A DNA stretch of 33,704 nt from Marinomonas foliarum. Lineage in GTDB: Bacteria > Pseudomonadota > Gammaproteobacteria > Pseudomonadales > Marinomonadaceae. A program made the position numbers and the translations under genes. How positions within the stretch are numbered: position 1 is the stretch's first letter; every line of letters starts with the position of its first letter. Positions 1 through 33,704 of the stretch are shown here, piece after piece. The notes under the pieces are model-generated. The model worked only from the letters and a program-made list of their open reading frames with translations, ran no database searches and had not been told where the DNA came from. The DNA lies in the NCBI RefSeq assembly GCF_003337275.1, contig NZ_QPJQ01000024.1, forward strand, positions 1 to 33,704, given 5' to 3'.

Positions 1-13
1 GAAGTGTTTAGGG

Positions 14-80
14 TTCAAGCAACCAGCCGTAGTGTTTAAAGAAATGTGCTTAGTTGCTTGAAGTGAAAGTGTCGCACTTC
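14..80. repeat. Inverted repeats at left edge
   Basis: Two small inverted repeats are visible. TTCAAGCAAC at 14-23 is the exact reverse complement of GTTGCTTGAA at 53-62, with 29 bases between. AAGTG/CACTT (67-71 and 75-79) can form a tight hairpin with a TCG loop. They lie just past the stop of the minus-strand membrane gene. There is no U-tract, so neither looks like a good intrinsic terminator. They could belong to a mobile-element end cut off by the window, but nothing here proves that. Confidence 0.4.
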
Positions 81-90
81 GGACTTGAAT

Positions 91-723
91 TCAGGACTTT
101 AGCTTTGTCGTCGTCTCTTTCAATTCTTGATTAAAACGAGACATTGAATATTCATAAATACCAGATAGAAAAACCACAACTATAAACGAAAAAAGGATTC
201 TCGACTTTAACGTTTCGTGATACCCAAACTCTGAAAACCGGCTATCCATAAAATACATAACTAAAATTAATGCGAGAGTAAAAAGGGTTAACTCGATTAA
301 CCCTCTTTTCATACCATGTAAAAATAATGCAACAGCAGGAATACAGTAAATCCAAACATGACCCGTACCATTTACACCACCAGAATAAACAAGGTAAATC
401 ATCAAAACATACAAAGGGTAAATTACAAAATACCCACATAATTTATGATTATGTGTTCGACGCAAATAAATATGGTTTAGTGAATATAAAATAGCGATAA
501 CAAGTAAACTTACCCCGAGAAGGAGTTTACCCTGCCATATAGAAACGACACCTAAAGGAAGTGTGAATAAAACGCCAACAGAAGTGAAAAGATTGATAAT
601 AAAGACGCGTCGAGTATCTTCTGAAAAAACAGCATCAGTGTTACCAACATATAAAAAAGTGAGAAAAGACGTTTTTTCTTTATTATTTATTTCAGTATTC
701 GTTTTATTATTTAATTTAGTCAT
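91..723 (-). CDS. Multi-spanning membrane protein, sensor-domain-like, possibly truncated
   Basis: A 210-residue protein with about six hydrophobic segments between residues 40 and 195. A short soluble N-terminus precedes them and a charged helix (ending ETTTKLKS) follows. It resembles the N-terminal membrane sensor modules (MASE/7TM-like) found in front of GGDEF diguanylate cyclases and histidine kinases. In those proteins the last segment runs into a coiled linker and then the catalytic domain; here a TGA stops the protein in that linker. The start is well supported: GGAGG lies six bases before the ATG. It lies 137 bp downstream of rsmE in the same direction. The general class is fairly clear, but function and ligand are unknown. 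It may be a remnant of a longer signalling protein. Confidence 0.6.
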   Translation of the reverse strand: MTKLNNKTNTEINNKEKTSFLTFLYVGNTDAVFSEDTRRVFIINLFTSVGVLFTLPLGVVSIWQGKLLLGVSLLVIAILYSLNHIYLRRTHNHKLCGYFVIYPLYVLMIYLVYSGGVNGTGHVWIYCIPAVALFLHGMKRGLIELTLFTLALILVMYFMDSRFSEFGYHETLKSRILFSFIVVVFLSGIYEYSMSRFNQELKETTTKLKS

Positions 724-860
724 TCACGCCCTCCACCCCGTGCCACAAGTTCGCACATGGCTAATAAGAACATGCTACACCAAAGGATTAAATAGCTCCT
801 TAAATAATCCCTCACCGTTACAAATAGCAACATTAAATAATAAAAGATGCTTCCAAAACA

Positions 861-1580
861 TTAAGCTGGATACAAACGCGATAACAAAACAGGCACAACC
901 GTCTCGACTTTTAATATACGATCACCTAAATGCACAGATTTCATTCCAGCTTCATGCCACTTACTCACTTCAAACTCGTTCCACCCTCCTTCTGGCCCAA
1001 GAGCAAGAACACAAGGTTGTTGAATATCGATAGGACAACGCTTTGCTAAATAAGGATGAGCAAGTAACCCAACTTTGTCTTTCAAAATAGCCGGCAATTG
1101 ATCTTCTACAAAAGGACGAAAACGAGGAATAAGCGTCCAGTTAGGCATAACCGTATCTTTTGCTTGCTCTAGGCCTTCTAACAAACATTGCTGAATAGAT
1201 TCAGTCTGCAAAACAGGGCTCTGCCAGTAGCTTTTTTCCACTTTGGCTGAATGAATAAGGTATAAATCCTTCACTCCCATGGCAGTTATATTTTGTAAAG
1301 TACGCTTCAACATATTTGGTCTTGGCAAAGCCATAACCAGCACCATAGGCAAAGGCTCTGGAGGTGGTGAAGATAAATTTAACGAATGAATATAGCCAAC
1401 TCTATCTTCGCTTGGTGGTTCATAAACCCCTTCCCCTATTTTTCCATTCAACATTCCCACGCGCAGAACATCACCTTGTTGCGCTTTAATCACTTTCGAA
1501 ACATGGGTTTGTTGACGCGAAGAAAGCCCGTAAAGGCCATCACCAAGGGTATTTTTAGGGTCAAGTAAAATTATATTCAT
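861..1580 (-). CDS. rsmE: 16S rRNA (uracil1498-N3)-methyltransferase
   Basis: RsmE methylates N3 of U1498 in helix 44 of 16S rRNA, acting on the assembled 30S subunit with S-adenosylmethionine as donor. The 239-residue length is typical. The N-terminal PUA-like part covers about residues 1-70 and the SPOUT (alpha/beta knot) methyltransferase part the rest. The family signature GPEGGW is at residues 195-200, and the knot segment LGDRILKVET at 218-227 corresponds to the usual LG.RILR.ETA. No strong Shine-Dalgarno is visible before the ATG. It follows thrC on the same strand, but a good terminator lies between them, so it is probably transcribed separately. Confidence 0.95.
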   Translation of the reverse strand: MNIILLDPKNTLGDGLYGLSSRQQTHVSKVIKAQQGDVLRVGMLNGKIGEGVYEPPSEDRVGYIHSLNLSSPPPEPLPMVLVMALPRPNMLKRTLQNITAMGVKDLYLIHSAKVEKSYWQSPVLQTESIQQCLLEGLEQAKDTVMPNWTLIPRFRPFVEDQLPAILKDKVGLLAHPYLAKRCPIDIQQPCVLALGPEGGWNEFEVSKWHEAGMKSVHLGDRILKVETVVPVLLSRLYPA

Positions 1581-1611
1581 ATGAGAAGCGCAAAAGTATG
1601 AAGGAAAAAGA

Positions 1612-1636
1612 AACGGCCAATCAAAGATTGGCCGTT
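1612..1636 (-). terminator. Intrinsic terminator of thrC
   Basis: A perfect 11-bp stem (AACGGCCAATC / GATTGGCCGTT) with a three-base loop. On the minus strand it is followed by a T-rich tail (TTTCTTTTTCC). It lies 28 bp after the thrC stop and before rsmE, so it ends the hom-thrC transcript. Confidence 0.85.
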
Positions 1637-1664
1637 ATTATTAGTCTTACTGAATTATTTATAG

Positions 1665-3050
1665 CTAAATCTTACCTGCAACAAACGCCTGAACATCGCT
1701 CAAGCTGTTATCTAACACTTCATAAGATTCTTCTCTCTCGAAAAGATCTTTCATGTGTTCAGGTAATACAGGTGTTTCGCAACCAGCTTTTTCGACAGCT
1801 TCAGGAAACTTCACAGGATGCGCTGTTGCCAAGGTAATCATAGGAACAGACGGATCTTTCCAGCAATGACGAGCCGCTTCAAGACCAATCGCAGTATGAG
1901 GGTCAAGAAGATACTGCGTTTTAGCGAACACATCTGCAATCACATCACATGTCTTCTTATCATCTACTTTGTAGCTATCAAAGTTCTCTTTAACAAAAGA
2001 CCAAGCTTGATCATTTAAGGATACATCGCCTTTATTAAAGCGTGCCATCAAATCATCAATCGCCGCACCATCACGGCCATGAGCATCAAATAACAGACGT
2101 TCAAAGTTGCTTGAAACCATGATATCCATACTCGGAGACAAGGTGACATTCAAAGACTGACGACTCATGTCATTTTCAGCGATCACGCGATGTAAAATAT
2201 CATTCTGGTTAGTAGCAACCACAAGCTGATCAATTGGTAAGCCCATTTTTTTCGCCAAGTAACCAGCAAAGATATCGCCGAAATTACCTGTTGGCACAGA
2301 AAAAGACACCTTACGATGTGGAGCTCCAACAGACAATGCAGAAGAGAAATAGTAAACGATTTGGGCCATGATGCGGGCCCAGTTTATTGAGTTAACCGCT
2401 CCTAACTTAGCACCTTTCAAGAAAGACTGATCCGCAAAGCTCGATTTCACCATGCCTTGGCAATCATCAAAGTTACCTTTTACCGCGATATTAAACACAT
2501 TATCGTCAATAACTGTGGTCATTTGACGACGCTGTACTTCAGATACTCGCTGGTATGGATGCAAAATGAAAATATTCAAATGCTCTGAATGACGGCAACC
2601 TTCAATAGCAGCAGAGCCAGTGTCTCCTGATGTCGCACCAAGAATAACCAGCTTTTCCTTGCGCTCAGACAGCACATAATCCATCAAACGACCAAGTAAC
2701 TGTAAGGCAAAATCTTTAAACGCCAAGGTTGGACCACGGAATAATTCCAGTATCCATTCGTTGTTACCAACCTGAACCATAGGCGCAATAGATGTATGAT
2801 TGAAGCTCACATAGGCGTCATCAATCATAGTCTTAAATGCGTCTGCAGGAATATCGCCTTCCACAAACGGCCACATCACTTTGAAAGCCAACTCTTGGTA
2901 GCTTAAGCTTGCCCAAGAAGCGATCTCTTCTTTGCTGTAATGAGGTAAGGTTTCTGGCACATACAAGCCACCATCATTTGCCAAACCAGCCAATAACACA
3001 TCACCAAAAGAAAGCGCTGGCGCTTTACCACGAGTAGAAATGTATTTCAT
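1665..3050 (-). CDS. thrC: Threonine synthase
   Basis: This PLP enzyme converts O-phospho-L-homoserine to L-threonine and phosphate, the last step of threonine synthesis in the cytoplasm. The 461-residue length fits the class found in proteobacteria. The PLP lysine is K112 in PTLAFKD, and the phosphate-cup motif SGDTGSA is at about 141-147. The N-terminal KYISTRG and GGLYVPE motifs are typical. It starts 12 bp after hom, so the two form an operon. The homoserine kinase that would link them is not in this window, as in Pseudomonas where it lies elsewhere. Confidence 0.97.
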   Translation of the reverse strand: MKYISTRGKAPALSFGDVLLAGLANDGGLYVPETLPHYSKEEIASWASLSYQELAFKVMWPFVEGDIPADAFKTMIDDAYVSFNHTSIAPMVQVGNNEWILELFRGPTLAFKDFALQLLGRLMDYVLSERKEKLVILGATSGDTGSAAIEGCRHSEHLNIFILHPYQRVSEVQRRQMTTVIDDNVFNIAVKGNFDDCQGMVKSSFADQSFLKGAKLGAVNSINWARIMAQIVYYFSSALSVGAPHRKVSFSVPTGNFGDIFAGYLAKKMGLPIDQLVVATNQNDILHRVIAENDMSRQSLNVTLSPSMDIMVSSNFERLLFDAHGRDGAAIDDLMARFNKGDVSLNDQAWSFVKENFDSYKVDDKKTCDVIADVFAKTQYLLDPHTAIGLEAARHCWKDPSVPMITLATAHPVKFPEAVEKAGCETPVLPEHMKDLFEREESYEVLDNSLSDVQAFVAGKI

Positions 3051-3062
3051 ATTTGTTCTCTC

Positions 3063-4364
3063 TTACGCCAAGTTTTCAACACGGATTCGCTGTACTGTTC
3101 CCGCAACATCCGGCAAGGCTTCAATTGCCGCAATCGCAGCATTCATATTGCGTTCTTTTACATCATGAGTCATTACAACCAAAGGCACTAACTCACTGCC
3201 TTCACGCTCACGCTGAATAAGAGACTCAATACTGATGTCATTCACAGACAAAATCTGCGTAATATTTGCAAGCACGCCAGCACGGTCTTTAATCGTCATA
3301 TTCAAGAAAAAGCCACACTCAATTTCTTCTACTGGCAACACTTGAACACTAGACAAAGAGTCTGCCTGGAATGCCAAATGAGGCACTCGATTCGTTGGAT
3401 CCGCCGTTAAAGTACGAGCGACATCTATCACATCAGCAATAACAGAAGACCCTGTTGGCAATGCACCGGCACCAGCACCGTATGTCAATGTCGGCCCAAC
3501 TACATCACCTTGAACCATAATAGCGTTCATAACGCCATTAACATTAGCCAAAAGCTGTTTGTGAGATATTAAAGTCGGGTGAACACGCAATTCAATACCC
3601 GATTTAGAACGACGCGCAATACCCAAATGTTTGATTGCATAGCCAAGATCATCGGCAAATGACACATCTTCAGCAGTAATACGGCTAATGCCTTCTGTGT
3701 AGGTTTTTTCAAACTGCAAAGGGATGCCAAATGCAATGGACGCAAGAATCGTTAACTTGTGCGCAGCATCAATCCCTTCAATATCAAAAGTAGGATCCGC
3801 TTCTGCATAGCCCAGCTCCTGAGCTTCAGCTAGCACATCTTCAAAATCGCGACCTTTCTGGCTCATTTCGGTCAAAATAAAGTTGCCTGTACCATTAATG
3901 ATCCCAGCCAACCATTCAATTCGGTTGGCTGACAAGCCTTCACGAATTTGCTTGATAATAGGAATGCCGCCAGCAACTGCCGCCTCAAAGGCAACAATAA
4001 CGCCTTTTTCTTGGGCTTTAGCAAAAATTTCGTTGCCATGCTCTGCAATCAGAGCTTTGTTTGCAGTAACAACGTGCTTACCATTTTCAATAGCGGTAAG
4101 AACAAGCTCTTTGGCAACCGTGGTACCACCAATTAACTCAAGTACAATATCAATCTCTGGATTGTTGACTACATCAAAAATATCACGGGTAACATTGATA
4201 TTAGAGGTATCACAAGCGTCATTATCACGGCGTGCACCAACCTGCTCAATAACAATACTGCGACCCACTCGACGAGTAATCTCTTCTGCATTATTAAGAA
4301 GAATGTTAAAACTACCGGACCCCACTGTCCCCAGCCCACAAATTCCGACTTTTACCGGTTTCAA
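3063..4364 (-). CDS. hom: Homoserine dehydrogenase
   Basis: It reduces aspartate semialdehyde to homoserine with NAD(P)H, at the branch to threonine and methionine. The protein has 433 residues. A Rossmann fold starts with GICGLGTVGSG (8-18), the catalytic middle domain includes NGTGNFILTEM, and a C-terminal ACT domain from about residue 350 is the usual site of threonine feedback inhibition. It is monofunctional, with no fused aspartokinase. The start codon is TTG, supported by GGGG seven bases upstream and by the immediate KVGICGLG Rossmann start. thrC follows after 12 bp. A 145-bp gap with its own promoter candidate separates it from dsbC. Confidence 0.96.
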   Translation of the reverse strand: MKPVKVGICGLGTVGSGSFNILLNNAEEITRRVGRSIVIEQVGARRDNDACDTSNINVTRDIFDVVNNPEIDIVLELIGGTTVAKELVLTAIENGKHVVTANKALIAEHGNEIFAKAQEKGVIVAFEAAVAGGIPIIKQIREGLSANRIEWLAGIINGTGNFILTEMSQKGRDFEDVLAEAQELGYAEADPTFDIEGIDAAHKLTILASIAFGIPLQFEKTYTEGISRITAEDVSFADDLGYAIKHLGIARRSKSGIELRVHPTLISHKQLLANVNGVMNAIMVQGDVVGPTLTYGAGAGALPTGSSVIADVIDVARTLTADPTNRVPHLAFQADSLSSVQVLPVEEIECGFFLNMTIKDRAGVLANITQILSVNDISIESLIQREREGSELVPLVVMTHDVKERNMNAAIAAIEALPDVAGTVQRIRVENLA

Positions 4365-4401
4365 AACAATACCCCACAGAGATAATCTAATTTTTATAAG
4401 A

Positions 4402-4456
4402 CACTTAACTAAGTGACAATTTAACTTATTATAACGCCAGTGTTATTCAAACCCAA
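4402..4456 (-). promoter_or_regulatory. Promoter candidate for hom-thrC with a palindrome
   Basis: On the minus strand, TTGGGT (4456-4451), a 17-bp spacer and a perfect TATAAT (4433-4428) form a sigma-70-like promoter about 65 bp before the hom TTG start. Just downstream lies the interrupted palindrome CACTTA-AC-TAAGTG (4402-4415), near the expected transcript start, where a repressor could bind. The -35 matches the consensus poorly (3 of 6). Confidence 0.5.
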
Positions 4457-4508
4457 CGTAGAAAAGGCTGAAGAAGGCTCATGTTTGGTGGAATATTTCG
4501 CAATAAGA

Positions 4509-5228
4509 CTATAACCCAAGGCGTTTTACTAACTCAGCCGCAGGTAAATAGCCTGGTAAGAACTCACCACTTTCCAACACTATGCTTGGCGTGCCACGAA
4601 CGCCCACTTCATTACCTAATTTATATTGTTCAGCGACAGGGTTAACGCATTTATTTTCAGGAACTTCTACTCCCAACTTTGCTTGCGCTAGCCACTCTTT
4701 AGGGTCTGCTGAACACCATATACTGACCATTTTGGTATAAGTCTCAGAACCAACCCCTGCTCTTGGGTAAGCCAAGTAACGAACAGTCACACCTGCCTCG
4801 TTCAGCTTGGGAACTTCTTTATGAAGCATTCGACAATAGCCACAATCTACATCAGTAAATACAGTGATATGCGCTTTCTCGCTTTTTGCTTTATAAACAA
4901 TCATTTGTGACTCAGGCAATGCCTCAATTTTAGCAAGCTTGGCTTTTTCTGTTTCATTTTCAAGCGTGGTATTGTCAATACGATAAAGATCACCAGCGAC
5001 AAAATACTTACCATCTTGTGTAACGTGCAGTGTGGGCCCATTTTTCAGAGCGACAACATACAAGCCTGCATCATCATGCAGATTAACGCTTTCGACTTCA
5101 TATTGAGGTAATGCATTTTGAATAGCGGATAAAACAGCAGTTTGATCAGCAAATACGATAGTGGAAAATGAGAAAAGAAATGCGCCTGCCACAGCAGAAC
5201 GAAAGATACACAAAAAAGAACGCTTCAT
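4509..5228 (-). CDS. dsbC: Thiol:disulfide interchange protein DsbC
   Basis: A periplasmic disulfide isomerase that reshuffles wrong disulfides and is kept reduced by DsbD. The 239-residue precursor has a signal peptide (MKRSFLCIFRS then a hydrophobic run, cleaved near the Ala-Asp at 27-28), an N-terminal dimerisation domain to about residue 90, and a thioredoxin-like domain. The redox motif CGYC is at 129-132, the structural cysteine pair at C172 and C194, and the cis-proline motif GTP at about 212-214. The start ATG has GGGG at a suitable distance. It lies upstream of hom-thrC, the order known from Pseudomonas relatives; the usual upstream xerD is not present here. Confidence 0.95.
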   Translation of the reverse strand: MKRSFLCIFRSAVAGAFLFSFSTIVFADQTAVLSAIQNALPQYEVESVNLHDDAGLYVVALKNGPTLHVTQDGKYFVAGDLYRIDNTTLENETEKAKLAKIEALPESQMIVYKAKSEKAHITVFTDVDCGYCRMLHKEVPKLNEAGVTVRYLAYPRAGVGSETYTKMVSIWCSADPKEWLAQAKLGVEVPENKCVNPVAEQYKLGNEVGVRGTPSIVLESGEFLPGYLPAAELVKRLGL

Positions 5229-5291
5229 GAAAACCCCAAAGACATGATAAAACAGTCTCCATTAGGCCATACGACAGGGGGTTAGTTCCAT

Positions 5292-5321
5292 AAAAAAAGG
5301 CGACTGACGTCGCCTTTTTTT
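5292..5321. terminator. Strong intrinsic terminator after rplS
   Basis: A perfect 13-bp stem, AAAAAAAGGCGAC / GTCGCCTTTTTTT, with loop TGAC. The A-tract and T-tract make it work in either direction. It sits 12 bp after the rplS stop, ending the ribosomal operon and isolating it from dsbC. Confidence 0.9.
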
Positions 5322-5333
5322 AATAAGAAAAAA

Positions 5334-5696
5334 TTAACGTTTAGCCAATTTTTCTTTGATACGTGCAGATTTACCAGAACGCTCGCGTAGGTAGTAGATC
5401 TTAGCTTGACGCACGTCACCGCGGCGTTTAACTTCGATGCTTTCAACCAAAGGGCTGTACGTTTGGAAAGCACGCTCAACACCGATACCGCTAGAAATTT
5501 TACGAACGGTAAATGCTGAGTTAAGACCACGGTTACGCTTAGAGATTACAATGCCTTCATAAGCCTGTAGACGCTCGCGTGAACCTTCTTTAACTTTAAC
5601 TTGAACAACAATAGTATCACCAGGACCGAAGGCTGGGACTTCTTTTGTCATTTGTTCAGCTTCTATCTGCTGAATCAGTTTAGTTTTATTACTCAT
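5334..5696 (-). CDS. rplS: Large-subunit ribosomal protein bL19
   Basis: A structural protein of the 50S subunit near the interface with the 30S. The 120-residue length is normal. The family motifs [16 protein letters not shown] near residue 23 and [21 protein letters not shown] near residues 44-64 are both clear, and the C-terminus is basic. It is the last gene of the rpsP-rimM-trmD-rplS operon, 69 bp after trmD, and a strong terminator follows it. Confidence 0.97.
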
Positions 5697-5765
5697 GGAT
5701 GTGACTCCTAATGATATGGTTTCTTATCAGCTCGAAGGTTCTTCTTTCTGACAAGCTCGCAATTC

Positions 5766-6518
5766 CTACTCTGCCGAGGTTGAATCTTCAGTTTCGCGAA
5801 TAAACTCTTCTAACAACAACTGCTGTTCCTTGTCCAACTCAAGGTTCTGCAGAAGGTCTGGCCGGCGCTGAAAAGTTCTTGCGAGCTTTTGCTTTAATCG
5901 CCAGCGTCTAATCTCCTCGTGGTTGCCACTAAGCAGCACTGATGGCACTGGTTCGCCATTTAGTACTTCTGGGCGAGTATAATGCGGACAATCCAACAAA
6001 CCATCAGAGAATGAATCTTCATCCGCAGACGCTTGTTTTCCTAATACTCCTGGAACCATACGAAATACAGCATCCATTAGCACCATAGCCGGTAACTCGC
6101 CACCACTTAGGACAAAGTCGCCAATTGACCACTCTTCATCAATCTCAGATTGAATCAAACGCTCATCAACGCCTTCATAGCGACCTGCTACCAGAATAAA
6201 TTCTGCTTGTTTAGCAAGTTGCTGCACGCCTTCTTGCGTTAGCGTACGCCCTTGGGGGGATAGATAAATAACTTTTGCATTGGGCACCGATAATTTGGCA
6301 CTTGCAATGGCATCTTTGAGAGGCTGAACTTTCATCAACATCCCTGGACCACCACCATAAGGTCGATCATCTACAGTCTTATGCTTGTCATGAGTAAAGT
6401 CACGGGGATTAAAAAAATCCACCTCAACCAACCCAGACTTAATGGCTCTGCCTGTTACTCCATATTGGGTAATGGCCTGAAACATCTCCGGAAAGAGCGA
6501 TATAACGCTAACCTTCAC
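5766..6518 (-). CDS. trmD: tRNA (guanine37-N1)-methyltransferase
   Basis: TrmD makes m1G37 next to the anticodon in tRNAs reading CNN and some other codons, which prevents +1 frameshifting. It uses S-adenosylmethionine and works as a dimer with a deep trefoil knot. The 250-residue protein shows the start [13 protein letters not shown], the [13 protein letters not shown] motif, the knot sequences YLSPQGRTL and [13 protein letters not shown], and the [14 protein letters not shown] motif of the SAM/G37 site. It lies 22 bp after rimM, in the conserved operon order. Confidence 0.97.
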
Positions 6519-6540
6519 GTTGTGACCTCAGCTTATCTGT

Positions 6541-7086
6541 TTAAAATTCTGGATCCCAATCAACTACCATTTCCTGCTGTTCTAAATCGATGTTTAAAAC
6601 ATAAGTTCCTGGAGCATAAGGAATCAATCGCTCTTCACGATCAAAGCTACCTTCACACGCGCGGACAACAATCACATCATTCGCACCAGTTTCCATAAGT
6701 TGAGAAACCTTCCCTAAGAGGACTCCCTCTTTGGTAATAACCCTCAGACCTTCCAGTTGACTCCAGTAATAATCACCTTCGTCCAATTCTGGTAGCTCTG
6801 CTGCATCAATATAAACATCCATACCGCAGATCTCTTTTACTTGATCTCTGTCGCTATAGCCTTTAACGGATGCCACCAACCCACGCCCTTGCAGACGGCC
6901 TTGGCTTAATTCTAAGGTTTTCCACCCACTAGGAGTTTTCAACCACCAATGCTTGTAATCAAAGATTCCTTGCATTGGGTCGGTGTGCGAATATAACTTC
7001 ACCCACCCTTTAACACCATATACTGATGTAATGCGTCCAACCACAAGGGCTTGCTCAGGAGCGGCCGCTTGTTTTAACTCAGACAT
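6541..7086 (-). CDS. rimM: Ribosome maturation factor RimM
   Basis: RimM binds S19 and helps mature the head of the 30S subunit. The 181-residue protein has an N-terminal RimM beta-barrel domain (GRITSVYGVKGWVKLYS at about 17-33) and a C-terminal PRC-barrel (DYYWSQLEGLRV at about 106-117, then ANDVIVV and LIPYAPGTYVL). It lies 15 bp after rpsP and 22 bp before trmD, within the standard operon. Confidence 0.96.
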   Translation of the reverse strand: MSELKQAAAPEQALVVGRITSVYGVKGWVKLYSHTDPMQGIFDYKHWWLKTPSGWKTLELSQGRLQGRGLVASVKGYSDRDQVKEICGMDVYIDAAELPELDEGDYYWSQLEGLRVITKEGVLLGKVSQLMETGANDVIVVRACEGSFDREERLIPYAPGTYVLNIDLEQQEMVVDWDPEF

Positions 7087-7101
7087 AGCATTACCTCAGT
7101 A

Positions 7102-7350
7102 TTAAGCGCTTTTGCTAGCATCTTTTACAAGCTGCGCAGCACGGTCAGAAAGTTGAGCGCCTTGGCTAACCCAATGGTTTACGCGATCTAGATCGATGCG
7201 TAGACGTTCTTCTTGACCACGAGCAACAGGGTTAAAGAAACCCAAACGCTCGATATAACGACCATCACGAGCATTGCGGCTATCAGCCACGTTCAAGTGA
7301 TAGAATGGGCGCTTTTTAGAGCCACCACGAGAAAGACGAATAGTTACCAT
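7102..7350 (-). CDS. rpsP: Small-subunit ribosomal protein bS16
   Basis: A 30S assembly and structural protein. It has 82 residues, with the usual start [18 protein letters not shown] and the [19 protein letters not shown] motif. It is the first gene of the rpsP-rimM-trmD-rplS operon. The 90 bp between it and the ffh terminator should hold the operon promoter, although no convincing -35/-10 pair was found there. Confidence 0.97.
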
Positions 7351-7445
7351 ATGATTGGTTCCTTATTGCTTAACGAAACACCCCTTGCCGAGTCGAATTT
7401 TTGACTCATACTACAAGAAGGCGGCATATTCTAGTCGATAAACTA

Positions 7446-7477
7446 GAAAAACGAAAGGGCGATTTACTCGCCCTTTC
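7446..7477 (-). terminator. Intrinsic terminator of ffh
   Basis: A perfect 10-bp stem, GAAAGGGCGA / TCGCCCTTTC (7453-7462 and 7468-7477), with a five-base loop. On the minus strand it is followed by GTTTTTC. It lies 54 bp after the ffh stop and just upstream of the rpsP promoter region. Confidence 0.85.
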
Positions 7478-7531
7478 ACTTTAATTGGAAGTTTTTTTAG
7501 TCCATCCAATAAAAACAAGCAAATAGCCCCC

Positions 7532-8908
7532 TTATTTAGGGAAACCTCCGCCACCAGGAAGACCTCCAGGCATCATTCCACCGAGGCCACGCATCATTTT
7601 TTGCATACCACCTTTGGCAGACATCTTCTTCATCATTTTCTGCATCTGCTTATGTTGTTTAAGCAAACGATTTAAATCCTGAATCTGTAGGCCAGCACCT
7701 GTTGAAATACGCTTTTTACGAGAACCATTAATTACATCGGGATTACGGCGTTCAGCGGGTGTCATGGAATTAATTAACGCTTCCATTTGAACGAACATTT
7801 TGTCGTTCACTTTATCTTGAATATTGCCCAGCTGCCCCATGCCTGGAAGCTTATCTAACATGGAGGTCATTCCGCCCATGTTTTTCATTTGCTGAAGCTG
7901 TTCTTTAAAATCTTCTAAATCAAAGCCTTTGCCTTTCTTTAGTTTGCCTGCAAGTTTTTCAGCTTTATCTTTATCTATCTTTTGCTCTGCTTCCTCTATT
8001 AAGGAAAGCATATCGCCCATACCAAGGATACGAGAAGCCAAACGATCTGGGTGGAAAGGCTCCAAGGCATCCGTTTTTTCACCCACGCCTAAGAACTTAA
8101 TCGGTTTGCCCGTAATGTGACGAACAGATAACGCTGCACCACCACGAGCATCACCATCTGTCTTGGTAAGAATAACACCAGTAAGCGGCAATACATCGCC
8201 AAACGCTTTGGCCGTATTAGCAGCATCTTGACCTGTCATTGCATCGACAACAAACAAGGTTTCAATTGGATTAACAGCAGCATGAAGCGCTTTGATCTCA
8301 GCCATCATATCTTCATCGACAGATAAACGGCCTGCTGTATCGACAATCAAAACATCTTTATGCGCTTTCTTAGCGAAGTCGATAGCATTATTAACAATAT
8401 CGATTGGCTTTTGAGACAAGTCGCTTGAAATGAAATCAACACCCACTTCTCCAGCCAGAGTTTCAAGCTGTTTAATAGCGGCAGGACGATAAATATCCGC
8501 ACTCACAACTGAGACGGATTTTTTCTCACGCTCTTTCAAATACTTAGCAAGCTTGGCAGCAGATGTTGTTTTACCCGCACCTTGCAGACCAGCCAGTAGG
8601 ATAACTGCTGGTCGAGCGGCACGAAGGTTTAGGCCATCGTTAGCCTGCCCCATGACATTCTCAAGTTCCTGTTTAACGATTTTCAGGAAGACTTGACCTG
8701 GACTCAAACTCTTAGAAACCTCGGTTCCTATTGCACGCTCTTTAACCGCAGCAATAAAATCTTTAACAACAGGCAAAGCAACGTCAGCTTCAAGCAGAGC
8801 CATACGCACTTCACGCAACACTTCTTGTATGTTGTCTTCAGTTAATTTAGCTCGACCTCGAATACGATCAAGCGAGGAAGTTAAGCGATTCGATAAATTG
8901 TCGAACAT
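7532..8908 (-). CDS. ffh: Signal recognition particle GTPase Ffh
   Basis: Ffh is the protein part of the signal recognition particle. With 4.5S RNA it binds signal sequences of nascent membrane proteins and docks with FtsY in a GTP-dependent way. The 458-residue length is typical. The N domain covers about 1-95. The G domain has the P-loop GLQGAGKTT (107-115), DTAGR near 190 and TKTDGDARGG near 248. The methionine-rich M domain is about 300-435, with the RNA-binding segment MTPAERRNPDVINGSRKKR and a final Gly/Pro/Met-rich tail. It is upstream of the rpsP operon on the same strand but has its own terminator. Confidence 0.97.
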   Translation of the reverse strand: MFDNLSNRLTSSLDRIRGRAKLTEDNIQEVLREVRMALLEADVALPVVKDFIAAVKERAIGTEVSKSLSPGQVFLKIVKQELENVMGQANDGLNLRAARPAVILLAGLQGAGKTTSAAKLAKYLKEREKKSVSVVSADIYRPAAIKQLETLAGEVGVDFISSDLSQKPIDIVNNAIDFAKKAHKDVLIVDTAGRLSVDEDMMAEIKALHAAVNPIETLFVVDAMTGQDAANTAKAFGDVLPLTGVILTKTDGDARGGAALSVRHITGKPIKFLGVGEKTDALEPFHPDRLASRILGMGDMLSLIEEAEQKIDKDKAEKLAGKLKKGKGFDLEDFKEQLQQMKNMGGMTSMLDKLPGMGQLGNIQDKVNDKMFVQMEALINSMTPAERRNPDVINGSRKKRISTGAGLQIQDLNRLLKQHKQMQKMMKKMSAKGGMQKMMRGLGGMMPGGLPGGGGFPK

Positions 8909-9037
8909 ATTGCCCTCAAATTTTGACTCTAAATGGAAAAAACCTACAGTTTCAGTTTATCCAAGGTGAAATTGCCTCTATTATAACGGATAAATGATTT
9001 ACACCCTATACCTTTACCCTGCGGAACCTTTAGTTTC

Positions 9038-9805
9038 ATGACTCAATTATCGCTTTGGCTTGCTTGTATTGTTTGTTTGATTGCTGGCACAGCGTATTTT
9101 ATTCGCCAGAAAAGCCTTTATACACAGTATGTAGGTGCGATTGCGATCGTTTCCCACACCCTTGCGCTTACACAAATACTGCTAAATCGTGATGGATTTA
9201 ACTTTTTAACAATTGGCTTGCTCATTGCGTTAATTGGCAACAGCCTTCTATGGCTTAGCAATCGTAACAAAGATTTGTCTTTGCTACTTGGCACCGCATT
9301 TCCCCTTAGCGCCATTATCATTGCCCTGAATGCTATTGAACCATGGAATTTGACTCAATTACACAGCAACTCTTGGGGCACTAGCGCTCACATTCTTATT
9401 GCCTCGGTCGCTTATAGCTTATTCGCTACCGCTTGTGGCGTCGGGATTTTACTTGCTATGCAGGAGTATCAACTTAGGCACCACAAACTGAAGCAACTAT
9501 TAAGAGTGCCACCACTGCAGGTCCTAGAACGCTTGATGTTTGAATTTATTTGGGCCGCATTTATTTTGCTGACCATCACAATTGCTACTGGCTTTTACTT
9601 CATTGAGGATATGTTTGCTCAGCATCTGGTCCATAAAACATTTTTTACAATTGCTTCTTGGTTCGTATTTGCGGGTTTACTTCTTGGCAGATACATAGCT
9701 GGCTGGCGCGGACAATTAGCGGTAAAACTGACTCTGAGTGGCTTTTTCTTACTCATGCTTGGCTACTTTGGCAGCAAAATTGCGCTGCAAATTTTACAAT
9801 ATTAA
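9038..9805 (+). CDS. ypjD: CcsA/CcmC-like inner membrane protein, YpjD family
   Basis: A 255-residue protein with about eight membrane segments. The C-terminal half carries the cytochrome-c-assembly (CcsA/ResC-like) fold signature HKTFFTIASWFVF at about 198-210, and a His near residue 118 lies in a conserved position. The E. coli relative YpjD is also next to ffh and is of unsettled function, perhaps haem related. It is transcribed divergently from ffh; the 129-bp gap contains an isolated TATAAT on the minus strand fit for ffh. The family assignment is firm, the role is not. Confidence 0.8.
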   Translation: MTQLSLWLACIVCLIAGTAYFIRQKSLYTQYVGAIAIVSHTLALTQILLNRDGFNFLTIGLLIALIGNSLLWLSNRNKDLSLLLGTAFPLSAIIIALNAIEPWNLTQLHSNSWGTSAHILIASVAYSLFATACGVGILLAMQEYQLRHHKLKQLLRVPPLQVLERLMFEFIWAAFILLTITIATGFYFIEDMFAQHLVHKTFFTIASWFVFAGLLLGRYIAGWRGQLAVKLTLSGFFLLMLGYFGSKIALQILQY

Positions 9806-9827
9806 CAGCGCATGATGTAAAGTATGT

Positions 9828-9856
9828 TTGACAGTCAGATCTTAAGAACCAATAAT
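9828..9856 (+). promoter_or_regulatory. Sigma-70 promoter of the CorC-type gene
   Basis: A perfect TTGACA (9828-9833), 17-bp spacer and AATAAT (9851-9856, 5 of 6 matches). The expected start point near 9863 leaves a leader of about 26 bases with GAGG ten bases before the TTG start codon of the downstream gene. Confidence 0.7.
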
Positions 9857-9888
9857 CCAATTATCTACATAATCGAGGCGATCCCTTT

Positions 9889-11145
9889 TTGAACGAAGTA
9901 CCCTTAGGTGTTCTTGGTGGAATACTTTTTTGTCTTATTTTACTTTCAGCTTTCTTTTCGAGTTCCGAGACAGGGATGTTGTCGATAAACAAATATCGAC
10001 TAAAACACCTTGTGAAAAACAAGAACCGATCTGCAATCAAAGTAAACACTCTTTTAGAACGCCCAGATAGACTTATTGGCGTCATCCTAATCGGAAACAA
10101 CTTTGTTAATATCCTAGCTTCCGCGATAGCAACCATCATTGCTGTACGCCTGTGGGGAGACGCTGGTGTAGCCATCGCAACGGCGGCACTAACTTTGGTG
10201 GTACTAATTTTTGCAGAGGTCACACCAAAAACGTTGGCGGCGATTCACCCAGAAAAAATCGCTTTTCCCGCGTCTTGGATTCTTGCAATTTTACTCAAAG
10301 TACTCTATCCACTCGTATGGCTAGTGAACGGCTTATCTAATGGGCTTTTACGCTTGATCGGTGTGCATGCATCGCAAAAGAATCACGACACGCTTGATTC
10401 CGAAGAATTAAGAACCGTCGTAAATGAGGCTAGTGGCTTAATCCCTGCGGCCCACCAAGAAATGCTGATATCCATACTCGACTTAGAAAGAGTCTCTGTT
10501 GAAGACATCATGGTGCCTCGAAACGAAGTTATCGGCATAGATATTGAAGACTCTATTGAAGAAATCATTGAGCAAATCTGTCAAAGCAGACACACGCGCA
10601 TGCCCGTATATAATGGCGAAATTAACAAGGTAATCGGCATTTTGCACGCACGTCATGCAGCAGTATTCCTTCGCGATCCCACACCATCCAAAGCCGCGCT
10701 ATTAAAAGCAACGGTTGAACCTTATTTCATCCCTGAAAGCACTTCGCTGAATACGGTCTTGCTCAACTTTCAGAAAGACCACCAGCAAATGGGTATCGTG
10801 GTTGATGAATACGGTGATGTTCAGGGTATTGCTGCATTAGAAGACGTACTTGAAGAAATCGTGGGTGAATTTACGCCACCAACACAAGACGAAGATGAAG
10901 AAATTCAGACACTGGACGACGGGTCATTTAGAATTGAAGGCTCGACACACATTCGAGAAATAAACAAAACATTGGATTGGCATTTACCGACAGACGGACC
11001 AAAAACATTAAATGGTCTTATCATCGAAACGCTGGAATTCATCCCTGAACACCCTATTAGCTTATGGGTTGGGCACTACATGATTGAAATCCAAGAAATC
11101 GAAGACAAAGTCGTTAAATACGCAAAACTTCAGCTAAAGCGTTAA
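9889..11145 (+). CDS. CNNM/CorC-HlyC family membrane transporter-like protein (YfjD type)
   Basis: A 418-residue protein with three domains in order: a DUF21/CNNM membrane domain (about 1-190, with FFSSSETGMLSINKYRL near residues 22-38), a pair of CBS domains (about 205-330, with VEDIMVPRNEVIGID and MGIVVDEYGDVQGI), and a C-terminal CorC_HlyC domain (about 335-415). The family is linked to Mg2+/Co2+ transport, and CBS pairs usually bind adenine nucleotides. In many gammaproteobacteria it follows ypjD and ffh, as here. The start codon is TTG, with GAGG upstream. The substrate ion is not deducible. Confidence 0.88.
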   Translation: MNEVPLGVLGGILFCLILLSAFFSSSETGMLSINKYRLKHLVKNKNRSAIKVNTLLERPDRLIGVILIGNNFVNILASAIATIIAVRLWGDAGVAIATAALTLVVLIFAEVTPKTLAAIHPEKIAFPASWILAILLKVLYPLVWLVNGLSNGLLRLIGVHASQKNHDTLDSEELRTVVNEASGLIPAAHQEMLISILDLERVSVEDIMVPRNEVIGIDIEDSIEEIIEQICQSRHTRMPVYNGEINKVIGILHARHAAVFLRDPTPSKAALLKATVEPYFIPESTSLNTVLLNFQKDHQQMGIVVDEYGDVQGIAALEDVLEEIVGEFTPPTQDEDEEIQTLDDGSFRIEGSTHIREINKTLDWHLPTDGPKTLNGLIIETLEFIPEHPISLWVGHYMIEIQEIEDKVVKYAKLQLKR

Positions 11146-11154
11146 GGAAATATC

Positions 11155-11700
11155 ATGAGATACTGCCCGCAATGCGGTCACGCCGTCAATATGACCATCC
11201 CTGCCGGGGATAATCGACTACGTGCGGTTTGCCCAAGTTGCGAGTTTATCGATTACGACAACCCTAGGCTAATCACTGGTACCATCCCGCTTTATAACGG
11301 CAAAATATTGCTTTGCAGGCGTAACATTGAACCACGCCTAGGTTTCTGGACATTACCTGCTGGCTTCATGGAAAACCAAGAAACAACCAGTGAAGGTGCG
11401 TTAAGAGAAACACTAGAAGAGAGCGGCTCAGTCGCCATATGCAAACAAGCATTTAGCATGATTAGCATCCCTCGCATCAACCAAGTTCACCTTTTCTACA
11501 TCGCACAATTAGAAAGAGATGACTTTCATACAACTGAAGAAAGCTCCGAAGTTGCCTTGTTTGCTCTTGATGAAATCCCTTGGGATGAACTGGCCTTTAG
11601 CAGCGTCAGTAAAACCATCGAACTTTTCATCGCTGATCATAAAAAAGGCCATTACGGCTTTCACGAAGATACGATTCACTTCAATACTGTATCGGAATAA
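11155..11700 (+). CDS. Nudix hydrolase with N-terminal zinc ribbon
   Basis: A 181-residue cytoplasmic hydrolase of nucleoside-diphosphate-linked compounds. C4, C7, C26 and C29 form a zinc ribbon. The Nudix box G-x5-E-x7-RE-x2-EE-x-G is complete, with G70, E76, R84, E85, E88, E89 and G91. This zinc-ribbon Nudix type is related to NADH-pyrophosphatase-like proteins but lacks the full NudC length, so the substrate is open; ADP-ribose, NADH or FAD are possible. It starts 9 bp after the CorC-type gene with a good AAGGAAA site. Its last 20 bases overlap the convergent small gene. Confidence 0.85.
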   Translation: MRYCPQCGHAVNMTIPAGDNRLRAVCPSCEFIDYDNPRLITGTIPLYNGKILLCRRNIEPRLGFWTLPAGFMENQETTSEGALRETLEESGSVAICKQAFSMISIPRINQVHLFYIAQLERDDFHTTEESSEVALFALDEIPWDELAFSSVSKTIELFIADHKKGHYGFHEDTIHFNTVSE

Positions 11701-11989
11701 AGTGGTAGGCCACCTCTTCATAGGGGTGAGCCAATAACAATGCGGCCAGCACTCCAGCCTTTACCTCATCATCCAGAACGATCTCGACTCGATATTCATC
11801 AACAAACTCCAACTCATCAAGCTTACCTAGAAATGGCGTAGCGCCTTTTCTAGGACGGAACTGCCCCTGCCCTTTTACTTGCCAGCAACAGGAATCATAA
11901 TCCCCCATAGCGCCCGCACCAGCAGAAAACACAGCCTGCTTTACAGACTCCAAATGCGACTCAGGCACATAAAATATTAACGAATACAT
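11681..11989 (-). CDS. NIF3/YqfO C-terminal-like (CutA/PII-fold) protein
   Basis: A 102-residue soluble protein. MYSLIFYVPESHLESVKQAVFSAGAG at the start and HPYEEVAYHFIPI at the end match the stand-alone domain related to the PII/CutA-like insert of NIF3/YqfO proteins. Members often bind metal and their role is unsettled. AGGG lies five bases before the ATG. It runs against the Nudix gene and their 3' ends overlap by 20 bases. Confidence 0.8.
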   Translation of the reverse strand: MYSLIFYVPESHLESVKQAVFSAGAGAMGDYDSCCWQVKGQGQFRPRKGATPFLGKLDELEFVDEYRVEIVLDDEVKAGVLAALLLAHPYEEVAYHFIPIQY

Positions 11990-12033
11990 AACACCCTCTC
12001 ACTACACCAACTTTATTAAACTCAAAAATCATC

Positions 12034-12897
12034 TCACCAGAGACTAACCTGCTCCTGACTGTGCGGTAAAGCCAAAGCACTTTGATAATAAGGGTTTAAA
12101 ATACGAACTCTTTCATCCAATTGCGCCGCCAAGGTTGGCGCAGCAATATTATCGGATGAGTGAACAAACACACTTGGGGTAAGTCCTTGTGACAACCACT
12201 GAGACAATTTTGCCGCCCATTGGTCTAGCCATAATTCATTGCGTGGCAAATCAGGATGGCCAATGAAACGCACCACAGGATGATTGGCTGTAACCACAGG
12301 ATGGCAAGGCACTCTTGGTTTCTTCTTCTGTGCATCAATCAGACTTTCACAATAAGCATCTGTCGAAAAAACAGGCCGAGAGTCCATTACCACACGATTA
12401 ACTTCACGATCAGACAATCCTGCTAAAAAACGTCGTTCTGTCTGAGACTTATTAAAATAGGCTAGATGACGCACTTCAACAGATAAAGGTGTAGATAACG
12501 TCCACATATCGCACAGGGCAAAAATAGTGTCCAAAGCACGCTCATCGCATATAGCAGGGAACTGCAACATGGTTGGACCAAGCTTAGCCTGTAACGGTTG
12601 CAAGGAAAGCATAAAAGCTAACCAATCGTGCTGAACGTCACTCCAAGAACGCTCTATTAATCGATGGGTCACGGTTTGAGGGGCTTTGAAACTGAATTTA
12701 AATCCATCAACAACAGACTCGTACCAACGAAATAACTGTGCATCGTCCACTTTGGTGTAAAAAGTACTACCAACTTCAACCGTAGAAAACACGTGTGAAT
12801 ACCGACCCAAACGCTCCCCTGTTGGTAAAGACGTGGGATAAAGCCAATTAACCCAAGCAGGGTGCTGCCATTGCGCCATACCATAATGAATTTTCAT
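12034..12897 (-). CDS. DUF72 family protein (YecE-like)
   Basis: A 287-residue soluble protein of the DUF72 TIM-barrel family. Typical elements are the opening IHYGMAQWQHPAWVNWLYP (here GMAQW replaces the more common G.SGW), VEVGSTFYTKV near residue 41, FKFSFKAPQTVTH near 67, LGPTMLQFP near 110 and VEVRH near 140. The biochemical activity of the family is not established. Its ATG overlaps the stop of the upstream 60-codon frame (ATGA), which suggests translational coupling. Confidence 0.85.
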   Translation of the reverse strand: MKIHYGMAQWQHPAWVNWLYPTSLPTGERLGRYSHVFSTVEVGSTFYTKVDDAQLFRWYESVVDGFKFSFKAPQTVTHRLIERSWSDVQHDWLAFMLSLQPLQAKLGPTMLQFPAICDERALDTIFALCDMWTLSTPLSVEVRHLAYFNKSQTERRFLAGLSDREVNRVVMDSRPVFSTDAYCESLIDAQKKKPRVPCHPVVTANHPVVRFIGHPDLPRNELWLDQWAAKLSQWLSQGLTPSVFVHSSDNIAAPTLAAQLDERVRILNPYYQSALALPHSQEQVSLW

Positions 12898-13076
12898 AAC
12901 CCAGCTTTGTGAAACTCAATAACATCATTAGTGTAAGCTTTTTCTTCCAACAGCAGGCTGATAGCCAAACCACCCTTTTGCTTTATACGTAACAAAAAAT
13001 AAGGCAATAAGTTCATAGCGACATACCTCAGATTATGCTTACCCCGATCAAAATAGAGGAAAAGCCTCAAACGCAT
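12894..13076 (-). CDS. Small basic hypothetical protein coupled to DUF72 gene
   Basis: A 60-codon frame with GGAG eight bases before its ATG. Its TGA overlaps the ATG of the DUF72 gene (ATGA). The product is basic at the N-terminus (MRLRLFLYF), has a hydrophobic middle (NLLPYFLLRI, LAISLLL) and I do not recognise it. A second possible start at 13017 also has GAGG in front and would give a 40-residue peptide. The coupling and the ribosome site argue for a real gene; without homologs it could also be a leader that only feeds ribosomes into the DUF72 gene. Confidence 0.45.
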   Translation of the reverse strand: MRLRLFLYFDRGKHNLRYVAMNLLPYFLLRIKQKGGLAISLLLEEKAYTNDVIEFHKAGL

Positions 13077-13389
13077 TTTTAAATCTCCAGCCTAAATGGT
13101 ACATTCCCAATCGCAGCCTTATAAGTTGGCCAAACTTAAGAATACCACACTCCAAGACCCTGTTTTAAAAAGCGACTTAATATCCATAGACAATTGATTT
13201 AACAATATAAAAAAACAAATTACACCTTCATTATCAAACTCAAAGTCTATCCAAACTAATTCCCCCCGCCCTTGCCAAGGGGGCAATTTAACCCAAAATA
13301 AGGCCTACATATAACATAAAAAATTATACGCTCTACGAGAACACAATTTAGCCAAACATAACAGTTTGAACCTTAGGCACAAAAGAAAC

Positions 13390-13406
13390 GTTAAGCTTAG
13401 CTTAAC
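13390..13406. promoter_or_regulatory. Operator-like palindrome upstream of dctP
   Basis: GTTAAG-CTTAG-CTTAAC is a perfect interrupted palindrome containing TTAAG-N5-CTTAA, a T-N11-A type LysR site. The same arms and spacer length recur at 17422-17436 next to the lysR gene. It lies 140 bp before the dctP start. Confidence 0.65.
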
Positions 13407-13460
13407 ATTTCTTTAAGTTTACCTCATTGCAAAGAGATAAACTTTCCATCAATACTAACC

Positions 13461-13504
13461 ATATGGCATACGGGTAACTCGATATATTGAAGCCAATGCC
13501 ATAT
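13461..13504. promoter_or_regulatory. 9-bp inverted repeat in the dctP leader region
   Basis: ATATGGCAT (13461-13469) is the exact reverse complement of ATGCCATAT (13496-13504), separated by 26 bp. It ends 42 bp before dctP. It could be a protein-binding pair or an mRNA stem with a large loop; the sequence alone does not decide. Confidence 0.4.
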
Positions 13505-13546
13505 TGAACGAAAGATAAAAATAATTAGCATAAGCTAGGAGTTCAG

Positions 13547-14518
13547 ATGAATCTTATTGCCAAAAACTTTATTTACATTAGTGTTACAGCAGCTTTCTCT
13601 TCAACCGCATTAGCAAATACAATTGTTTTCGCTCATGGCGCAAACCCTGGAAACCCTCGGTACGAAGCCGCTGAAATGTTTGCTAAACTAGTCCCTATAT
13701 GCACCTCCGGTCAATTTAATGTTCAAGTAGCACCTTCAGCTACGATGGGCGATGATGCAGAACAGTTAATATCCGCTCAAGCAGGCATTATAAATATGTC
13801 TGCAAACTCGCAAGGCACCACAGCTCAAATAGTTCCAGAAGTGGGAACTCTCGGCCTTCCTTTCTTATTCAAATCTGAAACTGATGTCTGGAGAGTACTT
13901 GATGGCGAAATTGGTCAAGAGCTAGACAGAAAAGCCCAAAGCTCTGGACTTAAGATTGTTACTTTTTGGGATAACGGCTTCCGAAATGTAACTCATACCA
14001 AGAAATCCATTCGCACCCCTGACGATATAAAAGGGATGAAAATTCGCACCCCACCAGATGAAGTCGCTCTAGATATATTTGCGACATTAGGAGCTAACCC
14101 AGCACCATTAGCTTGGAGCGAGCTCCCAACCTCACTTCGTAGTGGAGCATTCGATGGACAGGAAAATCCACTGACGAATATATACTCAGCCAAGATACAT
14201 GAAATTACACCTTACATATCAATGACAGGACACCAATACCAGAGCACACCTGTAGTTGCTGGCTTGGCATGGTGGGAAAGTCTAGACAGTAAAACTCAAG
14301 ATTGTATTTCTACGTCTGCCAAGCAAGCTGGCTGGTTCCAGCGCGGAAGAAATATGTTTGAAGTAGAGCGATTAAAAACAGTCTTAAAATCCGAGGGAGC
14401 TATAATCACAGAGGTTGATTACGATGCTTTTGTTAAAGCAACAGCACCTGTATACGAGAAATATGAAACTCAATACGGTGATTTCCTTAGAAAATTAAAA
14501 CTAGCTTCGGAACAATAA
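13547..14518 (+). CDS. dctP: TRAP transporter substrate-binding protein (DctP family)
   Basis: A periplasmic solute receptor that hands its ligand to the DctQM permease for Na+-driven import. The 323-residue precursor has a signal peptide ending ALA near residue 23. Family motifs are present: FRNVTHTKKSIRTPDDIKGMKIRTP, whose last arginine normally clamps the ligand carboxylate, and GAFDGQENPLTNI. A carboxylate ligand (organic or sugar acid) is therefore likely but unspecified. AGGAG precedes the start. It is the first gene of a dctPQM operon with dctQ two bases after its stop. Confidence 0.93.
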   Translation: MNLIAKNFIYISVTAAFSSTALANTIVFAHGANPGNPRYEAAEMFAKLVPICTSGQFNVQVAPSATMGDDAEQLISAQAGIINMSANSQGTTAQIVPEVGTLGLPFLFKSETDVWRVLDGEIGQELDRKAQSSGLKIVTFWDNGFRNVTHTKKSIRTPDDIKGMKIRTPPDEVALDIFATLGANPAPLAWSELPTSLRSGAFDGQENPLTNIYSAKIHEITPYISMTGHQYQSTPVVAGLAWWESLDSKTQDCISTSAKQAGWFQRGRNMFEVERLKTVLKSEGAIITEVDYDAFVKATAPVYEKYETQYGDFLRKLKLASEQ

Positions 14519-14519
14519 T

Positions 14520-15095
14520 ATGCATGACTACACCTCCAAAGGAAGTGTAAAAGTCTCGTCGGGCAAATTGCCCGGCAGACTTCTTTGCTTCTCTTTAACA
14601 CTACGTCGCTGTATTTATGTTGTCAGTGCAGGCATCATCTTAATTAGCTTTAGCACGATGTTTTTAGCTATTTTTGCGAATGTGTTTTTACGCTACCTTT
14701 TTGATCAAGGTATTTCATGGGCTTACGAGCTACCTCAGCTTCTATTCCCTTGGGCTGTGGCTGCTGGCATGGTGCTTGCTTCTACACTTAAAGGTAATAT
14801 TTCAATAGACTCTCTTGTCAATGCCCTTCCTGCTTCTATTCAAAGAATAGTACTTATTATGGTCAACCTTATCGTTGGTGCAACTTGCGTAAGCGTTTTG
14901 CACTACGCCATGCCAGTAATCAAGGCATCGAAATATACCAAGTTAGCAGAAACAGGATTATCACAAATATATGGCTACTCAAGCTTAGTATTCGCATTTA
15001 GCTTAATAGCTACTATATCTCTACTCAATATCATTGATTACTTACTAAGCAAAGAAAGTATCAATCGAAATCCTGAAAACAATAATTACAGCTAG
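14520..15095 (+). CDS. dctQ: TRAP transporter small permease (DctQ family)
   Basis: The small membrane subunit of a TRAP transporter, 191 residues with four membrane segments (about 33-58, 70-90, 107-127, 152-175). The characteristic VFLRYLFDQGISWAYELPQLLFPW stretch follows the first segment. The N-terminus is about 30 residues longer than usual, so a later start is possible, but the ATG right after the dctP stop fits coupling. The 10-bp gap to dctM supports one transcript. Confidence 0.9.
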   Translation: MHDYTSKGSVKVSSGKLPGRLLCFSLTLRRCIYVVSAGIILISFSTMFLAIFANVFLRYLFDQGISWAYELPQLLFPWAVAAGMVLASTLKGNISIDSLVNALPASIQRIVLIMVNLIVGATCVSVLHYAMPVIKASKYTKLAETGLSQIYGYSSLVFAFSLIATISLLNIIDYLLSKESINRNPENNNYS

Positions 15096-15105
15096 GGATC
15101 TAATT

Positions 15106-16362
15106 ATGGCAACTATTTTGCTTTGGCTGTTTCCACTACTACTAGTGGCTTCAGTTCCGGTGGCTTATGCAATGATTGGCGCGTCAGGCATTGCTTTGTT
15201 TATAGAAAACAAACCGCTTGCAGTTATGGCTCAGCGCCTCTATACACCTACTCAGAGCTTTCCAATGCTCGCTATTCCTTTCTTTATCTTAGCGGGGAGT
15301 CTCATGATGCAAGGCAAATTTGGCACTTACTTAGTTGAGTGTGCAAAAATGTTTGTTGGCCGTCTGAGAGGAGGCATGTGTCATGTGAGTGTTTTGGGTT
15401 CTGTCATGTTTGGTGGCGTTTCAGGATCTGCCGTTGCTGATGCATCCGCCCTTGGTAACGCCCTTATCCCCATCCAAAAAAAGGAAGGTTATTCAGCAGG
15501 CTTTGCAGGAGCTGTAAATGCAGCCTCTTCCACTGTATCGGTCTTAATTCCTCCATCCATACCATTGATTTTATATGGTCTTTCTTCCAATACATCCATT
15601 ATTGATTTATTTGTAGCAGGTATTCTTCCGGGCATTTTACTTGGTATGGGGATGCTACTTTTAGTCTGGTTGATTGCAGTCAAACGAGGCTATAAAAGCT
15701 CCCCTATTGAAGGCGGGTTTAAGCAGTGGAGAGCACAGCTATTGCACGCGTTACCGGCAATTTTTATGCCTATTTTTGTAATAGGAACGCTACGCTTTGG
15801 TATTGCCACACCAACCGAAATTAGCGTATTAGCTGTTGGATACGCTTTATTAATAGGCTTATTTATCTATAAAGACCTAAGTGTCAAATGCATTATTAAG
15901 GCAACCATAGATACGGGCGTTATGACTGGCGCGGTGATGGTCATAATTATGGCATCGTCGATTATTCAGTGGATCCTAACACTTGAGCAAGTACCTCAAA
16001 ATTTGGCCATTTGGGTAACGGCTACTATCTCTGAACCTTGGATGGTCATTCTTGCGATGAATGTTATTATGCTAATTGTTGGCACGTTTTTGGATTTGCC
16101 AGCTGCGGTATTATTACTGACGCCCTTATTCTCAACTATTGCAGCTTCAATAGGGCTAGATCCAGTGCAATTGGGTCTTATTATGGTAGTAAACTTAGCT
16201 ATAGGCTTATATACCCCGCCTGTTGGGACAACCCTTTATATATCTTCTTCAATCGCCAAAGTATCTATTGGTGCAGTTGTTAAAGAGCTGCTCCCTTTTT
16301 ATCTAATGGCTTTGGGAGTACTTGCACTAATTAGCTATGTCCCATCCCTAATCATTTATTAA
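15106..16362 (+). CDS. dctM: TRAP transporter large permease (DctM family)
   Basis: The large membrane subunit that carries out Na+-coupled transport. It has 418 residues and about 12 membrane segments. Typical motifs include FFILAGSLM, GGVSGSAVADASALG and a matching VPQNLAIWVT and TPPVGTTLY in the second half. The two-fold pseudo-repeat of the family is visible. It ends the operon; a hairpin and the convergent lysR gene follow. Confidence 0.93.
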   Translation: MATILLWLFPLLLVASVPVAYAMIGASGIALFIENKPLAVMAQRLYTPTQSFPMLAIPFFILAGSLMMQGKFGTYLVECAKMFVGRLRGGMCHVSVLGSVMFGGVSGSAVADASALGNALIPIQKKEGYSAGFAGAVNAASSTVSVLIPPSIPLILYGLSSNTSIIDLFVAGILPGILLGMGMLLLVWLIAVKRGYKSSPIEGGFKQWRAQLLHALPAIFMPIFVIGTLRFGIATPTEISVLAVGYALLIGLFIYKDLSVKCIIKATIDTGVMTGAVMVIIMASSIIQWILTLEQVPQNLAIWVTATISEPWMVILAMNVIMLIVGTFLDLPAAVLLLTPLFSTIAASIGLDPVQLGLIMVVNLAIGLYTPPVGTTLYISSSIAKVSIGAVVKELLPFYLMALGVLALISYVPSLIIY

Positions 16363-16385
16363 ACAAGACTATCAGGCCAACCCAA

Positions 16386-16418
16386 AACAACTCACTTGTT
16401 AAATGCAGGTGAGTTGTT
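16386..16418. terminator. Hairpin between dctM and lysR
   Basis: A perfect 10-bp stem, AACAACTCAC / GTGAGTTGTT, with a 13-base loop. On the minus strand the stem is followed by TT and GGG, on the plus strand by AA, so the U-tract is weak. Its position between two convergent genes makes a shared terminator likely. The right arm ends two bases inside the lysR stop codon. Confidence 0.55.
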
Positions 16419-17397
16419 AATGAGGATTTAACAATTCATCAATAACTTGGTCCTCAATAACCTGAACCCCTAGCTTAGTTAGTGTATCCAAAGTCACAAT
16501 TTGGTGTGCCTCCGCTTCTTCTAGCAACCAATTCGTAAATAACTGATAAAGCTTTCGACTTTGGTGCTGACTTGGGCTGACTACCCAGTAAGCAGGGATT
16601 TTAATAGCCCCAACTTCCGAATAAGCAGGAACAAGCTTACCAGACAGTAACTCTTCTACTGCTAGGGTTGTAGACTCCAATACTACACCAACACCATTTA
16701 CAGCTTGCTGAATAGCCATAGAAGAGCGATCAAAGCGAATTGCGGGGACGTCTGCATTCCGGCTAAAATGCAAACGAGCTAACCAAGCCTCCCATTGCAA
16801 CATAGCTTTTACACTATCTATTAATCGCGTCTGCTGTAATTTTTCCTCCATTGTTCCATTCAAGCCCTGTAAATAATCACGATACTCTGGACTGCACATT
16901 GGCAGAATATAGTCATGTAATACAGGTAAACAATACAATCCAGGCCAATCACTTGGGCCATATCGAATGTCAAAATCCACAACTTCTCGCTCAAAATTAG
17001 TTGGGTCTGGTGTTGCATCAATACGCAAATCCCACTCAGGGTACTGAGTAATAAAAGAATGGAGTCTTGGGCCTAGCCACCTGACAGCAAAACTAGGAAT
17101 AACTTTTACAATAAGCTGGTGGCTATCTCGCTTACGAGAAATAACGCGTCGTGCATTTTTCAAAATACCAAACGCTGACGAACTAGCCATGAACAAGCGC
17201 TCACCTTCTAATGTCAAACTCAGCTGGCGTTTATGGCGTTTAAAAAGCGCAACGCCAAGCATTTCTTCTAATAATTTAATCTGTTGACTAACTGCGGAAG
17301 CCGAAACATTTAACTCTTCTGAAGCTCGGGCTACTTTTCCATGACGTGCCACAGCTTCAAAATAAATCATCCCATTCAGACTAGGATCTCTCGACAT
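16417..17397 (-). CDS. LysR family regulator, GcvA-like subgroup
   Basis: A DNA-binding transcription regulator of 326 residues. The N-terminal winged helix-turn-helix covers about 5-65 (YFEAVARHGKVARASEELNVSASAVSQQIKLLEE), and the type 2 periplasmic-binding-like effector domain follows, with the GcvA-type segment DFDIRYGPSDWPGL. I place the start at 17397 because GGAG stands six bases before it; the ATG at 17409 has no ribosome site. It is divergent from the transketolase genes and convergent with dctM. The palindrome at 17422-17436 is 25 bp upstream of its start. It likely controls both neighbours and itself, probably with the transported substrate or a product as inducer. Confidence 0.88.
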   Translation of the reverse strand: MSRDPSLNGMIYFEAVARHGKVARASEELNVSASAVSQQIKLLEEMLGVALFKRHKRQLSLTLEGERLFMASSSAFGILKNARRVISRKRDSHQLIVKVIPSFAVRWLGPRLHSFITQYPEWDLRIDATPDPTNFEREVVDFDIRYGPSDWPGLYCLPVLHDYILPMCSPEYRDYLQGLNGTMEEKLQQTRLIDSVKAMLQWEAWLARLHFSRNADVPAIRFDRSSMAIQQAVNGVGVVLESTTLAVEELLSGKLVPAYSEVGAIKIPAYWVVSPSQHQSRKLYQLFTNWLLEEAEAHQIVTLDTLTKLGVQVIEDQVIDELLNPH

Positions 17398-17421
17398 AAA
17401 TGGCTCCATTATAGAAATTTG

Positions 17422-17436
17422 TTAAGTACAGCTTAA
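17422..17436. promoter_or_regulatory. Operator-like palindrome between lysR and transketolase genes
   Basis: TTAAG-TACAG-CTTAA, a perfect TTAAG-N5-CTTAA palindrome. It is the second copy of the element found at 13390-13406 upstream of dctP. It is placed to serve as the LysR recognition site for autoregulation and for activation of the divergent transketolase operon. Confidence 0.65.
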
Positions 17437-17536
17437 TTAACCTTTAATTTATGCTAATTGTCTAGCCTCTTCTCTCAGCGCAGAATAATTCCACGAGTTC
17501 AGGTAGCTTGTAAATTAAAAATAAGAGAGAGATATT

Positions 17537-18379
17537 ATGAATCCAGAAACTAATCAACAGATTAGCCTCGCACGACGCGCATGGAATATTCGCAGAAAGT
17601 CTGTGCTTATGGGGGCAGTTCAAGGGCAAGGCTATGTAGGTCAAGCCTTAGGTGTTTCCGATGTGCTCGCTGCATCTTACTTTCATGCTCTAAAATTCCG
17701 TCCAGAAGATCCTGAGTGGGAGGGTCGTGACCGCTTTCTTTTATCAATAGGCCATTACGCTATTGCCTTATATGCGGCTTTACTTGAAGCAGAAGTACTT
17801 CCGGAATATGAATTAGAAACCTACGGAACAGACAATAGCCGCCTTCCTATGTCTGGAATGGCTTCTTACACGCCTGGCATGGAAATAACAGGCGGATCGC
17901 TTGGCCATGGCTTGGGAATTGCTGTAGGCATGGCGCTAGGCCTTAAAGCGAAGCATTCAGACTCTTTTGTATATAATCTGATGTCTGATGGAGAGCTAGG
18001 TGAAGGCTCCACATGGGAAGCTGCGATGTCTGGCGCCCATCACAAGCTAGATAACTTAATTTGTATTATCGATTTCAATAATCAACAAGCCGATGGCCCC
18101 TCAACAGAAACACTATCCTCTGAACCCCTAGATAAAAAATGGGAAGCCTTTGGCTGGTTTACCCAACGTATCGACGGCAATGATATGGATGCAGTGGTCG
18201 AGGCATTTGACAAGGCTCGAAATCATGATCAACCCGTGCCACGGGTAATCATTTGCAACACAAAAATGTGTAAAGGCATTCCTTTTCTTGAGGAGCGTGA
18301 AATAACCCATTTTGTCCGAGTTGAAGCCGATGAATGGGAAAAAGCCCTTAATGTTTTAGAAGAAGGAAAACCAGCATGA
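17537..18379 (+). CDS. Split transketolase, N-terminal (TPP-binding) subunit
   Basis: The 280-residue thiamine-diphosphate/Mg-binding half of a two-gene transketolase. Seen: GHYAIALYA (H73), GGSLGHGLG (119-127), and the TPP motif SDGELGEG (150-157) followed by DFNNQQADG (179-187). The first glycine of the usual GDG is a serine here. Full-length house-keeping transketolases exceed 600 residues; this and the next gene together make about that length. Split forms are known in archaea and in specialised sugar pathways such as apulose-4-phosphate (AptAB) and sulfoquinovose (SqwGH) catabolism. Its stop overlaps the next start (ATGA). Confidence 0.9.
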   Translation: MNPETNQQISLARRAWNIRRKSVLMGAVQGQGYVGQALGVSDVLAASYFHALKFRPEDPEWEGRDRFLLSIGHYAIALYAALLEAEVLPEYELETYGTDNSRLPMSGMASYTPGMEITGGSLGHGLGIAVGMALGLKAKHSDSFVYNLMSDGELGEGSTWEAAMSGAHHKLDNLICIIDFNNQQADGPSTETLSSEPLDKKWEAFGWFTQRIDGNDMDAVVEAFDKARNHDQPVPRVIICNTKMCKGIPFLEEREITHFVRVEADEWEKALNVLEEGKPA

Positions 18380-19413
18380 GTATGAGCCGTCGATCATCTA
18401 AATGGGAGCCTCGCAAACCAGTTCCTGCTGAAGAACGCCAATTAACATCTGCAATGATTGCCTCACTTGGTGCAGAAGGTTTGCCAACGGTATCCGCACC
18501 ATTCGGTCACGCATTAGCCGAGTTGGCTAACGAACAAAAAAATATTGTAGGTTTAACTGCTGACCTTGCTAAGTACACGGATTTACATGTATTTGCACAA
18601 AAGCATCCCGAACGTTTTTATCAAATGGGCATGGCCGAACAACTACTATTTAGTGCCGCTGCTGGTATGGCTAAAGAAGGCTTTATCCCTTTTGCCACAA
18701 CGTATTCCGTCTTTGCTTCCCGAAGAGCCTATGATTTCATCTGCATGGCAATCGCGGAGGACAACTTACCGGTAAAAATAGTCTGTGGCTTACCTGGACT
18801 AACGACTGGGTATGGACCAAGTCATCAAGCAACCGAAGACGTCGCTATTTTCCGCGGCATGCCGAATATGACGATCGTTGACCCCTGTGACGCAATTGAT
18901 ACAGCTCAAGCAGTACCAGTAATTGCAGCTCATGACGGGCCTGTTTACATGCGACTACTACGCGGTAAAGTTCCTTCAGTACTTCAAGATTACGATTACA
19001 AATTCGAATTGGGTAAAGCAAAAAACCTGACCGAAGGCAACGATGTGCTAATCATCTCATCAGGCTTCATGACTATGCGGGCTCTTGAAGTAGCTAATAC
19101 ATTAAAAGCAGATAATATTGGCGTTAGTGTATTACATACACCAACTATTAAGCCCCTTGATACTGAGACCATTATTAAAGAATGCTCAAAAAAAGGACGC
19201 CTAGTTGTTGTTGCTGAAAACCATACTGAAATTGGTGGTTTGGGTGAAGCCGTTGCAATGACACTCATGAAAAATCAGGTGTTCCCAGTATTAAAACAAA
19301 TAGCGCTACCGGATGAATTTTTAGATGCCGGTGCCCTTCCTGTACTGCACGACCAATACGGCATTTCCGTATCCGCCATGCTTACTAAAATAAAAATGTG
19401 GTTAAACAAATAA
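18376..19413 (+). CDS. Split transketolase, C-terminal subunit
   Basis: A 345-residue partner of the preceding gene, with the pyrimidine-binding domain first and the C-terminal transketolase domain after about residue 215. E88 in MGMAEQ is the catalytic glutamate that activates thiamine diphosphate. GPSHQATEDVAIFRGMPNM (about 155-173) and YMRLLRGK (about 196-203) are typical of the group. Together the two subunits should transfer a two-carbon ketol unit between sugars. The first ATG overlaps the preceding stop; an in-frame ATG two codons later is an alternative. The SDR gene starts 10 bp after its stop. Confidence 0.9.
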   Translation: MSMSRRSSKWEPRKPVPAEERQLTSAMIASLGAEGLPTVSAPFGHALAELANEQKNIVGLTADLAKYTDLHVFAQKHPERFYQMGMAEQLLFSAAAGMAKEGFIPFATTYSVFASRRAYDFICMAIAEDNLPVKIVCGLPGLTTGYGPSHQATEDVAIFRGMPNMTIVDPCDAIDTAQAVPVIAAHDGPVYMRLLRGKVPSVLQDYDYKFELGKAKNLTEGNDVLIISSGFMTMRALEVANTLKADNIGVSVLHTPTIKPLDTETIIKECSKKGRLVVVAENHTEIGGLGEAVAMTLMKNQVFPVLKQIALPDEFLDAGALPVLHDQYGISVSAMLTKIKMWLNK

Positions 19414-19423
19414 GGATCTATCA

Positions 19424-20176
19424 ATGGGTATTCTTTCAGGTAAATTCGCCATTATTACTGGCGCGGCATCTAAAAATGGTTTGGGTAAAGCAACAGCAAA
19501 ATTATTTGCTGAACACGGCGCAACAGTCGCCATCCTAGACCTTAATCTTGATCAAGCTATCGAAGCTGCAGCGGACCTTGGCACTCAACACATAGGCTTA
19601 GCTTGTAACGTCGTCAAGGAAGAAGACTGCCAAATCGCTGTCGCAACATTATTAGAAAAGTGGGAACGCATTGACATATTAGTGAACAATGCAGGAATAA
19701 CCCAGCCTTTAAAAATAATGGACATCAAAGGTGAGAATTACGATGCGGTATTAGATGTAAACCTTCGCGGCACTCTTTTGATGAGCCAAGCTGTTATTCC
19801 TGCTATGCGAACACAAAAAACCGGCTCTATTGTGAATATCTCTTCTGTTTCAGCTCAACGTGGCGGTGGTGTTTTTGGTGGTCCGCATTATTCTGCAGCA
19901 AAAGCAGGTGTTCTAGGTCTAACAAAAGCCATGGCTCGCGAACTGGCTCCTTCTAATATTCGCTCAAATGCTATTTGCCCAGGTTTTATTGGAACGGATA
20001 TAACAGCTGGAAAAATGGATGACGCGATGTATGCCAAAGTAATGGAAGGTATACCAATGGCTCGCGCAGGAAAAGCTGAAGAAGTTGCTGGATGCTGCTT
20101 ATTCTTAGCGTCAGATCTTTCAAGCTATGTAACTGGCTCCGAAGTAGATGTTAATGGCGGATCTCTAATTCACTAA
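19424..20176 (+). CDS. Short-chain dehydrogenase/reductase
   Basis: A 250-residue NAD(P)-dependent oxidoreductase of the classical SDR family. The dinucleotide site is TGAASKNGLG (12-21), a longer variant of TGxxxGxG. NNAG is at 88-91 and the catalytic residues are N113, S143, Y156 and K160 (YSAAK). D38 at the end of the second strand (AILDLN) favours NAD over NADP. It is the last gene of the transketolase operon, so it probably oxidises a polyol or sugar acid to the keto substrate of the transketolase, or reduces a product. FabG of fatty-acid synthesis is unlikely in this context. Confidence 0.88.
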   Translation: MGILSGKFAIITGAASKNGLGKATAKLFAEHGATVAILDLNLDQAIEAAADLGTQHIGLACNVVKEEDCQIAVATLLEKWERIDILVNNAGITQPLKIMDIKGENYDAVLDVNLRGTLLMSQAVIPAMRTQKTGSIVNISSVSAQRGGGVFGGPHYSAAKAGVLGLTKAMARELAPSNIRSNAICPGFIGTDITAGKMDDAMYAKVMEGIPMARAGKAEEVAGCCLFLASDLSSYVTGSEVDVNGGSLIH

Positions 20177-20224
20177 CGAATACACGTTAGAGATGCCTAA
20201 CTGAATTTACGGTGTAATACTTTT

Positions 20225-20247
20225 GCCCCGCCTTGCGGGGCTTTTTT
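20225..20247 (+). terminator. Intrinsic terminator of the transketolase-SDR operon
   Basis: A 7-bp GC-only stem, GCCCCGC / GCGGGGC, with loop CTT, followed by six T residues. It lies 48 bp after the SDR stop on the same strand. Confidence 0.93.
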
Positions 20248-20315
20248 ATGGATCAAAAAAATATTATCTTGCATATAAACCAATCCACTCTCTACGCTAG
20301 ACAAAGAAGCCCTGC

Positions 20316-20765
20316 CTATTTCGTCATGAGCATTGGGCCAGTGCCTTTCTCACCCAACTCATCATAAGGGTTAAGAAGCCGACACCTTTCCAGAGAAAGA
20401 CAACCACAACCGATACAATCAGCCATCATTTCTTTCAGCTCAACCAATTGGGTGATCTTCTTATCAAGCTCATTTTGCCATCTGGCGCCCAACGCCTCCC
20501 AATCATCTATAGTAACGCGGGTGCGATTGGGCAACCCTTCAAGCTCCAATAAAATATCCTCCAAAGAAAAGCCTGTTCGCTGAGCAACCTGAATAATAGA
20601 AACAACCCGAATGACATGCTTTGGATACTGCCTATGGTTAGATGTATTTCTTTGGCTCTTGATTAGCCCTTTTCTTTCATAGAAATGCAAAGCCGACACC
20701 GACACACCAGTTCTTTCACTTAACACTCCCACTGAAATCCATTCAGGCATTATTATTTTTCGCAT
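20316..20765 (-). CDS. soxR: Redox-sensitive transcriptional activator SoxR
   Basis: A MerR-family dimer with a [2Fe-2S] cluster that activates target promoters when oxidised by redox-cycling compounds. The 149-residue protein has the MerR helix-turn-helix (WISVGVLSERTGVSVSALHFYERKGLI, about 9-35), a dimerisation helix, and the cluster motif C-x2-C-x-C-x5-C with C117, C120, C122 and C128. A second in-frame ATG five codons later could be the start. It is divergent from an MFS exporter gene with a SoxR box between. No soxS is seen; in most non-enteric bacteria SoxR controls exporters and reductases directly. Confidence 0.95.
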   Translation of the reverse strand: MRKIIMPEWISVGVLSERTGVSVSALHFYERKGLIKSQRNTSNHRQYPKHVIRVVSIIQVAQRTGFSLEDILLELEGLPNRTRVTIDDWEALGARWQNELDKKITQLVELKEMMADCIGCGCLSLERCRLLNPYDELGEKGTGPMLMTK

Positions 20766-20772
20766 TTAACGC

Positions 20773-20803
20773 TTGACCTAAACTTAAGTTGAGGTATCAG
20801 AAT
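20773..20803 (+). promoter_or_regulatory. SoxR-box promoter of the MFS-reductase operon
   Basis: TTGACC (-35, 20773-20778) and CAGAAT (-10, 20798-20803) are separated by 19 bp, the over-long spacer typical of MerR-family activated promoters. Within it lies the near-perfect 18-bp dyad CCTAAACTTAAGTTGAGG (20777-20794), very close to the known SoxR box CCTCAAGTTAACTTGAGG. It sits 8 bp before the soxR start, so SoxR bound there could also repress its own gene. Confidence 0.85.
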
Positions 20804-20896
20804 AGCTATAAACCCAAGCTAACTCAAGCCAGTACTTAATAAACAGCTGAGAAAACACTTGAGAAAATACCATCTACATTCAGGAAGAGAACCTTA

Positions 20897-22090
20897 ATGA
20901 AAAATGACTTATTAGAATCCAGAGCTCTTTGCCTGCTGCTAATTTCTACATTAACCGTGATGTCCAACGCCACTATTGCTCCGGCATTACCAGGATTAGC
21001 CAACGAGTTTTCGGGAACACCTTCAGCCGATTTCTGGGTAAAAATGCTATTACCTATCCCAGCTTTATTTGTGGTGATTTTTGCGCCGATCTTAGGCTGG
21101 ACAGCGGATAAGTTCGGTCGCCGAAATCAAATCATCATTGCGACGACCATCTTTGCCATCGCCGGAGCTGCTGGCGCACAGCTGCAAGACTTAGAAGCTA
21201 TTATTATCAGCCGAGCCATTCTGGGCATATGTGTCGCTGGACTAATGACCGCTGTAACGGCGTTAATAACCGATTATTATTCTGGTCCGAAAAGAAGCCA
21301 ATTTATGGGACTACAACAAGCTTTCTCCAATATTGGCGGCATTCTTTTCATCGTTACAGCGGGCTATTTAGCAGGCATCAGCGCTCGACTGCCTTTTTAT
21401 ATCTACGCCATTGCTATTCTGTTGCTTCCGCTCATATTCCTGTCTATTCGTGACAGCAAGCAAATCAATCAGCCAAACGATAACCAACAAGACGATACCA
21501 ATACCAGCTGGAAGCTACCGCTCATCGGCTGCTCTCTTCTCCTTTTTTGCCACTTAATCGTCTTTTATATCCTGCCAACACAAATTCCATTTTTTATGGT
21601 GGATATTGGTATCACTGATCCAAGTAAGTCAGGTCTGGCAATAGGAATGGGGACATTAATCGCCGCGATAACGGGGGTGTTCTTTGGCAAGCTGGTTGCT
21701 AAAATCCAAAGCTACGGCGTCGCACTCATCGGCTTTGTATCCATGAGCCTTGGTATGCTCGTGCTATCACAAGCCACCTCGTTCAGCTTAGTTATTCTCG
21801 GTTGCGGCCTCATGGGTGCTTGCATGGGATTGGTAATGCCAAATTTCATGGTAAAGGGCATGGCGCTTGCGCCAAACAACAAGCGCGGACTCGCATCTGG
21901 CGTGCTGACAAGTAGCATCTTCATTGGGCAATTTGTTTCACCTTTTGTCACCTCAACTCTTATCGCCAAGTTTGGATACAGTGACTTTTACTTATTAGCA
22001 GGGGCTTTTACTTTAGTTCTAGCCATTGCAGGCGCAGCCACTCTGAAAAAACAATCTACTCTCACTACAAACGTCAATAAAGGAAACTAA
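20897..22090 (+). CDS. MFS drug/metabolite exporter, SoxR target
   Basis: A 397-residue, 12-segment major facilitator protein. Motif A of the family appears as GWTADKFGRRNQI (about 73-85) in the loop between segments 2 and 3. Helix 4 carries SRAILGICVAGLM. AGGAAGAG precedes the ATG. From the SoxR-box promoter and the reductase behind it, it probably expels a redox-active toxic compound such as a phenazine or quinone. The exact substrate cannot be read from the sequence. Confidence 0.87.
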   Translation: MKNDLLESRALCLLLISTLTVMSNATIAPALPGLANEFSGTPSADFWVKMLLPIPALFVVIFAPILGWTADKFGRRNQIIIATTIFAIAGAAGAQLQDLEAIIISRAILGICVAGLMTAVTALITDYYSGPKRSQFMGLQQAFSNIGGILFIVTAGYLAGISARLPFYIYAIAILLLPLIFLSIRDSKQINQPNDNQQDDTNTSWKLPLIGCSLLLFCHLIVFYILPTQIPFFMVDIGITDPSKSGLAIGMGTLIAAITGVFFGKLVAKIQSYGVALIGFVSMSLGMLVLSQATSFSLVILGCGLMGACMGLVMPNFMVKGMALAPNNKRGLASGVLTSSIFIGQFVSPFVTSTLIAKFGYSDFYLLAGAFTLVLAIAGAATLKKQSTLTTNVNKGN

Positions 22091-22091
22091 A

Positions 22092-22619
22092 ATGAAAGTA
22101 CTGGCCTTCGGCACAAGCAGCAGCAAAAACTCTATCAACAAGAAACTGGCTTTTTATGCTGCCCAGCAAATCAACAACGCAGACGTGTCACTAATCGACA
22201 TTAACGACTTTGAAATGCCAATCTATAGCGAAGACAGAGAAAAAGAGTCAGGCATTCCGCAGCTCGCGCATGATTTTTATAAGGCAATAGGCTCGGCCGA
22301 TAGCATCGTGATGTCATTCGCCGAATACAACGGTTCTTATACTTCTGCCTATAAAAACCTATTCGACTGGACATCCCGAATAGACATGAAAGTTTTTCAG
22401 AATAAAGCTGTTCTTATGCTATCCACCTCACCGGGCCCCAGTGGAGCGCAAAGCGTTTTAGCTGCCGCACAAGCCTCAGCATCCTACTTTGCAGCGAGCG
22501 TAATCGGTGCCATATCATTACCGAGCTTCTTTGATAACTTTGATACAACAAAGGGAGTGGTTACCGATGAAACATTTAAACAACACCTATTAAGCAGTAT
22601 TGATAAGCTTTCTTTTTAA
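22092..22619 (+). CDS. NADPH-dependent FMN reductase family protein
   Basis: A 175-residue flavodoxin-like reductase. FMN phosphate loop: GTSSSKNSINKKLA (residues 7-20). The second flavin motif is AEYNGSYTSAYKNLFDW (about 77-93), close to PEYNGS..ALKN of the ChrR/YieF/azoreductase group. The start is two bases after the exporter stop, so the two are one operon under SoxR. It may carry out two-electron reduction of quinones or similar compounds, avoiding redox cycling. Confidence 0.88.
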   Translation: MKVLAFGTSSSKNSINKKLAFYAAQQINNADVSLIDINDFEMPIYSEDREKESGIPQLAHDFYKAIGSADSIVMSFAEYNGSYTSAYKNLFDWTSRIDMKVFQNKAVLMLSTSPGPSGAQSVLAAAQASASYFAASVIGAISLPSFFDNFDTTKGVVTDETFKQHLLSSIDKLSF

Positions 22620-22630
22620 TTAAAATGCCC

Positions 22631-22669
22631 CAAAAAAGTAACAGCAAGATTCATACTCTCGCTGTTACT
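22631..22669 (-). terminator. Intrinsic terminator of greB
   Basis: AGTAACAGC (22637-22645) pairs with GCTGTTACT (22661-22669); AGA/TCT can extend it past one mismatch, leaving a seven-base loop. On the minus strand a run of T follows (TTTTTTG). It lies between the convergent reductase gene and greB. Confidence 0.8.
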
Positions 22670-22701
22670 CTCAACACACTCTAGTCTAAATACTTTGTGA
22701 G

Positions 22702-23214
22702 CTATAAGGATGGGATTGGGTGATACTCAATACTATCTATCGTGTAGGTTTTTTCTCCCGCTGCCAGACGAATAGTCACGTCATCATCTTCTTGTTTTTT
22801 CAATAGTGCTTTTGCCACAGGTGAGTCAACACTTATATAAGCTGAATTGTGATCCAATTCATCTGGCCCGACAATACGATGTGTACGCAGCTCGCCATCC
22901 TCATCCTCTAAGGTCACCCAAGCACCAAAAAAAACCCGCGACTGATCTGTAGGAAGACGATCAACCACGGTACAGATATCCAAACGTTTTTCCAGATAGC
23001 GTACCCGACGATCGATTTCTCGCAGCTGTTTTTTACCATAGATATATTCCGCATTCTCAGAACGATCACCTTGCGCTGCCGCCTCTCGGACGGTTTCCGT
23101 GACAGCTGGACGCTTTTCTTTCCACAAATACTTAAGCTCAGCCAGCAAGGTTTGAGCACCTTCGTGGGTTATGTATGCAGATTTTGGTGGAGATGGTGGA
23201 CGATATCGACTCAT
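22702..23214 (-). CDS. greB: Transcription elongation factor GreB
   Basis: GreB enters the secondary channel of RNA polymerase and stimulates cleavage of backtracked RNA. I use the ATG at 23214 (170 residues): it gives the normal start MSRYRPPSPPKSAYIT and has AAGAAGG nine bases upstream; the longer upstream frame adds an unrelated 31 residues. The coiled-coil domain (about 12-85) carries the tip acidic residues in GDRSENAEYIYGKK, and the C-terminal FKBP-like domain has VGPDELD and ISVDSPVAKALL. It is somewhat longer than the E. coli 158 residues. Terminators lie on both sides, so it is monocistronic. Confidence 0.95.
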   Translation of the reverse strand: MSRYRPPSPPKSAYITHEGAQTLLAELKYLWKEKRPAVTETVREAAAQGDRSENAEYIYGKKQLREIDRRVRYLEKRLDICTVVDRLPTDQSRVFFGAWVTLEDEDGELRTHRIVGPDELDHNSAYISVDSPVAKALLKKQEDDDVTIRLAAGEKTYTIDSIEYHPIPSL

Positions 23215-23250
23215 TAATAGCAGCCTTCTTTTAACAATAAAAACTAACCA

Positions 23251-23292
23251 GTAAAAACAAAAATGCCGCCAGCTATTATTACTGGCGGCATT
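23251..23292 (-). terminator. Intrinsic terminator of mscS
   Basis: A perfect 11-bp stem, AATGCCGCCAG / CTGGCGGCATT (23262-23272 and 23282-23292), with a nine-base loop and a T-rich tail on the minus strand (TTTGTTTTTAC). It lies 36 bp after the mscS stop. Confidence 0.9.
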
Positions 23293-23327
23293 ACATATAT
23301 TTAGCAATCAGACATTAATTTAAAAAA

Positions 23328-24158
23328 CTATGACTCTTGCTTATGAACATGAACATCCATTTGAGGATATGGAATACCAACGCCACGCTCATCAAAGGTG
23401 TATTTAATTTTTTCTAAAAGGTCTGCACGCACAGTCCAGTAATCGCCCGATGCAACCCATGGGCGCAAGAAGAAGTTCACCGAACTGTCAGCCAGCTCAG
23501 AGACCGCGATTAAGCACGCAGGATCTTTTAATATACGCTCATCAGCATTAACAATTTCTTCCATTATCTGCTTAGCCAAACGAATATCAGCATCGTAGCT
23601 AATGCCAATAACAAGGTCTAAACGACGAGTCGATTCACGAGAGAAGTTCACAATAGAGCCATTCATTACAGAAGAGTTTGGCACGATGATAACGCGATTA
23701 TCTGGCGTTTTAAGATGAGTATGAAATAGCTCAATACGATTAACCGTCCCCATTTGGCCGCCAGCATCAATAAAGTCACCAGAGCGGAATGGACGTAATA
23801 TAATAATCAACACACCTGATGCAAAGTTAGACAAGGATCCCTGCAATGCAAGACCGACAGCCAAACCTGCAGCACCAAGAATCGCTATAAAGGATGTCGT
23901 CTCTACTCCAATTTGACCAAGCGCCATCAGAGCAACGCCAGCAAACATCAGAGCATATAAAATGCTCGATGCGAAGCCTGCAACCGCCTGATCAACGGAC
24001 CCTTTCAGCAATCGCTTCTCACACCAACGAGCCACTTTGGAAGCGATGAACTTACCCACAAAGAAAACAACAAGACCAATTACTAAGTTGATAACACTAT
24101 CAGCCAACCAAGGCATCAGCTCGGAGCCTTGATCAAATAACGACTCTAACTCATTCAT
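23328..24158 (-). CDS. mscS: Small-conductance mechanosensitive channel
   Basis: An inner-membrane heptameric channel that opens under membrane tension to release solutes on hypo-osmotic shock. The 276-residue length fits MscS of E. coli (286). Three membrane helices cover about 20-125. The pore helix has the Gly/Ala packing pattern FIAILGAAGLAVGLALQGSLSNFASGV (about 91-117). The cytoplasmic beta domain begins RPFRSGDFIDAGG and ends VGIPYPQMDVHV. The next gene upstream is 37 bp away on the same strand, so it may be cotranscribed. Confidence 0.95.
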   Translation of the reverse strand: MNELESLFDQGSELMPWLADSVINLVIGLVVFFVGKFIASKVARWCEKRLLKGSVDQAVAGFASSILYALMFAGVALMALGQIGVETTSFIAILGAAGLAVGLALQGSLSNFASGVLIIILRPFRSGDFIDAGGQMGTVNRIELFHTHLKTPDNRVIIVPNSSVMNGSIVNFSRESTRRLDLVIGISYDADIRLAKQIMEEIVNADERILKDPACLIAVSELADSSVNFFLRPWVASGDYWTVRADLLEKIKYTFDERGVGIPYPQMDVHVHKQES

Positions 24159-24195
24159 AATATTTAATTCCCTTACTATTCCACTTTAAATTTAA

Positions 24196-24567
24196 TCAGA
24201 TTAAATAATTTGATTTATGCTGCCACTCATCAAGTAATTTTTCCAGCTGAGAAACGCCATTCCTATTAAAAAGCACACAAGATTGCCCATTAATAGAGTG
24301 TAATCCTTTAACGCCAGACTCATCAATCAGCAAGCATTGCTCCCTTAGGGCATCTACAGCACCATCATCCCGCACACTCATGCCCAAGAAAGCACTCCAT
24401 TCATGTTCTGGTAAAGCACCTTTAATCGCCTTATCTAACAATGCAATGCACTGTGCTTGCGTCATCCTATAATAGGGTACTTTTGATTGATGACGAATAA
24501 AAAACAACGTCAATGCAAGCAACAACAAAAAAAGGCAACCGATAGAAACTAGAAGCTGGACCAACAT
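24196..24567 (-). CDS. Hypothetical membrane-anchored protein
   Basis: A 123-residue protein with one N-terminal membrane segment (about 3-24) and a soluble cytoplasmic-looking remainder. I do not recognise a domain. Its ATG shares one base with the stop of the upstream DUF2489 gene (TAATG), so translation is probably coupled. Both proteins have the same layout, one N-terminal helix plus about 100 soluble residues, and may work as a pair. The mscS gene follows 37 bp later. Confidence 0.7.
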   Translation of the reverse strand: MLVQLLVSIGCLFLLLLALTLFFIRHQSKVPYYRMTQAQCIALLDKAIKGALPEHEWSAFLGMSVRDDGAVDALREQCLLIDESGVKGLHSINGQSCVLFNRNGVSQLEKLLDEWQHKSNYLI

Positions 24568-25025
24568 TATTTAAAATCATAGGCAAGTAATGAATCTTTC
24601 GCCCTTAGAAGATGCTCTGCATGCTCCACCTCATAGCCATCCATCTCAAGTCGAAACTTCATTTTCGCAGGCTTGGGCAGATCCCCCCACTGATCGTGGG
24701 TAGGTATGTGCATTGTTTTCTCTGTAACAATATAAAATGCCGAGATATCTTCATGTGTCGATAAATCTTCGCTAAGCTGGTCCAACAAATGCTTAATTCG
24801 AATGCTGGCTTCAATCCAATTAAGCTCTTCTGTCCCTACCGTTTTCAAAAGCACTCGAATACTATCAATTCTTTTTTGACGCTCTTCCAAGAAACGGTCT
24901 TCTCCTGCACGAATTTTTTTCTCTCGCAGTTTATTCATCTTCAATTGGCGTCTAATAAACCAAAGAGAGACTGCAATCACACCAACACAACAAACTAAAA
25001 CGACTAAAAACGCAGTAAAAGACAT
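24567..25025 (-). CDS. DUF2489 family membrane-anchored protein
   Basis: A 152-residue protein with an N-terminal membrane segment (about 4-23), a charged coiled stretch (about 24-60: KLREKKIRAGEDRFLEERQKR) and a soluble part that fits DUF2489, with LNWIEASIRIKHLLDQL and IPTHDQWGDLPKPAKMKFR. The family has no assigned function. It is 27 bp after the IMPase-like gene and overlaps the next gene by one base. Confidence 0.7.
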   Translation of the reverse strand: MSFTAFLVVLVCCVGVIAVSLWFIRRQLKMNKLREKKIRAGEDRFLEERQKRIDSIRVLLKTVGTEELNWIEASIRIKHLLDQLSEDLSTHEDISAFYIVTEKTMHIPTHDQWGDLPKPAKMKFRLEMDGYEVEHAEHLLRAKDSLLAYDFK

Positions 25026-25052
25026 AAAACACCCTATCCAAATAACACAATC

Positions 25053-25865
25053 TTACTTTTCGAGATAAGTAAGCGACAACATAGCATCAAACAAACCCGG
25101 CGTAGAAACCAAAAGACCTTCACCATTCACCACAACAGGCCAACTATCAGAAGGTTGAAGATAACGCCCAACCTGAGCACCCGCTTCTTCCGCTATTAAA
25201 GTACCGGCAGCCATATCCCATGGTTTCACACTTTCAAAATAGGCATCCAAACGACCTGCAGCCACCCAACATAAGTCCAAAGCTGCAGAGCCATTACGTC
25301 GCACATCCTGACAGTGGTGCAAAATACGCGAAACTCTTTCGAGAATAGGTAATAACGCATCTTTTTGATAAGGAAAGCCAGTCGCTACCAATGCATTTCG
25401 TCGTTCTTTCGCACCGGATACCGCCAAACGCTCTTCATTACAGTAAGCACCTTCACCTTTAATAGCCCAAAAGCACTCTTCTAAAAAAGGGGCATTAACA
25501 ACACCTAAAACACGCTCATTGCCAATATAGAGACCAATAGAAACGGCAACATGATGATGTCCATGTGCAAAGTTCACCGTTCCATCTATAGGGTCAATTA
25601 CCCAAACGGGGGTGCTGTTACCGACACTAGCAAGATCCAAACTCGGTGACGACTCTTCGGACAAAATACAATGCAAAGGGTAACGCGCAAGGATGCTGGA
25701 ACAAATATATTGATCGACGGCAATATCTGTGGTCGTTACCAATTCATGGTCCATTTTATAATCCCGCACAAAAGTTGACTCAGCTCTTGCTGCAACAATC
25801 ATTTCGCCCGCTTTAACGGCAAGCTCTTTGGCAAAATCCAACCATTCAACAGCGTTATCTTGCAC
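25053..25865 (-). CDS. Inositol monophosphatase family protein (SuhB-like)
   Basis: A 270-residue Mg2+-dependent phosphatase of the IMPase fold. Metal ligands: E70 in LSEES, D91 and D94 in DPIDGTVNF (91-99), and D217 in PWDMAAG (215-221). The substrate may be myo-inositol 1-phosphate or another small phosphate such as PAP. In E. coli the relative SuhB also works in rRNA antitermination complexes, but sequence alone cannot assign that here. It is in line with the esterase upstream (34-bp gap) and DUF2489 downstream. Confidence 0.88.
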   Translation of the reverse strand: MQDNAVEWLDFAKELAVKAGEMIVAARAESTFVRDYKMDHELVTTTDIAVDQYICSSILARYPLHCILSEESSPSLDLASVGNSTPVWVIDPIDGTVNFAHGHHHVAVSIGLYIGNERVLGVVNAPFLEECFWAIKGEGAYCNEERLAVSGAKERRNALVATGFPYQKDALLPILERVSRILHHCQDVRRNGSAALDLCWVAAGRLDAYFESVKPWDMAAGTLIAEEAGAQVGRYLQPSDSWPVVVNGEGLLVSTPGLFDAMLSLTYLEK

Positions 25866-25899
25866 ACTCCCCCCCTTTTTTAAAATAAGTATCTCGGAC

Positions 25900-26571
25900 T
25901 TAGTCAGCTAATCGAACATTCAACCAATGAGAGATATCTTGCACCTGTTCAGGACAGACCGAATGAGGCATTTCATAGGCTTTATATTCCACAGAATAGC
26001 CCTTAGATAACAATAGATCTCTTGCCTGAATCGACAACGCAGGAGAAACCACAGGATCTTGCGAACCATGGTGAATAAGAATAGGAGTCTGCCCATTAAC
26101 ACAAGAATCCGCTTCCTCCACTTTATCTCCATTGACCAAATAGGTTGATAAAGCGAGAACGCCAGCCACTTGATATTTCGTATGCAAAGCCGTTTGATAA
26201 GCAATAACACCACCCTGAGAAAATCCTGCCAATATAATTCGGCTCGGAGAAATTCCTTGATCAATTTGATCCTGAATCAATTGCTCTACTTGAGCACAAG
26301 ATTCATTGATATTAGCCATATCGACTTTACGCTCTAGCGTCATCTCGTAGATGTCATACCATGCACGCATTTCCATGCCACCATTTATGGTAACAGGGCG
26401 TCGAGGCGCATGAGGAAAAACAAAGCGAACCTTCAACGTAGGAAGCAGAGAAAGCGCAGGAACCAAAGATTCAAAATCATGGCCATCAGAGCCAAGTCCA
26501 TGCAACCAAATAATCGCAGCATCTGGCTGCTCATGAGTTTCCACTACTACAGAAGGCAATACATCGGTCAT
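25900..26571 (-). CDS. Carboxylesterase/phospholipase family alpha/beta hydrolase
   Basis: A 223-residue soluble hydrolase related to Pseudomonas carboxylesterase II and eukaryotic acyl-protein thioesterases. The nucleophile S118 lies in GFSQGG (116-121), the acid is D172 in HGSQDPVV, and the base is H203 in MPHSVCPEQ. The oxyanion region WLHGLGSDGHDF is at 22-33. Natural substrates are short-chain esters or lysophospholipids. The ribosome site GGAG directly touches the T-tract of a terminator (26586-26620), which is unusual. Confidence 0.9.
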   Translation of the reverse strand: MTDVLPSVVVETHEQPDAAIIWLHGLGSDGHDFESLVPALSLLPTLKVRFVFPHAPRRPVTINGGMEMRAWYDIYEMTLERKVDMANINESCAQVEQLIQDQIDQGISPSRIILAGFSQGGVIAYQTALHTKYQVAGVLALSTYLVNGDKVEEADSCVNGQTPILIHHGSQDPVVSPALSIQARDLLLSKGYSVEYKAYEMPHSVCPEQVQDISHWLNVRLAD

Positions 26572-26585
26572 TTTTCAAACACTCC

Positions 26586-26620
26586 AAAAAAATAGGCTAT
26601 CGCAATTCGCCATAGCCTAT
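26586..26620 (-). terminator. Terminator immediately before the esterase gene
   Basis: ATAGGCTAT / ATAGCCTAT (26592-26600 and 26612-26620) form a 9-bp stem; the inner GC pairs can lengthen it. On the minus strand it is followed by seven T, and the next bases are GGAG, the ribosome site of the esterase. It would end the transcript of the kinase-like gene. Confidence 0.8.
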
Positions 26621-26691
26621 CATATTGCCGTATTTCACTCACTCTCACCTTTACTGCATAGTGTAATTATTAATACAGCGCACATGAGATA

Positions 26692-27672
26692 TTAATGCTC
26701 AACAGGAAAACGCATCTCCAAGACCTCCTGCTTATCACTTAACGTAAACAAAACATCCGCTCTATTGGGCATTACCGCCAACATATGCCGAGTTAATCTT
26801 TCGTAATACTGCATGAACCCTTTCAGCTCATCCGAAGACATTACTTTTAGATCAATGGTATCAAGCAATATCCCATGGATATCATGAAGGTGATTTTCCA
26901 ACATGCGCTCCTGCTTATTGCGCCAATGATATACAACGTCATAACTAGGGGCCTGCATCCAAGTCATTAGATCAATCTTTGAAAATAATGTTTTATAATC
27001 CTCTTCTAAAAATTGATTCACCTTATTGCGCCAGACCCCTTGTGCATCTTCCCGCTCTTCGAGAGCGTTGATTGGAGAATTCATAAGATCCATCATTGGT
27101 GGCGCACCAACACACCACCCCTCAAATAACACCACATCGACCGGACCCTGAACTTCTTTCCACAAATGAACCGATTTTCTATCGTCTATCGACTTATCGA
27201 AGCAAGGGAACTTCATCACCTCACCTTCTTTCAAATTTTTTAAGCGATCAAATAAACTTAGAGCAAAGCGAACATCATGAGTACCCGGCACACCACGCAC
27301 GGCAAACATGGACGAAGTTTGGCTAGCAAACTTCATTCTGTCGTGCTGAGTACTGTATAAATCATCCAGACTGATTACCACGCAATTCAGATCAAAGCCT
27401 TTATTAAGAATACGGCTTACAACACTACAAAAAGTCGTTTTTCCACAACCTTGCGCCCCACCCACACCGACAATCAAGGGGCCTTGCCCAATATGCGCCT
27501 TTTGACTCAACCAATTAGAAAAAGGTAAATACAATCGATCCATTTGATCAACTAGGGAAGCATCTGCATATAAACAGCTTAGCGTCTGCTCCACCTCAAA
27601 TCTCAACCGATGAGATAATGTGTCAGGCATACTTAAATTTACGAAATCAAAATCACTCTGTTGCTTAAACAT
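26692..27672 (-). CDS. P-loop kinase, D-glycerate 3-kinase-like
   Basis: A 326-residue P-loop kinase of the phosphoribulokinase/uridine-kinase-like group, similar to plant-type glycerate 3-kinase and YggC/YfhM-like bacterial proteins. Walker A is GAQGCGKT (72-79 from my start) and LDDLYSTQHDR is the usual substrate-side motif after the second strand; VVLFEGWCVG is also typical. I place the start at 27672, where GGAGG stands eight bases upstream; the ATG at 27696 has none. Glycerate as substrate is a family-level guess. It ends 120 bp before the esterase, with a terminator between. Confidence 0.78.
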   Translation of the reverse strand: MFKQQSDFDFVNLSMPDTLSHRLRFEVEQTLSCLYADASLVDQMDRLYLPFSNWLSQKAHIGQGPLIVGVGGAQGCGKTTFCSVVSRILNKGFDLNCVVISLDDLYSTQHDRMKFASQTSSMFAVRGVPGTHDVRFALSLFDRLKNLKEGEVMKFPCFDKSIDDRKSVHLWKEVQGPVDVVLFEGWCVGAPPMMDLMNSPINALEEREDAQGVWRNKVNQFLEEDYKTLFSKIDLMTWMQAPSYDVVYHWRNKQERMLENHLHDIHGILLDTIDLKVMSSDELKGFMQYYERLTRHMLAVMPNRADVLFTLSDKQEVLEMRFPVEH

Positions 27673-27740
27673 AACGAGCACCTCCGTAAGTGTCATTATT
27701 GAAGTATAGTAAACGACAGGATTCTTGATTGTTTTTTACA

Positions 27741-28805
27741 CTAGGAGGTAAAAGGCAAATTTAATTGAAAAGGTTGCGGTGGTGTCAGGCGATAACCAAC
27801 ACCAATGAGACGAACTGAACGAGGAGATCTAGAAAAGGCCAGCTGCAACAATTCAGAAAATGCGTCTTCTGTTAATTTTCCTTTTATTGGCCGCTCAACT
27901 GTCGTTTGCTTGAAATCATCAAATTTAATTTTGAGATAATACTTACTAAGCTGTGACTCATAACCTCGGCCTAACATACGCTTCTTCAAATCCGCCAATA
28001 GCATAGGCAAAACGGCTTGGCACTCTTTGATGTCCAACAAATCTTTCGCAAACGTATGCTCGACAGAAACACTTTTCCTTTCTCTAGAAGTCACCACAGG
28101 ACGATCATCAATCCCCAAAGCCAATTGAGAAAGACGATAAGACATACTACCAAAACTCTTCTGCAGCAACGCAAAATCCAACTGCTGCAGATCGGCACAC
28201 TTAAACACCCCCAAGGCAGCTAATCGCTCTTGTGCAACGCGCCCAACCCCAGAGATAGCTTTAACAGGTATATCAGAAACAAATTTACGCTGCGCTTCTG
28301 GTGTCACGACAGTCAAGCCATCAGGCTTATCCCAATCACTAGCCACCTTAGCAATAAACTTATTCGTCGCGACACCAGCTGAAACGGTAATCCCTACCTC
28401 GCTAGCAATTCGAGACTTTATTTCTTGAGCAATTCGCGTCGCGCTCCCTTGTAGGCACTCAGAATCTGTCACATCAAGATACGCCTCATCCAACGACAGC
28501 GGTTCAATAATATCGGTAAATGCTCGAAAAATTGCGTGCATTTGCTCAGAAGCAACTCGGTACTTACTCATATTTCCTGGCAGAATAATTAAAGATGGGC
28601 AAAGGCGCTTAGCCACCGAAGTCGGCATCGCAGAACGAACCCCATAAACACGAGCCGCATAATTCGCAGTAGCAAGTACGCCACGACTATTTTCAGGTCC
28701 ACCAATTGCAATTGGCTTATCTCCCAAACTAGGATCATCGCGCATCTCTACGGCGGCATAAAAGCAGTCGGCGTCAACATGTATAATTTTTCTATTTGGT
28801 GACAT
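27741..28805 (-). CDS. dinB: DNA polymerase IV
   Basis: An error-prone Y-family polymerase that bypasses lesions and is induced in the SOS response. The 354-residue length is normal. Catalytic metal ligands are D11 in HVDADCFYAAVE, and D106 and E107 in SLDEAYLD. The little-finger domain follows after about residue 235. A LexA box lies 11 bp upstream of the start. The gene is monocistronic; the kinase-like gene begins 68 bp later. Confidence 0.96.
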   Translation of the reverse strand: MSPNRKIIHVDADCFYAAVEMRDDPSLGDKPIAIGGPENSRGVLATANYAARVYGVRSAMPTSVAKRLCPSLIILPGNMSKYRVASEQMHAIFRAFTDIIEPLSLDEAYLDVTDSECLQGSATRIAQEIKSRIASEVGITVSAGVATNKFIAKVASDWDKPDGLTVVTPEAQRKFVSDIPVKAISGVGRVAQERLAALGVFKCADLQQLDFALLQKSFGSMSYRLSQLALGIDDRPVVTSRERKSVSVEHTFAKDLLDIKECQAVLPMLLADLKKRMLGRGYESQLSKYYLKIKFDDFKQTTVERPIKGKLTEDAFSELLQLAFSRSPRSVRLIGVGYRLTPPQPFQLNLPFTS

Positions 28806-28815
28806 AACAAAAGCA

Positions 28816-28831
28816 CTGTATAAAAAAACAG
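28816..28831 (-). promoter_or_regulatory. LexA (SOS) box of dinB
   Basis: CTGTATAAAAAAACAG fits the gammaproteobacterial consensus CTGT-N8-ACAG exactly, with A/T-rich middle. It lies 11 bp before the dinB ATG, in the place of the core promoter, so LexA bound there would block dinB transcription until DNA damage. Confidence 0.88.
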
Positions 28832-29190
28832 TATACTATTAATTCTCTCTACCCTTCATCAAGTATAGAAAAAGAAAATAGATATCACTAAAAATCACCC
28901 TCCATGCAAAACCCAGCCAAAAACACTAGAAAATTAACGCGATAAGCATATTTACTATCAAAAACAAAGAAAAAGTGCTTTTTTAAGCGCTCAAACATGG
29001 ACGCTAGAGCGTAAAATGGTTTACATTTTGTCCATTAGATTCGCCAAGTTAAAAACAAAAACGTTTTTAAACACACAGTAAATGCTTAAGACCTGCTGCA
29101 AATGACCGATTAGGTAAAGTAACGGCACAATAAGTGCCACTTGAAAACGCAGAATATTGAGAAAAAGACTTCCATACAAAGGGCACCACC
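28832..29190. other. 359-bp intergenic region between dinB and flgP
   Basis: No gene was seen. It holds several dyads: ACGCT-AG-AGCGT (29001-29012), AATGG/CCATT (29015-29019 and 29032-29036), the perfect 12-bp AAAAACGTTTTT (29057-29068), and GGCAC/GTGCC (29124-29138), which is also the sigma-54 candidate. Some may be sites for a flagellar activator. Confidence 0.5.
29123..29138 (+). promoter_or_regulatory. Candidate sigma-54 promoter of flgP-flgT
   Basis: CGGCACAATAAGTGCC keeps the GG and GC pairs exactly 10 bases apart (29124-29125 and 29136-29137) and has GGCAC and TGC as in the consensus TGGCACG-N4-TTGCA. Sigma-54 promoters with the FlrA/FlrC activators drive related polar-flagellar genes. 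The start point would be near 29149, leaving a 40-base leader. The element is also a dyad (GGCAC/GTGCC), so a repressor site is an alternative. Confidence 0.45.
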
Positions 29191-29814
29191 ATGACAGTAT
29201 CACTTCGAATTTTCTTTATCGCCGTAGGTGCAATAATGCTTGCTGGGTGTCAAAATCTTTATCAACAAGATGCTGGTGGAAACACATGTACAACAGTTGC
29301 TCCTTGTAATGGAAATAATTTCAATACTGGACCGAGCTATACACAAAATGGCGTGGTGAACACAAACAATACTATTTCGGTCATCAAGCAGGAACCCATT
29401 ATCATAACGGCGACAGGCTATGCCGCCATGATGACTAATAAGCGCCTCACTAAATCCCAAGCCCGCATTATGTCTTTGCGCAGTTCGATGCTAGACGCCT
29501 ATCGAAACCTTTCTGAACGTGTATATGGCTTAAAAATTGATGGTTCAAGCTCGTTAAGCAACATGGTAATGCAAAACGATGAACTTAGAACTTACGTAGA
29601 TGCTTACCTAGTTGGGGCAAAAGTGGTTTCTCAGCGAGAGCATGAAGATGGCACATTCGAAACTATAGTTGAAATGGCCTTGCAGGAAAATTTCCGTGAG
29701 TGTGTAAACTCTGCAAACATACGAACAAACCCAAATTGTAGCGTTCAACCGGGCTACCGCTCTGTCGACGTGCAAAACTCAACACCCACTACAAACTTTT
29801 ATAGTATTGAATAA
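29191..29814 (+). CDS. flgP: Flagellar H-ring lipoprotein FlgP-like
   Basis: A 207-residue outer-membrane lipoprotein. Lipobox LAGC with C20 as the modified residue, after a hydrophobic stretch from residue 7. The central part (about 70-165: ATGYAAMMTNKRLTKSQA, MLDAYRNLSERVYG, DAYLVGAKVVSQ) fits the LPP20/FlgP family. In Vibrio FlgP helps form the H-ring around the LP ring of sodium-driven polar flagella. AAAGGG precedes the start, and flgT begins three bases after the stop. The usual neighbour flgO is not present in the window. Confidence 0.82.
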   Translation: MTVSLRIFFIAVGAIMLAGCQNLYQQDAGGNTCTTVAPCNGNNFNTGPSYTQNGVVNTNNTISVIKQEPIIITATGYAAMMTNKRLTKSQARIMSLRSSMLDAYRNLSERVYGLKIDGSSSLSNMVMQNDELRTYVDAYLVGAKVVSQREHEDGTFETIVEMALQENFRECVNSANIRTNPNCSVQPGYRSVDVQNSTPTTNFYSIE

Positions 29815-29817
29815 CCA

Positions 29818-31011
29818 ATGTTGATTTTGAAGCACACATTAATTGTCGCTTTGGTATTTTTATTGCCTAGCATAACGCTCGCAAAAAGCGTAGACGCAGT
29901 TGGTGAAGCCGTTATATACAACAACGATATTGCTGATGCACGCTACAGAGCAACCCAACAAGCTATTAAACAAGCTGTTCTAGAGTCCGGTTCGAGAGTA
30001 AACATCAAAGATGCCTTAAACAATGGAGAGCTTGAATCTAACTTAGAAATTCGCAGTTCAGGCTATGTTCAAAAAGCTAGGATTTTATCTGAAGAACAAA
30101 ACGGTGATTTTCTTCGGGTCATTGCTCGTGTCGACGTCACTTCTGACTCTCAATGCAGTACAGGCCCAACCAGTTATTATAGAAAAACCGTTGGTGTGAC
30201 CGGGTTTGAACTGCAAGACCCTCTACAAGCAAGATTAGGTGGACTCAATAATATATCTAGAGAACTGCCAAAAGACTTAGCTGATGAAATAAATAAGCAA
30301 GGTTACTTAAGAGCTTTAACAGCCACAAACATCGCCATCTATCCAGATCTAATAAACGCACCATCCTCCACTAACTATGATGGATCTCTAACTAATGTCA
30401 CAAGAATCAGTGAGCAACTTGGTGTTCAGTACATTGTCAGCGGTGTGATTAGAGATATTGGAGAGGTTTACCTTAGATTTCCTAACGACAAAGAGTCAAA
30501 AGACCTTCTTGATGAGGGAATTGATAAAGAAAGAAACTTTGTGGTCGATATCTATATCTATGACGGATTTAGTGGCGCCCTACTATTTGAGCAACGTTAC
30601 AGCGAAATAGGTAACTGGGATATTTCCGACCATGCTAAAGTAGGTTTTGGTAGTGCCAAATTTTGGTCTGTTCATTATGGAAAAGTAGTACAACAAGCTC
30701 TAAAGGAAAGCGCATTAGACACAAGTAACCAGTTACGCTGCCAACCTTTTATTGCTAATATTTTCCGAACAGAAGGAAACAGGATCCATATATCAGCAGG
30801 ATCTTTGTCAGGAATAAAACAAGGCGATAAATTCAATGTGTATCGCCGTTACGAAGTATTCAATCAGCTGCAGTCATCTCAAACTCAGCTGAATAATGCA
30901 AATATCAGTGTTACAATAAAACAAGTTCAACCTAACTTCTCTGTTGGAGAACTGGTTGTTGACTCCCACATTTTGAATGTACAACAACAAGATGTCGTGA
31001 TTGCTTGGTAA
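29818..31011 (+). CDS. flgT: Flagellar H-ring protein FlgT
   Basis: A 397-residue periplasmic protein with a signal peptide ending TLA at about 22. The N-terminal domain (about 23-105: VGEAVIYNNDIADARYRATQQAIKQAV) matches the FlgT-N fold, the middle domain (about 120-300) is TolB-N-like with ISEQLGVQYIVSGVIRDIGEV, and the C-terminal domain (about 320-397) is small. In Vibrio FlgT forms the H-ring and is needed for assembly of the T-ring and stator. No clear ribosome site lies in front, so translation may depend on flgP. Confidence 0.88.
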   Translation: MLILKHTLIVALVFLLPSITLAKSVDAVGEAVIYNNDIADARYRATQQAIKQAVLESGSRVNIKDALNNGELESNLEIRSSGYVQKARILSEEQNGDFLRVIARVDVTSDSQCSTGPTSYYRKTVGVTGFELQDPLQARLGGLNNISRELPKDLADEINKQGYLRALTATNIAIYPDLINAPSSTNYDGSLTNVTRISEQLGVQYIVSGVIRDIGEVYLRFPNDKESKDLLDEGIDKERNFVVDIYIYDGFSGALLFEQRYSEIGNWDISDHAKVGFGSAKFWSVHYGKVVQQALKESALDTSNQLRCQPFIANIFRTEGNRIHISAGSLSGIKQGDKFNVYRRYEVFNQLQSSQTQLNNANISVTIKQVQPNFSVGELVVDSHILNVQQQDVVIAW

Positions 31012-31065
31012 CTTCATAAAACAACGCCTATACACGAAGGCTGCTATATTTTTTAGGACAGTACA

Positions 31066-31296
31066 ATGAATAACGAATTACTACACCACCTAGAGCAACG
31101 CATCAACGAAGCTGTAGAAGAAATTGGCTCACTTCGCAAACGCATATCAGAACTAGAAATGCAAAACTATGAGCTTAGCGAAGAAAAAAGCGAAATCCAG
31201 AGTTCACTGAATCAAACCAAAGAACAACAATCAAACTGGGAATCCTCTCTATCTCAGATGTTAAACCGCTTAAACCAGATGGATGAAAAACAATGA
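31066..31296 (+). CDS. Small coiled-coil protein
   Basis: A 76-residue, highly charged protein that reads as one continuous heptad coiled coil from about residue 5 to 72. It has no signal peptide. AGGA stands in front of the ATG. The general look resembles ZapB, SlyX or TIGR02449-type proteins, but I cannot assign it to any. It lies 54 bp after flgT and its stop overlaps the next start (ATGA), so it is coupled to the outer-membrane-like gene. Confidence 0.7.
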   Translation: MNNELLHHLEQRINEAVEEIGSLRKRISELEMQNYELSEEKSEIQSSLNQTKEQQSNWESSLSQMLNRLNQMDEKQ

Positions 31297-31766
31297 AATC
31301 ACTTTTACTTGCAGCTTTAATTTTAGTTAGTGCACACGCATCCGCTGAAGGTCAAATTGCGAGTTTGGTAAATTTTTCATCTACAGCGGCGCGCCCAACA
31401 ACAGCTGAAGGCGAAACAAATGTAACCTCCATTATAAACGCATCAATGGAGTACACTCTGCCAGAAAATATTTCTTTGTATGGCGGGTTATCATTTGTTA
31501 TTGGAGAAACATTCGAGAACTCCGTCTCTTTAGGGTCCCGTTATTATAGCGCGACACCAGCACTTCAAATTTTACCAGGCATTCCAATGTGGTCATTTAT
31601 AGGTGGTGGCGTCTCATTCTTCGACGAGACAGTCTATTATCCAGAAGCTGGTTTTCGCATTGGAATATCAGATGCATCACGGTTAGATATTTTTGTGAAA
31701 ATTCTAAACAGCAGTAGTGACACCTATGACAAACACGTCATGGTTGGTGCGGGACTTACTTTCTAA
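31293..31766 (+). CDS. Small outer-membrane beta-barrel-like protein
   Basis: A 157-residue precursor with signal peptide MKSLLLAALILVSAHASA. The mature part is made of alternating hydrophobic/polar strands (SLYGGLSFVIGE, SVSLGSRYYSATPAL, WSFIGGGVSFF, AGFRIGISDASRLDIFVKIL) and ends in HVMVGAGLTF, with terminal phenylalanine, the usual outer-membrane barrel signature. Function unknown. The gene overlaps the coiled-coil gene by four bases. Confidence 0.7.
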   Translation: MKSLLLAALILVSAHASAEGQIASLVNFSSTAARPTTAEGETNVTSIINASMEYTLPENISLYGGLSFVIGETFENSVSLGSRYYSATPALQILPGIPMWSFIGGGVSFFDETVYYPEAGFRIGISDASRLDIFVKILNSSSDTYDKHVMVGAGLTF

Positions 31767-31771
31767 GTAAG

Positions 31772-31939
31772 ATGAAATTATTACCTTTTTTCATCGCCAG
31801 TGCCTTAATCACAACGACTTACATTTGGTGGCAAAGCGGAAAACACATCACTGTTATTCTACCAAGTGAGGATCAGCGAAAAGAAATGCTTGGTATAAGC
31901 AATACACCAAGAGTTCCGCTGACCCCAATAAAATATTGA
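31772..31939 (+). CDS. 55-residue membrane-anchored peptide
   Basis: An ATG at 31772, five bases after the previous stop, opens 55 codons ending in TGA at 31937-31939. The product begins MKLLPFFIASALITTTYIWW, a single hydrophobic segment, followed by a soluble tail ending TPRVPLTPIKY. The ribosome site is weak (AAGTAAG). It fills exactly the gap between the barrel gene and the ProQ-domain gene, leaving 13 bases, which supports it as a real gene. It is not recognised. The hydrophobic segment could be a signal anchor. Confidence 0.55.
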   Translation: MKLLPFFIASALITTTYIWWQSGKHITVILPSEDQRKEMLGISNTPRVPLTPIKY

Positions 31940-31952
31940 GCCTTGTGTTTCT

Positions 31953-32906
31953 ATGGAACAACTTATAGCAAAACTCGAAGCTAAGATAAACTGGCTAACT
32001 GAGCAGTTAAAATCAGCAAACGAGGAAATACTAAAACTACAAGAAAAGACAACCACTTCCATTGAATACAGTGCTTCAATGGATTTATTACAACACATGG
32101 CCGATCGGTCAACAGAAGATCAACTGCAGCTTTATATTGAAGACTCTCTTGACCTTTTAAGTACCGCATCAGCCCCTGAGCAAGTAAAAAAGCCAAATAG
32201 AGTGGAACATCAACTCGACTTTGACTTAATGCACGAGCATGCTGATAACAGCACCACAACCACGACAACAGAACAGATTGATTACATGACCACACAACAA
32301 ACAGAGCTTAACGGCTTGCAAGAAGACGACAAACTAGTCGATAACGACACTAGCGTACAAGAAGCAAGTGACAGCACGACAGAAGCCGCGACATTGACGC
32401 CAGAACAAAAAAAGCGTCAAAAAAACCAGAAAAACAATCGCCGCCTAATCAAAATGCTCGAAGACCGTTATCCGAAAGCGTTTGACTGGAATCAACCTAA
32501 GCCTCTGAAAGTCGGCATAGACAAAGACATGGTTCTGGATGATGACTTTAACGCTAGCAAACAAAAACGCGCCCTAGCAGCCTACACGCGCTCAGACAGA
32601 TACAAAAAATGTTTACTGTCAGGCCAACCACGAATTGATCTGGAGGGTGTAGCAGTAAATAACGAGCCAGCCCTACCTGAATCCATGATTCCCGCTAAAA
32701 CCAAGACAGCAACAACTAGCCGACCAGCTAGAGAAAAGCCTGCTCAGCCGACTCGTAGCAATAAACCAAAAGCCCAAGCTAAAAACAGAGCAAACTCAAA
32801 ACCTAAGCACGCCCAAAACGCTCCCAAACAAGAAGATATTTACGACAACCTATCCCCTGAAGAACGCATGAAAGCAAAATTAGAAAAATTGCTAAATAAA
32901 TCTTAA
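31953..32906 (+). CDS. ProQ/FinO-domain RNA chaperone with long N-terminal extension
   Basis: A 317-residue protein. The ProQ/FinO RNA-binding domain lies at about 151-237: RRLIKMLEDRYPKAFDW, KPLKVGID, KRALAAYTRSDRYKKCLLSGQPRIDLEGVAV. In E. coli ProQ this domain is at the N-terminus; here it follows a coiled coil (about 1-35) and a long acidic, Thr/Gln-rich stretch (about 45-150), and is followed by a basic Lys/Pro/Ala tail (about 245-317). Such proteins bind structured 3' ends of mRNAs and sRNAs. It follows the 55-residue gene after 13 bp. No strong ribosome site is visible, so translation may be coupled. Confidence 0.88.
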   Translation: MEQLIAKLEAKINWLTEQLKSANEEILKLQEKTTTSIEYSASMDLLQHMADRSTEDQLQLYIEDSLDLLSTASAPEQVKKPNRVEHQLDFDLMHEHADNSTTTTTTEQIDYMTTQQTELNGLQEDDKLVDNDTSVQEASDSTTEAATLTPEQKKRQKNQKNNRRLIKMLEDRYPKAFDWNQPKPLKVGIDKDMVLDDDFNASKQKRALAAYTRSDRYKKCLLSGQPRIDLEGVAVNNEPALPESMIPAKTKTATTSRPAREKPAQPTRSNKPKAQAKNRANSKPKHAQNAPKQEDIYDNLSPEERMKAKLEKLLNKS

Positions 32907-32913
32907 AAAACTA

Positions 32914-32942
32914 TTTACATAGTAAAGCGCGATGTATATTAT
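32914..32942 (+). promoter_or_regulatory. Promoter of tRNA-Tyr
   Basis: TTTACA (32914-32919), 17-bp spacer and TATTAT (32937-32942), each one base from consensus. A GC-rich discriminator (CGTCGCG) follows, typical of stringently controlled tRNA promoters. The expected start near 32950 is about eight bases before the mature tRNA. Confidence 0.85.
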
Positions 32943-32952
32943 ACGTCGCGCT
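32926..32952. repeat. 27-bp palindrome centred on the tRNA-Tyr -10 box
   Basis: AGCGCGA-T-GTATA-T-TATAC-G-TCGCGCT: 12 of 13 base pairs match, and the thirteenth is a U-G wobble in RNA. The centre, 32939, lies in the -10 element. In the transcript of the ProQ-domain gene it would form a strong hairpin 20 bases after the stop, without a U-tract. Confidence 0.7.
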
Positions 32953-32957
32953 GCTGT

Positions 32958-33041
<84 letters not shown>

Positions 33042-33318
33042 TTAGCAGTATCTTCTTAAGATTCAACATCTTACAGTCCAAAACAAACACACAAACATCC
33101 ACAAAAATCAAACACAACCCTCAAGACCTCGTCAAGAAACCACCTAACGATCAAGAAAAGCACAACCTATTCCTTACACTCAATTTCTTGCGACACCACT
33201 CTTCTTAATCACCACCCGCCAACACCATCACACCAAACACACACTCACCCTAAAAAGACCAGCATCCAGCAGCACAACCACATACACTCAAAACCCACCC
33301 AGTTAAACAGCTTAGACG
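33042..33318 (+). terminator. C-rich, G-poor region; candidate Rho-dependent terminator
   Basis: No gene and no good intrinsic terminator were seen. By hand count, 33061-33300 has about 91 C but only about 14 G in 240 bases on the plus strand. Such unstructured C-rich, G-poor RNA is typical of Rho loading sites. It directly follows tRNA-Tyr in the same sense. This is inference; termination is not shown by the sequence. Confidence 0.45.
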
Positions 33319-33443
33319 GACGATAGACGATAGACGATAGACGATAGACGATAGACGATAGACGATAGACGATAGACGATAGACGATAGACGATAGACGA
33401 TAGACGATAGACGATAGACGATAGACGATAGACGATAGACGAT
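33319..33443. repeat. Heptanucleotide tandem repeat, 17 copies
   Basis: The 7-bp unit GACGATA is repeated 17 times without a mismatch from 33319 to 33437, followed by a partial GACGAT to 33443. It lies between convergent tRNA genes. A long open frame through it on the minus strand is only a by-product of the repeat. Perfect identity suggests recent expansion; copy number is likely to vary between strains. Confidence 0.97.
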
Positions 33444-33507
33444 TTTAAAAACATCTAAAGAAAGATCAAGAAATAAATAGAGGACATTAAGGTAATTATG
33501 AGAAGAA

Positions 33508-33583
33508 TGGTGGGTCGTACTGGATTCGAACCAGTGACCAATTGATTAAAAGTCAACTGCTCTACCAACTGAGCTAACGACCC
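33508..33583 (-). tRNA. tRNA-Lys (TTT)
   Basis: On the minus strand it starts GGGTCGT and ends ACGACCC-A-CCA with encoded CCA. Anticodon loop CTTTTAA with anticodon TTT. D and T arms are regular, 76 bases in all. It is the last gene of the tRNA-Asn-Pro-Lys run; no clear intrinsic terminator follows before the heptamer array. Confidence 0.97.
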
Positions 33584-33609
33584 GCTCATAATTTTTACTA
33601 ATTTATTAA

Positions 33610-33686
33610 TGGTCGGAGTAGAGAGATTCGAACTCCCGACATCCTGCTCCCAAAGCAGGCGCGCTACCAGACTGCGCTATACTCCG
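33610..33686 (-). tRNA. tRNA-Pro (TGG)
   Basis: On the minus strand it starts CGGAGTA and ends TACTCCG-A-CCA. Anticodon stem CCTGC/GCAGG encloses loop TTTGGGA with anticodon TGG. 77 bases, CCA encoded. It is 26 bases upstream of tRNA-Lys and only two bases downstream of the next tRNA. Confidence 0.97.
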
Positions 33687-33688
33687 AA

Positions 33689-33704
33689 TGGCTCCTCGAA
33701 CTGG
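33689..33704 (-). tRNA. tRNA-Asn, 3' end only (cut by window)
   Basis: The minus strand reads CCAGT-TCGAGGA-G-CCA: the end of a T stem, a seven-base acceptor strand, discriminator G and CCA. E. coli tRNA-Asn ends in a similar way (CAGAGGA-G-CCA), so Asn is the best guess. The 5' part is outside the window. Confidence 0.55.

What the first reader, a model, noticed from the sequence alone, without database searches (positions are those of the whole stretch)
13390..20247. TRAP transporter, split transketolase and SDR form a possible undescribed catabolic system
Seen: dctPQM, a GcvA-type lysR, two overlapping half-transketolase genes and an SDR, ended by a strong terminator. Known: split transketolases occur in specialised pathways such as apulose-4-phosphate (AptAB) and sulfoquinovose (SqwGH) breakdown, but those come with kinases or isomerases. 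Here none is present. Inference: a carboxylate taken up by the TRAP system is oxidised by the SDR to a keto acid or keto sugar from which the transketolase moves a two-carbon unit, perhaps without prior phosphorylation.
Basis: partly seen in the sequence, partly recalled or inferred. Interest (0 to 1): 0.75.

Follow-up and report, generated by a model that had tools for sequence, protein, structure and literature searches.

The report
Kinase-free four-carbon sugar-acid breakdown cassette
A seven-gene block inserted in a probably marine bacterium's genome encodes a predicted acid importer, an oxidising enzyme and a two-part transketolase; together they would likely break down four-carbon sugar acids (such as threonate, from vitamin C decay) without first adding phosphate, and the same enzyme set recurs in many soil, plant-associated and marine bacteria.

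Summary
In detail: dctPQM, a divergent GcvA-type lysR, two overlapping half-transketolase genes and an SDR lie at 13547-20176, followed by a terminator at 20225-20241. New here: (1) It is a recurring module: in 97 selected loci the two transketolase halves are always paired and an SDR of the same kind is near in 93; three of the four others carry a threonate-dehydrogenase-like gene instead. (2) It looks like one regulon: a palindrome, GTTAAGNNNAGCTTAAC, precedes dctP and lies between lysR and the transketolase, and recurs there in marine gammaproteobacterial relatives (13 sites, about 0.6 expected). (3) Context points to four-carbon sugar acids: in a Marinobacter MAG a palindrome copy precedes curated 3-oxo-tetronate kinase and decarboxylase; in two loci the replacement dehydrogenase passes the curated L-threonate dehydrogenase cut-off; the kinase occurs in 21 of 24 module genomes and 59 of 374 others. 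(4) The window's own genome lacks that kinase family. Best reading (inferred): the SDR makes an oxo-tetronate and the split transketolase cleaves it to glyoxylate, passing two carbons to a sugar phosphate. Substrate, regiochemistry and acceptor are untested; the transketolase pocket is unusual (donor-side His100 is Ser in 95 of 95).

The parts
13390..13406 (.). Palindromic operator-like site (GTTAAGCTTAGCTTAAC) upstream of dctP; probable LysR-type regulator site
   Evidence: 0 mismatches to GTTAAGNNNAGCTTAAC; same place in the five related loci that hold dctP, L037-L040 and L042. Regulator assignment inferred.
13547..14518 (+). DctP, TRAP solute-binding protein; carboxylate clamp R146, R167, N207
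   Evidence: PF03480 248 bits; model pLDDT 88.9; nearest structures 4xeq, 4pdh, 4pdd, 4pak, 4nq8; clamp invariant in 47 rows
14520..15095 (+). DctQ, TRAP small permease
   Evidence: PF04290
15106..16362 (+). DctM, TRAP large permease
   Evidence: TIGR00786 418 bits over cut-off 268
16417..17409 (-). LysR-type regulator (GcvA-like), divergent from the transketolase genes
   Evidence: PF00126 and PF03466
17421..17437 (.). Second operator-like site (GTTAAGTACAGCTTAAT) in the lysR-transketolase gap
   Evidence: 1 mismatch to GTTAAGNNNAGCTTAAC; same gap in six related loci, in L038 only with 3 mismatches
17537..18379 (+). Split transketolase, N half (ThDP-binding)
   Evidence: PF00456 133 bits; ThDP/metal residues kept; H26Y and H100S in 95 of 95 pairs
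18376..19413 (+). Split transketolase, C half (pyrimidine-binding and C-terminal domains)
   Evidence: PF02779, PF02780; nearest solved relative 6yaj/6yak split transketolase
19424..20176 (+). Classical SDR, probably NAD-dependent (D39), active-site motif SSVSAQRGGGVFGGPHYSAAK
   Evidence: PF13561 236 bits; nearest structure 7krk/7krm, 308 bits; motif the same in 93 of 93 but for I/V at 150 and one F151L
20225..20241 (+). Rho-independent terminator closing the cassette
   Evidence: 7 G-C pairs, then T6

Best explanation
This inserted seven-gene cassette likely imports a four-carbon sugar acid (tetronate), which its SDR would oxidise to 3-oxo-tetronate and its split transketolase would then cleave without any kinase step. 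In this model the TRAP system takes up an L-threonate- or D-erythronate-type acid. The NAD-dependent SDR forms HOCH2-CO-CHOH-COO-, which has the C2-keto, C1/C3-hydroxy layout of a transketolase donor. The split transketolase moves HOCH2-CO- to a sugar-phosphate aldehyde such as glyceraldehyde 3-phosphate, giving xylulose 5-phosphate, and releases glyoxylate, which malate synthase G can take up. The LysR protein would switch on both transcription units through the shared palindrome. Shown: genes, module conservation, shared sites, links to tetronate genes in relatives, absence of the known kinase family from this genome. Inferred: substrate, oxidation position, acceptor, products, regulator binding.
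For: Module: N half beside C half in 97 of 97 loci, SDR in 93 of 97. In a separate even sample an SDR (58% or more) is present in 20 of 24 loci and a HIBDH-only variant in 1 of 24. Tetronate links: (a) the HIBDH that stands in place of the SDR in L048 and L049 passes the curated L-threonate dehydrogenase cut-off (360.8 and 356.1 bits against 350); (b) L040 has OtnK (550 against 350) and OtnC (279 against 250) downstream of the SDR, behind a copy of the operator with 2 mismatches; (c) OtnK, OtnC and/or OtnI hits lie within about 10 kb of the rhizobial copies L043, L046 and L117; (d) OtnK in 21 of 24 module genomes against 59 of 374 others, Fisher p 2.8e-13; control UxaC 8 of 24 against 67 of 374, p 0.10. 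Transport: clamp R146/R167/N207 invariant in 47 rows, equal to the carboxylate-binding residues R152/R173/N213 of 4P47 (mapping; PMC11668362 section 5); in that paper's set of ten related structures several hold pantoate or erythronate and three hold six-carbon sugar acids. No kinase: PF07005 gives no match in the genome. Glyoxylate sink: malate synthase domain. Precedent for an unphosphorylated anionic donor with GAP as acceptor: SqwGH (PMC9594981, passages).
Against: No biochemical data. Donor-side H100 (TktA numbering, role recalled), kept in AptA and in both ordinary transketolases of this genome, is Ser in 95 of 95, so the donor may not be an ordinary hydroxymethyl ketone. LtnD makes 2-oxo-, not 3-oxo-threonate (PMC12540250, passages), and no OtnI-, Hyi- or TIM-type isomerase was found in L048, L049 or L120. 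In the even sample none of the 24 stretches holds OtnK, OtnC or OtnI at E 1e-12. The kinase route co-occurs with the module instead of excluding it, and the co-occurrence is not corrected for lineage or genome size. Relatives also carry glycerate kinase, a 2-hydroxyacid dehydrogenase, a DAK kinase or a TIM-barrel protein that the C4 model does not need. DctP relatives also bind C6 sugar acids. 3-Oxo-tetronate is a beta-keto acid and may decarboxylate (recalled).
Confidence: 0.45

Rival explanations
1. Five-carbon route: the substrate is a pentonate; the SDR makes a 4-keto-pentonate and the transketolase releases tartronate semialdehyde, which a HIBDH reductase, an isomerase or a 2-hydroxyacid dehydrogenase plus glycerate kinase sends to phosphoglycerate.
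For: L040 carries a 2-hydroxyacid dehydrogenase and a glycerate kinase (TIGR00045, 495 bits). Similar 2-hydroxyacid dehydrogenases (55-73% identity) lie in L041, L042, L049, L129 and L131. HIBDH also matches tartronate semialdehyde reductase models, more weakly. DctP is close to 7BBR, reported with 2-keto-3-deoxygluconate.
Against: OtnK and OtnC in the same L040 operon are C4 enzymes; HIBDH prefers the threonate dehydrogenase model in all 8 copies tested; the window's neighbourhood, L037-L039 and the Pseudomonas loci carry none of these extra genes.
Confidence: 0.15
2. Ordinary ketose-phosphate route: the substrate is phosphorylated by a kinase encoded elsewhere, as in the apulose 4-phosphate (AptAB) pathway, and the transketolase acts on the phosphate.
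For: 14 of 97 loci hold a DAK-type kinase and 15 a TIM-barrel protein. The OtnK operon of L040 has a copy of the operator. R520 (TktA numbering) is kept in 95 of 95.
Against: 83 of 97 loci lack the DAK kinase; AptAB identity is only 38% and 28%; TktA phosphate contacts R358, S385 and H461 are lost, although AptAB has lost them too, so this is weak.
Confidence: 0.15
3. 2-Oxo-acid route: the SDR (or the LtnD-like replacement) oxidises C2, and the ThDP enzyme decarboxylates the 2-oxo acid and passes a three-carbon acyl unit to an aldehyde, as Dxs does with pyruvate.
For: LtnD oxidises C2 (PMC12540250, passages). The C half scores well with Dxs (TIGR00204, 201 bits) and keeps Dxs Y392, R398, H431 and R478 in the three representatives aligned. 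H100S would open the C1 side of the donor pocket (inference).
Against: H261 is kept as in transketolases (Phe in Dxs); Dxs R420 is lost; the best model for both halves is transketolase PRK05899.
Confidence: 0.12
4. Auxiliary pentose-phosphate transketolase moved next to an unrelated transporter by chance.
For: ThDP residues intact.
Against: Two full-length transketolases already exist in the genome; the SDR and transketolase stay together across alpha-, beta- and gammaproteobacteria while transporters are swapped; shared operator-like sites.
Confidence: 0.05

Closest known systems
Bacterial L-threonate / D-erythronate pathway (LtnD, OtnI, OtnK, OtnC)
   Same: Predicted substrate class; an LtnD-like enzyme replaces the SDR in some copies; OtnK/OtnC adjoin a few copies, once behind the same operator-like site
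   Different: No LtnD, OtnI, OtnK or OtnC in the cassette; the DUF1537 kinase family is absent from this genome; cleavage by a transketolase is predicted in place of phosphorylation and decarboxylation
AptAB apulose 4-phosphate transketolase (D-apiose pathway)
   Same: Two-gene transketolase serving a catabolic cluster; position D469 is Tyr in both
   Different: 38% and 28% identity; the E. coli SE15 cluster carries AplK (annotated FGGY kinase) and a ribose-type ABC importer; AptA keeps H26 and H100, this family has Y and S
SqwGH 6-deoxy-6-sulfofructose transketolase
   Same: Transketolase acting on an unphosphorylated anionic ketose with GAP as acceptor (PMC9594981, passages)
   Different: Sulfosugar pathway with isomerases; SqwGH sequences were not compared here
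Rif15 two-subunit transketolase (rifamycin)
   Same: Overlapping half-genes, ThDP-dependent C2 transfer (PMC6002545, passages)
   Different: Biosynthetic acceptor; sequence and gene context not compared here
Split transketolase of Carboxydothermus (PDB 6yaj, 6yak)
   Same: Nearest solved structures of the C and N halves by sequence
   Different: Genomic context and substrate were not examined here

Membership tests
L-threonate/D-erythronate pathway (LtnD-OtnI-OtnK-OtnC) | 3-oxo-tetronate (or 2-oxo-) kinase of the DUF1537 family | tested here: not met
   PF07005 gives no match in the whole genome (88 contigs, rated 100% complete); the control rings in E. coli
L-threonate/D-erythronate pathway (LtnD-OtnI-OtnK-OtnC) | L-threonate dehydrogenase LtnD | tested here: not met
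   Window has an SDR; best NF043037 match in the genome is 184 bits against cut-off 350. Met in relatives L048 and L049.
AptAB apulose 4-phosphate transketolase | Close orthology to AptA and AptB | tested here: not met
   38% and 28% identity to the E. coli SE15 pair; AptAB was only set as outgroup, so the tree adds nothing
AptAB apulose 4-phosphate transketolase | Sugar kinase (AplK) beside the pair | tested here: not met
   No kinase gene in 13390-20247
SqwGH sulfo-transketolase | Sequence orthology to SqwGH | not tested
   No SqwGH sequence was in hand
SqwGH sulfo-transketolase | Sulfoquinovose isomerase/SqwI genes beside the pair | tested here: not met
   No isomerase-type gene in the block by Pfam or NCBIfam
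Transketolase (ThDP-dependent) | ThDP and metal-binding residues | tested here: met
   H66, G114, D155, N185, H261, E411, F437, H473 kept in 95 of 95 (roles recalled)
Transketolase (ThDP-dependent) | Classical donor/acceptor pocket (H26, H100, R358, S385, H461, D469) | tested here: not met
   Replaced, or for S385 unaligned, in 95 of 95
DctP-type TRAP transporter | Conserved arginine that binds a carboxylate | tested here: met
   R167 with R146 and N207, invariant in 47 rows
Classical SDR | Rossmann Gly motif, NAD-type Asp, S-Y-K triad | tested here: met
   G13, G19, G21, D39, SSVSAQ and YSAAK in 93 of 93

The most novel reading that the evidence does not exclude
A widespread, undescribed, phosphorylation-free catabolic pathway: an SDR (or LtnD) makes an oxo-tetronate that a distinct split transketolase, with a donor pocket unlike TktA, Dxs or AptAB, uses directly as C2 donor, giving glyoxylate and a pentose phosphate. 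It would be a further bacterial way, beside the two kinase routes, to eat ascorbate-derived threonate and its isomers, swapped between TRAP, MFS and ABC importers across Proteobacteria.
Probability: 0.3. Interest if true: 0.8.

Novelty: new variant of a known kind. Interest (0 to 1): 0.6.

Why it matters
If right, it gives a substrate class and a mechanism to a module that recurs across Proteobacteria (24 of 398 sampled genomes of the phylum), whose proteins carry only general names such as 'transketolase' and 'SDR family oxidoreductase' in the records seen. It would show a transketolase using an unphosphorylated oxo-sugar acid in nature, a point a plant-biochemistry review treats as open for 5-keto-gluconate and tartaric acid (PMC11066805, passages). 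It would also add a kinase-free branch to the degradation of threonate, a main breakdown product of vitamin C in plants (PMC12540250, abstract). The predictions are concrete (ligand, operator, glyoxylate release) and testable with a few proteins and one deletion strain.

Tried and rejected
Rejected: apulose (AptAB) membership, by identity, pocket and lack of a kinase. Ordinary pentose-phosphate duplicate. The idea that loss of TktA phosphate contacts proves an unphosphorylated donor: AptAB, which works on a phosphate in the literature (recalled), has lost them too, so this is not used as proof. The idea that the rhizobial TIM-barrel next to the SDR is OtnI or hydroxypyruvate isomerase: no match to either E. 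coli protein at 1e-3. Mutual exclusion with the kinase route: the data show the opposite, co-occurrence.

Led nowhere or stayed open: the 3-D comparison lists cut off most ligand names in the PDB titles, so ligand classes come from PMC11668362. Glyoxylate carboligase in this genome is only a sub-threshold hit (334 of 711 bits). Bradyrhizobium blr2168 (PMC5996035, passages) likewise. My first ORF-based neighbourhood table missed genes in GC-rich loci and was replaced. The genus of the window's genome was not determined independently of the cassette.

Literature on novelty: searches of the open-access library. Among the rows listed (titles and starts of abstracts; lists were capped in some searches) and the passages of the papers I opened, none describes a transketolase acting on a tetronate. 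Most subscription papers are not held. Zhang 2016, Carter 2018 and Vetting 2015 were not read (one id I tried for Vetting 2015 was not held).

2 of 97 pairs were left out of the pocket count, and 35 MFS-type rows and the same 2 pairs out of the tree. Three plasmid loci (L126, L129, L131) have no annotation and were read by tblastn only. In the even sample 3 of 24 loci show neither SDR (58% or more) nor HIBDH: L191, and the distant L210 and L211 (about 50% identity), which have only weaker SDR hits (29-34%) nearby. The operator scan of nine loci from other clades gave no site in eight and one stray site in L043.
Full report
WHAT IS THERE. dctPQM (13547-16362) and the transketolase N half, C half and SDR (17537-20176) form two same-strand units separated by a divergent lysR (16417-17409). 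The halves overlap by 4 bases and the SDR follows after 10. A strong terminator ends the block. It has two ordinary full-length transketolases besides.

INSERTED BLOCK. In three relatives of the same genus (L184, L186, L187) yecE is followed directly by greB; in the window the stretch between yecE and greB (about 12.9-22.7 kb) holds the cassette plus soxR, an MFS gene and an FMN reductase gene. In a fourth (L185) greB was not found beside yecE. L037 and L038 carry the same seven genes without the other window genes tested, that is, in other surroundings. In an order sample of 145 genomes only this genome has a close C half (next 37% identity), and 1 of the 5 genomes of the genus in that sample has it. 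In a phylum sample 24 of 398 genomes have one at E <= 1e-70: this genome, 21 others at 66-73%, among them three more of the same order, and two at about 50%.

A CONSERVED MODULE. N half beside C half: 97 of 97. SDR of at least 60% identity: 93 of 97. LysR: 85. Transporter: TRAP 38, a D-galactonate-type MFS 47, another MFS 1, sugar ABC 7 (some loci have two kinds; 7 show none of these, some of them at contig ends). HIBDH-type dehydrogenase 24, DAK-type kinase 14, TIM-barrel protein 15, fuconolactonase-like hydrolase 6. Of the four loci without the SDR, three have the HIBDH (L048, L049, L120) and one (L056) starts at a contig end inside the MFS gene. In the even phylum sample (24 loci from 23 genomes) 20 of 24 have an SDR of 58% or more, 1 has HIBDH only and 3 have neither. 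On a tree of 85 rows the SDR-to-HIBDH replacement falls in two separate clades (L048/L049 and L120/L205), and transporter type changes at least seven times. So the enzymatic core is oxidoreductase plus split transketolase, and the importer is exchangeable.

SHARED OPERATOR-LIKE SITES. A palindrome GTTAAGNNNAGCTTAAC lies upstream of dctP (13390-13406) and in the lysR-transketolase gap (17421-17437, one mismatch). Scanning the window and six marine gammaproteobacterial loci (L037-L042; 144,596 bases) with up to two mismatches gives 13 sites; first-order Markov controls give 0.6 on average (20 runs, range 0-3). Twelve lie before dctP or between lysR and the N half; the thirteenth lies in L040 between the SDR and the operon described next, 275 bases before its first gene. 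In L038 the second site needs three mismatches. The three closest copies share recent ancestry, so their sites are not independent. Nine loci from other clades gave none in eight and one stray site (L043), so the motif is particular to this clade. A looser search with three mismatches in the window alone does not exceed chance (11 against 7.7): the signal rests on near-exact sites.

THE LINK TO FOUR-CARBON SUGAR ACIDS. [quoted passage not shown] L042 and L041 have, of that set, the hydroxyacid dehydrogenase and the full-length transketolase. The HIBDH that replaces the SDR in Vibrio penaeicida (L049) and an Oceanospirillaceae MAG (L048) passes the curated L-threonate dehydrogenase cut-off (356.1 and 360.8 against 350). 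The other six HIBDH proteins tested have the same best model but fall below its cut-off (208-331 bits). Rhizobial copies have OtnK, OtnC and/or OtnI hits within about 10 kb (L043, L046, L117; L043 OtnC 302 bits over cut-off 250, its OtnI 300 under cut-off 325). Against this, none of the 24 even-sample stretches holds OtnK, OtnC or OtnI; where kinase and module share a contig there, they lie 14 to 171 kb apart in five genomes. Across 398 genomes the curated 3-oxo-tetronate kinase occurs in 21 of 24 module genomes and 59 of 374 others (p 2.8e-13); the control UxaC occurs in 8 of 24 and 67 of 374 (p 0.10). This is not corrected for lineage or genome size. The window's own genome has no protein of that kinase family (PF07005), so here the known route (LtnD, OtnI, OtnK, OtnC; PMC12540250, passages) should not run.

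THE TRANSKETOLASE. Mapped on E. coli TktA (residue roles recalled), the ThDP and metal residues H66, G114, D155, N185, H261, E411, F437 and H473 are kept in 95 of 95 pairs, and R520 too. H26 is Tyr, H100 Ser, R358 Ala, H461 Gly or Ala and D469 Tyr in 95 of 95, and S385 has no counterpart. Both ordinary transketolases of this genome keep all of these. The C half keeps Dxs Y392, R398, H431 and R478 but not R420 (three representatives). AptA keeps H26 and H100. This is a pocket of its own type; it neither proves nor excludes an unphosphorylated donor.

THE SDR. It has the NAD-type Asp (D39; role recalled) and the motif SSVSAQRGGG(I/V)FGGPHYSAAK, almost invariant in 93 of 93. The nearest structure is 7krk/7krm, deposited as 3-oxoacyl-ACP reductase (308 bits). 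That name is probably not the function of this subfamily (inference).

MECHANISM. The simplest chain that needs only these genes is: tetronate in; SDR gives 3-oxo-tetronate; the transketolase passes HOCH2-CO- to GAP or another aldose phosphate, giving xylulose 5-phosphate and glyoxylate; glyoxylate enters via malate synthase, whose domain is found at C3:114521 in a 756-residue frame. A four-carbon donor fits this set because its other product, glyoxylate, needs no further pathway enzyme; a C5 donor would leave tartronate semialdehyde and a C6 donor a tetruronate (established chemistry). SqwGH is the published precedent for an unphosphorylated anionic donor with GAP (PMC9594981, passages). The regiochemistry is open: LtnD forms the 2-oxo acid, so if SDR and LtnD are truly interchangeable the donor could be the 2-oxo acid with decarboxylation. 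That is listed as a rival and would suit H100S.

VERDICT. Observation confirmed; interpretation partly supported and sharpened. The novelty lies in the pathway variant and the uncharacterised split-transketolase clade, not in any single protein family.

Noticed in passing
window 20316-22619: soxR, an MFS gene and an FMN reductase gene lie beside the cassette inside the same yecE-greB insertion but gave no hit in the stretches held around the cassette in L037 and L038; probably a separate acquisition.
   Followed up: partly
L040:15474-17456, L041:5569-7557, L042:13426-15468, L129:11964-13949, L131:604-2556: A second, full-length transketolase type (63-71% to each other's reference) sits beside a PRK06932-like 2-hydroxyacid dehydrogenase in five loci from alpha-, beta- and gammaproteobacteria; its role is unexplained.
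   Followed up: partly
L043, L046, L057, L117 and similar rhizobial loci: TIM-barrel protein plus fused DhaK-DhaL kinase after the SDR; the TIM-barrel proteins of L117 and L121 match no NCBIfam model. It may be a branch that phosphorylates a ketose such as dihydroxyacetone or erythrulose.
   Followed up: partly
L045, L047, L077, L108, L118: In Mesorhizobium and Aminobacter the module is joined to a ribose-type sugar ABC importer and a fuconolactonase-like amidohydrolase, suggesting entry from a sugar or lactone.
   Followed up: no
L119:2550-9044: The Sulfitobacter plasmid copy lies next to TniQ, TniB and Mu-type transposase genes and an integrase gene.
   Followed up: no
PDB 7krk/7krm: The Protein Data Bank entry named 3-oxoacyl-ACP reductase is a close relative of this SDR and may be misnamed.
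   Followed up: no
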